DNA of 64,000 nucleotides, from contig NZ_NJER01000001.1 in NCBI RefSeq assembly GCF_002753895.1, forward strand, positions 868,001 to 932,000, written 5' to 3'. This document shows, one piece after another, positions 1-64,000 of the stretch. A model generated the notes under the pieces. It was not told where the DNA came from and did no database searches. It saw only the letters and a program-made list of their open reading frames with translations. How positions within the stretch are numbered: the first letter of the stretch is position 1; each line of letters starts with the position of its first letter. The stretch is from Halobacteriovorax sp. JY17. Lineage in GTDB: Bacteria; Bdellovibrionota; Bacteriovoracia; Bacteriovoracales; Bacteriovoracaceae. The position numbers were made by a program, and so were the translations under genes.

Positions 1-783
1 GGGCTTCTTGCAAAGAAGAACGAGAAGACATTACAAAATATTTTCAAGAAATTTAAAACTCTTGGATATGATATGGAAGTTCAAGTCATGTCTTCACAAA
101 ACTACGGGGTTCCTGAAAAGAGAAGAAGAACAATTCTCATTGGAACGCGAGTTAATACTGATATTACTTTTCCAAAACATACACATGATACTATCATTGC
201 TAAGACCCTTAGAAATTCAATGACTGTTGGAGATGCTTTTAAGAACTTAAAAACAAAGTCAGGAAAGCTCTTTAATCATGATATCGAACAGGCCAAAATT
301 AAATCAAAGATAGATCTTAAAAGACTTAAGAGAATTCCCGAAGGAAAGGGAATTCGCTATGAAGCCGATGAGAAGAAATACTTCACTCCTTCTTTAAAAC
401 TTGGTGTGGACTGGGTAAACCTTAGAGAGAACCGCTTTCGTCAAACAAAGTATCAAAGACTCGACAGGTCTCTTCCAAGCCCTACAATTATGACTCACAG
501 ACATAGCTACTATCATCCTGTTGAGCATAGATATCTAACTCAAAGAGAAGCGGCTGCTCTACAAAGTTTTCCAAATGACTTTGAGTTTATGGGGCCTCTT
601 TCTGCTCAGTGGAGACAGATTGGAAATGCTGTTCCGCCACTTATGGCGAAGGCCATCGGAAAATCTCTAAAGAGCATGTACAAGTCATACCTCGAGCAGA
701 GGGATTCAAAAGTAACCAAAAAGAGTAACACAAAACAAAAGATTGAATATGTCAGAGAGAAAGCCTTTGTTTATAAGAAGTAA
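1..783 (+). CDS. DNA (cytosine-5) methyltransferase, C-terminal part (5' end outside window)
   Basis: The reading frame is open from base 1, so this is the last ~260 residues of a longer protein. Family motifs are clear: motif VIII QNYGVPEKRRR near visible residue 35, then a variable target-recognition stretch, motif IX (RSLPSPTIMT) and motif X (QIGNAVPPLMAKAIG) near the end. The first half of the family (AdoMet-binding motif I and the catalytic PCQ of motif IV) must lie upstream of the window, so activity cannot be judged. The enzyme methylates cytosine C5 in a short recognition site, either as part of a restriction-modification pair or as an orphan. The C-terminal tail after motif X is Lys-rich. 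No restriction gene follows directly; the next gene starts inside this one. The call is secure; specificity is unknown. Confidence 0.93.
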   Translation, partial: GLLAKKNEKTLQNIFKKFKTLGYDMEVQVMSSQNYGVPEKRRRTILIGTRVNTDITFPKHTHDTIIAKTLRNSMTVGDAFKNLKTKSGKLFNHDIEQAKIKSKIDLKRLKRIPEGKGIRYEADEKKYFTPSLKLGVDWVNLRENRFRQTKYQRLDRSLPSPTIMTHRHSYYHPVEHRYLTQREAAALQSFPNDFEFMGPLSAQWRQIGNAVPPLMAKAIGKSLKSMYKSYLEQRDSKVTKKSNTKQKIEYVREKAFVYKK

Positions 784-1774
784 TTTTCTATTAGTTGTCA
801 CCCTTCTAATACTCTCAAGCTGTAGCTCTCTTACAAAGAAAGAGAGCTGCCTTGTTAAGAGAGCTGCTTTTGATATTGGCTCGGGTTCCACTAAAATGAC
901 TCTGGCCAAAGTAGATACTTGCACAGGGAAAATTGTAGAGGTTTTCTTTGAAGATCAAGCCGCTGTCGCCTATAAGCAATCACTCTATGACAATGACAAT
1001 TCCTTTTCTAAAGAAATTATTAAAGAAGGTATTCAAGAATTAAAAGATCTAAAAGAAACCGCTGTTGAACTTGGAGTTACTCAATTTAGTGCGCTCGCCA
1101 CTCAAGCTTTTAGAGAAGCTAAGAATGGTAAGAATACTCTCGAAGAAATTAGCGATCAAACAGGCATTGAAATAAGAGTAATTAATCAAGAACTAGAAGC
1201 TAAATTTGGCTACCTCGGGGCAAAAGTTAAACATCCATTCGCTGATGATGAGAAAATTCTCGTTTGGGATATCGGCGGGGGAAGTATGCAGATGACTTAC
1301 GTTGAAGATGGAAAGTTTCATACTTATTTGGGAAACCTTGCCAGCGTTTCTTTTAAAGAAAGTGTTTTAAAAAACCTCTATAAGGGAAAGAAAGGCTCTC
1401 CAAATCCTCTTGGAAGAAATAGAGCGAAAAAGGCCCGAGCTCTTGCGAGATTCTTCGCGAAAGGAAATGTAGACCAGAAAATTCAGGAATATATAAAAAC
1501 AGCGAGAGTCTTTGGCATAGGTGGAGTGCACTACTATTCAGTGAAAAACCAAGCATTAGAGAAGGGCCATATTTATAATCAAACCCAACTTAGAGTTGCT
1601 CTTAACAAGAGGTCAAAATTAAGTGATAAGAAAATTGGTGGAAAATTTGCTTCTACTGATGTGACAAATATTGCACTTGTCCTTGGCTTCATGGAGGCCC
1701 TAGGAATAAGAAAAGTAGAGGCCCTAAAAGTTAATATGTCTCACGGATTATTTCTAGATAAATCTTCATGGTAA
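749..1774 (+). CDS. Ppx/GppA-like phosphatase with lipoprotein signal peptide
   Basis: The 341-residue product belongs to the Ppx/GppA (exopolyphosphatase / pppGpp phosphatase) actin-fold family. It shows a phosphate-1 loop (AAFDIGSGSTKMTL, ~res 38-51), the second glycine loop (VWDIGGGSMQMT) and the late FGIGGVHY segment. Unusually for this cytoplasmic family it begins with a hydrophobic leader ending in the lipobox L22-S-S-C25, predicting export and lipid anchoring. The family normally cleaves polyphosphate or pppGpp; a periplasmic version would need another source of substrate. ATG 749 is preferred; an in-frame TTG lies 6 nt upstream. It overlaps the methyltransferase by ~35 nt, and its own end overlaps the next gene by 7 nt, suggesting co-transcription. 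The fold assignment is strong, the substrate unknown. Confidence 0.85.
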   Translation: MSERKPLFIRSNFLLVVTLLILSSCSSLTKKESCLVKRAAFDIGSGSTKMTLAKVDTCTGKIVEVFFEDQAAVAYKQSLYDNDNSFSKEIIKEGIQELKDLKETAVELGVTQFSALATQAFREAKNGKNTLEEISDQTGIEIRVINQELEAKFGYLGAKVKHPFADDEKILVWDIGGGSMQMTYVEDGKFHTYLGNLASVSFKESVLKNLYKGKKGSPNPLGRNRAKKARALARFFAKGNVDQKIQEYIKTARVFGIGGVHYYSVKNQALEKGHIYNQTQLRVALNKRSKLSDKKIGGKFASTDVTNIALVLGFMEALGIRKVEALKVNMSHGLFLDKSSW

Positions 1775-2664
1775 AACTCCTTACCTTCATCTCCCTTCTC
1801 CTACTTTGTTCATGTGCTAACAGCAAAGATATTAGAGAGAAGTGGAGTTCCAAAAAAGATGGTAGTCAGTTCATAGATATTGAAGGAACAAAAGTTCACT
1901 ACAAGGATTTCGGAAGTGGAACTCCAATTGTTCTAATTCATGGAATTTGCGATAGCCTCCACACTTGGAGAAAGTGGAAGGATCCAATTGTGTCCAAAGG
2001 CTACCGCTTTATTTCGCTAGACGTTCCAGGTTTTGGACTAACTAATGGTAGAGAAATCTCCTACGACTCTAAGAGCTACACAAGTTTTTTAAAGAAATTA
2101 TTTAAGAGATTAGATATTAGAAAACCAATTCTCATTGGTAATAGCCTCGGTGGATTCATTGCATGGAATTACGCTCTAGATTACCCAAGAGATGTGAATA
2201 AGTTGGTCCTACTCTCTCCTGCCGGCTATCCACTCAATCCACCATTAGTAGTCAGAATAGCAGAAAATGGATTTCTAAAATGGGTCGCAAAGAACTTCTC
2301 AACTAGAATTTCATCAGATTATATCGCAAGAGGAGTCTTCTACGATAGAGATAGAATGGAAGAATACGATCTTGAAAGATTCTATGAACTCTTTAACCTC
2401 GAAGGAAATTTTGAAAAATATATGCGTGTCTTTGAAAGTATTATGAAATTAAAAGATCACACACCAAACCTCACGGAACTTAAGACACCCACTCTACTAA
2501 TATGGGGAAGAGAAGACTCTTGGATTCCTTTCAAGCAAAGTAAACTTTGGCAAAGAGATGTAAAATATCTCACCTTTATTCCACTAGATCAGGTTGGTCA
2601 TACGGCGCAGCTTGAAGCAAGTGAAAAAACCTTAGAACTTATTCTAAGTTACCTTAATGACTAG
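1768..2664 (+). CDS. alpha/beta-hydrolase fold lipoprotein
   Basis: The 298-residue protein has a lipoprotein signal (lipobox L-C-S-C16) followed by a single alpha/beta-hydrolase domain. Visible landmarks are the oxyanion strand IVLIHGICDSLHTW (res 54-67), the nucleophile elbow GNSLGG with Ser126, the acid region WGRED (Asp250) and the catalytic His278 in VGHTAQLE. A complete Ser-Asp-His triad suggests an active esterase, lipase or related hydrolase held at a membrane facing the periplasm. It overlaps the upstream Ppx-like lipoprotein gene by 7 nt, so both are probably made from one mRNA and act in the same compartment. The substrate cannot be read from sequence. Confidence 0.88.
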   Translation: MVKLLTFISLLLLCSCANSKDIREKWSSKKDGSQFIDIEGTKVHYKDFGSGTPIVLIHGICDSLHTWRKWKDPIVSKGYRFISLDVPGFGLTNGREISYDSKSYTSFLKKLFKRLDIRKPILIGNSLGGFIAWNYALDYPRDVNKLVLLSPAGYPLNPPLVVRIAENGFLKWVAKNFSTRISSDYIARGVFYDRDRMEEYDLERFYELFNLEGNFEKYMRVFESIMKLKDHTPNLTELKTPTLLIWGREDSWIPFKQSKLWQRDVKYLTFIPLDQVGHTAQLEASEKTLELILSYLND

Positions 2665-2782
2665 AACTTCCAAATCTAAGTCCTGAAAAAACAATGCATT
2701 TTCTTCAAGAGTCTTGTGCTAAATCGCTTAAAAATATAGAAGATGAAATAATGAATATTACTTAAGATACTTGGAGATTTAA

Positions 2783-3271
2783 ATGAAGTTTATACTATCA
2801 ACAATGATTATGCTCACAATCAGCTCTGTACAGGCCGTTGACTGTAGACTTCATAGTGAAGATTTAAACTGGCCAGAAGACAAAATTTTAAAAGTAATAA
2901 GTTGTGAAAAAATACACTCTGAAAAAGATTACTTTCTAGATGATCAGCTATGTTTATCCGTAAGAGAAGATCAACATAGTAAATTTGAAACAAAAACCTA
3001 TAAAGTGTCTCTCGCAACGAATGGGTCAAAATATCCTATCGCACTTTTAAATGTGACAGTAAATAATAACGGAAGATCAACTTACGGAAACATCTCTCAT
3101 AGAGGAAATGGAGAAGTTGAACTTAGTGGAATATTTTCTACAAATAATTGGAACGTTAACGCAAATGTAAACCTTGAAAGACCAGACCAAATAAATGTAA
3201 CGGTTAAAAGTAAAGGGTTTGGTTTTGGTAAGCTTAAGCATAAAGCAACCTATAAATGTGATGAAGTATAA
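2783..3271 (+). CDS. small secreted protein, unknown function
   Basis: The 162-residue product starts with a Sec signal peptide (residues 1-18, cleavage after VQA). The mature part has four cysteines (C21, C41, C57 and one near the C terminus) and alternating polar/hydrophobic stretches rich in Asn and Lys, as in a small beta-rich secreted domain stabilised by disulfides. The start is supported by GGAG 8 nt before the ATG. It stands alone: 118 nt separate it from the upstream hydrolase gene, and it converges with the Nudix gene 23 nt downstream. I do not recognise the family. Confidence 0.75.
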   Translation: MKFILSTMIMLTISSVQAVDCRLHSEDLNWPEDKILKVISCEKIHSEKDYFLDDQLCLSVREDQHSKFETKTYKVSLATNGSKYPIALLNVTVNNNGRSTYGNISHRGNGEVELSGIFSTNNWNVNANVNLERPDQINVTVKSKGFGFGKLKHKATYKCDEV

Positions 3272-3294
3272 CGAATAGTATTTAAAGGGGAGAA

Positions 3295-3822
3295 TCACTC
3301 CCCTTCTAATATCTCTTCTCTAATAAGTCGCAAAAGAAATATCTCACGCTCAATCGACACCCCTTTCTTCTTACTATTTTTAATCGTATCTTCATTATGC
3401 TTGATGGCCTCGTCAATATTTATCCACACAGGCTTCATTCCATTATTTAATTCGTAGTGCTCAAGACTAGTCTCTCCAAGCTCTTCATCCACCGAACAAG
3501 TAAAGCAATAAGAGATCATATGTTGAATATCAAAGTCTGACTTATACCAGGGCCTATACTCTTCATAAATTCCAAACTCGCTGATGTTGGAAATCCCCTT
3601 AGCACCAGTTTCTTCTTTTAATTCGCGAATCATTCCTGCAAGAAGATCCTCACCTCTATCAAGTCCTCCACCAGGGAGGCTATAATCATGATATCTTTCT
3701 GTATAAAGTAAGAGAATAGAGTTTCCTCTAAGAGCTATTGCTCTAGTGGCCTCTCTTTTGAAAATAGATTTTCCTTCTAAAGAATCAATATCTGGATGTA
3801 TCGATGTGCAAAGAAGTCTCAC
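3295..3822 (-). CDS. NUDIX hydrolase
   Basis: A full Nudix box is present: GGLDRGE, seven residues, then RELKEETGA, matching G-x5-E-x7-RE-U-x-EE-x-G-U. Such enzymes hydrolyse nucleoside diphosphate derivatives, releasing a nucleotide part and a phosphorylated partner. The frame is open further upstream to 3936, inside the ABC exporter gene. I choose the GTG at 3822 because it lies one base past the exporter stop, and its product (VRLLCTSIHPDI...) looks like the natural N terminus of this subfamily. ATG 3864 is the alternative. The short gap to the exporter gene implies co-transcription. About 175 residues; substrate unknown. Confidence 0.87.
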   Translation of the reverse strand: MRLLCTSIHPDIDSLEGKSIFKREATRAIALRGNSILLLYTERYHDYSLPGGGLDRGEDLLAGMIRELKEETGAKGISNISEFGIYEEYRPWYKSDFDIQHMISYCFTCSVDEELGETSLEHYELNNGMKPVWINIDEAIKHNEDTIKNSKKKGVSIEREIFLLRLIREEILEGE

Positions 3823-3823
3823 G

Positions 3824-5614
3824 TTAAAGTTCACTGGCCTTTTGAAGACCAGCAAAGAGTCCATCACTTGCAAGAAGTTCCCTAGGAGTTCCGCTTTCGG
3901 CCAGTCGCCCTTTTTCAAAGACGAGTAGGCGATCACAACTCATTACCGTGTCGAGTCTGTGAGCAATAATCAAACAGGTCTTACCTTCCATAATGGTGAC
4001 AATGGCCTGATGGATGACTTTTTCATAATTGGGGTCGATATTAGCGGTTGCTTCATCAAGAACCAGTATCTTTGGATTTCCAAGTAGCACTCTAGTTAAG
4101 CTTAGCAATTGCTTCTCGCCGATACTTAAGTTTTCTCCGCCCTCTAAGATGGTAGAGTCTAGAGTCATGGCCGACTCTTCCATTACTTTATAGAAGCCTG
4201 TCTCCTTACAACAATTTATAATATTTTCATCTGTGGCAATTTTTCCGGCACAGAGATTCTCCCTAAGACTTGCGCTAAAGATAATCGGATCCTGTGAAAC
4301 AAAGCCAATTGAACTTCGAAGAAATCTTCGATTGAAGTCGCGAATAGAAACTCCGTCGATCTCAATACTTCCTTTTTGAAAATCATAGAGTCTCGCCAAA
4401 AGGCTAACTGTTGTTGTTTTTCCGCACCCAGTAGAGCCTACAAGACCAATTTTTTCTCCACTCTTAATATTGAAATTTAAATCCTTTAAAACCCAATTAT
4501 CTGAGTCGTAGGCCATCCATGTCTTTTTAAATTCAATATTTCCTTTAATATCAAATTCAGAAATCTCACCATCCTCTCCTAAGACAACTTCTTCTTCGTC
4601 GTGAGAAAAGAAACTATGAACTCTCTCGCTACTTGTGAAGGCCTGTTGAATGACGTGAATTTCGCGGGCGAGCATCATAATAGGAGAAAAGAATTTTTCG
4701 CAGTATCTAATGAAGGCGACAAATATTCCCACGCTCATCGTTCCTGCGAGAACTTCTTTCCCACCGAAGAACACAAGCCCTACAAGAGGTAGAGTGCAAA
4801 AGAAGGCGGTTAAAGGTCTTGTCCAAGAATAGAGAAAATTTGCATTTAACTGTGCACGTCTGTGGTCATTCACTGTGGCATCAAAATTTTGATGAGACCA
4901 ATTCTCTAAACCATAAGATCTAATCACATCAATTCCGCTTAGGTATTCATTTAACTTTGAATTGATCTCACTTGAGAGCTTAGACATTCTTCTGTTAACA
5001 ACCCTTACTTTATTCTTCGTTAAATAGACAAGAGCAACAGCAGGTAGCATAGAGGCCACAAGGATCAATCCGAGACGAAGATCAGTTATGCACATGGCGG
5101 TTCCAGAGATGATTGCCATAAAAATTGCATTTACAAATCTACCAATAGTTGAAGTAAAAAATTCTTCAACACCTTCAACATCATGAGTGATACGAGTGAT
5201 AATTCTTCCCTGAGGCTGCTTGTCGTAGAAGCCAAGAGGAAGTTTTTGAATATGAGCGAAGAGCTTCTTTCTAATATCTAGAATAGTTGCCGAAGAGTTA
5301 ATAATGAGAATTCTTCTTCCACACCACTGAAGAGCGAGAGAGGAAACTTCACAGACCACAATAAGTATTGCCCAAAAATAGGACTCATCAAAGGCCTTCT
5401 TCAAAAGCCCGTCTTCAACCAAGTGTCCCATAGCTCTTGATGAGTAAATGGCCACAAGAGAGCTAATCAACATTAGAATAAGAGCAAAAATAAATTTCTC
5501 TTTTCTCGCCTGCCCTTGTTTTAGGAGAAATTTAAAAGACTTAAGATCATTTAAAGCGTTCTTCTTAAGATTTGTTTCATCTTGCTCATCTCGTGTTAGA
5601 AATTGATCACTCAT
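3824..5614 (-). CDS. ABC exporter half-transporter, catalytic-site Walker B (heterodimer subunit 2)
   Basis: The 596-residue protein has an N-terminal six-helix type IV (ABC_membrane) exporter domain and a C-terminal ATPase domain. Walker A GSTGCGKT is at res 393-400, Walker B LVLDE with the catalytic Glu521, and the switch His552. Its ABC signature is degenerate (LSIGE, res 496-500, instead of LSGGQ). The upstream partner has the complementary defects, so together they form one good and one degenerate ATP site. The ATG at 5614 overlaps the partner's stop by 8 nt and is preceded by GGAGG; an upstream in-frame extension to 5707 is rejected. The arrangement resembles E. coli MdlAB-type exporters. 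Cargo is unknown: lipid, drug or peptide are all possible. Confidence 0.92.
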   Translation of the reverse strand: MSDQFLTRDEQDETNLKKNALNDLKSFKFLLKQGQARKEKFIFALILMLISSLVAIYSSRAMGHLVEDGLLKKAFDESYFWAILIVVCEVSSLALQWCGRRILIINSSATILDIRKKLFAHIQKLPLGFYDKQPQGRIITRITHDVEGVEEFFTSTIGRFVNAIFMAIISGTAMCITDLRLGLILVASMLPAVALVYLTKNKVRVVNRRMSKLSSEINSKLNEYLSGIDVIRSYGLENWSHQNFDATVNDHRRAQLNANFLYSWTRPLTAFFCTLPLVGLVFFGGKEVLAGTMSVGIFVAFIRYCEKFFSPIMMLAREIHVIQQAFTSSERVHSFFSHDEEEVVLGEDGEISEFDIKGNIEFKKTWMAYDSDNWVLKDLNFNIKSGEKIGLVGSTGCGKTTTVSLLARLYDFQKGSIEIDGVSIRDFNRRFLRSSIGFVSQDPIIFSASLRENLCAGKIATDENIINCCKETGFYKVMEESAMTLDSTILEGGENLSIGEKQLLSLTRVLLGNPKILVLDEATANIDPNYEKVIHQAIVTIMEGKTCLIIAHRLDTVMSCDRLLVFEKGRLAESGTPRELLASDGLFAGLQKASEL

Positions 5615-7316
5615 CAGTAACCTCCATTCCATGAGAAAGATTGAGAACTTTATTACAATACTTGAGAGTAGAGCTTCTATGTGCAACCCAGATAAGTGTT
5701 GTATCACTTAACTCTCTATCTAAATTATTTAAAATTAAATCCTCGGTAACGGTATCAACTGCACTTAGGCAATCATCTAAGAAGAGAAGCTTTGGCCGTC
5801 TTGATAGTGCTCTGGCCAGAGTAAGTCTCTGCCTTTGCCCACCAGAGAGATTAATCCCCCACTCACCAAGTGGCGTTTCCAATTGGTTAGGAAATTCGCG
5901 CACATCCTTATCAAGCCCCGCAAGTTCTAAATAGTACCAAATATCATCGTCAGAGAGATCTCTATCCATTTCGATATTCTTCTTAATCGTATCAGCAAAG
6001 AGAAATGGCTTCTGTTGAACAAAACTCATAAACTCACGCAGCTGCTGATGATTATAATTATTGTAGTCTTTTCCGTGGAAAAAGAGTCTCCCCTCATAAT
6101 TTCTCTCCAGTCCACTTAGTATACTTAGAAGAGTTGATTTACCTGTTCCAATATCCCCAGTAATACCTAGCCTCTCGCCCGGAAGAAGAGAGAGATTAAA
6201 GTTCTTAATCAAAGGTTCTTCTTTATCCGAATCATGGAACTTAAACGATAAATTCTTTGCGTGGAGCACATACTCGCTATCAGAAATTTTAGAGCCTTTA
6301 GTATACAGAAACTCTTCTTTCTTATTGAGATAGATTTTATTCAAGCGATCTAAACTTGTGGTTCCTCTCTTCCAATCGGAAATAATAAACCCCATTTCCA
6401 TAAGTGGATCTTGTAAGAGAAAAATTAAACCTTGCATAGAGACGAAATCCCCAATAGTCATTTGCCCACTAATCACAAGAGAAATCCCCACTGCGAATAA
6501 GACAATATAACTAATAATGGAAGCTCCCCCCATCATTGGAATATAATTCAAAGAGGTAAAGAGTGCCTTTAGCCTAGAGTCTTTATACTTCGCCGCGCTA
6601 TCAATTAACTTATCTTCCCAAAAACCACCCGTCTGAGTAAGCCTTTGCAATCTAATCGTGCTAATCACTTGTGTGGAAAGATCGTTAAACTCTCCAAGAG
6701 ATTCCTGTGAGTCTTTATATCTTTGAACCTCTTTACTTGAGAGCTTTTTTACAAAGACTGGAAGTATTGAAAGAGTTAGAACTGAAATAATAGTCATTCT
6801 CAGGTTAATCGTCAGCATCGTTCCAAGAGTTAGAACCCCAAGGAAAATGACGTCAACAAGACCTACCAGAGTAAAGCCGAAGATAAACCTCGACGAATTC
6901 ACATCACTATTAGAGGCGTTCATAAGATTTCCCTTTGAGAAATCTGTGACTAAGTCTTTCTTATTAAAGAATCTTGCATTCTCCCAAATTCTCTTTCTTA
7001 ACATGGCACTGGCCATGTGGGTCTGTCTTGCCAGAGTGACTCTCCATCCAATTCTTCCAATGGTTATAAAGACACGACAGAGAAACATACAGATAAAGAG
7101 ATAGTAAAAAGTATCAATTTTTGTTGCCTTAACAAAGAAGGCCGGAAACTTATCACCGCTAAAGAAGTCGATAATCCACCCTATAATTCTCGTAGTGAGA
7201 ACTTGGCAAATATTAGTCAATAAGACCATCAACGTACCTACGATGTACATGGTCTTATTATTCCAAATATATGATGTCCAAATTCCGATGGAAGAGGTGC
7301 TCGTCGACTTATTCAT
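5607..7316 (-). CDS. ABC exporter half-transporter, degenerate-site subunit (heterodimer subunit 1)
   Basis: The 569-residue protein has an N-terminal exporter membrane domain (about six helices) and a C-terminal ATPase. Walker A GDIGTGKST is at res 387-395 and the signature is canonical (LSGGQ, res 490-494). The Walker B motif ends LDD, so Asp515 replaces the catalytic Glu; the switch His546 is kept. Pairing with the next gene's Glu and degenerate signature gives the classic asymmetric heterodimer. The 8-nt overlap of the two genes fits equimolar translation. No good ribosome-binding site is visible before the ATG. The gene follows lplA on the same strand after about 40 nt. It is an exporter by family; no cargo can be inferred. 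Confidence 0.92.
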   Translation of the reverse strand: MNKSTSTSSIGIWTSYIWNNKTMYIVGTLMVLLTNICQVLTTRIIGWIIDFFSGDKFPAFFVKATKIDTFYYLFICMFLCRVFITIGRIGWRVTLARQTHMASAMLRKRIWENARFFNKKDLVTDFSKGNLMNASNSDVNSSRFIFGFTLVGLVDVIFLGVLTLGTMLTINLRMTIISVLTLSILPVFVKKLSSKEVQRYKDSQESLGEFNDLSTQVISTIRLQRLTQTGGFWEDKLIDSAAKYKDSRLKALFTSLNYIPMMGGASIISYIVLFAVGISLVISGQMTIGDFVSMQGLIFLLQDPLMEMGFIISDWKRGTTSLDRLNKIYLNKKEEFLYTKGSKISDSEYVLHAKNLSFKFHDSDKEEPLIKNFNLSLLPGERLGITGDIGTGKSTLLSILSGLERNYEGRLFFHGKDYNNYNHQQLREFMSFVQQKPFLFADTIKKNIEMDRDLSDDDIWYYLELAGLDKDVREFPNQLETPLGEWGINLSGGQRQRLTLARALSRRPKLLFLDDCLSAVDTVTEDLILNNLDRELSDTTLIWVAHRSSTLKYCNKVLNLSHGMEVTDE

Positions 7317-7356
7317 GGAAAAATTCTATATGCACTTTCCCTATAAGAAAAGATAC

Positions 7357-8373
7357 TTAATGGATTTCTTTAGATAACCACGCTGAAAGTTCTGATAACT
7401 CTTCTCTAATCATCGGAAGTTCTAATGCCACGGTCTCAATGGCCTTCGAAACCCCTATAGGAGAATATTGTTTACCAACTAATGCCTTGGTTAAATACTC
7501 AATCATCTCAGGATGTAGAGAGTCGGAATAGATTGTACACTTTTCAATGAGTCCTTTATGAGAATCAATATGTGCCTCAATCCCACCCCAAGAAAATCTC
7601 TCTTCTAGAAAGTGATTAAATTTTGGAGTTTCTCCAAAGCGCCAATTCCAATCTTTTAATTTTTCGTAATAATCATTTAAGTGAAACACGGATTTAAGAT
7701 ATTCGTGATCTAATAGCTCAACCTCACATTCCGCTTTGTAATGGGATTTGAATTCACTAATAATGGCTTCAGAAAGTGAGTCATGATTTATCTCGGAATT
7801 ACATTCAACGAGATTTGTCACTCTAGCTCTTACAGATTTTATTCCCTTACTTTCAAGTTTCTTCTTTGATGGATTGAGGTAATTACCAAGCTTTGAGAGA
7901 TCTGCATCAATAAGTAGAGTTCCGTGATGAAATGATCGATCTTTAGTTTCTTTAAAAGCAGATCCAGAAATTTTCTTATCTCCATCATCACTCTTAATAA
8001 GAATATCATTTCTCCCAGACGCAAAGGCCTCAACACCAAAGCGGGCCAGAGCATTTGAAATGATTTTATTGTTAACTGCTTTATCGTAGTTTTCTTTTGA
8101 GCTTAGAAAAGTAAAGTTGGTATTTCCAAGGTCATGAAAAACTGCTCCTCCTCCACTTTGCCGTCTAGCGAGCTTAATCCCATCAGCTTCCATTCTCTCT
8201 GTATTGCACTCTGTCCATGGATTTTGAAATCTTCCAATTACGACGGTATTTTGATTTCTCCAGAGAAAGAGAACATGAGTCTCTGGGTCCATATCTCTAA
8301 AAATCCAGTCTTCAGTCGCTAAATTAAACCAAGGATCAAAGGTATCTGATAAAAGTATTCTAATTTTTGTCAT
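7357..8373 (-). CDS. lplA: lipoate-protein ligase A
   Basis: This enzyme activates free lipoate with ATP and attaches it to a lysine of the 2-oxoacid dehydrogenase E2 or GcvH domains. The 338-residue length is essentially that of E. coli LplA. Diagnostic segments are the RRQSGGGAVFHDLGN lipoate/AMP-binding loop, the HGTLLIDADL strand, the KKISGSAF segment carrying the conserved lysine, and the K-S-V-x-A-R-V-T-N lid region. The C-terminal accessory domain is present (about res 245-338). The ATG is preceded by GGAG at 7 nt. It is transcribed toward the exporter genes and divergently from the secreted hydrolase gene at 8486. The protein is cytoplasmic, allowing scavenged lipoate to be used. Confidence 0.95.
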   Translation of the reverse strand: MTKIRILLSDTFDPWFNLATEDWIFRDMDPETHVLFLWRNQNTVVIGRFQNPWTECNTERMEADGIKLARRQSGGGAVFHDLGNTNFTFLSSKENYDKAVNNKIISNALARFGVEAFASGRNDILIKSDDGDKKISGSAFKETKDRSFHHGTLLIDADLSKLGNYLNPSKKKLESKGIKSVRARVTNLVECNSEINHDSLSEAIISEFKSHYKAECEVELLDHEYLKSVFHLNDYYEKLKDWNWRFGETPKFNHFLEERFSWGGIEAHIDSHKGLIEKCTIYSDSLHPEMIEYLTKALVGKQYSPIGVSKAIETVALELPMIREELSELSAWLSKEIH

Positions 8374-8485
8374 TTTAAAGCTCCAGTTCTAATATTCTCT
8401 ATCATCTAACGCGGTTCACCTAGGGCAATATTAGAAGTGTAAGTATCATTAAAGATCATAGAGAAAAAAAGCTAAGGAAACAATA

Positions 8486-9484
8486 ATGAAAGTCATTACA
8501 CTACTACTTTTATTTTTTTCAACCAGTATTCTTGCAAGAGACTGGGTAAAAATAAAAATCCCTGGAGCGAAGTGTGGGGATGGTATCAACTACTACGTTT
8601 TCTATAGCCCAAGAAATTCTAAGAAACTCTTTACTGAGTTCATGGGAGGAGGTGCTTGCTGGAGTCTCTCGACATGCTTTGGACCTAACTTAAGAACGTG
8701 GATGCACCCTATTCCAGAAATTCCAACTTTCTCAGTTCTAACTTCTGAGAATAAAGAGCTTACTCCATTTACTGAACACTCTTCACTCTACTTCCCTTAT
8801 TGCACAGGAGATGTTCACTCGGGAGATCACTCCATTGATTACAGATTCTCGGTCACTGCTCATCACAGAGGATATAGTAATGTGGTTAAGACTATACGTT
8901 ACTTAAAAGAAAGAGAAATTATTCAATTTGATCAACTAGAGGAATTTATTCTCTTTGGTTCAAGTGCTGGGGCCATTGGCTCTCTTGTTCATTCAAAAAC
9001 TTTTGAACCTGAGCTTTCAAAAGACACAAAGAAATTTCTCATTTCAGATTCTCCAGGTCTTCACTTTGGAAAAACTTTTTGGGAAAAGTTCACCGCTCCT
9101 ATGCTCTCAGACTTTGACGATAACTTTTCAAAAGTAAACCTCAATATAGACTTTACGGACGGTATGGTTGCTCATAAAACGGAAAATGTCTGCCGCTACT
9201 TAAGCAATTGGAAGATTGGATTTCTACAAGGAAGTCAAGACCTCGTCATGTCCAAAGTTTTTGGTAATATAAGTCCAGATGACCATAGAGACTATGTCTA
9301 TTCGGACAGAGGTATTTTCGAAACTTCTAAGAAGACAAGAAATTGCGCAGCCTTTACCCCAGATACAAAGATGCATACTTTTCTATTACTAGAAAAGAGT
9401 GCGAGAATCGAGGCTTCAGGAGTGAATGCATTAGACTTTGTTCGAAGAATTTATTCGGGAAAAACAGAGCGCAGCTTTAAGTAG
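8486..9484 (+). CDS. secreted pectinacetylesterase/Notum-family serine hydrolase
   Basis: The 332-residue product has a signal peptide (res 1-17) and a pectinacetylesterase (PAE/Notum) fold. It shows the family GGGACWS oxyanion motif at res 54-60, the FGSSAGAIGS nucleophile elbow with Ser160, and a late His in the TKMHTFLLL segment. Several cysteines typical of the exported family are present. Family members remove acetyl or acyl groups from polysaccharides or proteins; pectin is an unlikely substrate here, so the natural target is open. The start follows AAGGA. It is divergent from lplA and ends in an inverted repeat shared with the convergent lipoprotein gene. The fold is well supported; the substrate is unknown. 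Confidence 0.85.
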   Translation: MKVITLLLLFFSTSILARDWVKIKIPGAKCGDGINYYVFYSPRNSKKLFTEFMGGGACWSLSTCFGPNLRTWMHPIPEIPTFSVLTSENKELTPFTEHSSLYFPYCTGDVHSGDHSIDYRFSVTAHHRGYSNVVKTIRYLKEREIIQFDQLEEFILFGSSAGAIGSLVHSKTFEPELSKDTKKFLISDSPGLHFGKTFWEKFTAPMLSDFDDNFSKVNLNIDFTDGMVAHKTENVCRYLSNWKIGFLQGSQDLVMSKVFGNISPDDHRDYVYSDRGIFETSKKTRNCAAFTPDTKMHTFLLLEKSARIEASGVNALDFVRRIYSGKTERSFK

Positions 9485-9496
9485 ATTAAAGCTGCG
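9470..9496. terminator. perfect 11-bp hairpin between convergent genes
   Basis: CGCAGCTTTAA (9470-9480) and its exact complement TTAAAGCTGCG (9486-9496) flank a 5-nt loop. The structure includes the stop codon of the upstream gene and lies just before the end of the convergent lipoprotein gene. There is no T run on either side, so it may be a pausing, mRNA-stabilising or Rho-assisted element rather than a classical intrinsic terminator. Confidence 0.55.
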
Positions 9497-9503
9497 AATT
9501 TGA

Positions 9504-10448
9504 TTATTGATCTACAGATATTTTCACATTTACGAGCTTTGCTCTAATTCTCATAATGAATGATGGAATCGCTCCATCGCCCTTCTTTCTTCCAGGTAGA
9601 GTGTAGAGAGTTCGAAGGTAGAACTTCATTTCATCAAAAATTGTAGAAGTATCAATCTTTATAAAAATCCCTTCAGTCTTAATTTCTAGAGGAATAATTT
9701 TTGTTTCTTCTAAGTAATTTTCAAGATCAAATTTTATATCATCATGTAATTGATTTAGAGGAGGCAGCATTGTCTCAGAGATAAGAGGAATTGTTATTTT
9801 CTCTGTTAAGAATCTCTTAAGCGCCTTTCTCTTTAATTTAGAATCTACGTCATCAAAAGTAATTTCAGCTTTATCTTTGATTTTTGCGTATTGAATCTCC
9901 TGAACCATTCCTTCGTCGCTAACTTCATTAATTGGAATCAAGATTCCATTCTTCTTATCCATGGCATAAATTGTTACAGAATGCTTTCCATTTTTCTTCC
10001 CAAATTTAAGAGTCTTAATTTGAGAAACTGTTTCATAGATTGTGTCGTTTAACTTCTCTCCAGAAATTTTCTCAAAAGCAACAAGGAGATTTGAAACATC
10101 TTCATTAGTTAAAATATAATCTCCAACCTCAGCAAGGTATCTTAGAATATACATCGTAAATGTTAGTCCATCACCAACTGGAAACTCTTCGCTCATAGAC
10201 TCTTTTACTAGAAATATTTGTTTGGCGACTTTTTCATAATCTTCTAAACCAAGCCCATGGAGAACTTGATTCTCTGATGAAGAAGTACTTTGAGGTACTC
10301 TTTCAACACTTAAGGCCCCTTCTGACTTTTCTGAAGCGCTACTAATTTCTTGTTTTTCAACAATTGTTGTCACATCTTTTGAACAAGATGAGCTAATTAG
10401 TAAGATAGATAGAATTAAAGGTAATTGAATGAATTTTCCAAGTGCCAC
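9504..10448 (-). CDS. lipoprotein of unknown function
   Basis: The product has a type II signal peptide (FIQLPLILSILLISSSCSKD, lipobox S-S-S-C) and ~290 mature residues. A Ser/Glu-rich linker follows the acylated Cys; the rest looks like a mixed alpha/beta soluble domain with many Lys, Glu and Ile. GTG 10448 is chosen because GGAGG lies 4 nt upstream and the leader begins directly; the open frame extends 13 codons further. No family recognised. It lies downstream of the GT51 transglycosylase and GMC oxidoreductase genes on the same strand, separated by 135 nt, so it may be transcribed independently. It converges with the pectinacetylesterase-like gene. Confidence 0.75.
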   Translation of the reverse strand: MALGKFIQLPLILSILLISSSCSKDVTTIVEKQEISSASEKSEGALSVERVPQSTSSSENQVLHGLGLEDYEKVAKQIFLVKESMSEEFPVGDGLTFTMYILRYLAEVGDYILTNEDVSNLLVAFEKISGEKLNDTIYETVSQIKTLKFGKKNGKHSVTIYAMDKKNGILIPINEVSDEGMVQEIQYAKIKDKAEITFDDVDSKLKRKALKRFLTEKITIPLISETMLPPLNQLHDDIKFDLENYLEETKIIPLEIKTEGIFIKIDTSTIFDEMKFYLRTLYTLPGRKKGDGAIPSFIMRIRAKLVNVKISVDQ

Positions 10449-10583
10449 ACTTCCTCCGAATGTATAAATACACTCGTATATAAGCAAGATTTAGGCCAAC
10501 GCAACACATTGATTTAACGTAGTTTAATAGTATGACATTTTGACACTGACCACTACTTTGACACCAGTTCTGGGTCCAAAGTA

Positions 10584-11519
10584 CTACTCTACTGAAAACT
10601 CTTCTTGAAGCTTAAGATCATCTTCATTTATAGCATCTGGATCGTATTTCACTTCTTCAGCAACACTTAAATCAGGGTCATACTTATATCTATTCTCCCA
10701 GTCTCTTCCATCGGTATGCCTCTTCACTCTCTGTCTATTTCCAATCCCACGAAGGGACTTCTTCTTTGGGGATTTTTCAAAATTGAGTTCTTGAGTTTTT
10801 AGAAATTCTGCCTTTTCTTTTGAGATGACTTTTGCCAATGCCATTTTATCTAGAATATTGTCTACAGTTTCATTGGCAAACTTAGTAAGCTTTCTATCTT
10901 TAAAAGATTGAGAATAGCGAACAGGAGATGGAAGCAACATGGCGAGGAAGGCACCTTCTTTAGCCGTTAAGCTCTTAGGTGATTTCTTAAAGTAGTGTTT
11001 AGCTGCCTCTTTAATTCCATAAATCCCATCACCATATTGAATCACATTTAAATAAACTTCTAAAATCTTATCTTTTGAAACCTTCTTCTCAAGATAGAGA
11101 GTCGCCGCAAGCTCTTTTAATTTTCTTTGAACAGTGCGATCACTTGTAAAAAATAAATTCTTCGTCACCTGTTGTGAGATAGTACTTGCTCCACGGAGCT
11201 TCTCTCCCTTTAGTCCATCCATTGCGGCCTCTCGAACTTGGGAAATATCAACCCCTTCATGTTCAAAGAAGTCCCAGTCCTCGCTCAACATAATGGCTGA
11301 AGTTGCATTCTTAGAAATATTTTTTAAAGAACTCCACCCCTTCGGTTTCTTTGCGATTATTTTGTATTCTATGCCTCTCTCTTCTGTATAATTCATTCCG
11401 ACATAGCCTTTAGAAAGCATATTTATCTTTGAAAAGGGTACGCTCATTCCGACGAGCCCCATACTAAATGTAATAAGTAGTAGGATAATTATAATGGTAA
11501 TTTTATACTTCTTCTTCAT
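10584..11519 (-). CDS. monofunctional GT51 peptidoglycan glycosyltransferase
   Basis: The 311-residue protein has one N-terminal membrane anchor (res 7-26) and a GT51 domain that polymerises lipid II into glycan strands in the periplasm. Motif 1 is EDWDFFEHEG with catalytic Glu80; then RGASTISQQVTKNLF, RKLKE with Glu136, and the EVYLNVIQYGDGIYGI block. There is no transpeptidase domain, as in MtgA. A ~60-residue charged C-terminal extension with a repeated YDPD is not part of the usual enzyme. It is preceded by AGGAA and begins 9 nt after the GMC oxidoreductase gene ends, implying co-transcription. Cell-wall synthesis is the expected role. A remodelling use in a predator is speculation. Confidence 0.92.
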   Translation of the reverse strand: MKKKYKITIIIILLLITFSMGLVGMSVPFSKINMLSKGYVGMNYTEERGIEYKIIAKKPKGWSSLKNISKNATSAIMLSEDWDFFEHEGVDISQVREAAMDGLKGEKLRGASTISQQVTKNLFFTSDRTVQRKLKELAATLYLEKKVSKDKILEVYLNVIQYGDGIYGIKEAAKHYFKKSPKSLTAKEGAFLAMLLPSPVRYSQSFKDRKLTKFANETVDNILDKMALAKVISKEKAEFLKTQELNFEKSPKKKSLRGIGNRQRVKRHTDGRDWENRYKYDPDLSVAEEVKYDPDAINEDDLKLQEEFSVE

Positions 11520-11528
11520 AGGACATTC

Positions 11529-13139
11529 CTAGTTTGAAAATCTAATTTCTCTATTTTCAATATCATTATTCTTATTTTTAAATCCTGCACTAAACTTCTC
11601 AGCAAGGGCCGTTATTGTAAGAGATGGATTCACAGCAAGGTTTCCAGGAATAATACTTGCGTCGCAGACATATAATCCCGGATATCCATGAACTTCATTT
11701 CTCTCATTAACAACTGACGACTCGGCCTCATCACCAATAATGGCGCCACCTAAAATATGAGCGGTAGCAATAGAGCCAAGTCCTGCCTCCACACTACAAT
11801 TAAGAGGCATTCCTTTAATATTTCTAGCAACAATCTGCGCCGCCTCTTGGGCAACAGGAATCGAAGTCTCCATTGTTTCATTTCCAAGGTCACCAACGAG
11901 TCCTTTAGAAAACCCATGAAAGAAACTTCTCTTAAAGTGAAACTTTAATTTCGTATCTACAGATTGCATCACAAGAAGAATCACAGAGCTATTGGCCCAA
12001 TTACCTTTGAAGAGAATGGGAATGAAACGAAGAGATGAGCCAAGAAACTTTCCTATCATAAGAAAAGGCCTCTTAAGTCTATTAGCAGAGGGAGTCAGAG
12101 GAATAGTTAAGAGTTTCATAAAGTCACTTCCTACAGGATAGCGAACTCCTTCAATTTTTGTCTGTTTGTCTGGTTTTATTTGAGCGCCAATAGCAATTCC
12201 ACGAGAGAGCTCTCTGTGGGTTTCAAAAGACGTTGCGCCAACAAGACTCTCACCATTTGTTCTAATATTATGTCCAAGATTAGTTGAAATATTTGGGAGG
12301 GTTTTAAAGTGGTCTCTATTTCTAAAGAGCAGATCAATCGTTCCCATCACTCCCGCACTTAGAATAATTCTCTTAGCTTTAAATTCTCTCTTATTCTTAA
12401 AGAGAATTCTTCCCGGTCGCTTTGTTGAAATAGTGAAACCTTCTGCGCTTGGGTTTATTTTATAAGCATGTGTATCAGCAAATACTTTTGTTCCCCATTT
12501 TCTAGCAAAGAAGAGATAATTCTTAACAAGAGTATTCTTGGCGCCGACACGGCAACCAATCATGCAGCCTCCGCACTTGGTACAAGTCGTTCGAGCGGGC
12601 CCATCTCCATCAAAGTATGGATCGGAAACATTCTCCCCCAACCTCTCTCTCATTAAGACACCAACTTGAGTAGGCTTAAAAGTATGTTCGCAGCCAAGAG
12701 ATTTTGAAAGGCTTCTAATCTCTTCGTCATTTTCTTCAAGAAAAATATTCTCAGTCACACCAAGCATTTTCTCGGCCATGTGATAATGCCTATCAAGTTC
12801 TTGACCACCTTTAAATGATTTAGGCCATGGAAGATTTCTTAGAACGTCATCTTCAGGTCTAAGAAGAGTATTTGCGTAGACAAGACTTCCTCCGCCCACG
12901 CCAACACCATGGAGGACCATTAAATTTTTAAGAACACTAATACTTTGAATGCCGAAGCACTTTAATAAAGGCGCCCAAAGAAAACGTTTCACATTCCAAT
13001 TGGACTTTGGAAAGTCTTCGTCTTTATAGTCTCGCCCCTTTTCCAAGATAGCGACACTATAGCCTTTTTGGGCGAGTCTACAGGCGCTGACTGAACCGCC
13101 AAAACCGCTGCCTATAATGAGGAAATCAAATTCTTCCAT
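11529..13139 (-). CDS. GMC-family FAD oxidoreductase (cholesterol-oxidase-like)
   Basis: The 536-residue protein has an N-terminal FAD-binding Rossmann motif (IIGSGFGGS, then ILEKG), a GVGVGGGSLVYANTL segment that binds the flavin, a four-Cys cluster CTKCGGCMIGC near res 188-198, and the C-terminal GMC block (CDASIIPGNLAVNPS). The Cys cluster and domain order match the cholesterol-oxidase/fatty-alcohol-type branch of the GMC family, which oxidises alcohols using FAD. No signal peptide is seen, so it is probably cytoplasmic or membrane-associated. It precedes the GT51 gene by 9 nt, an unexpected pairing. The substrate (sterol, long-chain alcohol or other) cannot be told. Confidence 0.88.
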   Translation of the reverse strand: MEEFDFLIIGSGFGGSVSACRLAQKGYSVAILEKGRDYKDEDFPKSNWNVKRFLWAPLLKCFGIQSISVLKNLMVLHGVGVGGGSLVYANTLLRPEDDVLRNLPWPKSFKGGQELDRHYHMAEKMLGVTENIFLEENDEEIRSLSKSLGCEHTFKPTQVGVLMRERLGENVSDPYFDGDGPARTTCTKCGGCMIGCRVGAKNTLVKNYLFFARKWGTKVFADTHAYKINPSAEGFTISTKRPGRILFKNKREFKAKRIILSAGVMGTIDLLFRNRDHFKTLPNISTNLGHNIRTNGESLVGATSFETHRELSRGIAIGAQIKPDKQTKIEGVRYPVGSDFMKLLTIPLTPSANRLKRPFLMIGKFLGSSLRFIPILFKGNWANSSVILLVMQSVDTKLKFHFKRSFFHGFSKGLVGDLGNETMETSIPVAQEAAQIVARNIKGMPLNCSVEAGLGSIATAHILGGAIIGDEAESSVVNERNEVHGYPGLYVCDASIIPGNLAVNPSLTITALAEKFSAGFKNKNNDIENREIRFSN

Positions 13140-13293
13140 AGCTACCCCGAAATATCTCTATTCTAGACTAGTTTAGCAAAGAGGTGTGAAAGAGTCTAAC
13201 AAACTGATTATACGATGAAATTGACGAATATTAGTGGCAGGTCTAAGAAGAGAGAGGCAATAAAAATGGCCGCCGAAGCGACCACCAATAAAA

Positions 13294-15372
13294 TTATTTT
13301 TCGTAATTGGCCCGTAGATCACATCGATACTGACCGTAGAGGCTTTGCAAGAGTCCATTATGATCTCTAGTCATTTGTATATCTAACATACTCTCACCTA
13401 GAGTGTAGTTGTAATCGTCTTTTAAAAGCTCTTTTGCTTCTTTTATAGAAAGTAATTTCCCTTGCCAAGGAACCGTTATATCTTCCTTCGTTCCTTCAAG
13501 TCTGCCTTTCTTATCAAGCTTTATAGCAGAGATAATTCTTCTAGCGAAAATAGCACTTTGAGAATTTTCAAAGATTTTATCTCTATCATTACTAAAGTAT
13601 GAACCAGTTTCACCAAATATATCTTTATTAGTAGAGAGGAAATCGTATCCCATCTCGGCCCACTTCTGTGCATACTTCCAAGTTGCTCTTAGATTCTTCG
13701 CCGAAACACAGGCCTTATCAATTTGATCTGAAGATAGAGTTTTCTCATCTTTGATATGATAATAGCTATTCTTAACTTCTAAATTACTCTTAGCGAAGTT
13801 CTTAAAGTCTTTCATAAAGAGCTTATTAACTTTAGCACTCTTCTTTCTCATGTGATCAATAAAATTCTTACCATAATCACCATAGATATAATTGATGACC
13901 TTGTCATGGGCCTCGAGAATTCTAAGATCAGCACCATCAGCTCCATTCTCACTTGTAAACTCTTTCTTACCTGTTATTGATTGAAGCTTAATTTTTAATG
14001 TATTTAACTCTGCAATTAATCTTTGAATTTCATCACTTGTCTTTGCCCCATTACCAGTTTTTAACAACTCAGAGGCTTCCTTAAATGTCATTTCTGTATT
14101 CTCATCTACTTTGATCGAAACTTTTGAAAGTTCATCACTGGCATCTTCTTTAAGCTCAGAGACTTCTGCGACTACTCTTTCAAAATGATATCTAAGATTT
14201 TTCAAGTAATTATTAAAATTGCTATCGCTACCATCTTCTAGTGCAATGACCTTATCTAGGTTTCCAACTTCATCAATTGATGTAAGTAATTCTTGAAGAG
14301 ATCTATTTTGTCTTGAGACTCTCTCTCCATTTGTAGGATTAATAAACTTTTCTACATATGAATTTATTAGGTCGTAGTTAAGAGTTAATTTATCAAGGAT
14401 TAAATCTCTCTGTGCAGACACTGGAATATCTGAAGAAGAGCTTAGAGGATTTAATATTTCAATAATTGGAGTAAAAAGTTTAACTCTCTCCTTTCCTATC
14501 GCTTCAACATGAGACATTCTAATGGCCTCAAGCTGGTCTGAAATTGTTTTTGAGTTAGATGTAATATTTCCTTGAAGATTGTTTAGAAGTTTAATAAGTT
14601 CTTCTACTTTATTTAAGTCTTTATAGTGAGTATCCGTTGAGATATCAAGGATCCCAGCTTCCTGCATTTTAATTCTCACATCATAGAAAGAGCAATTTAA
14701 CTTTATAAATGTTAGACGGTCTTCATCATTTTTAAAATCAAACCTACCTTCAAAGAGATTATTAATGAATTTTAAAATAGAACTTACAACTAACCCTCCG
14801 TACGCCACAGAAACTCCTGCAGGCGAAGGTGAATAGAGTCCAAATTGAGAAAAATTTTGAATAATATTAGCAGAGTTCTCAAGAAAGCTTGAATCATCTA
14901 AGTGAGAACAGCTATTCTTACTAAATAATGTATTTAATCCATTAACTAGAGAGGCCATCTGCTCTCCATTAATACCCGTATTTGCAATTCCATCAGTCTC
15001 AGGAACCTCAACAGGATCTTTACCTTGAGCTTCTCTTGATTGATTAATATTATCTTGAATATCTTGAGCTCCAGCGAGGACTTGATCTAATGTTCCTTGG
15101 CTCCCATCGAGACAATCATCTTTAAAGATGGCCTCAATATTTTTAACACTATTTAAAATGACATCACTTCTTGTTGAATTAAGAGGACAGAAAATTGGTC
15201 TTGTCTTTAAAGTTAAATTTCTATCTTTTAGCTCATCAATTTGTTTAATGATTGATGGGTCTACTTTTATCTTAGATAGATTCCCTATACTATTTGATAA
15301 GGGACTCGCTCCGAAAATATAAGACGGGGAAAGAGAAAATAAAAGAAAGACTGCTAATTGATTGCGTTTCAC
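13294..15372 (-). CDS. large secreted protein, largely helical, unknown function
   Basis: The 692-residue product begins with a signal peptide (cleavage near FGA, res ~22). The mature protein is rich in Lys, Asp, Glu and Leu with long predicted helical stretches (around res 250-300 and 400-470), as in coiled coils, and has a few scattered cysteines. A hydrophobic segment near res 180-205 (VSVAYGGLVVSSILKFI) could insert in a membrane. The GTG start at 15372 is supported by GGAG 5 nt upstream. It follows a small secreted-protein gene on the same strand and precedes the GMC gene after a 154-nt gap with nothing recognisable. No family recognised. It resembles in style, but not visibly in sequence, the large secreted proteins at 24167 and 60659. 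Confidence 0.8.
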   Translation of the reverse strand: MKRNQLAVFLLFSLSPSYIFGASPLSNSIGNLSKIKVDPSIIKQIDELKDRNLTLKTRPIFCPLNSTRSDVILNSVKNIEAIFKDDCLDGSQGTLDQVLAGAQDIQDNINQSREAQGKDPVEVPETDGIANTGINGEQMASLVNGLNTLFSKNSCSHLDDSSFLENSANIIQNFSQFGLYSPSPAGVSVAYGGLVVSSILKFINNLFEGRFDFKNDEDRLTFIKLNCSFYDVRIKMQEAGILDISTDTHYKDLNKVEELIKLLNNLQGNITSNSKTISDQLEAIRMSHVEAIGKERVKLFTPIIEILNPLSSSSDIPVSAQRDLILDKLTLNYDLINSYVEKFINPTNGERVSRQNRSLQELLTSIDEVGNLDKVIALEDGSDSNFNNYLKNLRYHFERVVAEVSELKEDASDELSKVSIKVDENTEMTFKEASELLKTGNGAKTSDEIQRLIAELNTLKIKLQSITGKKEFTSENGADGADLRILEAHDKVINYIYGDYGKNFIDHMRKKSAKVNKLFMKDFKNFAKSNLEVKNSYYHIKDEKTLSSDQIDKACVSAKNLRATWKYAQKWAEMGYDFLSTNKDIFGETGSYFSNDRDKIFENSQSAIFARRIISAIKLDKKGRLEGTKEDITVPWQGKLLSIKEAKELLKDDYNYTLGESMLDIQMTRDHNGLLQSLYGQYRCDLRANYEK

Positions 15373-15497
15373 ACATACTCCATTTTTTAATTCAATGAAG
15401 TATAAGCAAGAAACATACCAATAGAAGTCACCGATATTTTGAAGTCTAAGCTTCCAACATCGTTAAAAGAATAATCAGTGTCTAAAGTTTATACAGT

Positions 15498-15842
15498 CTA
15501 TTTAAGATTCTTTTGATAGAGATGACCGAGGGCCAATGTCCCCTCCATACAACCTTCGTAGAAAACTCTAAGCTTAAGAGATTGGTCTTTTAATTCTTCG
15601 TCTTCATTCTCAATTTTCTTAAGATGAAGAGTCAGTGGAACGCACGACTTCTTTAGAACGTTATAAGAAATATACTCGTTCAAAGGAAGTCCTTGAGGAT
15701 CAATTTGATCCGCAAAGAAAGTACTTAATTCTATATGATTCTTAGACGCCAGAACGGCCATTCTTTCTTTATATGTTAATTCTCTTGAACGCGCCGCCAT
15801 AGAAACAAAGAACGCGAAGACAAGGACAAATGCAATTTTCAT
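15498..15842 (-). CDS. small secreted protein, unknown function
   Basis: The 114-residue protein has a short signal peptide (MKIAFVLVFAFFVSMAARS). The mature part is predicted helical with two cysteines (CVPL and GCMEG) that could form a disulfide. The ATG is preceded by CGGAG at 6 nt. It lies 125 nt upstream of the 692-residue secreted protein on the same strand, so the two might be expressed together. No family recognised. Confidence 0.7.
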   Translation of the reverse strand: MKIAFVLVFAFFVSMAARSRELTYKERMAVLASKNHIELSTFFADQIDPQGLPLNEYISYNVLKKSCVPLTLHLKKIENEDEELKDQSLKLRVFYEGCMEGTLALGHLYQKNLK

Positions 15843-15890
15843 TTATTACTCCGTTAATAAACAATTATTACATTAATACTGAGCACTAAG

Positions 15891-16766
15891 TTATGATAAA
15901 TCAAGCAAATTATTCAAGTATTTTGAAATTTTCTCACACAGCTCTTGACGAGAGACGCAGACATCTTCTCCTGAACTCATTTCATAATTACCAGAGAGAA
16001 GTAGAGATTTTAGTCCGGGAACTTTAATTCTATCACTTTCCTTATCACCAATCATAAGACTATCTGAAAATGTTCCCCCTACCACAGCTAAGGCCTTCAA
16101 GTGCATTCCAGGATTTGGTTTACGAAGAAGAGAGTCAAATTTCCAGGCTTCACTCCCCTTATCTTTATGAAAAGGACAGATTTCAATATGATTAATTACT
16201 GCTCCTAAAGAGGCGTAGTAATTAATTAAACTCTTATGAAAAGTATCTACATCCTCTAAGCTATACATTCCTCTGGCCACACCAGCTTGATTAGTCACTA
16301 TAACAACGGGAATTTTTAATTTATTAGCATTTTTTACAACATCAATCATATCTTTAAAAATAATTGAATCGTTATATTCATAAACATAACCAGAGTCTTC
16401 ATTTATAATTCCATCCCTATCTAGAAAGAGAACGGGAGTGAGAGAAGATGGTTCCTCTTGGTATTTAACCAGAGGAAACTTTGCAAAGCCTTCTTTCGAG
16501 TTCTTCATATAACGAATACCTGTAGCGATATACTCATCTCGTTGAAAGTTGTTTTCAAAAAACTCACTTAGAAAAACAAACTCTGTATTCTCTCCTAGGC
16601 CAAACTCAGAAATATAACTCCAATCGACATGGTGATCTTCTTCGATAATAAGAGTATTTTCTTCTGGTGCAAAAATCTCAGAGACTTTAAGAAATTTAGA
16701 AAGTTTCGACACAAGTTCTTTAGAGTCAATATTCTTGTTTTTAATAAATAAATTTATCTCTTTCAC
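15891..16766 (-). CDS. HAD phosphatase (GmhB/histidinol-phosphatase/3'-phosphatase group) with N-terminal extension
   Basis: The C-terminal ~180 of 291 residues are a HAD-IIIA phosphatase: LFLDRDG with nucleophile Asp116 and Asp118, VIVTNQAG (Thr158), the RKPNPGM loop with Lys216, and GDKESD with the Mg-binding Asp241. This group includes GmhB (heptose bisphosphate phosphatase), HisB-N and polynucleotide 3'-phosphatases. GmhB-type enzymes carry a zinc loop of C-x-H and C-x-C; here only Cys197 and His200 remain and the second pair is replaced by FDSLL. The first ~108 residues are an added domain I do not recognise. The start is GTG, overlapping the upstream nuclease-like gene's stop as GTGA, indicating coupled translation. 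The substrate is uncertain: sugar phosphate or nucleic-acid end. Confidence 0.8.
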   Translation of the reverse strand: MKEINLFIKNKNIDSKELVSKLSKFLKVSEIFAPEENTLIIEEDHHVDWSYISEFGLGENTEFVFLSEFFENNFQRDEYIATGIRYMKNSKEGFAKFPLVKYQEEPSSLTPVLFLDRDGIINEDSGYVYEYNDSIIFKDMIDVVKNANKLKIPVVIVTNQAGVARGMYSLEDVDTFHKSLINYYASLGAVINHIEICPFHKDKGSEAWKFDSLLRKPNPGMHLKALAVVGGTFSDSLMIGDKESDRIKVPGLKSLLLSGNYEMSSGEDVCVSRQELCEKISKYLNNLLDLS

Positions 16767-17776
16767 GTTAATTCCTTAATTGAGCAGTTCACCTTAAAGG
16801 CCGCGCTCGTAAATTTATTCATTGGCTTAATTCTTATTTGCAGACGAAGTTTATCCACGTGTAGTTCAAAAGAGCTGATATCGCTTTTAAGCGGGAGGAT
16901 TTCAACACCTCCTTCAAAAGAAAGATCACTTGATTTTACAACATGTACACCACTGGCCTGATACTTTTCGCCGCCAACTTCTCGGTGAAAGCAAGTTGCT
17001 TGAATAATATCAGGGTTGCCTATACCAATAAGAGGAAGAATAGATTTTGCAAAGAGCTTTGAATCCTCTCTCATAAACTCTGAGAGACAATTATAAATAT
17101 CTAAAACACAGTCGTGGTAAGTTTGAACAACGATTTTATTTAATTCACTTGGAAGCTGGCCAGGAAGCTCACTATATCCGGCCTCTGTCCAGCGATGATC
17201 AAAGCGTCCAAAGAACTCAAGAGATGCCCTATCATGAAGCTCTAATGCCATCTGCTTGAATCTTCTGTCCACTCCATCATTTATCAGATCTTGGTAATAT
17301 TTATTTTTTGAAAATTCTGAAAAGTACTGAGAGATGAAACTTTTTATCCCCGCACTCTTTGTATTTACAAATGCATGAGATTTGCAAAGTTTTAGAGAAA
17401 TAGGAAAGATTCCCTCAGCGTTTTCAACGAGAATATCGGCCTCGTCCCAAGATTTATTATGAGATCCACCAGCGCTCTTGCCAATGACTAGAACTCGACT
17501 AATATTTGTTGGCAACTTAGGAATCAATTCCTCTACAACAAGTCCCGCAAGAGTTGGAAGATGCTTGATCAACGATGGCTCATGGACTCGTAACCAGTGG
17601 TCATATTCCGTCAGCTGCGTTCTAATATCTCCACCAAAAGAGCGAATAAAGTCACCTTCTATTTTGAAGTGCCTCGCTAGGTTCTGTGCGACTAGATATT
17701 CAAAGAGATTTCCCTTAAATTCATTAATTAGGGCCTCTTTCTGGGCAACAGTGTCAATTGGTTGATATTCACGCAT
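16763..17776 (-). CDS. putative PD-(D/E)XK-fold nuclease-like protein
   Basis: The 337-residue protein is not recognised as a named family, but residues 20-150 carry an arrangement seen in restriction-type nucleases: an amphipathic KGNLFEYLVAQNLA helix with Glu26, a GGSHNKSWDEADI strand with Asp114, and ISLKLCKS with Lys129 where the (D/E)xK motif is expected. A Ser takes the place of the acidic residue at position 127, as in some family members. A conserved-looking VNTKSAGIKSF segment follows. The C-terminal third may be a recognition or binding domain. No signal peptide, so cytoplasmic. It overlaps the HAD phosphatase gene by 4 nt and is divergent from pyrB across a compact control region. 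No adjacent methyltransferase. Nuclease activity is inference. Confidence 0.6.
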   Translation of the reverse strand: MREYQPIDTVAQKEALINEFKGNLFEYLVAQNLARHFKIEGDFIRSFGGDIRTQLTEYDHWLRVHEPSLIKHLPTLAGLVVEELIPKLPTNISRVLVIGKSAGGSHNKSWDEADILVENAEGIFPISLKLCKSHAFVNTKSAGIKSFISQYFSEFSKNKYYQDLINDGVDRRFKQMALELHDRASLEFFGRFDHRWTEAGYSELPGQLPSELNKIVVQTYHDCVLDIYNCLSEFMREDSKLFAKSILPLIGIGNPDIIQATCFHREVGGEKYQASGVHVVKSSDLSFEGGVEILPLKSDISSFELHVDKLRLQIRIKPMNKFTSAAFKVNCSIKELT

Positions 17777-17814
17777 ATTTTTTCAACTTATCGGAAAAAG
17801 AAGTTTTCAATTTC

Positions 17815-17832
17815 ATTATAGTCTAATAGACT
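17815..17832. promoter_or_regulatory. overlapping divergent -10 elements plus 13-bp palindrome
   Basis: In the 102-nt gap between the nuclease-like gene (minus) and pyrB (plus), the minus strand reads TATAAT (17820-17815) and the plus strand TATAGT (17817-17822). Both overlap or abut the palindrome AGTCTA-A-TAGACT (17820-17832). One operator-like site could therefore control both directions. No good -35 boxes are visible. In addition CAACTTAT (17784-17791) and ATAAGTTG (17858-17865) form an 8-bp inverted repeat whose right arm touches the pyrB ribosome-binding site. Confidence 0.4.
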
Positions 17833-17878
17833 TAGAATCGAAAATATCAAATTCCACATAAGTTGGAAAGGAAGCTAA

Positions 17879-18832
17879 ATGGAGCACTTCCCCTCTGTTT
17901 TAGAGTCAATTAAAGACTTGAATAAGCGGCATATTGATGGAGTCCTAAGTTTGGCCCATCGATTAAAGAACCGCTCAGACACTCCTTTCTATTTTTCAAA
18001 TAAAACTCCTATAATTGCCACTTCCTTTCTCGAAAATTCAACTAGAACAAAACATTCATTTGAGATCGCGATTTCAAAACTTGGCTGCACTTATATTGAT
18101 TTCAATGCGGAGACTTCTTCTTTAAAGAAAGGGGAATCTCTTGAGCAGACACTTCTTACCTTGCACGATCAAGGTGTTGATCTCTGTATTATAAGAACCT
18201 CTGTCTCTCATCAATTAGCAGAATTTAAAAGTAAACCACCTATAAGAATTATTAACGGTGGTGATGGTGTAAACGAGCACCCTACTCAGGCCCTCTTAGA
18301 TATATTCACTCTTATAGAGAATGGAATTGAATTAAAAGATAAGGTCTTCTGTATCGCAGGTGATAATATTCACTCACGAGTTGGACATTCTCTTATTGAA
18401 TTACTTCCTCACTTTGGAGCTAAAATACTTCTCTTTGGACCAAAGTCTTTTCAACCAGATGATCTAGACGAGAAAATTGAAGTCACTTATGACCGAGAGG
18501 AAGTTTTAAAGAGAGCAGATATTCTCTATCTTCTAAGAGTTCAAGCAGAGAGACATAGTCCAGCAGAAGGAAACCAAGTTGAAAATTATGCAGAGAACTT
18601 TGGTTTTACTCTTTCTATGATTGAGTCAATAAATAGAAAAGTTCCTGTTCTTCACCCAGGGCCTGCCAATATTGGCGTTGAAATTTGCAATGAATTAATT
18701 AACTCAAAGTACTACTTAGGTCATGAACAAGTGAGAAATTCAATCTACTTGAGAATGGCGCTTATACAATCTATGTTACAAAACGGAGCAAAGAATATTG
18801 GATTCAGCGAAAATACTTTTTTCAAATTCTAA
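17879..18832 (+). CDS. pyrB: aspartate carbamoyltransferase, catalytic chain
   Basis: PyrB transfers the carbamoyl group from carbamoyl phosphate to aspartate, the committed step of pyrimidine synthesis in the cytoplasm. The 317-residue length is typical. The carbamoyl-phosphate loop ENSTRTKHSFE, the HPTQALLDI motif and the C-terminal HPGPANIGVEI are all present. The ATG follows AAGGAAG. carAB starts 74 nt downstream and pyrF overlaps carAB, so this is a pyrimidine cluster. No pyrI regulatory chain gene or pyrC is in the window. The start region may be structured by an inverted repeat that touches the ribosome-binding site. Confidence 0.95.
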   Translation: MEHFPSVLESIKDLNKRHIDGVLSLAHRLKNRSDTPFYFSNKTPIIATSFLENSTRTKHSFEIAISKLGCTYIDFNAETSSLKKGESLEQTLLTLHDQGVDLCIIRTSVSHQLAEFKSKPPIRIINGGDGVNEHPTQALLDIFTLIENGIELKDKVFCIAGDNIHSRVGHSLIELLPHFGAKILLFGPKSFQPDDLDEKIEVTYDREEVLKRADILYLLRVQAERHSPAEGNQVENYAENFGFTLSMIESINRKVPVLHPGPANIGVEICNELINSKYYLGHEQVRNSIYLRMALIQSMLQNGAKNIGFSENTFFKF

Positions 18833-18906
18833 TTTCTATCACTCAAGTCTTCATATAAAATTCTTATACAGCATTGTTTTCTTTAAAATAAGGGAGAGAC
18901 GTACCC

Positions 18907-21900
18907 ATGTCTAATATTTTTGATTTTCATACATCTTTAGAACAATCCACAGTCTTTATTCACTTTGATGACGGACAAGTTTTTACAGGAAAGGTGAATC
19001 GTCCAATTGATGACCCTGAAATGCAAGAAGGGATTTGGGGAGAAGCTGCTTTCACAACAGGAATGAGTGGCTATCAAGAAACAATGACCGACCCCTCTTT
19101 TCTAGGACAGCATATTATTTTCTCTAATGCTCATATTGGAAATTATGAATATGATGAGAGAGTTAATCAATCCACAAAGATTCATGGAACGTGTTTAATA
19201 GCGAGAAACTTTTCTCCAAATAAATTCTTAGAAAAAACAGAAATTCCTCTCATTAGTAATCTCGATACAAGAAAGCTTGTTAAGTATCTAGTCAATAAAG
19301 AAGGAAGCCATAAATCAGTAGTCACAACGAGAGAGAGTGCTCCAACTAGTGAAGAGTTTAGAAATAGCAAACTTATCTGTGAAAATTTATCTCGTGTCTC
19401 AATTAGTAAGAGAGAGGTCTTAATAGATGGGGATAATCCAATTGTTATCATTGATTATGGAATAAAGAAATCCATCATTGATAATCTAAAAGATCTTAAT
19501 CACCCACTAACGATACTTCCACACACAGCAAGCGCCAAAGAAGTCATAAATCTAAAACCAAGATTAGTCTTCTTATCTAATGGTCCGGGAGACCCGAGAA
19601 ATTATAAAAATGAAATAGCGGTTGTAGAAGAACTTCTAAAAACTGATCTTCCTCTTAGAGGAATATGCCTTGGCCACCAGCTTATTTCTCTCGCACTTGG
19701 AAGTGAGATAATAAAACTTCCCTTTGGGCAAAGAGGTGTCAATCATCCATGCTTTGATACTGTGACAGGAGAGATCCTAATAACTAGTCAAAACCATGGT
19801 TACTCTGTTGATGAAAAGAGTTTTCAGAAAATTTCCTCAGAGAATATTTCAAAGAGAAATTTCTTTATTCAACATATCTCTCTCTTTGATCTCTCTGTAG
19901 AGGGAATATCTTCAACTGATCAAAAGGTTAAGAGTGTTCAATTCCATCCAGAATCAAACCCAGGTCCTAGTGATGCTGCAATATTCTTTAAAGAAATCGA
20001 AGAGTACTTGAAAAAATCTAATCATAGTGAAATTAAATTAGACGAACTCCACCCGATGATTGATGTTCATAATCTAAAGAAGAAAGATACACCATATAAG
20101 AAAATTCTCCTCATCGGATCTGGTCCAATCAAGATTGGACAGGCCAGTGAATTTGATTACTCAGGAACACAGGCCTGCAAGGCCCTTAAAGAAGAAGGGA
20201 TTGATGTAGTCCTCTTAAATTCAAATCCGGCCACGATTATGACTGATCCAAACATGGCCTATAGAACATACATTGAACCTATTACCAAAGATACAATTAA
20301 GAAAATTATCCAAAAAGAAAAGGTTGATGCTGTTCTCTCAACAATGGGGGGGCAGACGGCGCTAAATATCTGTATCGAATTAGCAGAAGAGAACTACCTT
20401 GAAAACAACGGCGTCGCCCTACTTGGTGCAAATGTAGACACTATTAATAGAACAGAAGACCGCGCTCTCTTTGCTATAGAATTAAACAAGCTAGGTTACC
20501 AGACAGGAAAGAGATTTAGAGCACATTCAACAACTGAGGCCATAGAATTAGCAAGTAAGAGCGTTGAATATCCTCTCATTATTAGAAGAGACTTTGCTCT
20601 TGGAGGAAAAGGCGCTGCTCTTGTTCATAATATTAACGATCTCAATGAAGTCTTTACCAGTGATTTAAAATTTCCAATAACAATGGAAAAGTCCCTTCTT
20701 GGCTGGAAAGAAATTGAGCTAGAAGTGATGGTCGATAAAGACAAAAATGGTGTTATCATCTGCTCCATTGAAAACGTGGACCCCTGCGGAATTCACACAG
20801 GCGATTCCATTACAGTAGCACCTGCACAAACCATAAGTGATCGCTGCTACCAACAACTTAGAACCATGTCTCTTACTATAGCCAAACATATGGGTGTTGT
20901 AGCAGGTGGTGCCAACGTCCAATTTGCAATCAATCCCGAAAACGAAGATGATATAGTTGTAATAGAAATGAACCCTCGAGTTTCTAGATCTTCAGCCCTC
21001 GCCTCCAAAGCAACAGGCTATCCGATAGCAAAAATCTCAGCACTTCTTGCCATTGGATATACATTAAGAGAAATTCTTAACGATATTACCAAAGCATCAC
21101 CAGTCGCCTTTGAGCCTACCTTAGATTATGTTGCTGTGAAGATTCCTATTTTTCCATTCTCAAAATTTCCATCTTCTTCACAAGAACTTGGCCCACAGAT
21201 GAGATCAGTTGGAGAAGTCTTGGCCCTTGGCTCGTCTTTCAATGAAGCTTTCTTAAAAGCTCTTAGATCACTCGAACTAGGGTTAGAGATTCCTTCTCTC
21301 TCTCAGTTAAAGACTGCTCCAGTAACAATGAGCAGAGAATATATTGAAGAAAGACTCGCAAGCCCTTTGCAGCTTTCTCTTTTAAGCGCTCTTGAAGGAC
21401 TAAGGCAAGAGATGTCAATTGAAGAGGTTCAAGAAAAATCTAAAATAACAAAGTGGTTTATCGATCAAGTCTCCCTAATCTATGTTGCTGAACAAAAATT
21501 GAAGCTTGATAAGAACTTACTAGATTCTAGAGAGAACTTACTCAATTATAAGAGACTTGGTTTTTCAGACAAGTACTTAGCACTTCTAACAGATCAAGGA
21601 CAAAAAGATATTCTAAAGAAGAGGTTTGACGAAAAAATCTTCCCTGTCTTTAAAGCAGTTGATACTTGCTCTGGTGAGTTCAATGCAAGAACCCCTTACT
21701 TCTACTCTACCTACTGGGAAGAGAATGAAGCCTTATCACTAAGTGAAAAAGGAAAATCAGTACTTATTCTAGGCTCTGGACCAAATCGAATTGGACAAGG
21801 AATTGAATTTGACTACTCCTGCGTAAAGTCCTGCCAACAATTAGAAATTGAAGGCATTCAATCAATCATGGTTAATTCAAACCCTGAAACCGTAAGTACA

Positions 21901-23316
21901 GACTACGACAGCTCCAATAGACTTTACTTAAGTCCGCTCTATTCTGAAGATCTTTTTGATATCCTCCTAAACGAGAATCCTTATGGAGTCATCACATCAT
22001 TTTCAGGACAAACAGGTATCAATATTCGCTCTTATATTGAAGATAGCTTTAGAAATGAGTTTAAAACATTTAACTTCTTAGGTGCGGATTTAAATACATT
22101 AAATCTTACAGAGGATAGAAAGTTATTTAGTATGGCCACCAAGAAAGTTGCCCTATCTCATACAAAGTCAAAAGAAGTTCAAGGTTATAAGAATTTGATT
22201 AATGCCCTGACTGAAATTGGACTACCAGTAATTATTAGACCTAGCTACGTGATCGGTGGAGAGAGTATGTATATCTTCCACTCACATGAAGATGTAGAAA
22301 ATCTACCAAAGCCACTACTTGATCAGTTAAAGACAAGCTCTACTATTTTTCAAGTAGAAACTTACTTAGAAGAGGCCATCGAATATGACGTAGACCTTAT
22401 CAGAGACACAGAGGGAAATTGTGTTTTCACCGTATGCGAGCATATTGAGTACGCAGGTGTTCACTCAGGTGATTCAGGAATGATTTCTCCTCCAATACAA
22501 TTAACTGATAAACTTAAAACTCAAATGAGAGAAATTTCAGAAGATCTTGCAAGAGAACTCAATATTATTGGCCCTATTAATTTCCAATATGCTGTTAAAG
22601 ATGAATTAATCTACTGTATTGAGGCCAATCCAAGAGGGTCAAGAACTCTGCCGTTCTTAAGTAAAGCAGTGAACTTCTCTCTTCCACAAATTGCAACGAG
22701 AGCAATGCTTGGACAAACGATAGAGCCATGGTTTGAAAAAGAATCGAAACACTTCTGCGTAAAGCAATCAACTTTTCCTTTTGATCGCTTCATTCAAGAC
22801 AATATTATTCTTGGACCTAAGATGAGATCAACTGGAGAAACTCTAGGAATTGATAGTAATAAGAATCATGCTATTCTAAAATCATATCTAGGAAATTATC
22901 CAAATATTAATAAGCCTGGAAAAATTCTCATGTCTCTGGCCGATCAGAATAAGGCAGCTGTCCTTCCTTATTTAAAACCCTTACAAGAAAAGGGCTACAC
23001 TTTCTGCGCCACAGGTGGAACTTGTCGCTTTATAAAAAACCAAGGAATACCTTGTGAGCAAGTTTCAAAGATTGACGAAGAAGATGGGACAACACTTATT
23101 GATGTTCTCCGAGAAGATCAAATTGTAATGGTCTTCAATACTCCTATGGATAAAGGCTCCTCTAAATCAGATGGTGAGCATATAAGAAACTCTGCTATTG
23201 CTTACGCTATTCCTTGTTTTACTAGAGCTGAGAATATCATCGCGGTGATTGAGTCTATTACAGATAGTGAACTCGAAGATTTAAGACCACTTAGCTTACA
23301 GGAAATGCACCAATGA
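18907..23316 (+). CDS. carAB: carbamoyl-phosphate synthase, fused small and large subunits (CarA-CarB)
   Basis: One uninterrupted 1469-residue frame encodes both subunits. Residues 1 to ~370 are CarA: an N-terminal domain (FTTGMSGYQETMTDP) and a class I glutamine amidotransferase with nucleophile Cys254 in GICLGHQ and His347/Glu349 in FHPES. After a ~25-residue Lys-rich linker, residues ~397-1469 match full-length CarB (~1073 aa): two ATP-grasp halves, each opening with a GSGP...GQ...EFDYS motif (KIGQASEFDYSG and RIGQGIEFDYSC), and a C-terminal MGS-like regulatory domain (FCATGGTCRFI). It makes carbamoyl phosphate from glutamine, bicarbonate and 2 ATP for PyrB, encoded upstream. Bacteria usually keep the two chains separate; fusion is the eukaryotic CAD/CPS arrangement. 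GGGAG precedes the ATG. The stop overlaps the pyrF start. Confidence 0.96.
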   Translation: MSNIFDFHTSLEQSTVFIHFDDGQVFTGKVNRPIDDPEMQEGIWGEAAFTTGMSGYQETMTDPSFLGQHIIFSNAHIGNYEYDERVNQSTKIHGTCLIARNFSPNKFLEKTEIPLISNLDTRKLVKYLVNKEGSHKSVVTTRESAPTSEEFRNSKLICENLSRVSISKREVLIDGDNPIVIIDYGIKKSIIDNLKDLNHPLTILPHTASAKEVINLKPRLVFLSNGPGDPRNYKNEIAVVEELLKTDLPLRGICLGHQLISLALGSEIIKLPFGQRGVNHPCFDTVTGEILITSQNHGYSVDEKSFQKISSENISKRNFFIQHISLFDLSVEGISSTDQKVKSVQFHPESNPGPSDAAIFFKEIEEYLKKSNHSEIKLDELHPMIDVHNLKKKDTPYKKILLIGSGPIKIGQASEFDYSGTQACKALKEEGIDVVLLNSNPATIMTDPNMAYRTYIEPITKDTIKKIIQKEKVDAVLSTMGGQTALNICIELAEENYLENNGVALLGANVDTINRTEDRALFAIELNKLGYQTGKRFRAHSTTEAIELASKSVEYPLIIRRDFALGGKGAALVHNINDLNEVFTSDLKFPITMEKSLLGWKEIELEVMVDKDKNGVIICSIENVDPCGIHTGDSITVAPAQTISDRCYQQLRTMSLTIAKHMGVVAGGANVQFAINPENEDDIVVIEMNPRVSRSSALASKATGYPIAKISALLAIGYTLREILNDITKASPVAFEPTLDYVAVKIPIFPFSKFPSSSQELGPQMRSVGEVLALGSSFNEAFLKALRSLELGLEIPSLSQLKTAPVTMSREYIEERLASPLQLSLLSALEGLRQEMSIEEVQEKSKITKWFIDQVSLIYVAEQKLKLDKNLLDSRENLLNYKRLGFSDKYLALLTDQGQKDILKKRFDEKIFPVFKAVDTCSGEFNARTPYFYSTYWEENEALSLSEKGKSVLILGSGPNRIGQGIEFDYSCVKSCQQLEIEGIQSIMVNSNPETVSTDYDSSNRLYLSPLYSEDLFDILLNENPYGVITSFSGQTGINIRSYIEDSFRNEFKTFNFLGADLNTLNLTEDRKLFSMATKKVALSHTKSKEVQGYKNLINALTEIGLPVIIRPSYVIGGESMYIFHSHEDVENLPKPLLDQLKTSSTIFQVETYLEEAIEYDVDLIRDTEGNCVFTVCEHIEYAGVHSGDSGMISPPIQLTDKLKTQMREISEDLARELNIIGPINFQYAVKDELIYCIEANPRGSRTLPFLSKAVNFSLPQIATRAMLGQTIEPWFEKESKHFCVKQSTFPFDRFIQDNIILGPKMRSTGETLGIDSNKNHAILKSYLGNYPNINKPGKILMSLADQNKAAVLPYLKPLQEKGYTFCATGGTCRFIKNQGIPCEQVSKIDEEDGTTLIDVLREDQIVMVFNTPMDKGSSKSDGEHIRNSAIAYAIPCFTRAENIIAVIESITDSELEDLRPLSLQEMHQ

Positions 23317-24017
23317 GTTCTATGAAAAATATTTTTGTTGCCCTAGACGATATGAATAGAGAGGAAATTTTTCATTTTCTAGACAGTAGCGCGGGAAGTA
23401 TTTCATCTGTCAAAATGGGCCTAGAAATTTTCAACCTCTATGGTAGAGAATTTGTAAAAGAAATCAATAGTAAGTATGGGGTAGATATTTTCCTTGATTT
23501 AAAATTACACGATATTCCAAACACCGTAAGTAAGGCCATTAAGTCTTTAGAAGGACTTCCAATTAAGTTTCTAACGATTCATCTAAGTGGTGGATTGAAT
23601 ATGATTAAATCCAGCATTGAATCTAGAGATCAATATCTTCCAAATTGTAAGGTCCTAGGAGTGAGTATTCTGACCTCTCTAGATGAAAACGATATAGAAA
23701 GTATATGGGGAGTAAGAGACTCGAAGGATCTTTTTTTTAAACTCTTTAGTCTCGCGAACCTAGCGGGAGCTGATGGCGTGGTTTGTTCTCCCAATGAATT
23801 AAATATTTTAAATGAATTAGATCACAATCTCATATCAATGTGTCCAGGAATTCGCTTTCAAGATGAGATAGATCAGCAAACGACAGGTGATCAAAAGAGA
23901 GTCCTCTCACCATCTGATGCTTTTTCAAATGGTGCCACTTATCTTGTGATGGGAAGGTCTCTGACGAAATCTAAAAATCTAAAAGAGAGAATTCTTGAGT
24001 TAGAAAGTATTAAATAA
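23313..24017 (+). CDS. pyrF: orotidine 5'-phosphate decarboxylase
   Basis: PyrF converts OMP to UMP, the last step of de novo UMP synthesis. The 234-residue TIM-barrel protein shows the catalytic segment DLKLHDIPNTV, a PG-I-R phosphate-binding region (MCPGIRFQD) and the late YLVMGRSLT loop. The ATG overlaps the carAB stop as ATGA, so translation is coupled. It ends the pyrimidine cluster, followed by a hairpin at 24041. Confidence 0.95.
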   Translation: MSSMKNIFVALDDMNREEIFHFLDSSAGSISSVKMGLEIFNLYGREFVKEINSKYGVDIFLDLKLHDIPNTVSKAIKSLEGLPIKFLTIHLSGGLNMIKSSIESRDQYLPNCKVLGVSILTSLDENDIESIWGVRDSKDLFFKLFSLANLAGADGVVCSPNELNILNELDHNLISMCPGIRFQDEIDQQTTGDQKRVLSPSDAFSNGATYLVMGRSLTKSKNLKERILELESIK

Positions 24018-24040
24018 CTTTTCCAAAAAATTTCCAAAAA

Positions 24041-24062
24041 TATGCCCACTTTCGTGGGCATA
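24041..24062. terminator. 9-bp hairpin after pyrF
   Basis: TATGCCCAC (24041-24049), loop TTTC, GTGGGCATA (24054-24062) is a perfect stem. The plus side lacks a T tract, while the A-rich stretch upstream would give U runs only for minus-strand transcription. It is likely the 3' end structure of the pyr mRNA, though not a textbook intrinsic terminator. Confidence 0.55.
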
Positions 24063-24166
24063 GAAATACTTAACCTCTCCTTTTAAATCAATACCTTAGT
24101 GGAAAGACTAACTAAATTCCTCTTATTCACCGATACTACAAAGAGAGTATTATAAGGATAATAGAA

Positions 24167-27100
24167 ATGAGAGAATTATTAGTAATTTTATTTTGCCTGA
24201 CAAGTATAAGTACGCTGGCAAATCCTAATGAAGAGCTACTGGCCCAAAAAGGTGTGAGCTGTTTAAAAGATCAATACTCAATTTTTGATGGAAATAATCT
24301 TCAAAACATTAGTGACAAAGTAAATTGTAGAGAGAAAGTATCAATAACAAAAGACAATAAAATTTCTAATCTAGATTGTCCCGACAACACAATCTTTGAA
24401 GCCTTTCTTACTACCAATAATCCATCTTCAAGAAAGATGAATACTTGCCTTAGAAGTAATCGTAATAATTCCCCTGAGCTATTTGAAAATGTAAACTGCG
24501 ATTGCGTAGAGGAATCTCTAAAGAATGACTACAAAGACGATTTCAATAAGAAGACTAAAGAATTTAAAGATGATCTAAGAGCAAGAATGCAAAAGAATAT
24601 AGGTGAAAGAATAAAGAAGAAAGTTGACTACATAAGAAATAGTGAAATTCTTCTCTCTGGAAACAGTGCGAGAAGCTGCTTCGACGGAGGAATGTTCAAG
24701 CACCGATTTCAAAGGCTCACCGAGCTCTACAATTGTGGAGGAAACTCAAAGAAGGCAATTGAGAGAATCCAAGGAATATTTGGAGAAAGCTTCAATGTAT
24801 CAGCAAATCCAAATAGTCTAGATGAATCAATTTCAAATTTAATTAAAGGGATTCAAGACTCGACTTCAAGTGGAAGTGGAATAGCCTCAAACACTAATTC
24901 ATGTTTTCAAGATTCAAAAGAGATGCAGCGAAAATATCTAGCGATGAAATATGATGATAGAATGGTGAATTTAAAAGCATCATTTGGAGATTTCATTAAA
25001 AATAGAAATCTTCACTCTCCAACACTTCACCAAGACTTTAATAAATATATTAAAGAAAAGAATATTGACCTACACCCTATTATTAGATCTTTGGCCAAGA
25101 ATAATCTATCAAGCTTTCTTGCAGAAATTGATAACGATAGATCAGGAAAAGAGCTTACTCTTAATCAGCTTATGAATGGCCCTAGAAAGAATGAATGGCT
25201 AAGAAACTTAGCTCTTGCTAACCGTAATACATGTATAACTATTGCTGATGAATTAGCACAAACCGTTTGCTCTGAAGCAGATATTGCTTATGATGACCCT
25301 AGTTTCGTCGAAACATTCTTAGATAATAACCAAGACTTCAAAAATAAGAACCTTCTAAATCTTAAAAATCTCTACTGTGAGAAGAAAGACCTCCATTCTA
25401 TTGATGCGGAAGGAAGACTCCTTGTTTATAAGAGCAAAATTAACACTAATCGTGCAATCCCTCTTGATCAAGACAAGAGAAGAGACTGGGATGGTATAGC
25501 CAGGAATCTTTTTTCAGGAAAGCCAGAAGAGGCCCTTAGACATTTATCAAGTGCTGTTGAAAGAGGTATCGATTTTTACGAAAGTGATACTCACAAACAA
25601 AATACAGAAAGAATTAGACGACTAGATAGCATAAAAGGCTTTATGATGGCGTCCAGTCATAATCTAATGCATGAACGTGGCCAACAAGGACAAGCAAGAA
25701 GGCAGAGCTTTATAACTTTCTTTAAAGGTCTTGAGGCCAGTAAGAAAGCTTTAATGGATAAACAAGTAAATGATATAAGACTTATGGGTAAAGATGTTTA
25801 TAACATAATGAAACCTAATCAATCAGAGACTCAATTTACTGACAGATTTGTACAAAATTTCAAAGATAGAAGATATACAAGAAACCTTACAGATAGTCTC
25901 GAAGGGTTTCATTTAGAAGAAAATAAAGAACTTAAAGAGAATAGTTGCCAAGCCAACTTCTCAAATATTTATTGTTCTATTAAAAAGAACTTTGAAAAAA
26001 GCGTTGACCTAAATTGTATTGATAAAGTTAGCTCTATGGGAGTCGTTGACATACTTAATCAAAAAAGTCCAAAAAATACATTTCATAATTTATGTTCTGC
26101 TCAAACACTAATGACTGCAGACACAGTGACAACCCTAAGACTTAGTATGCAAGAGAAAATTAAGTCAAACCCAGATATTTGTCAGGAAATGGCAAAGAGT
26201 GATTATACAACTGCTTATAATCAAGCGTCATCCGATGCAAGTATGGCAAGGACCTATTATGAAGCATATACGGGAGGATCTCTATCATCTCCATTTCAAG
26301 GAATTGACGATAGCGAGAATTTCATCCAAATAGATTCACAAGGAGAAGACTTTATAGCTTCTGGAGATGATCAAAGAAAATTAAATATTGTAGAAGATTC
26401 AAGTGATAAATCAATGACTACTCCAATGCAACCAAATAGCGGTAATTTATTTTCAGACTTTAACTTCTTTAAAGATTCTAAATTGAATAATCTCTCTAAA
26501 GAAGAAGAGCTTGCAAAGATGAACGACAAAGAGTTTCAAAAAGAACTTAAAGGAAAATCTAATCAAGAGCTACTCGACTACATTAAGCAATTAGAGAGCA
26601 TGATTAAAGAAAGAGAAGATAAGGCGAATACAATAAGTAAGGATAATGAAAAATCCAGTATTCTTTCTCCTGAACTTGAAAAACTTAAAAAAGAGCTTGC
26701 TGAACTAAAAGAAAAATCTGAACTTGTCCAAAGAGAAATAGCAAAGGTGGACACTCCTAGCGATCAAGTCCCTGCTACGAATAATAGAACGACACAGAGA
26801 CCTTCATTTTCAAACTTTAAGTCTTCTCCTTCGAGTAAAAGTGAACTCAGCAAAGACTCAAGTGAGGACCAAGCGGAATCAAGAATTGAAAATGAATCCT
26901 ACTCTGCCCAATCAAACTCAGTGCCAAATAACTCTAGGATAGATAGTTCTCCAAGTGGCGTGAGTCTAACTTTAAACGAACAATTTGATGAAATTCTTAG
27001 TAAACCGAACTCTAATGGTCAAGTCGAGATTGTTTTCAATAACGAAACCTTCACTCTAGAAGTGAAGGAAGATATTAATGGTGAATTAGTCTGTAAGTTT

Positions 27101-27313
27101 GCAGATGAAGAGCTAAATAATAAAAAAGCAGAAGAGTTAGATGAAATCTGCAAGAAGTACGTAGAGTCCCTTGCACGACTAAAGAACTCAAAGAAGATCG
27201 CTTCAGAAAAGAAAAATAAAGAAGAAAAAAAGAAGCAAGCTTCAAAGCCAAAAGTCGCTAAGAAAAAGAAGATCTTTAAAGTTGAAGATTTAAATAAAGT
27301 CTTAAATAATTAA
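24167..27313 (+). CDS. very large secreted protein with coiled-coil and Lys-rich tail
   Basis: The 1048-residue protein starts with a signal peptide (res 1-18, cleavage near LAN). The N-terminal ~750 residues have scattered cysteine pairs (for example NCDCVEE) and long charged helical regions. A coiled coil (~res 800-865, KLKKELAELKEKSELVQRE) is followed by a Ser/Asn-rich low-complexity linker, a small domain with a Cys-containing FNNETFTLEVKED segment, and a strongly basic C terminus. No known domain recognised. The ATG is preceded by AAGGATAAT. It is probably its own transcription unit after pyrF, and converges on gsk with a shared TTAA. A periplasmic or cell-surface structural role is only a guess. 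Confidence 0.82.
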   Translation: MRELLVILFCLTSISTLANPNEELLAQKGVSCLKDQYSIFDGNNLQNISDKVNCREKVSITKDNKISNLDCPDNTIFEAFLTTNNPSSRKMNTCLRSNRNNSPELFENVNCDCVEESLKNDYKDDFNKKTKEFKDDLRARMQKNIGERIKKKVDYIRNSEILLSGNSARSCFDGGMFKHRFQRLTELYNCGGNSKKAIERIQGIFGESFNVSANPNSLDESISNLIKGIQDSTSSGSGIASNTNSCFQDSKEMQRKYLAMKYDDRMVNLKASFGDFIKNRNLHSPTLHQDFNKYIKEKNIDLHPIIRSLAKNNLSSFLAEIDNDRSGKELTLNQLMNGPRKNEWLRNLALANRNTCITIADELAQTVCSEADIAYDDPSFVETFLDNNQDFKNKNLLNLKNLYCEKKDLHSIDAEGRLLVYKSKINTNRAIPLDQDKRRDWDGIARNLFSGKPEEALRHLSSAVERGIDFYESDTHKQNTERIRRLDSIKGFMMASSHNLMHERGQQGQARRQSFITFFKGLEASKKALMDKQVNDIRLMGKDVYNIMKPNQSETQFTDRFVQNFKDRRYTRNLTDSLEGFHLEENKELKENSCQANFSNIYCSIKKNFEKSVDLNCIDKVSSMGVVDILNQKSPKNTFHNLCSAQTLMTADTVTTLRLSMQEKIKSNPDICQEMAKSDYTTAYNQASSDASMARTYYEAYTGGSLSSPFQGIDDSENFIQIDSQGEDFIASGDDQRKLNIVEDSSDKSMTTPMQPNSGNLFSDFNFFKDSKLNNLSKEEELAKMNDKEFQKELKGKSNQELLDYIKQLESMIKEREDKANTISKDNEKSSILSPELEKLKKELAELKEKSELVQREIAKVDTPSDQVPATNNRTTQRPSFSNFKSSPSSKSELSKDSSEDQAESRIENESYSAQSNSVPNNSRIDSSPSGVSLTLNEQFDEILSKPNSNGQVEIVFNNETFTLEVKEDINGELVCKFADEELNNKKAEELDEICKKYVESLARLKNSKKIASEKKNKEEKKKQASKPKVAKKKKIFKVEDLNKVLNN

Positions 27314-28608
27314 AGCTCCCAATAACTCTCTTCCAAGGATTGCTCTTTCGTTGGTAATCCTTGATAGAGCCGGGGAGAATTCTGTTTTAACACCTCATAA
27401 CTCACCCTATTGGCATACTTACAAACTTGGTGAATTGAAGAGTAAGTCAAAAACTCCGATTCATGCTTCGGAGAATTTGGGATAAGTTCTCTATGATAAC
27501 AATTAGCTGAAACATCATGAAGTACTGCTGCAAGAGCAGCATCTCCTGCTCCATTAGTATTCTTAATTTCTCCAGGACCACCAAGATATGGATTAATATG
27601 TGTATAAATCTTGATTGGATTATTACACTTAGATTTCTTCATCGCTCTAGAGTATTCATACTTATTATATTCTGAAATAGATTTTGTATGAATCATATCT
27701 TTTGTCTCTCGCGCCGCACTCTCATCGACATATCCACAAATGTAGAGACCTCTCTTTCCAACAGTGAGAAGAGTCATATCCACATAATCAAGCGACTTCT
27801 CACCTGCAAGTAAGGGATCACTTTCCCCAAACAAGGCAAAGGCCTCTTGTTCATTCATTGCAAGAATAGAGACATATTCCTTTATTATATCTAAGAAGAA
27901 TTCTCTCTTTTCGTCTACAAGACTAGAAGTTCCAAGAGAAATAATCACTGGGACATTTGATTGCTTCGCAATTTTTAAAGCTTTCATTGTTGATTCATAC
28001 AGAGGAGAAGTTTCATCTCTTAGTAGATAAGTGGAGATTAGCAATGAACTTGCTCCGCTTACAATGTGCTCAGGAATAAATTCACTATCTAGCTCATTCA
28101 TAATTCCTTTTCCAATTGCAAAGCTTCTCTCTCTATCAGGAGTAAGAAAGCACATGGCCCTTGCCATATTTCCTTCCTTAGGTTGTAAGTGAGAAAAATC
28201 TACTTTTGAACTTGTTGTACAAATATATTTAAAAGCATAATCACCAACATGAATATTCTTACAAATTGTCCCTAGAGCAACGGACTTATCATCAGAGAGG
28301 ATGGAATAGTTATGAAGAGTATTTCCAATTGCACCACCGGCGTACTCTCCAATAATTCGATCTTCTTTTAAAAGAGATTGATATATATTTTCTACGACTT
28401 CGTTTGCAAGAACACAGGACTCACCTTTTATGATCCCATATTGCTCTAGAAAAGACTCCTCCACCTCAACTTCAATATCTACTAATAATTGATCTATTCC
28501 TACGAGATAGATATTTTCCTTTCTCGAAAAATCAGTATCAAATGGAAGTCTTCCAGTCTCAGCGACAGGAAAATAGTGCTTTGTTTTTCTCTTACCTGGA
28601 AATCTCAT
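27310..28608 (-). CDS. gsk: inosine-guanosine kinase
   Basis: The PfkB-family enzyme phosphorylates guanosine and inosine to GMP and IMP in purine salvage. The 432-residue length and the sequence run nearly collinear with my recollection of E. coli Gsk (434 aa): N terminus FPGKRKTKHYFPV, GIDQLLVDIE, GGAIGNTLHNYS, ILAMNEQEAFALFGESDPLL, the GGPGEIKNTNGAGDAALAA anion-hole/catalytic-base motif, and C terminus SLEESYW. The ATG follows GAGG. It converges with the preceding large secreted gene, sharing a TTAA stop overlap, and is divergent from the SH3b/barrel gene. A predator taking up prey nucleosides would benefit from such salvage (inference). Confidence 0.95.
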   Translation of the reverse strand: MRFPGKRKTKHYFPVAETGRLPFDTDFSRKENIYLVGIDQLLVDIEVEVEESFLEQYGIIKGESCVLANEVVENIYQSLLKEDRIIGEYAGGAIGNTLHNYSILSDDKSVALGTICKNIHVGDYAFKYICTTSSKVDFSHLQPKEGNMARAMCFLTPDRERSFAIGKGIMNELDSEFIPEHIVSGASSLLISTYLLRDETSPLYESTMKALKIAKQSNVPVIISLGTSSLVDEKREFFLDIIKEYVSILAMNEQEAFALFGESDPLLAGEKSLDYVDMTLLTVGKRGLYICGYVDESAARETKDMIHTKSISEYNKYEYSRAMKKSKCNNPIKIYTHINPYLGGPGEIKNTNGAGDAALAAVLHDVSANCYHRELIPNSPKHESEFLTYSSIHQVCKYANRVSYEVLKQNSPRLYQGLPTKEQSLEESYWEL

Positions 28609-28751
28609 AGGAGCCTCATATATTACGTATTTTTAGTAATTTATACCTAAAACACGCAGCCCTCAAGACCATATAGTCATATTTTCATGAAGCAATTGTT
28701 TCCTCTCACAAATGTTTGAAATCAGGTAACTTTCAGAATATAATTTTAGTA

Positions 28752-29624
28752 ATGAAAATAAAACTAACTCTCCTGGCACTTCTATACTTTTTAAGCTCTC
28801 AAATACTAGCGGCGCAAATTGCTATTGTCAGTGTTCCAAAAGCAGTTATCTTCTCTGATCAAACCCTTTCTACTCCTATTGGCTACGTCTCTTATGGAAA
28901 GAAAATTAAAGTTGGAGAAGTTGAAAAGAAAGATGGGACCATTCTCCCTGTTATTGTCGCAGGTAGAGTTGCTTACGTTCAAATAAAGGACCTAGCTCTT
29001 CAAAATGGACCTGACCAACTTGGAATAAGCACCCCTAAAATTACTGAACATGATGTAGAACTCACCTTTCAAACTGATCAAGATAAATTGTCAGAGAATA
29101 ACTTCTTCAGTGCCTCCATAGGACAAGCTGGAGCAGGAGCAGGCTGGGAAGAATACTCTGGTGAATTTGGAGAAGAAAGCAGCACCTTCAGTGTGATCTC
29201 CTTACAGATGGAACATAGAAACCCTTTAAAAGATACTTCATGGGGTTTTGGATTAACCTATTTTTCAGCATCCGCAGATGATCTCGAAGCTAAATCTCTG
29301 GCCATTGAGGCCAATCTCTACTACTCATTATTTAACTTTAGATATATGTCCATCTCCGCTTTTGGCGGGCTTCTATTCTCAGGAGACTTTCAAGTCATTC
29401 AAGGTGGAGGCGAGCAAAAAACTAATGGTGTTCTCTACGGTTATAGCATTGGTGGCGTTGCAAGAATCCTTCCCTATTCAAAGCTTGGAGCATTCGGCGG
29501 AATTTCTCTTAGAAAAATAAAAGTTACTGAACTTGAAGAAATTGAAACCCCGGGAGGACTTGAAGTTGGAATAGATGGGCTTTCGGGAGTTAATATTTTT
29601 GCAGGAATATCTTATAAATTCTAA
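28752..29624 (+). CDS. secreted SH3b-like domain plus beta-barrel outer-membrane-type protein
   Basis: The 290-residue product begins with a signal peptide (MKIKLTLLALLYFLSSQILA). Residues ~21-85 look like a bacterial SH3 domain (AVIFSDQTLSTPIGYVSYGKKIKVGEV..VAYVQIKDL). The remainder alternates aromatic and glycine-rich strands and ends in the aromatic terminus FAGISYKF, typical of barrels inserted by the BAM complex. The open frame reaches back to a TTG at 28716, but the signal peptide starts at ATG 28752. Function unknown; a wall-binding domain joined to a small barrel would fit an envelope anchor. It shares a CTAA overlap with the convergent gene. Confidence 0.75.
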   Translation: MKIKLTLLALLYFLSSQILAAQIAIVSVPKAVIFSDQTLSTPIGYVSYGKKIKVGEVEKKDGTILPVIVAGRVAYVQIKDLALQNGPDQLGISTPKITEHDVELTFQTDQDKLSENNFFSASIGQAGAGAGWEEYSGEFGEESSTFSVISLQMEHRNPLKDTSWGFGLTYFSASADDLEAKSLAIEANLYYSLFNFRYMSISAFGGLLFSGDFQVIQGGGEQKTNGVLYGYSIGGVARILPYSKLGAFGGISLRKIKVTELEEIETPGGLEVGIDGLSGVNIFAGISYKF

Positions 29625-30907
29625 TCTTTAAAGAGAATATCCTTATCTTCTTCAGTAGCTCCAGATTCCTTTGCTTTTCTTAAATAGTATTCAACTTTTT
29701 GATCTTCACTTTCAAACTCTCCTTCTATATCAGAGGACTTTGAATTTTTTATTTTCTCGTCTTGTTTCTTCTCTTCTTCTATGGCCAATCTCTTAAGTCT
29801 CTCAGCTGGACTCTCTTTTAGATTGTCTTTTAAAATCGAAAAATTAGTTCCAAACCGCTTAAAAGAATACTTATATAAAGGAGCAAGATAGTCGTAAGAA
29901 TTATTACCTCTTTCTAGAAATTGAATCATTTCTTTTAGAAATTCCTTCTTATCAGTCACATGGCTCCAACCCGCATATAAGTAGATCATTCCCTCTTGAG
30001 AGATTCTCTTATAGTAGTCTAATGCCTTATAGCGTGCGTAAATATCAATGGCAGAGGCTTCATCACTTGTCTTATATTCTAAGGCATTCATAATACGCTT
30101 TCTAATAGAGTCTGAAATGAGATGCTCAAATCTAGATCTAAGTAGAAGCTTATGGATAAAGCCATCTCTATAGACATAAATCAGCTCATTTCTAAACAGG
30201 CTTTCAAGGCCAAGCTCTAACTTATCCTTGTCTGCTAATTCAACAATCCCAAAACTCTTATTTGTGTAATAGGAAAGACTGACAGCATCTTTAGGAAGAA
30301 ACTCTGATCTAAGTTGAAGAATATAGAGATTATAAACTAGCTCTTGATAAGATATTCTCCACAAACTTTCCCAGTAACTAGAGTCAAGAAAGTCTCCTTT
30401 AGGAAGGTTTAAGTCTTTTGTAAAAAGATCTTTCCAAAGAGCTTTATCTTCAACATTTAAGAGGTAGTTCTTAAAGAAGGGAAGCTCAAAAATTTTATGA
30501 TGTTCTACGCGTCGATCAAATTTAAAAGATTCTAAAACTTTAAAGCTAGAGACTTCTTGACCACTCCTTGTTTTAAACATGGCCCCTAGAATCGGTCTAT
30601 CTTTTCTATTTTCAACGAGAGGGAGCATCACAAACATTGGGTGCCTGACAGGCAGTGGTATTTCAAATTCAGAAAAATGAAAAACTTCCCATAAGCCCTT
30701 CGCTTCTGATGAAATCGATTTCATCCTATCAATATTATAATATCCACCTTTATGTAGAATATTTGAAGTCTTCTCTATTTGATAAAATCTAGAGCTAATA
30801 CCCGAATGTAGGGCCAGGTTATAGAAGTGATATGGTGCAAGCGCACTAAGAACTACTCCACTAACAGTAGCTATTAAAATAAGAAAGAAGAGAATTATTG
30901 CCTTCAT
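29621..30907 (-). CDS. membrane-anchored protein of unknown function
   Basis: The 428-residue protein has one N-terminal hydrophobic helix (res 3-27), either a signal anchor or an uncleaved signal. A large soluble region rich in aromatic and charged residues follows, and the C terminus is very acidic/basic (ERLKRLAIEEEKKQDEKIK). There is no lipobox. No family recognised. It is divergent from the lipoprotein gene at 31013 across a 105-nt gap, and its 3' end overlaps the convergent barrel gene by 4 nt. Confidence 0.75.
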   Translation of the reverse strand: MKAIILFFLILIATVSGVVLSALAPYHFYNLALHSGISSRFYQIEKTSNILHKGGYYNIDRMKSISSEAKGLWEVFHFSEFEIPLPVRHPMFVMLPLVENRKDRPILGAMFKTRSGQEVSSFKVLESFKFDRRVEHHKIFELPFFKNYLLNVEDKALWKDLFTKDLNLPKGDFLDSSYWESLWRISYQELVYNLYILQLRSEFLPKDAVSLSYYTNKSFGIVELADKDKLELGLESLFRNELIYVYRDGFIHKLLLRSRFEHLISDSIRKRIMNALEYKTSDEASAIDIYARYKALDYYKRISQEGMIYLYAGWSHVTDKKEFLKEMIQFLERGNNSYDYLAPLYKYSFKRFGTNFSILKDNLKESPAERLKRLAIEEEKKQDEKIKNSKSSDIEGEFESEDQKVEYYLRKAKESGATEEDKDILFKD

Positions 30908-30962
30908 AAACGACTTTTCGGCAACTTATGACCAAACTGAAGAAAAATGCTAAAATTTCTTG

Positions 30963-31002
30963 TATAATATTCGATAAGATAAGTGAGGTTATTTTTATCT
31001 TA
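30963..31002 (+). promoter_or_regulatory. candidate -10 box and 8-bp inverted repeat in leader
   Basis: TATAAT at 30963-30968 is a good -10 candidate for the lipoprotein gene at 31013, without an obvious -35. Downstream, TAAGATAA (30975-30982) and TTATCTTA (30995-31002) are an exact inverted repeat with a 12-nt loop, ending 11 nt before the ATG. It could be an operator or an mRNA hairpin near the ribosome-binding site. Confidence 0.35.
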
Positions 31003-31012
31003 GGAAATTTAT

Positions 31013-31684
31013 ATGAAAAAGAGTTCGCTAATACTACTTATATCTCTATTAATTGCTTCTTGTGATGCTCCAAGAGATAGGAGAACTGCCTACTCCTCCA
31101 ACTCCTACAACCAATCAAATGGATTCATACAGAACCCTACTTCCACAGGAACAACCACCACAGGTGGATCAGATAGTAGTAGTGACGATAGTTCAGAAGA
31201 AACCACTGAGTCGACAATACCTGCTGAGATCCAACACTGTACTTGGTCTTCTGATGGCGTCAGCGGATTTGCTGAGTCACACACTCACTTAGGTGAGTAT
31301 ACAGTTTGCCAAAGTACAAATAAGAAAGATGTTTGGATTCAAGTAAAGACTCCTATTACAGATTCTCAAGTTTGTATTATACCTACCCACAATAGTGGAA
31401 GTTCTTCTGTTTATATTGGAGAACCTAGATGTCTTATGATTTCTGATTCAAAGAAAATTTATAAGGTAACTCTTTATACAAATAGGTCTGGATATACGAA
31501 TTTTTCAATTACTGGGGCAATGGTAATGAAAGACAAGGCCTACTTCTACCCTTCACCTTTCTATCAATACGTACTCTCACCTGATGCGTATATCTACTGC
31601 TCACAGTTTCTTGATCAGTATAAAGACTCATCTTACTGTAATGCATTTAAGAGTGTTGGACAGTACGTTTACAAAGTATTTTAA
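31013..31684 (+). CDS. lipoprotein with Ser/Thr-rich linker, unknown function
   Basis: The 223-residue product carries a lipoprotein signal (LLIASC, Cys17) followed by a low-complexity Ser/Thr/Gly linker (res ~40-70) and a C-terminal domain of ~150 residues. That domain has eight or so cysteines (for example HCTWSSDGVSGF, EPRCLMI, IYCSQFLD, SYCNAF) that probably form disulfides in the periplasm or outside the cell. The layout, anchor plus flexible stalk plus Cys-stabilised head, suggests surface display. No family recognised. It shares a TTAA overlap with the next, convergent gene. Confidence 0.75.
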   Translation: MKKSSLILLISLLIASCDAPRDRRTAYSSNSYNQSNGFIQNPTSTGTTTTGGSDSSSDDSSEETTESTIPAEIQHCTWSSDGVSGFAESHTHLGEYTVCQSTNKKDVWIQVKTPITDSQVCIIPTHNSGSSSVYIGEPRCLMISDSKKIYKVTLYTNRSGYTNFSITGAMVMKDKAYFYPSPFYQYVLSPDAYIYCSQFLDQYKDSSYCNAFKSVGQYVYKVF

Positions 31685-32562
31685 TTCTTAAGAGCACCTG
31701 AAACTTTCTCTCCATGATGGTAGCTCTTATAGAGTTCTCCATCTACAGTTGGAAAGTTTAGGATAGGAATTATTAATTCTTGAATATCTTCTGACGCAGA
31801 ATCAATTCTCATACAAAGAACAAAGTAGTAGAAAGAAACCCCTTCCTTATCAAATGCCTTTATATAAGTGTAAATAGTATCTCCTGACTTGTCTTCACGT
31901 TTAAAGATTTCATCGGGGGAATCCATAGTTGATTCTACGTATTCATCATAGAGTTCGTAATTTTCGACAGGAATATCGGCCGGCGAATGAAGAGAGACAT
32001 GATTAGCTAAAATTTCAGATTTCTTCTGTTCAATAGACTCAACATCATCACTAGTAATATCGATTCCTTCAACATTTTCATTTTCGCTAAAGTGTTCCGA
32101 AAGATCTACTTCAGTGCCAATGCGAAATTCTTCCATAAGGAATTTACTCTCTGTTATAGTTGAAAGTAGAACATAACCTGGATAAGTATCAAAGATAGTA
32201 CAGAGAATTATGACATAGAAGGGTCTTTCATCTTTTATAGAAACTTTTTTTATAAATGAATAAACTTCTTCTTTGATACCATTTTCATGAGTCCAGATTT
32301 CATCGGGAGAAGTCATAGACTTTTCCATTATTGTTACATCTGATAGAAACTCTAAACACTCTTCTGTTTCTACCGCATACTTCTTTCTAAGCTTCTTCTC
32401 GACACCTTCAAAGAATGAAGTAATAGGTGCGAAGTATTTCTCAATACACTTCTCACTACAAAAAGATCTTGAAGAACCTCCCTCTACAAAGAGTAGGTCC
32501 TCTAAATTATCTACTGATTTCTTGCACTCATTGCAAAAATAGAAATCTTTTTTAAAGCTCAT
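31681..32562 (-). CDS. zinc-ribbon protein with duplicated SPDEI domain
   Basis: The 293-residue protein has an N-terminal C-x2-C-x21-C-x3-C cluster (C10, C13, C35, C39; FCNECKK and FCSEKCIEKYF) resembling MYM/TRASH-type treble-clef zinc fingers. Two copies of a ~90-residue unit follow, sharing SPDEIW/SPDEIF, then Y-x-(F/Y)-IK, (P/S)FY and a late LC. The two copies align around res ~82-165 and ~212-290. PDEIW-type motifs occur in some toxin-nuclease (BECR-like) families, but I cannot confirm homology. No signal peptide, so cytoplasmic. It ends in the shared TTAA with the convergent lipoprotein. The barrel gene lies 7 nt upstream on the same strand, so they are co-transcribed. Confidence 0.75.
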   Translation of the reverse strand: MSFKKDFYFCNECKKSVDNLEDLLFVEGGSSRSFCSEKCIEKYFAPITSFFEGVEKKLRKKYAVETEECLEFLSDVTIMEKSMTSPDEIWTHENGIKEEVYSFIKKVSIKDERPFYVIILCTIFDTYPGYVLLSTITESKFLMEEFRIGTEVDLSEHFSENENVEGIDITSDDVESIEQKKSEILANHVSLHSPADIPVENYELYDEYVESTMDSPDEIFKREDKSGDTIYTYIKAFDKEGVSFYYFVLCMRIDSASEDIQELIIPILNFPTVDGELYKSYHHGEKVSGALKN

Positions 32563-32569
32563 ATATTCC

Positions 32570-33511
32570 TTAGATAGAGAGTTTTAATCCAGCAAATAGC
32601 GAATTCCCGTAGGCCCCTGGAATATTCCATAGTCTTGCACTAACAAGCGAGTCAGTGTTGTGAGCACGTCTTGTTCTAAAAACTCCACCCATCTCTAGCC
32701 CTACGCTTGGAGAGAGGCCAAGGATCACTGAAGGTTTAACATATGAGAACTTAGTCTCTTCTTCAATTCTATTTGCTCTATCTGTATTTTCATCTTTAGC
32801 AATTGAAACCATTCCACCTTCAAGAGTGAAGCTAATATCATTTGAAACCATCCAACCGAGAGATGTTTTTAATATTCCAATATTACCTATAGAAGACTCT
32901 GCTTCGGCCGTTGGAGTTCCTGTTAAATGATATTCGTATCCAAGTGCGAGAGCAAAGTTGTAAAATCTCTTTGAAGTTTCAATACCTACAACCTTATCCG
33001 TTCTAGTACTTGCAACACCGCCACTTCCTTTAAAATATCCTCCACCGTAAATATCTACCGTGGCCATTTCCTGTGCTTTACCAAAGCGTAACCAATTAAA
33101 CCCTAGTATAAACTTAAATCTTCCCTTTTCATTTTCTAAAGACTCATCGACTCCTGCACTATTTCGTAATTCAGAAGTTGCTGCCCAATAAGCAAAGTCC
33201 ATATAAAGGTTGTACTGAGTTTGAAAGTGTCCCGCTAAACTTAGTTTTTGAAAACTTCCAGAAGCCTCAGTCGCAGCAAGAGATTGATGTTCGTATAAGG
33301 CCTGTAATTCAAAGTCTCCACCAAAAATAGATGAGCCACTTCCAGTCGACTTAGTTGGCGCACTTCTTTGAATAATAGGAGCTGCCGCTCTTGATGGAGC
33401 CGCCTTACGCGTAGTTGTTCCCGAAGAAGACTCTGTATCAGAGTAATCCACAAGCGCATATGAATTTAAAGTCATTGTAAGTGATAGTAGAGCTACTAAA
33501 TACTTGATCAT
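32570..33511 (-). CDS. outer-membrane beta-barrel-type secreted protein
   Basis: The 313-residue product has a signal peptide (MIKYLVALLSLTMTLNSYA), a Ser/Thr/Ala-rich low-complexity stretch (res ~25-65), then a series of amphipathic strands rich in Gly, Tyr and Phe, as in an eight- to twelve-strand outer membrane barrel ending in AGLKLSI. ATG 33511 is preferred, with AAGGA 8 nt upstream; ATG 33517 has too short a spacing. It lies 7 nt upstream of the zinc-ribbon gene on the same strand. Function unknown: porin-like or surface structural. Confidence 0.72.
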   Translation of the reverse strand: MIKYLVALLSLTMTLNSYALVDYSDTESSSGTTTRKAAPSRAAAPIIQRSAPTKSTGSGSSIFGGDFELQALYEHQSLAATEASGSFQKLSLAGHFQTQYNLYMDFAYWAATSELRNSAGVDESLENEKGRFKFILGFNWLRFGKAQEMATVDIYGGGYFKGSGGVASTRTDKVVGIETSKRFYNFALALGYEYHLTGTPTAEAESSIGNIGILKTSLGWMVSNDISFTLEGGMVSIAKDENTDRANRIEEETKFSYVKPSVILGLSPSVGLEMGGVFRTRRAHNTDSLVSARLWNIPGAYGNSLFAGLKLSI

Positions 33512-33762
33512 TTCCATCTTCCTTGAGCTATATATAATGAGCACTTCTTGAGCTCATTTTAATTTCACTACTATTTTACACACAAACACTAGGGCCTTTC
33601 AACTATATGTGTGAAAACTGAGTAAATAAGACATTTTAAAAATTATTTTTCCCCTAAACTACTGATATCTGATGTTTTAAGTCTTGTAGAAAAACTTACC
33701 CGCTAAATGTGGAGGCAGTATTTCTATAAGATTTAGAGGTGATTGTTAAACAGGAGAAAAGC

Positions 33763-34068
33763 TTGAACAATTTAACCCAAAGAAAGTCCCCATCAATGAA
33801 CTCTTTAATTGAAATGGCAACTCATGGACACTACCCAATTATTGAGAACTCATGGATTACAACCCACAAAGATCAAGCTAAGAAACTTACTGAAGCAGAA
33901 AAGAAGAAAGCTCAAAAAATTCTAAAAAGAGTTTCAGAGCATAGATCTCTTGAGCGACAGAAAACTGTAATTTTTTCGATGAATGATAACGAGAGAAACC
34001 TATTCATCTCAGCATTTTTAACTTTAGTAGAAGGAAGAATATTAGATGAAAACCCTACTCTTCATTAA
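33763..34068 (+). CDS. small cytoplasmic protein, first gene of coiled-coil/sHSP operon
   Basis: The ~101-residue protein is predicted mainly helical, with a basic stretch (KKLTEAEKKKAQKILKRVSEHRS) and no signal peptide. TTG 33763 is preferred because AGGAG lies 6-7 nt upstream; GTG 33739 in the same frame lacks a good site. The last 23 nt overlap the next gene, so the three genes up to 35517 are translationally linked. No family recognised. Confidence 0.65.
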   Translation: MNNLTQRKSPSMNSLIEMATHGHYPIIENSWITTHKDQAKKLTEAEKKKAQKILKRVSEHRSLERQKTVIFSMNDNERNLFISAFLTLVEGRILDENPTLH

Positions 34069-34345
34069 GATACTATTTATATCTCTTCTTATTCCAGCAA
34101 CTGCAAATGCTGAGTATAGAGTGTTTCAATACTATGTAAAATCGAAATTAAGAATGCCAACTGATCAAAGTGGCTACTTGGTAACTTCCACGTTAGACCC
34201 AGTTAGCTATTTGAGTTATCATGGAGGAAGCACTTCTTTAAAAGTTGACCTCTTAAGGTCATGGATGTGCGTAGGACATACTGGTAATCAAAAAGACCTA
34301 TGTCCTGGGCCTGAAGAAAACTCTGGAGTTTTAGCACAGAAATGA
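34046..34345 (+). CDS. small secreted protein, unknown function
   Basis: The 99-residue product has a signal peptide (res 1-22, cleavage after ANA) and a ~77-residue mature domain with Y-rich N-terminal strands, a TSTLDPVSYLSYHGG segment, and two cysteines in WMCVGHTGNQKDLCPGP that could pair. I do not know its function. It overlaps the gene before it by 23 nt and the coiled-coil/sHSP gene by 4 nt (ATGA). Confidence 0.75.
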   Translation: MKTLLFIKILFISLLIPATANAEYRVFQYYVKSKLRMPTDQSGYLVTSTLDPVSYLSYHGGSTSLKVDLLRSWMCVGHTGNQKDLCPGPEENSGVLAQK

Positions 34346-35517
34346 AGTTAGATAGTGAATTACAATTTTCTAAAAGCCAACTAGAGAAGCTCAATGATTC
34401 TCAAAGAAAACTTGTATCTTCACGCCAAAGAGAAATTGAAAAAATTGATCATATGTATGAGGAAAAGAAAGCGGACGAGCGCTATAATGGCGAGGCGGAG
34501 CTTTTAGATATAAGAGATAGAAATCAAACCGAAATTGCAGAGCAACTTGTCCAAAAACAGGAAAGACTTAGCAATATCAAAACAAGCTTTGATGATTCTA
34601 AAAAGAAACTTGATCAAGAAAAAGAAATACTCTCAGCAAGCCATCAAGAAAAAATAGAAGACCTTAACTCTGTTTATGACAATAAATATAGAACAACTTT
34701 CGATGATGCTTCTATTCTTGCAGAGGAAATTGATTCAAAAACGCATGACACTCTAAGAAATCTTGAAAATGAAGCTGATGAAAGAATTCTTCACTCTACC
34801 TTTACCAGTAAGTTAAGGTCTGATGAAAAGAATATTGAAAATGCTAGAAAACTAGCGGACCAAGAAAAAGTTCACCAAGTTCAGCAAAAAACTGCCACTA
34901 AGAGTTATGAGAGAAAGACTGCCGAATCAATGATGGAGCATGAGAAAATGCTCCAAGAGCAGAACTTCAAACAATTATCGCAGCGTAAAGATCTAGAAGT
35001 CATTCATAATAGCGAAATAAAATCTAAAGATGAACAACACAAAGACTTATTGATTCAAGAAGATAAGAGTTTCAAACAAAAGTATGCTGCTATTACTAAA
35101 GAGCATCAAAGTGTCTTAGATAGAATTAAGGAAAAGTTTGGACAACAGTTAAATACATTAATAAACGGACAAATGAAGTCAAAAGCAAATATCGAAAATA
35201 AGAACGATGACGAGTTCTACAAAATAACTTCACTTGAGCCTCAGGTGGCAAACTTAGAGAAGTCTTATCAAATATCTCTGCACGTTCCAGAGTACGAAAA
35301 AGAGAACGTTCGCCTAACTGCTCAGGGAAGAGATTTATCACTTTCCCTAACTAGAAAATTTAGCGATTCAGTTGTTTCAGAAGATGGTTCAAAGAATCAA
35401 TCAAATAGAAGCGAAGTCTTCACTAAGAAGATCTCTACAGAAGATCTTCTCAATTCAAGAGAAATCACTCAAAGCTATAACGAAGGTGTTCTTACTTTCA
35501 ATATCGCCAAGCTCTAA
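34342..35517 (+). CDS. coiled-coil protein with C-terminal HSP20/alpha-crystallin-like domain
   Basis: Residues 1 to ~300 of this 391-residue protein are almost entirely charged alpha-helix with heptad character (many Glu, Lys, Gln, Asp). Residues ~308-391 read as an alpha-crystallin (small heat-shock) domain: YQISLHVPEYEKENVRLTAQ, GRDLSLSLTRKF, a variable loop, and the closing strand NEGVLTFNIAKL, like the GVLxI/V motif of Hsp20 proteins. Typical sHSPs are ~150 residues with a short N-terminal arm; this one has a rod instead, and could form long oligomers. It is cytoplasmic, has no signal, and starts in the ATGA overlap with the small secreted gene. A chaperone or scaffold role is inference. 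Confidence 0.78.
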   Translation: MKLDSELQFSKSQLEKLNDSQRKLVSSRQREIEKIDHMYEEKKADERYNGEAELLDIRDRNQTEIAEQLVQKQERLSNIKTSFDDSKKKLDQEKEILSASHQEKIEDLNSVYDNKYRTTFDDASILAEEIDSKTHDTLRNLENEADERILHSTFTSKLRSDEKNIENARKLADQEKVHQVQQKTATKSYERKTAESMMEHEKMLQEQNFKQLSQRKDLEVIHNSEIKSKDEQHKDLLIQEDKSFKQKYAAITKEHQSVLDRIKEKFGQQLNTLINGQMKSKANIENKNDDEFYKITSLEPQVANLEKSYQISLHVPEYEKENVRLTAQGRDLSLSLTRKFSDSVVSEDGSKNQSNRSEVFTKKISTEDLLNSREITQSYNEGVLTFNIAKL

Positions 35518-36248
35518 TCGTCAGAACCCGCATCGTAATCAGTAATGTAGAAATTTACTTTTTCAACTTTTAAAATGGCCTTAAGTTCTTTACTTAAATA
35601 TTTCATTCTAGATGGATGAATAGAAATAAAGGCATTGAGAATTCTCTCATCAGTTTCTACGTTTACAACTTCTTCACTTAATTGATTAATGTCATTTACT
35701 TCATGAAGAATCATCTGCTTCACTTGTTGCTTAACACGACCGTGAGAGAGAATTTCTACATGATAAGGCTTATTGTCTTTTTCGAGCATAATTAAATTAT
35801 AAAAAGGATTTAAAAGTTTAAGAATAATTAAAATTGTCAGCGTAAAGAGAATTGCCACAAAAGGGTAGCCTGAGCCAATAGTTAGACCAATAGCAGCAAC
35901 AACCCAAATCGTTGCAGCAGTAGTAAGACCAATAACGTGTCCTCTACTTTGAATAATGGCCCCTGCACCTAGAAAACCAATCCCACTAACAATCTGAGCG
36001 GGAATTCTTGAAATATCCATTCCCCCGCCAGCGCTCTCCGTCACCAAGATCAACGAAATAGCAGTATATAAGCAGGCTCCAAGACAAATAAGAATATTTG
36101 TTTTTATACCTGCCGACTTCATCTTACGCTCACGGTCAAGACCTACAAGCCCACCTAGTAAAAGCGCCGTTAAGATTTGTATTCCCATTCCGAGATAGAA
36201 ATTAACGGGTCCAATTAGTTCAATATATATGTCGTTTGGCATTTGCAT
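35514..36248 (-). CDS. MgtC/SapB-family membrane protein
   Basis: The 244-residue protein has four to five N-terminal membrane helices with family motifs: LLGGLVGLDRERK near the start, AGIKTNILICLGACLYT, IVSGIGFLGAGAII and GLTTAATIWVVAAIGL. A C-terminal soluble ACT-like domain (res ~160-244) follows. MgtC proteins modulate Mg2+/ATP homeostasis and intracellular survival in pathogens; others of the family have unknown roles. ATG follows AAAGG. It converges with the coiled-coil/sHSP gene through a shared CTAA and is divergent from the App1-like gene. Confidence 0.9.
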   Translation of the reverse strand: MQMPNDIYIELIGPVNFYLGMGIQILTALLLGGLVGLDRERKMKSAGIKTNILICLGACLYTAISLILVTESAGGGMDISRIPAQIVSGIGFLGAGAIIQSRGHVIGLTTAATIWVVAAIGLTIGSGYPFVAILFTLTILIILKLLNPFYNLIMLEKDNKPYHVEILSHGRVKQQVKQMILHEVNDINQLSEEVVNVETDERILNAFISIHPSRMKYLSKELKAILKVEKVNFYITDYDAGSDD

Positions 36249-36305
36249 CTTTAAACCTTTCTTTTAGAATGTAGCAAGAGATTATTATTACTGAGAAGAT
36301 CTATT

Positions 36306-37409
36306 ATGAAAAGACCAAACCTTGTACATTTTTTAGCTATCAAAACTGATGATTATATTTCAGTGAAGGCATCTTGCACGATGAAAGAATGGCATGGGCC
36401 TGCAGTAGTAGACCTCTCGGCCATTACCCCCAAGTTTCCCATACAAGACTTTCGTCTCTTAAGATCATCTCAATTTAGTATCCGTCTTATTGGACTTGAT
36501 GAAAATAAAGAACAAGTTTTTAAAAAGACTTATGACTCTGATCACTTTGGAAACTTCAACTTTAAAATCCCTCTCTACGGCGAGAGAAAGAATATAAAAG
36601 TCTTTCAGGCCTATGAAATAAAGAAGACTAAGGGCCTTCATATTCATCTTGGAAGTTTTATTCCAATAGTTATAGAAGGTACAAAGAAGCTCATTATATG
36701 TGACTTCGATAAGACACTAGTGGATACTAAGTACTCAAGTACCAAAGAAGTCTACAACTCCCTCACGAAACCTCTTTCAGCATTTCCAACAGTCTCACAT
36801 AGTCTAGAGCTTTTTACAAAGTACATAGACGAGGGCTTTCACCCATTTATTCTATCGGCGTCTCCACACTTCTATGAAGATTCAATGAGAGATTGGCTCT
36901 ATCAGAATAAGGTTTTCACTGCCGGAATTTTTCTAAAAGATTACCGCCGAATTTTTTCTCTTTTAGAAGGTGAGCTCACCCCAAAGGATTTAAAGATCCA
37001 AGGACTTTATAAATTAAATCACTTACTTGATATTTTAATGATGACAGGAATTCCCGACGAGCTCGTTCTCATGGGTGATAATTTTGAGTCAGACCCAATA
37101 ATTTATTTAACTCTATTTAAAGTATTACAAAAAGAAATTGAACCTTGGAAATTGTGGCAGTCTCTAAAAAAAGATCCGGCCTTTCAATTCAACAAAAAGC
37201 AAAACTCTCAAGTATTAAGTAAGTTCTATCAATTAGGCTCTATGATTTCTGCCCGTGAAGAAAATTGCAAAGTGAAAATTTATATTAGAAAGAAGGCCAA
37301 TGAAAAAGAAATTTCCATTAACCCTGTTTTAAAATTAGATAGAGATGCTATTGAGCTCTACGATGGAATTCCTACACCAGTTAAGCTAACAGAAACCCCG
37401 GTGCTGTAA
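36306..37409 (+). CDS. App1-like HAD phosphatase (phosphatidate phosphatase catalytic domain, DUF2183)
   Basis: The 367-residue protein has a beta-rich N-terminal domain (res ~1-125) and a HAD catalytic domain: ICDFDKTLVDTKYS with Asp133/Asp135, LSASPHFYEDSM, and LMGDNFESDPIIY with the Mg-binding Asp. The order and the YSS and SDP signatures match the App1_cat family, whose yeast member dephosphorylates phosphatidate. There is no signal peptide. A C-terminal ~70-residue extension is not assigned. The 3' end overlaps the convergent small membrane protein gene by 29 nt. Likely acts on a lipid phosphate or related substrate (inference). Confidence 0.85.
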   Translation: MKRPNLVHFLAIKTDDYISVKASCTMKEWHGPAVVDLSAITPKFPIQDFRLLRSSQFSIRLIGLDENKEQVFKKTYDSDHFGNFNFKIPLYGERKNIKVFQAYEIKKTKGLHIHLGSFIPIVIEGTKKLIICDFDKTLVDTKYSSTKEVYNSLTKPLSAFPTVSHSLELFTKYIDEGFHPFILSASPHFYEDSMRDWLYQNKVFTAGIFLKDYRRIFSLLEGELTPKDLKIQGLYKLNHLLDILMMTGIPDELVLMGDNFESDPIIYLTLFKVLQKEIEPWKLWQSLKKDPAFQFNKKQNSQVLSKFYQLGSMISAREENCKVKIYIRKKANEKEISINPVLKLDRDAIELYDGIPTPVKLTETPVL

Positions 37410-37602
37410 AGACAATGTAGCCAATACTGAAATAGAGACCAGTTCTATGAAAGCCTTTCCCATTTCCCATCTTTGCAGTGATTGGAAGATTTTCAAATTT
37501 GAAGCCAACAACCTCTAAGTACAATCTAAAAACTGCTAGTGCTAGAAAAACAATTTGTACCGATTGATTGCTTGGATCGTTAAAAACAGTTAAAATATCC
37601 AT
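37381..37602 (-). CDS. small membrane protein (73 aa)
   Basis: The 73-residue protein has two hydrophobic segments (res ~14-34 and ~55-73) joined by a loop GFKFENLPITAKMGNGKGFHRTG. A near-perfect ribosome-binding site AAGGAGG lies 5 nt before the ATG, which is why I accept it. Its gene is divergent from the C45 hydrolase gene, sharing a 21-nt gap, and overlaps the end of the App1-like gene by 29 nt. Function unknown. Confidence 0.7.
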   Translation of the reverse strand: MDILTVFNDPSNQSVQIVFLALAVFRLYLEVVGFKFENLPITAKMGNGKGFHRTGLYFSIGYIVFTAPGFLLA

Positions 37603-37623
37603 TTAATCCTCCTTAGGTCACTG

Positions 37624-39240
37624 ATGGAACCAATTAAGCTTGTTAAACTTATCGGAAGTGCTGAAGAAAGCTTTTACCAGCTAGGTCTTAAAGACCGCGA
37701 TGGGCATACTTTTCTTTTAAAGCATATGCAAACTGTACTCTCCCTAGGTATCCCTAAAGTTGACAAGATTCTTCAAGAAATTGCGGCAAACTTCTTTGAT
37801 CATCAACAAGAGAAGAATTCAGAGTATAAATTATGGTTAGAGAACTATTCGCAGGGACTTGGAATTTCCCCAAAAGAGCTGGTCTTCACTCTCCTGCTTC
37901 CTGAATTAAGCTCGTGCCTAAGCAAGTGGCTCCCTTCTCTTAGTGGAAATCTACTCGGCTGCTCCACCTTTTTCTTCTGGGATGATAAAGAAGATAGTCC
38001 CACTCATGGAAGAATTTTAGATTTTCCTCTCGTGAGTAGTTTTGATAAGTATGAGAGAACTATTCTCTATGACTTTCCAGACCTTCCAAAGGTTTACTCG
38101 TTTTCGAGTACTGGCTTTCCATTTCCAAGCATTAGCTCTATGAATGAGTACGGAGTGACACTTGCTCTGCACCAGAAGTTTACCGATATTCTAAATATTA
38201 GTGGCCGCTCTGTTTTTGATATTGGAAATGAATTAATTTTTAATACAAAGAATCTTGAGGACGCGATCAAAATATTAAAGAAGGCTGAAGGTATTACCAC
38301 TTGGTGCTTTAATATGACTTTTCCTGATGGACGTTGGCTTAGTGCTGATCTCATGGGTGACAAACTTGAATATAAGACAGGAGAGATTTCAAAGGGTGAG
38401 ATCACTTACTTCAATAATGATATTTTAAGTGAGTCTTTAGAAACTTCCGACTATCACCCTTACGCAATTGCTCCTCATAATGAAATGAGAGCGTGCTCAG
38501 GAAGAGAGAAAATTAAAAACCTTCTAAAGAAGAAGGAACTAAAAGACTTAGATGTCCTTATTTCCATGGCCACTCCACTAAAAGAGGCCACGCTCACAGA
38601 TGATCGCTGGAACTTAGACACTCTCACTCCTTCTTCAGTACAAATTCTCACTTTAAATCCAAGTAAGGGGAAGGCCCTATCTATTGCAGGGGAAGCCCCT
38701 AAAATTTTTGTAGGAAATTACGAAGAACATTTAGATATTTGGAACAATCCTTCGATTCAGCTTAAGACAAAGAAGCTAAAGAATTTACCTGTAAATTTTA
38801 AAACTGGTTTAAGAGACTATATGATGGCCCAAGTGGCCTTTGATCATAAGGACTTCACTCTTGCCTATCATCATATCCAGATGGCCCACGATGCCCTAGA
38901 GGGAACCAAGTGGGAAGTGATAAGTGAATTCTACTTCCTCGTTTTTCAATTCATGAAAGAAAAACATAAGAAAGTACGCGCAACCCTACTAGATAGATTT
39001 CAAGTTATTCTCCCTGGGCTTCCGCCTGTTCTGCAAGATCATGCTTGGCTCTATATTTCTAGACTGGAGAGAATTCTCCATAAGACGACGAGAGTGAGCG
39101 AAAGTAATATTAAACATCCGGCCCTAAAGAAAGTTCTATCCCTAGAAAGTAAGATACCTAATCTACTCCTTCATAGAAGTATCACTCTCCTAATGGCCCC
39201 TAGGTTAGATTTAGTAGATGTTATTTATCCTCTTTCCTAA
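37624..39240 (+). CDS. C45-family autoproteolytic Ntn hydrolase (acyltransferase/amidase-like)
   Basis: The 538-residue protein contains the penicillin-acyltransferase-type Ntn-hydrolase signature LLGCSTFFFW with Cys113, the presumed self-cleaved N-terminal nucleophile, followed by HGRILDFPL and, further on, FNMTFPDGR. Family members cleave or transfer acyl amides, including bile-salt-hydrolase-like and N-acyl amino acid substrates. The N-terminal ~112 residues would be the propeptide. Residues ~390-538 are helical and may be an added TPR-like domain. No signal peptide, so cytoplasmic. It starts 21 nt from the divergent small membrane gene. The substrate is unknown. Confidence 0.85.
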   Translation: MEPIKLVKLIGSAEESFYQLGLKDRDGHTFLLKHMQTVLSLGIPKVDKILQEIAANFFDHQQEKNSEYKLWLENYSQGLGISPKELVFTLLLPELSSCLSKWLPSLSGNLLGCSTFFFWDDKEDSPTHGRILDFPLVSSFDKYERTILYDFPDLPKVYSFSSTGFPFPSISSMNEYGVTLALHQKFTDILNISGRSVFDIGNELIFNTKNLEDAIKILKKAEGITTWCFNMTFPDGRWLSADLMGDKLEYKTGEISKGEITYFNNDILSESLETSDYHPYAIAPHNEMRACSGREKIKNLLKKKELKDLDVLISMATPLKEATLTDDRWNLDTLTPSSVQILTLNPSKGKALSIAGEAPKIFVGNYEEHLDIWNNPSIQLKTKKLKNLPVNFKTGLRDYMMAQVAFDHKDFTLAYHHIQMAHDALEGTKWEVISEFYFLVFQFMKEKHKKVRATLLDRFQVILPGLPPVLQDHAWLYISRLERILHKTTRVSESNIKHPALKKVLSLESKIPNLLLHRSITLLMAPRLDLVDVIYPLS

Positions 39241-39241
39241 A

Positions 39242-39685
39242 TTAATTTTTAAAAGGAGAATCCACTCTCTTTAGTTGACCGTTAATTTCTTTAAGGGACT
39301 CTTCTAGAAGCTTAATTCTCTTATCAGTGTCTTCTTGGTATTTGACGAATTTATCAATGAGCTTCTCAACTTTTTCTTGATCTACAAATTCAATATCTTT
39401 CTTAAGTTGTGCGAGCTCAGTCGTCCTTAAACCTTCAACTTCTTTTTTGAGCTGCTCCTGACTCTTTGTTAACTCATCTATGAGCTTTAAAAGCTTCTTT
39501 GGATCTTCCGACTTCTTAAGCTCGGCCTGCAATGCTTTTACAGTACTATCCATTTTCACCATATAGGTCTCGATGGAAGTGATTCTTTCTAACTTATTTA
39601 GACCTGAATTTTCCTTAACTTCAAATTCTTGCGAAAAAGACAAGTGCGTCCACAAAAGGAGCAGGTAAAGTGTAGTTATTTTCAA
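39242..39685 (-). CDS. small secreted coiled-coil protein
   Basis: The 147-residue product has a signal peptide (MKITTLYLLLLWTHLSFS) and a mature domain that is almost wholly coiled coil (heptads from ~res 45 to 140, rich in Leu, Glu, Lys). The start is TTG at 39685, with AGGAAG about 5 nt upstream. It lies 9 nt after the interrupted secreted gene and ends 1 nt from the convergent C45 gene. Periplasmic coiled coils of this size include Skp- or Lpp-like linkers, but I see no specific family signature. Confidence 0.75.
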   Translation of the reverse strand: MKITTLYLLLLWTHLSFSQEFEVKENSGLNKLERITSIETYMVKMDSTVKALQAELKKSEDPKKLLKLIDELTKSQEQLKKEVEGLRTTELAQLKKDIEFVDQEKVEKLIDKFVKYQEDTDKRIKLLEESLKEINGQLKRVDSPFKN

Positions 39686-39694
39686 AGTTTCTTC

Positions 39695-40246
39695 CTAATC
39701 CAACTCAAAAGGTAACTCAATCCCTCTAGAGAATATTTCTTCAGTAGCTATATCATCATAACAATCAATTTTTTCTAAGACAAATCTCCCCGACTCTAAG
39801 AAGGTCTTTCCCTGAAAGTCGATATTCTTAAAAGCTATCACTTCGTAGGTATTCCCCTCAATGTGCCGAACACTAAATTGATTGGTTAACTTCAATATCT
39901 TATCTGGAGAAAAACGGTAACGAACATAGCCTCTAAAATTATTTCGGAGGTACTCGTCTACTCTTGTCGTCGTTCCATCATCAACGTAAATATCTTGATA
40001 GTGATAGCTCTTTAGTCCTTTATATAAAACCGCCGAATGAACTAAGAACTCTTCCTCTTCTGCAGAGATAAAAAAGAGTGGGTTCTCATTTAAATTTATT
40101 ACAGAGTAATTATCCTGACGATTTTCAAGGTAAGTGTCGTTATAGGAAATTGTTTAATAACATCCACGAATATCCACCCAATTTATTGCCAGGCAATTAA
40201 GACTAAAACTAAGAACTAGAACTCCCTTTAAAAGTAACCATTTCAT
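39695..40246 (-). pseudogene. secreted protein gene interrupted by an in-frame TAA at codon 31
   Basis: From ATG 40246, preceded by GGGGGAG, the frame encodes a clear signal peptide (MKWLLLKGVLVLSFSLNCLA) and INWVDIRGCY. It then hits TAA at 40156-40154, yet continues in the same frame for 152 sense codons to TAG at 39695. The post-stop part has no ATG, GTG or TTG until a TTG at codon 118, so it cannot be a separate normal gene. The readable remainder is a plausible beta-rich domain (NDTYLENRQDNYSV..., YRFSPDKIL, VLEKIDCYDD). This is either a recent nonsense mutation, a sequencing error or stop-codon readthrough. It sits in a chain of three minus-strand genes with ~10-nt spacings. Confidence 0.75.
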
Positions 40247-40256
40247 ATATCTCCCC

Positions 40257-40469
40257 CTAGGTGAGAATATTCAATTTCTTCTTTGAATTCTTAGAGAGAT
40301 CATCTTTATAGAGATGATCCTCCTCTTTTTCTAGAAGATGGTCTTTTTGAAGGTTCTCCTTCGCTGTATTCAGATCACTAGCAGATGCTGAAAGCTCAAG
40401 AGGTTCGTCGTCAGGAAAACTCACGGGAGGATGATCTAATGGGAATAGAATCTTCACATTTAAGGCCAT
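40257..40469 (-). CDS. small acidic protein, possible gene
   Basis: The 70-residue ORF has a short hydrophobic start (MALNVKILFPL) and a charged Asp/Lys/Glu/Leu-rich body (LEKEEDHLYKDD). Its stop is immediately followed by the ribosome-binding site of the interrupted secreted gene, 10 nt from that start, which favours a real operon member. A TATAAT-like stretch lies just upstream of the ATG. Not recognised; moderate support only. Confidence 0.45.
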   Translation of the reverse strand: MALNVKILFPLDHPPVSFPDDEPLELSASASDLNTAKENLQKDHLLEKEEDHLYKDDLSKNSKKKLNILT

Positions 40470-40537
40470 ACTTAATTATACACCCCCAAACCTTAATGAA
40501 TTGAGAGTGATTATTAAATATCTTTGATATTAGGTAC

Positions 40538-42145
40538 TTACTTTAGATTAGAGAGATTAAGTAGCGGATCGCCCTGAAGGTGATACCACACAAAATTTTC
40601 CAGTGCGGCCTCTCTATCATCAAGATTTTCAAGTAGATAGCTCTGCCCTTCAAAAACAACGTCAACTAGGCGCCTCTGATTATTCTCACTTACCGCCCTA
40701 TTTATCCCAATGGCCATAATAGCAGGAGGGTCCCAACTTATATCCACACTCCCGCCGTAATAAGCAACAGCTCCAGAGTTCGCCTCTCCACCACGAATGA
40801 AAGTTTCCCCCATTCGTCCTTCATTACTAAAGCGACCATTCTGGCAGGCTACATCAATAACTACTGGTTTTACTTTTCCAGAAGAAATACTCGCAATATC
40901 TCGCGTGTTAAATTCTCGTCCATAGACAGAAGGCCATTCAAAACCTGTTCCATGACCGATGTAATTTAGCCAAATACTTCCTTGATTAAATTGCGCCACG
41001 ATATTATCAGCATTACCACTTTCATTGGCCTGAAAGAATTCATTACTCTTCCAATTAAATTTCTCAGTCAGCGGGCTTTGCATATCACGGACATATTCAA
41101 CATCATCGGGAGCACTTCCTTCATCGGAAGCGATAGCAATCATCTCACTGGCCCCTGTAGAATTCTCCCAACTTCTATTTTCAAATTCAATTGTTTTCTC
41201 GATTACTCTTTCGAGTTCTTGGGTAGTTTCAACTGATAGTCTTCCATAGAGAACATCAGGAATAACATCTCCCTCACCATCCATTGTGTAATACAACATA
41301 TCTGATGGAGTACTCATATCAAATTGAGTTCTTACATACTCTGTTGGAAATTCTTCTTCATGACCTATGATAAGAGCGTAGGAAAAAGCTTCTTTCTCAT
41401 ATAGAGAATGAATAAATTCCTTTATCCCAATTGAGTCGTGTCCAATGTTTTCTAGTGCAAAGAAATTGACATTAAAGCCTTGCTCTTTTCTAAGTTTAAT
41501 TAAAGGAGATAAAGTACTTTCAAAACGGCTATGGGCAAAGATATTATAATTCTTATCATTCGCCTTCATCTTAAAAAAGTGAGGAGTACTCTTTTTAGAT
41601 TTTATATGAACTGTGCCCTCACTTACAAAGCGCGCGCCTTTAGTGTGGTTATAGGCGATAGGATAGACACTTACCTTGGTAATTTTCTTTCCTTTAAAAA
41701 CACCAATCAACTCTTTCTTAATGTGGAGAAGGTTTTCTCTATTGTAATACTCATCTTTGTAATCTGCAGAAAACTTCCAAGGAACGATATCACAGCGACA
41801 CGGTTTCTTTTGAGCAGGAGCCGGTACAAGCTCATCTATGAACGAAACGTCTTTGGCATCTAGAGTAACTTCAAAGTCCTGAGGGTCTCCTTCAAAGAGA
41901 AAGGACTTAAAAGGAAGAGATGCTGCTCCAACAGTTTTTGACTGCTGCCAATTCTCTAAGCTTATATCTTTAAATAAGAAAGGAGTTTCAAGATTCGAAT
42001 CAACTATACTTAAGTTGGAAGCTGTAAGTTTCCACGAGAGTTGAATTTCTTTCTTATCGTCTAGAATTGTCTTTTGAATCTCAGAACTAGCAGAGCTCAC
42101 TCCCGTCATAAAAATGGCCAAAAGAATCAAAGCTGATTTATACAT
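40538..42145 (-). CDS. secreted C25 (gingipain-like) cysteine protease
   Basis: The 535-residue product has a signal peptide (MYKSALILLAIFMTGVSSAS). After an N-terminal prodomain-like region, it carries the caspase-like C25 peptidase domain: catalytic His398 in NYIGHGTGFEW and Cys434 in VIDVACQNGRF, with IPDVLYGRLSV upstream and SGAVAYYGGSVD after. Gingipains are extracellular Arg/Lys-specific proteases; specificity here is unknown. ATG 42145 follows AAGGA at 7 nt; an upstream extension to 42247 is rejected. It has no type IX secretion C-terminal domain that I can see. A predatory bacterium could use it to degrade prey protein (inference). Confidence 0.88.
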   Translation of the reverse strand: MYKSALILLAIFMTGVSSASSEIQKTILDDKKEIQLSWKLTASNLSIVDSNLETPFLFKDISLENWQQSKTVGAASLPFKSFLFEGDPQDFEVTLDAKDVSFIDELVPAPAQKKPCRCDIVPWKFSADYKDEYYNRENLLHIKKELIGVFKGKKITKVSVYPIAYNHTKGARFVSEGTVHIKSKKSTPHFFKMKANDKNYNIFAHSRFESTLSPLIKLRKEQGFNVNFFALENIGHDSIGIKEFIHSLYEKEAFSYALIIGHEEEFPTEYVRTQFDMSTPSDMLYYTMDGEGDVIPDVLYGRLSVETTQELERVIEKTIEFENRSWENSTGASEMIAIASDEGSAPDDVEYVRDMQSPLTEKFNWKSNEFFQANESGNADNIVAQFNQGSIWLNYIGHGTGFEWPSVYGREFNTRDIASISSGKVKPVVIDVACQNGRFSNEGRMGETFIRGGEANSGAVAYYGGSVDISWDPPAIMAIGINRAVSENNQRRLVDVVFEGQSYLLENLDDREAALENFVWYHLQGDPLLNLSNLK

Positions 42146-42441
42146 CGATAGTTCCTTGAAAATATTTCTATATTCTCCGTAACGGAACAGTGGAAATTTC
42201 GAGTAAGTAAAACGATAAGAAAACACAAAAAGGGAAGAAACTTCCAAAGTTTTTCACAAGTCTCTGAACGCACAGCGTCTTATTAGGTTAAATTTACAGA
42301 AAATATTACAGTTTCTTAAATTTCTAAGCTTTTTTAGGAAAACCTAACTGACATTATCAAACTTTCCATGATAAATAGGCCTAACGAAAAAATTTATAAC
42401 TTATTGAATTGTTTTATATTTATCAATCTAGGAGACAACAC
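42146..42441. other. 296-bp divergent intergenic region
   Basis: This stretch separates the C25 protease gene from the phn operon and should hold both promoters. I see an AT-rich sequence with a small TTAGG-AAAA-CCTAA inverted repeat (42334-42347), but no convincing -35/-10 pair or riboswitch. Confidence 0.5.
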
Positions 42442-43353
42442 ATGTTTACGATGAAGAAAGCAACTCTTCTTCTTGCCCTCTTTGCGACCCTTTTTATTGG
42501 TTGCGTGAAAGAAGAAAAACTTGGTTCTGCCAATAACCCTGTAAAGCTCTACTTTACTCCATCAGTTGACGCTGACACTATTGCCTCAAATTCTCAGGAA
42601 TTTATTCAATTCCTAGAAAAAGAAACTGGTCTTGTTTTCAAAACAGGTATCCCAACAAATTACATTGCTGTTGTAGAAGCTTTTGGATCAAGCAGAGCTG
42701 ACATCGGTGTGATGAACTCTTTTGGTTACATCCTAGCAAACCAAAAGTACGGAGCAACTGCAAAACTTAGAGTTCTCCGTTACGGACACGACTACTACCA
42801 AGGGCAAATTGTTGCTCACGTTGATAGTGGAATTAACTCAGTTAAAGATCTTCAAGGTAAGAAGTTTGCTTTTACTGACCCGTCATCAACTTCTGGATAT
42901 ATGTTTCCTCTAAAAATTATTAAAGACAATGATATCGAGCTTTCAAATACAACTTTTGGGATTAAGCACGATAACGTAATCACAATGGTCTACCAAAAGC
43001 AGGTTGATGCTGGTGCAACTTACTACTCTGCTCCTTCTGAAGATGGAAAGATTAGAGATGCAAGAGACAGAGTTAGAACTCAGTTTCCAGACGTTGAAGA
43101 GAAAGTAAAAATCGTAACTATCACTGAAAAAATTCCAAATGACCCATTTGTTTTTAGAAAGGATCTTGATCCAACAATTACAAAGAACTTTATAGCAGCT
43201 GTTAAGAAATTTATTGCAACAGATGCAGGAAAGAAAATCTTCAAAAACATTTATAGTGTTGAAGGTATAGTTGATACTACTGATGCGGATTACGATGGAC
43301 TTAGATCAATGATTAAGTCTGTTGGAATTGATATTGAATCTAAACTTAAATAA
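42442..43353 (+). CDS. phnD: phosphate/phosphonate ABC transporter substrate-binding lipoprotein
   Basis: The 303-residue lipoprotein (LFIGCVKEE lipobox) is a PhnD-type periplasmic binding protein: VKLYFTPSVDADTIA near the N terminus, IGVMNSFGYILA, the SSTSGYMFP ligand loop, and DAGATYYSAP. It captures phosphonate, phosphite or phosphate for the transporter encoded by the next two genes. ATG 42442 has AGGAG 7 nt upstream; the frame extends upstream to 42409 without a site. Three genes follow each other with short gaps. The exact ligand is not clear from sequence. Confidence 0.9.
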   Translation: MFTMKKATLLLALFATLFIGCVKEEKLGSANNPVKLYFTPSVDADTIASNSQEFIQFLEKETGLVFKTGIPTNYIAVVEAFGSSRADIGVMNSFGYILANQKYGATAKLRVLRYGHDYYQGQIVAHVDSGINSVKDLQGKKFAFTDPSSTSGYMFPLKIIKDNDIELSNTTFGIKHDNVITMVYQKQVDAGATYYSAPSEDGKIRDARDRVRTQFPDVEEKVKIVTITEKIPNDPFVFRKDLDPTITKNFIAAVKKFIATDAGKKIFKNIYSVEGIVDTTDADYDGLRSMIKSVGIDIESKLK

Positions 43354-43371
43354 TTAACGGAAGACAATAAA

Positions 43372-44130
43372 ATGCTTAATGTTAAAGATTTACACAAGAA
43401 ATACCCAAATGGAACTCACGCTTTAAAAGGCGTATCGTTCGACGTAACTCCAGGTGAGTTCCTTGTTGTGATTGGACTTTCGGGTTCAGGAAAATCAACT
43501 CTCCTTAGATGTATTAATAGACTTCATGAGCCTAGCCATGGTTCTATTTCTTTTGAAGGTAATAATGTCACTCATATAAAGGGACAACCTCTAAGAACTC
43601 TTAGATCAAATGTTGGAATGATTTTTCAACATTTCAACTTAATTCCAAGAAAGACTGTTATGACAAATGTCCTTTCCGGGTCTCTATCTAGAACAGGAAT
43701 ATTTAATTCTCTTTTTGGTTTCTTCTCAGAAGAAGATAGAGAAAAAGCTAAGCGTTTTATCAAAATCGTAGGTTTAGAAGGTAAAGAAAATCAAAGGGCC
43801 GACAACCTCTCTGGTGGACAACAACAACGTGTTGCTATCGCTAGAGCATTGATGCAAAACCCAAAAGTTCTACTTGCTGATGAGCCAGTAGCTTCGCTTG
43901 ACCCTGCAACTTCACACTCTGTTATGCAATACCTTAAAAAGGTAAATGAAGAACTAGGTGTAACAGTAATTTGTAACCTCCACTTCTTATCACTTGTAAG
44001 ACAATATGCTTCAAGAGTAATTGCACTTAAAGGTGGAAAGTTAATATATGAAGGTCAGCCTTTAGATATTGATGAGAATTGGTTTAAAACAATCTACGGC
44101 GAAGAAGCTGTAGAAGTGACAATTGATTAG
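43372..44130 (+). CDS. phnC: phosphonate-type ABC transporter ATP-binding protein
   Basis: The 252-residue ATPase shows Walker A GLSGSGKST, Q-loop MIFQHFNLI, signature NLSGGQQQRVAIARAL and Walker B VLLADEPVASLDP, in PhnC order. It powers import through PhnE. It starts 18 nt after phnD and ends 12 nt before phnE, in one operon. The protein is cytoplasmic, at the inner membrane. Confidence 0.94.
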   Translation: MLNVKDLHKKYPNGTHALKGVSFDVTPGEFLVVIGLSGSGKSTLLRCINRLHEPSHGSISFEGNNVTHIKGQPLRTLRSNVGMIFQHFNLIPRKTVMTNVLSGSLSRTGIFNSLFGFFSEEDREKAKRFIKIVGLEGKENQRADNLSGGQQQRVAIARALMQNPKVLLADEPVASLDPATSHSVMQYLKKVNEELGVTVICNLHFLSLVRQYASRVIALKGGKLIYEGQPLDIDENWFKTIYGEEAVEVTID

Positions 44131-44142
44131 TAGGGGTAAGAA

Positions 44143-45219
44143 ATGACAACGTTAATACAAGATGCAATTCCAGGCGAAAATAAAGGCGCAGGCCTTAAGA
44201 AAGCAAAGAAAGTAACAAGGGCCTATGCCATTGATCTCTTTCTTTGGTCATACATGGTTCTAGCTTCATGGAAGATTATCTATGAGAAAATTTTCATTGG
44301 TGCAAGATATGCTACTTTCACATGGAGCCAACCTCTTCTAGCAGTAGGAATTGGTGCAGTAGTAGCACTAGGTCTCTTCTTCACAAGAGTATCAATTGGT
44401 AGAGCTGTTTCAGGACTTTATGAAAGTAGACCAGAGAGAACAGTTCTCTCCGAGCCTTACACAATACTTGGTTATGTTCTCTTAGTGATTACTTTTATTT
44501 CAGGGATATTTATCTCTCAAGTTAGTATAACAGAGTTTCTTTCTTCAAGTGGACTTCACGGAGCAAGAAGAATCTTCACGGCTTTATTTAATCCAAATTT
44601 TGCTATTATTGAAGGTGCTTTATTTGCGGCCATTGAAACTATCTACATGGCATTCATTGCGACAATACTTGCTCTTCCAATGGCATTTGTCATAGCATTC
44701 TTTGCAGCAAGAAACTTAATGAATGGTTCTAAGCTTACAATGGTTATCTACAGCTTAGTAAGATTCTTTCTAAACGTTTCAAGATCAATCGAGCCACTTG
44801 TTTGGGCGATTATCTTCTCTGTTTGGGTTGGTATTGGACCTTTCGCTGGTATGTTGGCCCTTTGGCTTCACTCTGTATCATCGCTTTCAAAGCTATACTC
44901 AGAACAAATTGAGAATATTTCAAATGGTCCAATTGAAGCAATGACAGCAACTGGTGCTCACCCAATCCAAGTTATTTGGTTTGGAGTTGTTCCACAGATC
45001 GTTCTTCCATATCTTTCGTTTACAATCTACCGTTGGGATATCAACGTTAGAATGGCGACTGTAATTGGTCTAGTTGGTGGTGGTGGTATTGGTACAATGC
45101 TTATGCAATACCAAGGTCTCGCCAAGTGGAATGAAGTAGGACTTCTAGTAATCATTATCGCAGCAATCGTTTGGATAATGGATTACCTCTCTTCTAAAAT
45201 TAGAGAAGCTATTAAATAA
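44143..45219 (+). CDS. phnE: phosphonate-type ABC transporter permease
   Basis: The 358-residue permease has the BPD_transp_1 region in its C-terminal two thirds, with the EAA-like loop GPIEAMTATGAHPIQVIWFGVVP and multiple membrane helices. It is longer than the usual ~260-280 residue PhnE because of an N-terminal ~80-residue part with two extra helices. GGGGTAAGAA precedes the ATG. It closes the phnDCE unit, followed by a bidirectional terminator at 45221-45258. Confidence 0.9.
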   Translation: MTTLIQDAIPGENKGAGLKKAKKVTRAYAIDLFLWSYMVLASWKIIYEKIFIGARYATFTWSQPLLAVGIGAVVALGLFFTRVSIGRAVSGLYESRPERTVLSEPYTILGYVLLVITFISGIFISQVSITEFLSSSGLHGARRIFTALFNPNFAIIEGALFAAIETIYMAFIATILALPMAFVIAFFAARNLMNGSKLTMVIYSLVRFFLNVSRSIEPLVWAIIFSVWVGIGPFAGMLALWLHSVSSLSKLYSEQIENISNGPIEAMTATGAHPIQVIWFGVVPQIVLPYLSFTIYRWDINVRMATVIGLVGGGGIGTMLMQYQGLAKWNEVGLLVIIIAAIVWIMDYLSSKIREAIK

Positions 45220-45220
45220 T

Positions 45221-45258
45221 AAAAAAAAAAGGCTCCGAGAATTCGGGGCCTTTTTTTT
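45221..45258. terminator. bidirectional intrinsic terminator
   Basis: A run of ten A (45221-45230), the stem GGCTCCGA / TTCGGGGCC (45231-45250, one G-T pair) and eight T (45251-45258) form an intrinsic terminator usable from both strands. It separates phnE from the convergent binding-protein gene. Confidence 0.9.
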
Positions 45259-45970
45259 AATTATAACTCTTAAAAATATCTTTAAATTTCGTCGACTGGA
45301 TTAACTTTCTTAATTGATCGTTAAACTCCTTCAAATGCACTGGATCTTTCTTCTTAAAGGCAATTGCCACATCTATAGGTTTCTTTGCCTCAAGAATGAC
45401 TTTGGTTTTTAATTTAAATTTCTTTGAAAGATGAGCTGCGACTCTCTTAGGCATAATGGCCGCTTCAACAACTCCGCTCTCCAGGGCCTTCATACACTTC
45501 TCTTTAGTTTCCATATACATGAGACGAATTGGAATTTTTGAAAGATTCACTAGTTCATATTCTAGAGTTGAATCCTTATCTCCGCAAACAACTTTGCCAG
45601 CAAGAGACTCCAAAGTATTATTTAAGTTACTCTCTAAGAGAACGAGGGAAGATGATCTCTTATAAATATTTGTTGAAAATTTGAAAATCTTATCTCTACT
45701 CGCCGACTTCTCCATTCCAACTAAGCAGTCGATCCCTTTAATATGATAGAGCTCTGAAACTAAATTATCCCACTTATCCGCAATCAGATTAATTTTATGA
45801 GGACCTACTTCATTAAAAGCAGCGACAATCTCCGCATCAATTCCTTGTTTTTCACCTTTTTCCACATACTGGAAAGGAGCATAGCCAAGGGCCATACCAC
45901 AATTAAACTGAGAGGCGAGTCCGTTAAAAGACATCACCATTGAAATCGCATAGTAGAGAAATATCTTCAT
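45257..45970 (-). CDS. periplasmic solute-binding protein, family 3-like
   Basis: The 237-residue protein has a signal peptide (cleavage near GLAS, res ~19) and a family 3 solute-binding fold: MALGYAPFQYV, QGIDAEIVAAF, DCLVGMEKSASRDKIFKFS, LESLAGKVVCGDKDSTLE, and SGVVEAAIMPKRVA. Such proteins bind amino acids for ABC importers or act as sensors. No ABC permease is next to it, so it may be a stand-alone receptor or an orphan. The ribosome-binding site is weak. It converges with phnE at the shared terminator. Confidence 0.8.
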   Translation of the reverse strand: MKIFLYYAISMVMSFNGLASQFNCGMALGYAPFQYVEKGEKQGIDAEIVAAFNEVGPHKINLIADKWDNLVSELYHIKGIDCLVGMEKSASRDKIFKFSTNIYKRSSSLVLLESNLNNTLESLAGKVVCGDKDSTLEYELVNLSKIPIRLMYMETKEKCMKALESGVVEAAIMPKRVAAHLSKKFKLKTKVILEAKKPIDVAIAFKKKDPVHLKEFNDQLRKLIQSTKFKDIFKSYN

Positions 45971-46117
45971 TTTCTTAGGATAGTCTAAATACTAAATAAA
46001 ATACAGAGAGGGGCCATTACCACCCATTGCGCAGTGTCCCAATGGCACCAGTTCATAATGATACCAAGATGAGTATATAAAAACAGATAGTTAGATGATC
46101 ACCCACAGTCTCTAAAT

Positions 46118-46133
46118 TGGCATGACACTTGTA
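46118..46133 (+). promoter_or_regulatory. sigma-54-like promoter candidate
   Basis: TGGCATG-ACAC-TTGTA matches the sigma-54 layout: GG at 46119-46120 and, after ten bases, G-T at 46131-46132, where the consensus has GC. The -12 C is missing, so it is a weak match. A start about 46143-46145 would place the structured leader at the mRNA 5' end. A sigma-70 reading (TTGGCA with poorly spaced TATATA) is also possible. Confidence 0.35.
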
Positions 46134-46147
46134 ATATATAAATTAAA

Positions 46148-46228
46148 CAGATCAAAGGAATTGATCAGAAATAGCGAAAAAGGAAGTTCGCAAGGAAATC
46201 CCAAAGATTGGGAACCTAAGGAGTTCGC
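46148..46228 (+). promoter_or_regulatory. structured 5' leader: three hairpins and a duplicated AGTTCGC
   Basis: Three stems follow one another: GATCAA/TTGATC (46150-46155, 46161-46166), GCGAA/TTCGC (46174-46178, 46187-46191) and TCCCAA/TTGGGA (46199-46204, 46208-46213). The ribosome-binding site AAGGAG (46218-46223) follows. AGTTCGC occurs twice, at 46185-46191 and 46222-46228, the second ending one base before the start codon. GCGAA can pair with either copy, so a translation-controlling switch is possible. Confidence 0.5.
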
Positions 46229-46229
46229 T

Positions 46230-46577
46230 ATGGAAATTTTAAAAGCCTTAATATTCACAACGGTAGTTATCTTTGCTGCAACAGAGATCTCTCATGCAAG
46301 AATTGAGAAAATCTCCGTAAAGAAGGTTAATCCAGCAACAGAAGCTGCAGGATTTCAAACTTTCCGTGGAAAAATACTAAGAGCTGGTGATTTAGAAAAC
46401 TCTGCTAGACGTGTTGTTAAAGCAGAAGATGTAATCAAGAAAGATTTTATCGAAATGAAAGACGGTGAAATCTACTACCCAGAAGAAATTGAGTATGTCT
46501 TTCAAGTAAAAGGCGGTCAAACTTTCAAGGCACCAAAGGAAGACGAAAGAGCTCCTCAAGACAGTGATTCAAATTAA
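46230..46577 (+). CDS. small exported protein, unknown function
   Basis: The 115-residue product has a signal peptide (MEILKALIFTTVVIFAATEISHA) and a mature region of ~92 residues, rich in Lys and Glu, with repeated I-E/K/V patterns and a disordered, acidic C terminus. ATG 46230 is supported by AAGGAG at 6 nt; the frame opens further to 46122 without a site. It stands alone between a strong terminator downstream and a structured leader upstream, which suggests dedicated regulation. No family recognised. Confidence 0.7.
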   Translation: MEILKALIFTTVVIFAATEISHARIEKISVKKVNPATEAAGFQTFRGKILRAGDLENSARRVVKAEDVIKKDFIEMKDGEIYYPEEIEYVFQVKGGQTFKAPKEDERAPQDSDSN

Positions 46578-46621
46578 TACTAACCCCTCTTCAATGCCCT
46601 TGAAGTAAATTGCCTAAATAA

Positions 46622-46650
46622 AGAGACCCAGTGAAAACTGGGTCTCTTTT
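46622..46650. terminator. bidirectional intrinsic terminator
   Basis: AGAGACCCA (46622-46630), loop GTGAAAAC, TGGGTCTCT (46639-46647) is a perfect 9-bp stem followed by T residues, with an A-rich side on the left. It ends the small exported gene and lies beside the convergent RND gene's stop. Confidence 0.85.
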
Positions 46651-49600
46651 ATTGAAGTGAATTTTCACTAAGAGATTTTTCTTCCACTTGATAAGAAGGA
46701 ATGACTTCTGCAGAAGAATTCTTAAGAAGCACTTCTTCAAAGTTATCTTCAGCAAAGTAATTTTTTAAGAACTTAATCTTTGCAAGAACTCTCCAAGAGT
46801 CCCTTTGAATTTCAAGAAGTGCAGGTAGTGCAAATAATGTAAGTCCTGTTGCAAAGAGAAGTCCCCACCCCATAGAGAGCGCTAGCGACTTTGTAAATCC
46901 GCTGTCTCCACCTAAACCATAGGCCATCGGAAACACTCCACCAAGAGTAGTAATTGAAGTGAGAATAATGGCCCTAAAACGGCTAACGGCTCCTGAGTGA
47001 ATATCGTCTCGAGTTAGAAACCACAATTTCTTCTTATTGTTTATCGTTGTGACCATAATCAGAGAATCATTAACAACAACTCCGGCCATTCCCATAATTC
47101 CAACCATTCCCATAATATCAATCGGAAGTGAATGAAAGTAAAATGCCCAAACAACTCCAATAAGACCAAATGGTATCGCCATACCAATAATGAGTGGTTG
47201 TACGAATGACTTTAAAATAAGTGCGAGAACAAAGAGAATTAAGAAAACACAAGTGATCATCATCGTCATCATGGCCTTAGAGTTTTTAGATTCTTGAAGG
47301 TCAGCATCTTCTAGAGCAAAACTAATCCCCGCAAGTCTCTTCTTAATTTCAGGAAATTTATCTTTAACAATTTCACTAATTTTTTCTTTCTTTAAGACCT
47401 TCTCATCGTAGGTCAAATCAAAATTAAGAGCTCTCTTCGCTCCTTCGTGCTGAATTTTCTTTAAAGACTTAACTTTCTTCCAAAGTCCTAAGTCTCTTAA
47501 TTTAACAATTTGTCCATTACCAATATTAACTGAGAGTTCACTTAATTGCTCAAAAGTGAGACTCTTGCCATCTTGAATATAGCCGTAGATATTTACAACT
47601 TCTCCGTTATGACGATACTCTTTAATATGAGTTTTCCTAATAAACCCCTGAACCTTAGAACTTAGGTCTATTGGAGTAATACCATATCCATAGAGGGCGG
47701 ATTTATTAGGCTCAAAAATCCATGTAGTAGAGATTAAATCAGGATCAATATAGACATCTTTAATGCCTTTTATTGTACTGAAAGTCTTCTTTACTTCTGC
47801 AATAACGGCTTCATCTCTAACCTTCCCTTCCATATAGGTAGAAAGTTTAAATGTATTCTCTTTCTTATCGTCGTATCCATCTTTTGCTTTCTTAAGACTT
47901 AGAACTTCAAATTCATCTGTTTTAAAAGTTTCAAGGTTCTTCTCAAGAAGCTTCATTATCTCTTCTCTATTTTCTACGGCATTCTCATCCGCTTCAGAGA
48001 ATCTAAGATCAATTCCTGCGTAGCGGTAGCCTCTCTGCTCAACTCCGTTATACCAGTTGCGACCAATATTAGTTGAGACGTAGGCGTATTTACTCTTATC
48101 AATTGTCTCCAAGAATTCGTGAAGTGGTTTTAAAATTTCTTCTGTATGCTTTAATGAGTTAGACTTTTTTAGAACAACATCTAATTTAATTCTCTCACTT
48201 CCAATTCTTAAATTGAATTTAAAAGGAACTTTTTCCTTAGTAACAAGGAAGGTTCCAATAAGAGATCCCACTAGAACAACAAGAACGATATAGCGCCACT
48301 TCAGAGCACCACTAAGGGCTACTCCGTAGAGCCTTGAGATCTTATTAAACAGTGAGAACTTCTTTTCTTTAATAGGAGTTTTCACAAAGTGGGCCAAATG
48401 ATTTGGAAGAATGAAAAAACACTCCAGTAAACTCATTGTAAGAGCAGCTATAACAACCCAAGGAATGGCCATTAGAATATCGGAGAGCCCTGACTTAGTG
48501 AAAAGAATTGGAGCAAAAGCAATAACTGTAGTTAGAACTGTTCCAAAGATTGGCAGCATCGTCTCAAGAGATGAATCAATGGCCGCTTGTCTTGGTGTTG
48601 CTCCTCCTTCAAGTTTTTGCATATAGAGTTCTGAAACAATGATAGCGTCATCAACTAGAATTCCTACAATTAAAAGCATCCCTACCACAGAGATCAAATC
48701 AATATTAATTCCTAGAAGTTTTAATACTGTAAATGTTGCGAGATATGAAAGAGGAAGTCCAAAACTAGTCATTAGTGAAGACTTTAGGCCAAAGAAAATA
48801 AAGAGAATGAAAACAACAAGAATTCCCCCAAGAATTCCATTAGAGTTTAAGACTCTTAATTGCTTTTCAATAAATGAAGGACCATCCCCCGTTAAAAGAA
48901 CTTCTAACTCCTTTGGGGAATCTTTATTCAATTTAATCAGCATTTTCTCTAAGTCTTGCTTCATTGTAATAATATCTGAATCAACGTCTTTAAAGAGAAC
49001 TAATACTGCTGCAGACTTACCGTTAGTGAAACTAATTGTCTCTTTTTCTGCAATTTTATATTCAACGGTTGCGATATCCTTAACTCTTAGAATCTTCCCA
49101 CTAGCATTGGCGTTAACAATCGTATCTTCAATATCTCTTATTCCATCTACATCATTACTAATCTCAACACTAACTTCGTTACCATTCTTTGTTATTGTCC
49201 CTAGAGGTAAGAAAGCAAATCGTCTCACTACGTTTGCCATTAAATCATTAATTTGAACTTGATAGCGAGAGAGCTTCTTTTGATCAAATTTAATATAAAT
49301 TTGAGGCTTAGATGTCCAATTAGAGACTTCAACAACTCCCCTAATTTTAGCGAGAGACTTCTGCGTATCACTCAACCATTTTTGGTGAATATTACTTGAT
49401 TCGTTAAAATTTAGAACAGAGAGTGTTGTAAACCAGAAAGAGGAAACCTTATGATTAACAACTGAGAGATTTTCTGTTTCAGTTGGCAAATCTCTCTCTA
49501 AGTTAATCACAATTGAATTCACTTTCTCATAGAGATCGTCAATTTCATCCTCTTCGATTGAATCCTTCAGCCTTAGGTTAATACTCATTGAGCTTGGACT

Positions 49601-49855
49601 AGAAGTTGAAACAAGCTTATCAACCCCAGAAAGAGACTTTACAGCGTCTTCTATAGGACTTGTTAAGTATTGCTCCACTTGATAAGGAGTTGCTCCCGGA
49701 AGAGCTGCGGTGATGCTAATTCTCTTGTCTTTCCACTGGGGAATAAGATCCCTTTGCATAGAAGATAAGGAAATGAGTCCAATGACAATCATTCCCAAAC
49801 TAAGAGTGTTAACAATAAAACTATTATCAACGAAATACTCGACAATTCTCTTCAC
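46649..49855 (-). CDS. RND efflux pump, inner-membrane transporter (AcrB/HAE-type)
   Basis: The 1068-residue protein has the RND architecture: N-terminal helix, large periplasmic loop, six-helix bundle, second periplasmic loop and final bundle. The proton-relay motif GILVDDAIIV with paired Asp is in TM4, and the second half has GMAGVVVNDSLIMV. The N terminus (LIPQWKDKRISITAALPGATPYQVEQYL) is that of hydrophobe/multidrug exporters. No membrane-fusion protein or outer-membrane channel gene is adjacent in this window, although tripartite pumps normally need them. GTG start with GGAG at 5 nt. Drug, lipid or peptide export is possible. Confidence 0.92.
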   Translation of the reverse strand: MKRIVEYFVDNSFIVNTLSLGMIVIGLISLSSMQRDLIPQWKDKRISITAALPGATPYQVEQYLTSPIEDAVKSLSGVDKLVSTSSPSSMSINLRLKDSIEEDEIDDLYEKVNSIVINLERDLPTETENLSVVNHKVSSFWFTTLSVLNFNESSNIHQKWLSDTQKSLAKIRGVVEVSNWTSKPQIYIKFDQKKLSRYQVQINDLMANVVRRFAFLPLGTITKNGNEVSVEISNDVDGIRDIEDTIVNANASGKILRVKDIATVEYKIAEKETISFTNGKSAAVLVLFKDVDSDIITMKQDLEKMLIKLNKDSPKELEVLLTGDGPSFIEKQLRVLNSNGILGGILVVFILFIFFGLKSSLMTSFGLPLSYLATFTVLKLLGINIDLISVVGMLLIVGILVDDAIIVSELYMQKLEGGATPRQAAIDSSLETMLPIFGTVLTTVIAFAPILFTKSGLSDILMAIPWVVIAALTMSLLECFFILPNHLAHFVKTPIKEKKFSLFNKISRLYGVALSGALKWRYIVLVVLVGSLIGTFLVTKEKVPFKFNLRIGSERIKLDVVLKKSNSLKHTEEILKPLHEFLETIDKSKYAYVSTNIGRNWYNGVEQRGYRYAGIDLRFSEADENAVENREEIMKLLEKNLETFKTDEFEVLSLKKAKDGYDDKKENTFKLSTYMEGKVRDEAVIAEVKKTFSTIKGIKDVYIDPDLISTTWIFEPNKSALYGYGITPIDLSSKVQGFIRKTHIKEYRHNGEVVNIYGYIQDGKSLTFEQLSELSVNIGNGQIVKLRDLGLWKKVKSLKKIQHEGAKRALNFDLTYDEKVLKKEKISEIVKDKFPEIKKRLAGISFALEDADLQESKNSKAMMTMMITCVFLILFVLALILKSFVQPLIIGMAIPFGLIGVVWAFYFHSLPIDIMGMVGIMGMAGVVVNDSLIMVTTINNKKKLWFLTRDDIHSGAVSRFRAIILTSITTLGGVFPMAYGLGGDSGFTKSLALSMGWGLLFATGLTLFALPALLEIQRDSWRVLAKIKFLKNYFAEDNFEEVLLKNSSAEVIPSYQVEEKSLSENSLQ

Positions 49856-49933
49856 ATAAACTCCCTAAATGAATAGCTGAAACTATCAATTAAGAGTATT
49901 GAAAGACAAGGAAGTTAAATTTTTTTCACACAT

Positions 49934-51493
49934 TTATTTTGGAGAAAAACCTTTTTCGAGCTCAAGCATGCTCATAGCGATTCGAACACCATCAACAGCA
50001 GCTGAAGTGATTCCTCCAGCATGACCAGCCCCCTCACCACAAGGATAAAGTCCTTTATGAGAAGTTGACTCCAAAGTCTCTCTATCTCGAAGAATTGTTA
50101 CAGGAGCTGAGGTTCTAGTCTCTGGCGCTAGTAATAATGCATTCTTAGAAACAAATCCACTCATTCTCTGATCAAATTGTAAGAGAGCGTCTCTTAGATG
50201 ATTTGTAATAAATTCAGGAAGAACAGTACTGAGCTGAGCTTCCACAATTCCTGAAGGAGTTGAAGTCTTTGGAAGAGCAGTCTTTCCAATATTTCCATCC
50301 AGAAAATCTCTAAGCGTTTGAGAAGGAAGCTCTTTCCCAGAAGCTAGCTCACTAGAAACTTCAAAGGCCTTCTTTTCAATATCTCTTTGAAAGTCTAATC
50401 CACTCAAAGGCTTATCTGTTTTAAAATCTACGCCGCCTTTCACTGAAACGACGAGGGCCGAATTAGACCATCTAGAATTTCTAGCATAATTACTCATTCC
50501 ATTGACAACAATACCGTCGGCATCTGTACCAGAAGAGAGAACGTATCCCCCTGGACACATACAGAAGCTATAAGTTCCCTTATCCGTGGACTTATTTTCA
50601 TAGCTAAGGCGATATCTGGCAGCCCCTAAGTAAGTTCCGGCAAAGTCTCCGTACTGAATCTTATCTATAAGCTCTCTTGGATGTTCAATTCGAACTCCTA
50701 CAGAGAAGTCTTTGTGGGCCATAGAAACACCGTGTTCTTCAAGGTGCTCATACATCTCTTTTGCTGAGTGACCAGTGGCCAGAACAACTTTATCAGAATG
50801 AAGAATCTTCCCATCGCTAAGCTTTACACCTGTGACTTTATCACCTTCGTAAATGAGCTCATCTACTTTTGTATTATAGTAAATCTCGCAGCCTGACTCT
50901 ACTAGAGAGTCACTAATCTTATTGATTAGCATTCGAATTTTATTTGAACCTAAGTGAGGATTTGAAACATAGGCAGTTTCCTTTGGGGCACCAAAATCCA
51001 CTAAGCGATTCATCACATATTGAACATAAGGAGACTTCACTCTCGTAATTAATTTTCCGTCACTAAAGAGGCCTGCACCACCTTCGCCGTAGCAGACATT
51101 ATTCTCTGTATTGAATTCACCGTAGCGCCAAAAGCGAGCGATATGCTTCATTCTCTTATGGGCGCGCTCCCCTCTTTCAATAACAATTGATGGGATTCCA
51201 TACTCGGCCAATCTTAAAGCACAAAATAATCCTCCAGGACCAGCCCCAATGATGATTGGCTTATGCTTAAACTCTCCGAGGTTAGTAAACTCTTCTGATT
51301 TTCCAGAGAATTTCTCCCCTTCTGCGATAATTTCTATATTGTAATTGTAGCGCGGTCTCTTGCCGCGATTAGAACCTCTGGCATCTAGGGCCTTAGAGAG
51401 TATTCTATAATCAACCATCTTGGGATGGCGCTTTTTTAGATAAATTTCCACGTCCTCTTCGAAATCGAGGACAAATTGTATTCTTTTGGACAT
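49934..51493 (-). CDS. FAD-dependent oxidoreductase (COG2509-type)
   Basis: The 519-residue protein has an N-terminal ~85-residue ferredoxin-like/S4-like region and then a FAD-binding core: IIGAGPGGLFCALRLAEYG, IVIERGE, CYGEGGAGLFSDGKLITRV, VLATGHSAKEMYEHL, and the C-terminal LYPCGEGAGHAGGITSAAVDG. This matches the COG2509 family of uncharacterised dehydrogenases. Substrate unknown. Two ATG starts, 51508 and 51493, are possible; I prefer the inner one because it lies after GAGAAG. It is 79 nt from the RND gene on the same strand and divergent from cinA. Confidence 0.88.
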   Translation of the reverse strand: MSKRIQFVLDFEEDVEIYLKKRHPKMVDYRILSKALDARGSNRGKRPRYNYNIEIIAEGEKFSGKSEEFTNLGEFKHKPIIIGAGPGGLFCALRLAEYGIPSIVIERGERAHKRMKHIARFWRYGEFNTENNVCYGEGGAGLFSDGKLITRVKSPYVQYVMNRLVDFGAPKETAYVSNPHLGSNKIRMLINKISDSLVESGCEIYYNTKVDELIYEGDKVTGVKLSDGKILHSDKVVLATGHSAKEMYEHLEEHGVSMAHKDFSVGVRIEHPRELIDKIQYGDFAGTYLGAARYRLSYENKSTDKGTYSFCMCPGGYVLSSGTDADGIVVNGMSNYARNSRWSNSALVVSVKGGVDFKTDKPLSGLDFQRDIEKKAFEVSSELASGKELPSQTLRDFLDGNIGKTALPKTSTPSGIVEAQLSTVLPEFITNHLRDALLQFDQRMSGFVSKNALLLAPETRTSAPVTILRDRETLESTSHKGLYPCGEGAGHAGGITSAAVDGVRIAMSMLELEKGFSPK

Positions 51494-51574
51494 AACTTCT
51501 CTTATCATTAACTTTTCTTACTGTCGGCCTGAGGGTATAATTTATAGTATAAATCAACGTTTTTAGGAAGTTAT

Positions 51575-52822
51575 ATGAATTGCGCTCTCTTAATTATTGG
51601 CGACGAGCTCTTGGCAGGAAGAACGAGAGACCTAAACGGTTACTGGCTCTCAAAGTTTCTCCCATCTGTTGGGCTAAAGCTTACTCAAATAAAAATTGTT
51701 AATGACTCCGAAGAAGCGATTAAGACCTCTCTCGATGATCTCTTTAAAAAAGTCGATATTGTGATGACTAGCGGTGGGCTAGGGCCAACGAAAGATGATG
51801 TGACCAAGAATATTATTGCGAGCTACTTCAAAAAAGATCTTGTTTCAAATGAAGAATCTATTGCTCTCATTCATCAGCTCTACGCAAAATTTGATAGAGA
51901 GTGGAATACAGAAAAGAACGCCTACCACTTCTTTCCAGAAGGGTTTGAACTCTTAGATAATTTAAATGGCTACGCCCCAGGACTATTCTTTCACGAAAAT
52001 GGAAAAACTATTTTAAGTGCTCCAGGAGTTCCAAGAGAATTCTCCTCTATGGTAGAAAATGCTTTTCTTCCAAAACTTAAAACTATTTATACTTCAGATA
52101 ATTTTAAAGAAATGGAATTCTTCTCTATTAGAACAAGAGGTGTTCCAGAAGAAACTATTTTTGGAGAACTCTGCCCGACACTATGGGATGATCTCTCGTC
52201 CATAGCAAAGATAAGCTCTCTTCCACACCTACTTGGAATTGATATTGTTCTCTACTTCTCTCCAAGTGAGAGAGATGAAATTATAAGAAAGGCAAAGGCA
52301 ATTATTGAAAGGACAGAACTTAAAAGTCATGTCTGGCAGTATGGAAATTTAGAACTTCCTGAACTCATTGTAAGTGAGGCCACTGAAAAGAGCCTTACTA
52401 TCGGCTTTGCAGAATCTTGTACAGGAGGATTAACTTCTTCAAAAATTACGGACGTCTCAGGAGCTTCAAAAATTTTCTACGGCTCAATTATTTGTTACGC
52501 AAATTCAGTTAAGACAAATCTCTTAAAGGTTGACCCAAAGACTTTAGAAAGTTTTGGTGCCGTAAGCGTTGAGTGTGCTAAAGAAATGGCCCTTGGAACT
52601 TTAAGTGCGACCGGTTGTGATATCGCCATTTCATTTACTGGAATTGCTGGTCCCGGCGGTGGAAGCCCGACGAAACCAGTCGGAACAGTGGGAATTGGCT
52701 GGGCAACGAAAACTCAAAATTCTTCAAAAATTCTTCATCACAAGGGTGACCGCGAAGCTTTAAAAGAGAGATTTTGTCGAAGCGGCCTCTTTAAATTACT
52801 CGATCTCATTAGAGAACACTAA
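51575..52822 (+). CDS. cinA: CinA-family nicotinamide-nucleotide amidohydrolase
   Basis: The 415-residue protein has the N-terminal molybdopterin-binding-like domain (LLIIGDELLAGRTRDLN, TSGGLGPTKDDVT) and the C-terminal CinA deamidase domain (GFAESCTGGLTSSKITDVSG, FTGIAGPGGGSPTKPVGTVGIGWA). It deamidates NMN and may hydrolyse ADP-ribose, recycling NAD by-products. ATG follows AGGAAG. It is divergent from the FAD oxidoreductase gene. Confidence 0.95.
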   Translation: MNCALLIIGDELLAGRTRDLNGYWLSKFLPSVGLKLTQIKIVNDSEEAIKTSLDDLFKKVDIVMTSGGLGPTKDDVTKNIIASYFKKDLVSNEESIALIHQLYAKFDREWNTEKNAYHFFPEGFELLDNLNGYAPGLFFHENGKTILSAPGVPREFSSMVENAFLPKLKTIYTSDNFKEMEFFSIRTRGVPEETIFGELCPTLWDDLSSIAKISSLPHLLGIDIVLYFSPSERDEIIRKAKAIIERTELKSHVWQYGNLELPELIVSEATEKSLTIGFAESCTGGLTSSKITDVSGASKIFYGSIICYANSVKTNLLKVDPKTLESFGAVSVECAKEMALGTLSATGCDIAISFTGIAGPGGGSPTKPVGTVGIGWATKTQNSSKILHHKGDREALKERFCRSGLFKLLDLIREH

Positions 52823-52851
52823 TTTCGACAAGATATTCTGTCATATCTATT

Positions 52852-52869
52852 GGCCCTTAGGGGCCCTAA
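52852..52869. repeat. overlapping palindromes after cinA
   Basis: GGCCC-TTAG-GGGCC (52852-52865) can form a 5-bp hairpin. TTAGGG-G-CCCTAA (52857-52869) is a perfect palindrome. No T tract. It may be the cinA mRNA end or an operator. Confidence 0.4.
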
Positions 52870-52937
52870 CCTATTGCTATCACGAAAATTTACGAGGGAT
52901 TAAAGAATCCGACTCTTTTGCTTTAAAATAGAGGCTA

Positions 52938-53008
52938 AACTTACCTATTATTAAGGATTTTTCGCTCGATTCCTTTAGATCAGCTTAATTTATTCCGAAG
53001 GGTAAGTT
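52938..53008 (+). promoter_or_regulatory. nested inverted repeats in leader of the 1616-aa lipoprotein gene
   Basis: AACTTACC (52938-52945) pairs exactly with GGTAAGTT (53001-53008), enclosing AAGGA (52953-52957) and TCCTT (52971-52975). The outer right arm ends just before AGGA, the likely ribosome-binding site, and the start codon at 53025. A folded leader could modulate translation. Confidence 0.35.
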
Positions 53009-53024
53009 GTAGGAATTTGATGAA

Positions 53025-56000
53025 ATGAAACAAAACGGAATTTGGAACATTTTTAAAGTGATCTTTTTAGTGAGTATTCTCGCTATGGCCTCGAGTTGCG
53101 TCGACTCTGGAAGTGGAAATAAGAGAAAGGGAAGCGCAAGTTCAACTTCAAGTGGCGGTGAAACTGCTGATCCAACTACCCCAGATTTTTCTAGTAGTGC
53201 AAACTTCTTTCAAGAAGGTTCTACTCAATCAGAAACAGGTATTACCATTCCTGTTTCATTCAACGACAGATTTTATCTACGTGGAGCTCAAGTAGATTTC
53301 TATATTAAAAGCGGTAATAAAACTTCGAGCAAATGTCTTGTCTTTTCCTACACAGATAATACAAATACTTTTCTCGTTACAACTGCGACACCGCAGTACT
53401 TCTACAATTTCTCGACTAACACTCAAGAATATTACTACTTAATTACTCCAGGTGATGAGAGTAAGAATAGAACTTTCTGTCAAACTCCAGGAGTTCAAAC
53501 AACTCTCTCAAGTCTTGATGCTGCTAAGACTATTGTCTACGATTTAAAACAAGTTTGTCCTACGTGTTCTGCTGGACTTTTTCAAAGTTCCGCCACACGT
53601 CTACTTGCTGATGCAGGAAATATTGTTTCAGATGTAGATACTTTTTCACTTAGACTTACCTTCTCAAATACTTCTAGTAATCCGGGTGATCCAAATATCA
53701 TTTGTACAAGTTCTCAGACTTGTACTGTTCAAGGATATGACTGTTGCGTAGAAGGACAATGTGTAAACGATAAATCAATTCGCCCAAGTGTTGATATAAA
53801 TGATCTAGATTACCAAGCGGCCCTCGCTGCAGTAAATTTAGATCCAGCAGCCTTCAATAGCTATCCACAATATTTTTATATGTGCCCTATTGTTATTACT
53901 CCAGACCCTGATATTCCACCTATTACAGATCCGGCCAATACTGCTCAAGAAAGATTGGAATTACTCTACGAGCTCTACAAGTGTACAACTCCTCAGGAAG
54001 GTGAAGTTTCTTACTGTACGACAACAATTGAAGATATTTCTTCAAAGTCACCAACTATATTTACAAGAGAAGATGATAGAAACTTCAATACTGATTACTA
54101 CGGAACAACAGGACTTCCAAATCACTCTATTCATGAGATCACTTATGCAGGACTTGATTACTTTAAGAATGGAGTCTATGTAAGACCGGGAATAACAATA
54201 GGACCTAGTGGAGACTTATCAGGAAATGATACTCTCACAGATTCTCAACAAGTAAATTTTGCAGTAACACCTGCCCAACCGCTAGATACAATAAAAGTAA
54301 CCTATAAGATTGATGGTAGTTGTGTACAGGTTGGTACAACTCTAGCTAAGTGTGACAAGTACTATATTCAAGGTCAGAATTTAGGAAAGTCCTCGGATCA
54401 CTTCCCTGCTTCACAGCAATTCTTTCTTCCTTACTACGCTGATGGTTCAAGAACTATTTCTGTAAACGTCGATGATGCTATTGTTCAAAATGGAACTGAC
54501 TGGACAGCAACAGTTTCTAGCCCATCTTTTATAGAGTTTAAACCAACCTTTCAAATTTTTGATACTCAAGTCATCAAACTTACCTTCTACGTTGATTTAG
54601 AAGCGTACCCTGTTTTAAACAGTAAACTTCTCGCTCAACAAGTTGTTGGTGAAATGTGTGAGTGTCCTGATTTAACATGCTCACTCAAGCCAGTTATTGA
54701 TTCAGAAACAAATCTTATTCAAGACTTTAAATGTACTTATCCACAGCCAGATGTACCAGCACCACCTCTTCAACAGACAGTGATTCTAAGTTCTAAAACT
54801 GTTCCAGTAAGATTCTTCGATCAAGACGGTGGAGTAGAACATCAAAATGTTTCAACAGAAACACCTGTGCAAGAAGGACTTCCATTTGAATATATTAATG
54901 GTGATTTAACAAAACCAAATAATATAGACTCTCCTGTAGGCTTTAATGAAATTTATGGAAGCATAAGTGGAAAAGTTGGTGCAGCGAAAGAGTCGAAAGA
55001 AGTTATTGTAAAAAAAGGAAAGACCTACGATATTTTTGTTAATAGTGGAACTTTCTCTAGCTGCTATTATTGTGGAACAGATTACTTTAGTAATCTCGCC
55101 AAAATATTTCCAAGCAACTTTATTTTCAAAGGTGGCGGATACTTCCCAGATCCTTTTGCAACAAATCCTGAGACTTCGGAAATGAGAGCGCACGATTTGA
55201 AATTTGGACGTGCCTGCTTTGTTCCGGCCACAATGCTTCCTTTCGCTCATGTCGCAAAGGCCGATAGACAACTACAAAGACAAGATAGAATGGCGACACA
55301 GCACTTCTACTTTGCCAACGGATACCAAAGAGATTGGTATGGTTTTGACTATGGTTCGGTTATCGGTTCATTCGATGGAGTAACGTGGTTCTCTGTCGGT
55401 AATCAAAGAAGAATCAAGGCCACGACTAATCGCCTCTACCTAGCGATTAATGCTTACTACGGAGATATTACTTTAGAGAGTAGCTATAGTGTAGATGTTA
55501 GTGATGCTTCCACTACTCCAAGCTCTGGTTCATTCGTACAAACTGATTATGATAGCGATGGAGCCGAATGTCAGAAATATCACGCTTGTAACACGGATTC
55601 TGATTGCGCCTCTACTCTTGGCTTTGAGTATGCTTGTGCCAATGTGAATTCGATGCAAACACCATGGCCAGTCTTTGATCAAAACGGAAAAGAAATACCA
55701 GGTCAAGTAAACTTCTTAAGGCTTATCGCCATCAATGGAGCGACAAACGGTCCAAGTAAGAGATGCGTCTATAGAGGTAGAGGATCGGCCTGCCAAGAAA
55801 ATTATAATGGTATTGCCAACGCTGCAGATACATTTAATAAGACTGATAATTCAAGACTCTTCTCTTGTTCAGCAAATACCTACTGCCAACCTTTCACTGA
55901 CCCAGAAAAGAAAGATAAATTTAATACGAGAATTTCTAGATATGGAAAGTCAGCAAAGAATCTAATCGCCTCGGAAATTCTTAGTTCAGAAGACGAGGAT

Positions 56001-57875
56001 ACATTTGGTCTTTCCACGAAGATTCTAGGAAGACCGTATGAGTACAATGGAACTGGTGTTATCACTGATCAAGTTCTTACAAACGTGGAGCAACTAAATG
56101 TTGCTGGGCTTTGCCTACCTGGAAAGAATGTTGATGCACAAATTGTTGAAAATCAAAATTCAACTCTGCCTAGTATTATTCATATGGGTGATAAGGTCAA
56201 CGGAATCGGTATGACAAGTTCCGAAATCAACTTAGCACAACCGAGCTACCTCAGCTCTTGTCCTGTAATGGATCAGAGTGGAAATTATATTCAGCACTCC
56301 TCTCTTGCAGCTCTACCTAACACTGACAGTAGTATTACAACTCTTGCAGGAAGCCAGAATGTTTCCACTAATGTATTAGAGACATTTAACGCTGTAACAG
56401 AACTTGCAAAAGATTTTGATCTAAACTTCATCGACACAAAATCTCTCCAAAAGAATAGATGCTTAAGAGCACCAGGAGCAAGTTGTAACAATAACTTTGA
56501 ATGCGCGGCTAATAAGTTTATTACAGATAAGACTCTTTCAATTTCAAATGGATCTGATGTTGGGATTCTAGATGCCGAGCTAACTTTCTGGAAGAGTACA
56601 TTAGTTTGTTCACAGGAAACACCAAAGACAGACCCAGCCTTTAATCCAAAAGATAATAGATGCTGTAGATTAGTTGGAAATAAAATCACTGTTGCCAATG
56701 AAGTATTTAATGATGCTGGTTCTCCAAAAACAAGTGAAATAGCAGGAGTAGATATTCCAATCAATGATCCAAGAAGATACACTGCTATTACTCCGGCCAT
56801 AGATGATATGAATATCAATCCAACGAACTACCCTCAATTGAGAATAGCGGAGAGAGACGGAAATAATAGAGATTCAAATGCTTTAAGAAAACAGTATAAT
56901 ACTCTAAACGAAGTCGCTCAGAGAACTTGTTGTAGTGCCAATTGGGTGCGAAATTTCGACAGTACAAACTCTGGTGGTGGACACACATGGTCCCCTAGTA
57001 AAATGCAGAATATTGATAAGACAAACTTTCAATGTCTCAACTGGGCACCAGGAGTTCAAACAAACTTCACTTGCGCTTCTACTGATGAACCTGACGATCC
57101 AGACTGTAATATGAGATCAATCTCTAGTTCGGAAGCTAATATTTACTTAGAATGGTTCTCAAAATTTGAACTAACTGGTGTTGGCCAAATTGCAATTCAA
57201 GATAGAACTACAGCAAGCCTCTCATGCTCTGTAAACCCTAGTAACTCAAGTGCATCTGGTTCAGGAACTATTGTTCCAGGATTTGTGCCATCAGGAGCTG
57301 CCACTACAGAGTATGATGGAGATAAATTTGCGGCAAACCAAGCAGATAAGCTCGTCAATAAGAAGCAGGTCTTCTCACAAGATGAATTCACTTGCTGTCA
57401 GCCTCTAGGAACTGAAATGCCAGACGGATCAGACCCTAGCTACTGCTGCTCTGGAAATATTAATCCCGATACAAATAAATGTGCTCTTAAAAATTACACG
57501 AACCTATCCGTTTACTTTAATCGATATATTTCTTCTGAAGGGAAGGCCTTAGCTGATAATTTAATTGATGAAGAGACTGGTTACATTAAGAACGCTTCAA
57601 CTGTTCAGCAACTTGCTTGTCAAAAAGAAGCTTGTGCTTCTGGGTTTGTTGGTTACGGTATAGCTCACACTGACTTAAAAGTTCCAGGCCATGAGTCGAG
57701 TGATAAGCAAGTAAAGAGATTCATCGATGGTAATGACCTAAGTAATGACTTCAACGGAAAAGCAAAGATCTTTAACGAAGGACTTAGATGGAATAATCAA
57801 GTCTACTGTATTCCTGAAGAGCTTGCACAATCTAGTGGTGATGTCCTACAAATTTTTGACTGCGGTCAAAACTAA
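53025..57875 (+). CDS. giant Cys-rich lipoprotein, unknown function
   Basis: The 1616-residue product has a lipoprotein signal (LAMASSC, Cys25), then a Ser/Gly-rich spacer and a very long beta-rich body. Cys clusters recur, for example CTVQGYDCCVEGQCVNDKS (res ~235), CNTDSDCAST (~860), SCNNNFECA (~1155), CCRLVGN and TCCSANWV, and several DCC/CC pairs suggest many disulfides. These small clusters resemble disulfide-rich binding modules, but I cannot name a family. It is likely anchored in the outer membrane, with most of the protein periplasmic or exposed. Preceded by a structured leader; convergent with uppP (CTAA). Size and display suggest a surface or adhesive role (inference). Confidence 0.85.
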   Translation: MKQNGIWNIFKVIFLVSILAMASSCVDSGSGNKRKGSASSTSSGGETADPTTPDFSSSANFFQEGSTQSETGITIPVSFNDRFYLRGAQVDFYIKSGNKTSSKCLVFSYTDNTNTFLVTTATPQYFYNFSTNTQEYYYLITPGDESKNRTFCQTPGVQTTLSSLDAAKTIVYDLKQVCPTCSAGLFQSSATRLLADAGNIVSDVDTFSLRLTFSNTSSNPGDPNIICTSSQTCTVQGYDCCVEGQCVNDKSIRPSVDINDLDYQAALAAVNLDPAAFNSYPQYFYMCPIVITPDPDIPPITDPANTAQERLELLYELYKCTTPQEGEVSYCTTTIEDISSKSPTIFTREDDRNFNTDYYGTTGLPNHSIHEITYAGLDYFKNGVYVRPGITIGPSGDLSGNDTLTDSQQVNFAVTPAQPLDTIKVTYKIDGSCVQVGTTLAKCDKYYIQGQNLGKSSDHFPASQQFFLPYYADGSRTISVNVDDAIVQNGTDWTATVSSPSFIEFKPTFQIFDTQVIKLTFYVDLEAYPVLNSKLLAQQVVGEMCECPDLTCSLKPVIDSETNLIQDFKCTYPQPDVPAPPLQQTVILSSKTVPVRFFDQDGGVEHQNVSTETPVQEGLPFEYINGDLTKPNNIDSPVGFNEIYGSISGKVGAAKESKEVIVKKGKTYDIFVNSGTFSSCYYCGTDYFSNLAKIFPSNFIFKGGGYFPDPFATNPETSEMRAHDLKFGRACFVPATMLPFAHVAKADRQLQRQDRMATQHFYFANGYQRDWYGFDYGSVIGSFDGVTWFSVGNQRRIKATTNRLYLAINAYYGDITLESSYSVDVSDASTTPSSGSFVQTDYDSDGAECQKYHACNTDSDCASTLGFEYACANVNSMQTPWPVFDQNGKEIPGQVNFLRLIAINGATNGPSKRCVYRGRGSACQENYNGIANAADTFNKTDNSRLFSCSANTYCQPFTDPEKKDKFNTRISRYGKSAKNLIASEILSSEDEDTFGLSTKILGRPYEYNGTGVITDQVLTNVEQLNVAGLCLPGKNVDAQIVENQNSTLPSIIHMGDKVNGIGMTSSEINLAQPSYLSSCPVMDQSGNYIQHSSLAALPNTDSSITTLAGSQNVSTNVLETFNAVTELAKDFDLNFIDTKSLQKNRCLRAPGASCNNNFECAANKFITDKTLSISNGSDVGILDAELTFWKSTLVCSQETPKTDPAFNPKDNRCCRLVGNKITVANEVFNDAGSPKTSEIAGVDIPINDPRRYTAITPAIDDMNINPTNYPQLRIAERDGNNRDSNALRKQYNTLNEVAQRTCCSANWVRNFDSTNSGGGHTWSPSKMQNIDKTNFQCLNWAPGVQTNFTCASTDEPDDPDCNMRSISSSEANIYLEWFSKFELTGVGQIAIQDRTTASLSCSVNPSNSSASGSGTIVPGFVPSGAATTEYDGDKFAANQADKLVNKKQVFSQDEFTCCQPLGTEMPDGSDPSYCCSGNINPDTNKCALKNYTNLSVYFNRYISSEGKALADNLIDEETGYIKNASTVQQLACQKEACASGFVGYGIAHTDLKVPGHESSDKQVKRFIDGNDLSNDFNGKAKIFNEGLRWNNQVYCIPEELAQSSGDVLQIFDCGQN

Positions 57876-58678
57876 AGTAGAGCTAAGACCAGCCCAGCCA
57901 TGATAAAGCGGTAAACTGCAAATGGAAGAAGCCCTATTTTCTTTATAAATTTAAGAAAGAAGTGAATTGTTAGAAGCCCTACCAGAAAGCTTATTACAAC
58001 TCCGACTAAGCAACTTGAAAGATCAAAAGCTCCATTGCCTCTTATAATTTCAGGAAACTTTAGAGCTGCTCCTCCTACAATAAGAGGAAGGGAAAGCAAG
58101 AATGAAAACTTTGAGGCTTCATTTCTTGAGATACTTAGAAATCGTGCAGTCGTAAGTGTAATGCCAGACCTAGAAACCCCAGGAAAGAGAGCGAGAGATT
58201 GAAACAGTCCAATAAGTAATGCTTTCTTCCAACTTCCCTTTTCAATCAAAACTTCTTCTTCAGACTCTTTAAATTTTGCATCGCTAAACCACATAAGAAG
58301 TCCAAAGAAAACAAGATTACAAGCAATGAAAGAATTACTTCTACCATAGTGCTCGGCAAAGTCTTTTAAACATAGGGCAATAACCCCTGTTGAAAAAGTT
58401 GCAATTATCATATGTAGCGAACGTCTCTTTTCATTGTTTAACTCCGCCTTGAAATCTAATAAGAGAAAAGCATTCTTTAAAAGAGAAATGATATCTTTGT
58501 AAAAGTAGCACATTATAGCTAGGGCCGTTCCAATATGCATTGCGAGATCAAAGCTAACCCCAGGATCTTTAATCGTTAAAAGACTTGGGAGAAGAGCAAG
58601 ATGGCCACTACTTGAAACGGGAAGAAACTCTGTTAATCCCTGAATAATTCCATAAATAATTGCATCTATATAACTCAT
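57872..58678 (-). CDS. uppP: undecaprenyl-diphosphatase
   Basis: UppP (BacA) dephosphorylates undecaprenyl pyrophosphate, regenerating the lipid carrier for peptidoglycan and other envelope polymers. The 268-residue multi-helix protein shows the two signature regions, TEFLPVSSSGHLALLPSL near the N terminus and PGVSRSGITLTTARFLSISR in the middle, plus the expected hydrophobic helices. Its ATG touches the stop of the RDD protein gene (TAG-ATG), so the two are co-translated. It converges with the giant lipoprotein gene (CTAA overlap). Confidence 0.95.
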   Translation of the reverse strand: MSYIDAIIYGIIQGLTEFLPVSSSGHLALLPSLLTIKDPGVSFDLAMHIGTALAIMCYFYKDIISLLKNAFLLLDFKAELNNEKRRSLHMIIATFSTGVIALCLKDFAEHYGRSNSFIACNLVFFGLLMWFSDAKFKESEEEVLIEKGSWKKALLIGLFQSLALFPGVSRSGITLTTARFLSISRNEASKFSFLLSLPLIVGGAALKFPEIIRGNGAFDLSSCLVGVVISFLVGLLTIHFFLKFIKKIGLLPFAVYRFIMAGLVLALL

Positions 58679-60325
58679 CTACTTAACCTCAAAGAAATTC
58701 TTATTCTTAGTTTTTAGTGCGTTCTTTAAATTACTCATTAAACGAGAAAATTTCACACTAAAAACTTCTTTACTCTTATCTTTGCTTTTAACTCTTGCGT
58801 AGTTATTTAAGAGTATCAATCTATTAATACTCGCAATCAAAGAGTTTCTCAGTGTTTCATCTTCCTCTTTCATACTACTTGCAGAAAGATCATAGAAGTA
58901 AGTAAAGGTGTACTTCTCTAACGCCTCTCTTGTTGCTGCGTCCAGTGAATTGTCAGAGAAATGATCTAGAACAGTAAAAGCACTAAATTTATCTTCATCT
59001 AAAGAGATTTTAAAAACAGAACTATAATCGAAGAACCACTTACTCGCTCCTAAGAATTTACTCTTAAAGTCTTTACGGGCAAGAGCCTCCTTCATACCAG
59101 TTCCCCATTCCATAGTTATAACGCTACTATTTAATGTTTCTATTGGGATATAAGATTCTCTATAATTTCTCTTTCCATCATTAATATCTTCAAAACTTTG
59201 TTTAAAACGTAGAAAATTGTAATTTCCAAGTTTCACTAAATCTACTGTTGGAGCTACTGTCGAGTCCACCAATGACAGAAGAAGATTTCTAACTTTAATA
59301 TGACCCGAGATAAAAGGACCATTCTTCGCTATGCTATGACCAAGGTTTTTAAACGATAATTCAAAAGAAGCTTGAATGAGTTCTTGAATCTCTTTTCTTG
59401 CGATTGGATTCAAAAGCTTGTTGTCACCAAAAGAAGAATCGTACTTCTTAATCGAATAGTAATCCACTGGCCGCTTCATAACTTTTGAAAGCTCTGGATA
59501 ATAGAAATCAAAGAGAGGATCATACTTACTAGCAATTTGAATTACTTTTAATAGCGAAAATCGTCTCTGAAGTTTAAGATCTCCTTGGACCTGTCTCTCT
59601 ACATCATGAATAACTAAATAAGGACGAATTCTCTTCTTATTCTTCTCTCTAGTAATTTCAAATGAAGGGATGAAAATTAAATGGCTATCCTTAATGGAGC
59701 TAAAAGAGCTCATCTTAAAACTCTCACTTGGATAGTGCTTAAATTTTGAAAAGTCAGTCCTATTATCTATTTTCTCTAGCTTTACTTTTGAAAACGCAAT
59801 ATTCACTCCATCAACAAAAGTCATATTTTGAAGGAGCGGAGAGCCTATTGCAAAGAACAAAATAAAAAGCGTATAGGCCACAGTGGCCAATCTAAAGAAT
59901 AAATTTGATTTATCGATTAATACTGTTCCTGAAATTGTTTCCTTCAAAGTCTTTTGACCTCTTAATAGAAAAGCTACATCAACTAAACTCATTGGAATTA
60001 GAAGTTCTAAGAAACAGCGAAGTCCTCCCCCTATTCTTGACCAGAGCAAACCATCCCTTGCCTTAATTCCAACAACCATTTGTGAAAGAGATCTTCCAAG
60101 AATGAGACAACTATAAAACCTGAGAGAGGTAGTCAGAAGATAAATTAAGCATATATTGGAAAAGATATTTGAATTGGTCTCTGAAAAAGAAAGATCAATG
60201 AACTTTTGAATTATCTCTTCTCGTATTCCAACAAAGACATCAAAAGAAAGTAAGTAGTTGAAGAAAACAATTGAAATTAAGAAATCTAAAAACCATGCAA
60301 TCAAGCGATTTATTAAAACTTTCAT
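58679..60325 (-). CDS. RDD-like membrane protein with large C-terminal region
   Basis: The 548-residue protein starts with an RDD-type N-terminal domain of about four helices (RLIAWFLDFLISIVFFNYL, LGRSLSQMVVGIKARDG, FLELLIPMSLVDVAFLL) and one more helix near res 145-165. A ~370-residue soluble C-terminal region follows that I do not recognise. RDD proteins are small membrane proteins with proposed ion-transport roles; a long tail is unusual. Its stop is joined to the uppP start, and it is the first gene of that two-gene unit. Confidence 0.78.
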   Translation of the reverse strand: MKVLINRLIAWFLDFLISIVFFNYLLSFDVFVGIREEIIQKFIDLSFSETNSNIFSNICLIYLLTTSLRFYSCLILGRSLSQMVVGIKARDGLLWSRIGGGLRCFLELLIPMSLVDVAFLLRGQKTLKETISGTVLIDKSNLFFRLATVAYTLFILFFAIGSPLLQNMTFVDGVNIAFSKVKLEKIDNRTDFSKFKHYPSESFKMSSFSSIKDSHLIFIPSFEITREKNKKRIRPYLVIHDVERQVQGDLKLQRRFSLLKVIQIASKYDPLFDFYYPELSKVMKRPVDYYSIKKYDSSFGDNKLLNPIARKEIQELIQASFELSFKNLGHSIAKNGPFISGHIKVRNLLLSLVDSTVAPTVDLVKLGNYNFLRFKQSFEDINDGKRNYRESYIPIETLNSSVITMEWGTGMKEALARKDFKSKFLGASKWFFDYSSVFKISLDEDKFSAFTVLDHFSDNSLDAATREALEKYTFTYFYDLSASSMKEEDETLRNSLIASINRLILLNNYARVKSKDKSKEVFSVKFSRLMSNLKNALKTKNKNFFEVK

Positions 60326-60658
60326 ATTATTAGATAGTTGCCTTCATTACTGGTTTATCCTGTAACTGACTGTTATTAGATAAGAAGAATAAAATGACCA
60401 CAAATTCTTGGCAAAGATGAGTTAAATAGACTCTCTTTATGGTTTCTTAGCTAAAAGCAGAAGTTATTAAAATTATTACCTATATTTTACAGGAAATGGC
60501 CATAAAGCCAAGAATATTGCTCTTAGAGGAAGATTACTTGGGCGCGTCGCAATATACCCTTAAAATAGTAAGTAGAAACTTAATTATTTCACTCAAAAAT
60601 CCGATAAGACAGTGAAATGTAAGTGCAAAGAACACTGAAGAAATCTAAGGGAATGAAA
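60326..60658. other. 333-bp intergenic region with a short response-regulator-like ORF
   Basis: Divergent promoters for the RDD protein and the 1103-residue secreted protein should lie here. A 39-codon ORF at 60496-60615 (plus) reads MAIKPRILLLEEDYLG..., resembling the first strand and acidic pocket of a response-regulator receiver domain, but it ends at a stop soon after and has a poorly spaced ribosome-binding site. It may be a remnant or chance. No convincing promoter boxes seen. Confidence 0.4.
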
Positions 60659-63600
60659 ATGAAGACTCAAAAAACCCAAATGAGAAATAAGAAAGGCCTG
60701 TTAAGACAAGCCTCCGCCACTATTTCAATATGCGCTCTTATTTACTCACCATTAAGTTTTTCGGCGCAAGAGCCAACTTGGGTAGATCAGGGCGTAAAGA
60801 TAATGGATAGCGCTCTACAGACAATGCAACAGTCTATGCAACAGACAATGATGAACAATCAGATGGCCGCACAAATGAGTGCACTACAGCCACAAGTAAT
60901 TCCTTCAAAGTTCTTTCCACATTGTAAAATTTCTCAGGCTCGTTCTGCATTCCCAGAAGATGTTTGTAAGGCAACAATCACAGATCCAAACGCATTAAAT
61001 CAAGCTATGCAATATAAGAATTTAGCTAGAACTTACTCAAGTATGTATGAGCAACTTCTATCCCCTGCTCAAAATAGTTCTTTTCCAGTAGGACTACAAT
61101 GTTTAGAAGATGCAAAGAAAGGAATGGTTACAAGTCTTCAAGATAGATTAAATTCACTTGAAGCTTTAAAAGGAAAAATTGAAAAAGAATCTCAATTCTT
61201 TAGAGATGAAAATAAGAAGCTTCTAACTGATATGGAAGATTCACACCAAGAACTCTTTGGTGGTGGAAGCGGAGATGTTGATGCGAAGACTAGAGACTTC
61301 TCAACTTACTTCTCACCTGCTTGTCAAAATATTATTGGGCAAGACAAATTAGCAAGTGCTGCAAAAGCAGGATTAAATGGAATTAAAGTGGGCCTTAGCG
61401 GTGCTAATAAGAGTGCGGCTAATTTCGTCACAAATAAGTCACAAATTGAAAGTGATGTGAATTCACAAATTCAGAAAATTAAAAATCAAATTGAATCACA
61501 AGGTATTGATCAGTGGAGAAAAGATGTATCTGCTGGTGAGCAATCAATTAATGGAGCAGACTTAGCGAGAATGGGTGTTGCCAAGCCAATGATTGGAGTT
61601 ATTAGTACTGAAATTTCAAGAATGAATAATAAAGTAAGTAATATTAAATCAGAATTAGCAAAAATTGTTCCTGGTTACGACATTCCAACAATGGATAGTA
61701 ACTTTAGAGTAGATTTTGCTAACTTTACAAAAGATGCTGATAACTACTTTAAAAAGAAGTATATCAATGAGTGTGTCACAATGGCAGACAAAGGCGTTGC
61801 CATCTCTCCAGACCAAATTCTAAAATCTCTTAGAGTTGGTGGTAATGGAGATAGAAGTGTCGCTCTCAACAACTATAAGACAGCTCTTCAAAATATTTTA
61901 GATTCTGATGCTTTCATAGAAGATAAGCTTGCTCAAATTCAAGCTCTAGACAATAGATATAGTAACTCTGACATCTCTATTCAATATAAGAATAGTGGAG
62001 CTCAAACAATTACAACAACTCCATACGGACTCTTTAGAGAAACTGTTTCTCAGTGTGAGCAAAGATACACACAAGACGACACTTTCTCTGCCGGTCAGTC
62101 TGGACAAGTATCACAGGCAAAACAAGTTTCAAGAGCAAAGAAGTATCTTAATGATCTTAAAGAACTTGAGTCTACTTTTGCAGCAACAATTGGAAATCAA
62201 ATCTATGAATCAGTCATTAACTGTTCAGGTAGAACAGAGAAGACAAATACATGTTCTGCTGAAGGTATTTTTGACCAAGGTAGTGATGCTTTTTGTGTAA
62301 AGCATGCGACGACTTGTTCTGGACGTGTTCAATCATGTTTCTCAGAAGCTAATACTCTTGTAGAAGCAAAGAAAGCTAAAATTAAATCTTACCAAGCAAC
62401 TTATAATAAGAATGTAACGGCCCTTGTAGCTAGACAAGAAGCCTATCTTGCTCAAGTAAAAGCACAAGTTCTTGCTGATGCTGATTACTTAAAGAAGTAC
62501 TTCCCTGGAGCAAACTTTAATTTCCCAGAAGGTCTATTTATTAAAATGCCAGAAAACTCTGAGAGTGAATTTGGTGTTGATCTTCTAGGTGGTGGATCAC
62601 TAGATTTCCTAGCAAATCTTCCAGATCAAATTGCAAAACTTAAAGAAACGTTAAAAGAACAATCAGGAGAAATTACTGGTGTTGTAAATGATTATATTGC
62701 TGCTCAAAAGGGAGCAATGGATACTCAAAAAGGAAAATGGGAAGCCCTTGCTTCAAATTGCTCTAATGCAGAAAATGGATATAGAGACTTTGTTAATGCA
62801 CAAAATGCTCAACAGCAACAGACGCAACAAGAAAAAATGGGTGAAGTTGGTGAATTCTGTCAAAAGTACGAACAACTTGGAAACCTAAACCCAGCGGCCG
62901 GTTGTGACGAATCAGACTACTCTGCAAAATCTCTCTACGAAACAGTAGGTGGAGTTGCAAACCATATCTCAAGTGAAGCTGAGTACGGAATCGCTGAATA
63001 TAGAAAGCTATGTGCGAGAGCAAATAATGAGAGAGAAAGAGGTACTGAGGACGATGATGATGAAGATAGGCCAAAGAGAATTTCTCAACTAGCGGAAGCT
63101 TGTAATGAGAATAATAATGACACTGAAGAAGTCATTGAAGACTTATCGAAGAAAGCAATCTCTTCTCTTCCTAGTGAATTTGCTAATCAAAAAAGTAAGA
63201 TTGAGAAATTTCTTCAATCAAATGATGATGATAGTTTAAGCAGTGCTGTTAAAAAGTCTAACTACTTTAAGAAAGTACTTGCTCCCCTAGCAAAGATCAC
63301 ATCGAAAGATGATTTTGAATCTCAAGAAGAGTTTAAAACTAGTATTCGTCAAGCTATACAGGGAAAGACAATCTCTGACGATAAAGTAGCGGAATATGCA
63401 AAAATAGCAAGAGACAATCAAACAAACTGTGACGGACTTGAGGGAGAAGAAGGAACTAAATGTAAGAATGTTTTTACTCTTACTGATGACAGGGCCCTCT
63501 TATCCTCCATTGCAGAAAAAGGTCTTATTGGAAATCTTGGACTTTCTGGAAAACTTAATAAAGATGATCTTAAAGTCACAGGTGGAGCAACAGGAAGTGT

Positions 63601-63970
63601 TAAGGAGAAACTAGAAGATATCCTAGATAAAGTAACAGACTCTAAAAAGAACTTTTGTAATGCTCATGAAAATGAAGCAATCCTAGCAGCAGTAAAAGAT
63701 TGTAAGAGCGATGACAAGTCGTCTTGTTTTAATAAGAAACTCGATTATCACCGTCAAGCAATGCAAGATTCGACAAAGAGTGCAGATAGAGCAATCGCAA
63801 GTATTACAGATAACTCTCTAGATGCAGAGTGGAAGAAAATTGGAGAAGTCACTGCGAATTCACAGTGCCAAGCGGCCGATGCAAGTCAAAGAAGTGCAGA
63901 AGGTCTATTTCAACAAATGCAAAATATCGGAGGAGCTGACTTTAGTGGTCAACTTGGCTTTGGAAAATAG
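60659..63970 (+). CDS. very large secreted protein with helical/coiled-coil regions, unknown function
   Basis: The ~1103-residue product has a signal peptide of the n-region-rich type (basic start, then ISICALIYSPLSFSA, cleavage near res 36). A Met/Gln-rich segment (TMQQSMQQTMMNNQM) follows, then long helical, Lys/Glu/Asp-rich stretches with scattered Cys (for example PHCKISQ, QTNCDGLEGEEGTKC). ATG 60659 is preferred because AAGGGA lies 6 nt upstream; GTG 60623 and ATG 60653 are in frame. Not recognised. It resembles the 1048-aa secreted protein in style. Probably a periplasmic or surface component. Confidence 0.8.
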   Translation: MKTQKTQMRNKKGLLRQASATISICALIYSPLSFSAQEPTWVDQGVKIMDSALQTMQQSMQQTMMNNQMAAQMSALQPQVIPSKFFPHCKISQARSAFPEDVCKATITDPNALNQAMQYKNLARTYSSMYEQLLSPAQNSSFPVGLQCLEDAKKGMVTSLQDRLNSLEALKGKIEKESQFFRDENKKLLTDMEDSHQELFGGGSGDVDAKTRDFSTYFSPACQNIIGQDKLASAAKAGLNGIKVGLSGANKSAANFVTNKSQIESDVNSQIQKIKNQIESQGIDQWRKDVSAGEQSINGADLARMGVAKPMIGVISTEISRMNNKVSNIKSELAKIVPGYDIPTMDSNFRVDFANFTKDADNYFKKKYINECVTMADKGVAISPDQILKSLRVGGNGDRSVALNNYKTALQNILDSDAFIEDKLAQIQALDNRYSNSDISIQYKNSGAQTITTTPYGLFRETVSQCEQRYTQDDTFSAGQSGQVSQAKQVSRAKKYLNDLKELESTFAATIGNQIYESVINCSGRTEKTNTCSAEGIFDQGSDAFCVKHATTCSGRVQSCFSEANTLVEAKKAKIKSYQATYNKNVTALVARQEAYLAQVKAQVLADADYLKKYFPGANFNFPEGLFIKMPENSESEFGVDLLGGGSLDFLANLPDQIAKLKETLKEQSGEITGVVNDYIAAQKGAMDTQKGKWEALASNCSNAENGYRDFVNAQNAQQQQTQQEKMGEVGEFCQKYEQLGNLNPAAGCDESDYSAKSLYETVGGVANHISSEAEYGIAEYRKLCARANNERERGTEDDDDEDRPKRISQLAEACNENNNDTEEVIEDLSKKAISSLPSEFANQKSKIEKFLQSNDDDSLSSAVKKSNYFKKVLAPLAKITSKDDFESQEEFKTSIRQAIQGKTISDDKVAEYAKIARDNQTNCDGLEGEEGTKCKNVFTLTDDRALLSSIAEKGLIGNLGLSGKLNKDDLKVTGGATGSVKEKLEDILDKVTDSKKNFCNAHENEAILAAVKDCKSDDKSSCFNKKLDYHRQAMQDSTKSADRAIASITDNSLDAEWKKIGEVTANSQCQAADASQRSAEGLFQQMQNIGGADFSGQLGFGK

Positions 63971-63988
63971 TACGTTAACGGAAAATAC

Positions 63989-64000
63989 ATGGATGATTTA
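63989..64000 (+). CDS. possible start of next gene (cut by window end)
   Basis: An ATG at 63989 with AACGGAAAA upstream opens a frame MDDL that runs off the window. If real, its gene begins 18 nt after the 1103-residue secreted protein and may be in the same operon. Only four codons are visible. Confidence 0.3.

Follow-up and report, generated by a model that had tools for sequence, protein, structure and literature searches.

A premature TAA just past the signal peptide of a small secreted-protein gene in Halobacteriovorax sp. JY17, probably a recent nonsense mutation

Bacterial pseudogenes that owe their loss to a single nonsense codon share a simple set of features: one premature stop, a remaining frame that is intact, and relatives in which the gene is whole and syntenic. 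The gene we describe here, from the predatory bacterium Halobacteriovorax sp. JY17, resembles them in each of these respects and departs from them in no notable way, being an apparently very young case with a single lesion. Within the same bacterial group, a degraded integrase pseudogene split by frameshifts has been described in Halobacteriovorax marinus BE01 (PMC5760749). Like our gene it is broken and was recognised via an intact relative, but it is split by frameshifts and is more decayed, whereas the lesion here is one stop codon (PMC5760749). A likeness can also be drawn to stop-codon readthrough and recoding, for example in UAG/UGA genes, in which an in-frame stop is followed by an open, once-coding continuation. 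The present stop differs from those in that it is a TAA, is not conserved in relatives, has no folded element and is accompanied by no matching tRNA among the tRNA genes found.

The interrupted gene and its neighbours

The window we analysed is a stretch of 64,000 nucleotides (contig NZ_NJER01000001.1, positions 868,001 to 932,000), and all positions below are those of the window unless a contig is named. On the minus strand, from 40246 to 39695, translation runs from an ATG through 30 codons to a TAA at codon 31 (40156-40154), and then through 152 sense codons to a TAG. The first 30 codons encode MKWLLLKGVLVLSFSLNCLAINWVDIRGCY, a clear signal peptide, and the sequence preceding the start, CCTAGGGGGAGATAT-ATG, reads as a good Shine-Dalgarno region with the ribosome-binding site GGGGGAG. 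Past the TAA there is neither a second stop nor a frameshift, and the earliest in-frame ATG, GTG or TTG is the TTG of codon 118 (39895-39893), from which a frame of 66 codons extends. On translation, the sequence-only reading proved accurate in all that it had described: the ribosome-binding site, the signal peptide, the TAA at codon 31, the 152 sense codons and the start at codon 118. The features of the locus are as follows.

40257-40469, minus strand: upstream gene of 70 residues, a conserved neighbour
40247-40260, minus strand: ribosome-binding region AGGGGGAG, 5' of the ATG, as read from the sequence
40154-40246, minus strand: 30 codons, covering the signal peptide and the first residues of the mature protein, and the premature TAA, at which orthologues have CAA, CAA, TTC and TCA
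39695-40153, minus strand: 152 sense codons and TAG, the remainder of the same gene and normally the mature secreted protein, with 76, 72, 60 and 39% identity to intact syntenic orthologues
39242-39685, minus strand: downstream gene for a secreted, coiled-coil-like protein, with a TTG start about 10 bases past the TAG, conserved and intact

The order and orientation of the neighbouring genes are the same in all four same-genus relatives, and comprise a Mg-transporter-like gene (unseen in the stretches taken from two of the four), a phosphatase-like gene, two genes of unknown function, the coiled-coil-like gene, the interrupted gene, the 70-residue gene, a C25 peptidase gene and phosphonate-transporter-like genes, these names being readings of the sequence except for that of the C25 peptidase. 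The C25 peptidase gene, which is gingipain-like and spans 40538-42247, lies upstream, and its order with the interrupted gene is conserved in 4/4 relatives, hinting that the two may be functionally linked.

Orthologues and the codon at the stop

We compared the locus with four genomes of the same genus, one of which is a MAG, Bacteriovoracaceae bacterium UBA3083. The post-stop part has exactly one match in each, and every match lies within an unbroken frame of 184 codons. That the two sides of the stop belong to one gene, as the sequence-only reading had proposed, is thereby firmly supported, and with 39-76% identity to intact orthologues the post-stop frame is no product of chance. A profile built from the four intact orthologues and the JY17 post-stop part matches across the TAA of the interrupted gene with '1 TAA' inside the alignment, at an E-value (3.7e-95) that is inflated by the presence of the gene's own sequence in the profile. 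When 291 genomes of the phylum were searched with this profile, five further distant homologues were recovered, one per genome. The gene is single-copy in JY17, as is its orthologue in each of the four same-genus genomes; a second copy able to replace it was sought in the JY17 genome and not found, and a search of plasmids gave no match.

What do relatives have in place of the stop? In the same-genus orthologues the codon is CAA, CAA, TTC or TCA, with CAA (Gln) in the two nearest and a Phe or Ser codon in the others, and in the four of the five distant homologues that are readable at the motif, GCY is followed by a sense codon (AAA, AAA, CAA and CGA, for Lys, Gln or Arg). A sense codon is therefore present in 8/8 homologues read and the TAA is not conserved. 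The sequence-only reading had named the codon of close relatives as a point to be checked; it is sense in all of them, and the reading of the gene as a simple pseudogene stands as the likely one. Because the relatives' codon is sense, the TAA appears to be a derived change specific to the JY17 lineage, and because CAA is found in the two nearest relatives, the history would most simply be one C-to-T transition, from CAA to TAA.

The protein itself has no assigned family in Pfam or NCBIfam. A search of solved structures returned just two matches, both weak (E 0.31 and 0.56), and the structure predicted from two sequences had a mean pLDDT of 31.5, too low to be of use. It belongs to a family of small secreted proteins, sparsely distributed in Bdellovibrionota, that carry the motif GCY.T directly after the signal peptide. 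This GCY-motif family, likewise unmatched in Pfam and NCBIfam, is small, and the JY17 lineage may manage without it.

Selection and the age of the lesion

Fitted to the post-stop region in five sequences, a codon model gave an omega near 0.03 on the JY17 branch, compared with 0.17 elsewhere, and rejected an omega of 1 on that branch by about 30 log-likelihood units, values that are rough because synonymous sites are saturated and the length of the JY17 branch is at its upper bound. A parsimony count points weakly in the opposite direction, with 8 amino-acid changes on the JY17 branch vs 3 on that of the nearest relative, and silent changes of 16 and 17, respectively. What can safely be concluded is that purifying selection acted along almost the whole of the JY17 branch, although this selection is not datable relative to the origin of the stop. 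At 0.5 substitutions per codon, unconstrained sequence would have a chance of less than 1% of showing no second stop. These results leave three possibilities for the stop, which is either recent or spurious or read through. If it is real, the lesion would be young, because the post-stop region has been under purifying selection and carries neither a second stop nor a frameshift. At the C-terminal end (39695-39700, minus strand) the gene is one codon short of its orthologues, lacking a Leu that 4/4 of them keep, which hints at relaxed constraint but is perhaps neutral.

Explanations for the stop

Which of these possibilities best accounts for the locus? We consider it probable that an ordinary and recent nonsense mutation has truncated a small secreted protein just past its signal peptide, leaving a very young pseudogene. 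Most simply, a C-to-T change would have turned the Gln codon CAA into TAA and left of a single-copy secreted-protein gene no more than its signal peptide. Translation would end at codon 30, the resulting fragment would presumably be degraded, and the post-stop part would be made just as often as UAA is misread at background level. The remainder would still look functional for want of time for further decay. The stop, the relatives' sense codons, the conserved gene order, the single copy and the lack of another convincing internal stop nearby are direct observations; the reality of the base, the loss of the product and the tolerance of that loss are inferences. The absence of a second lesion is also expected of a sequencing error or of a gene that is still translated. 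The main rival, which we regard as unlikely, is a substitution error in sequencing or assembly, in which case the true base gives a sense codon within an undamaged gene, and the lack of decay in the post-stop frame would suit such an error. It is made less likely by the clean appearance of the assembly (5 contigs, 100% complete) and by the small share of random substitutions that create stops, just 6.3% of neutral point changes in the post-stop stretch. Moreover, the difference is a single substitution and not a homopolymer indel, and across about 89 orthologues over 124 kb, compared between JY17 and two relatives, no frameshift was seen in the JY17 sequence and the only convincing internal stop was the TAA of the interrupted gene. 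Other apparent stops in this 124-kb scan were judged by eye to be artefacts, namely extended start sites, ORFs taken on a wrong strand or in a wrong frame, and shifted C-terminal ends.

Genuine readthrough of the TAA, whether programmed or by a suppressor tRNA, would supply the cell with useful amounts of full-length protein and would fit both the open frame and the purifying selection past the stop, but we hold it to be very improbable. Were the stop a conserved and functional readthrough site, the relatives should share it, yet all of them have a sense codon. TAA is also the main terminator, ending 69/99 ORFs (about 70%), and RF1 and RF2 are both present in the genome. No tRNA with a UUA anticodon, and thus no suppressor, is among the tRNA genes found (a list that may have gaps, since the Ile GAT tRNA is missing from it too), and with one interrupted gene in about 89 there is no sign of stop-codon reassignment or of a UAA suppressor. 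Nor did we find a stimulating RNA structure around the stop, folding over 181 bases being ordinary relative to shuffles (z +0.93), and the 21-base context of the stop occurs once in the genome. A variant of slightly lower probability still is that a near-cognate Gln tRNA misreads the TAA often enough to maintain a small but useful supply of the secreted protein, the stop serving as a down-tuning switch in the JY17 lineage. As for the post-stop part being made as a separate protein, the TTG-initiated frame at codon 118 could be cited in its favour, but we reject internal initiation as scarcely credible: the first 86 codons past the stop, up to codon 118, are devoid of the usual start codons, and the product would have no signal peptide, which the intact orthologues carry. 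Taken together, the decoding and assembly checks weigh against a poor assembly and against any readthrough of a general or programmed kind, but do not prove the base. Among the three options that the sequence-only reading had offered, a fresh nonsense mutation is the favoured one, a sequencing error is the less likely alternative, and TAA readthrough gained no positive support.

A recent nonsense mutation of this sort is an ordinary finding and has little importance beyond annotation, where the fitting label is that of an interrupted gene and not of a recoded one. A separate observation made among the tRNA genes is that a Lys-Glu tRNA pair is present twice in the JY17 genome, on contig C2 at about 603277 and about 607307, the two copies lying some 4 kb apart, scoring equally and resembling a local duplication.
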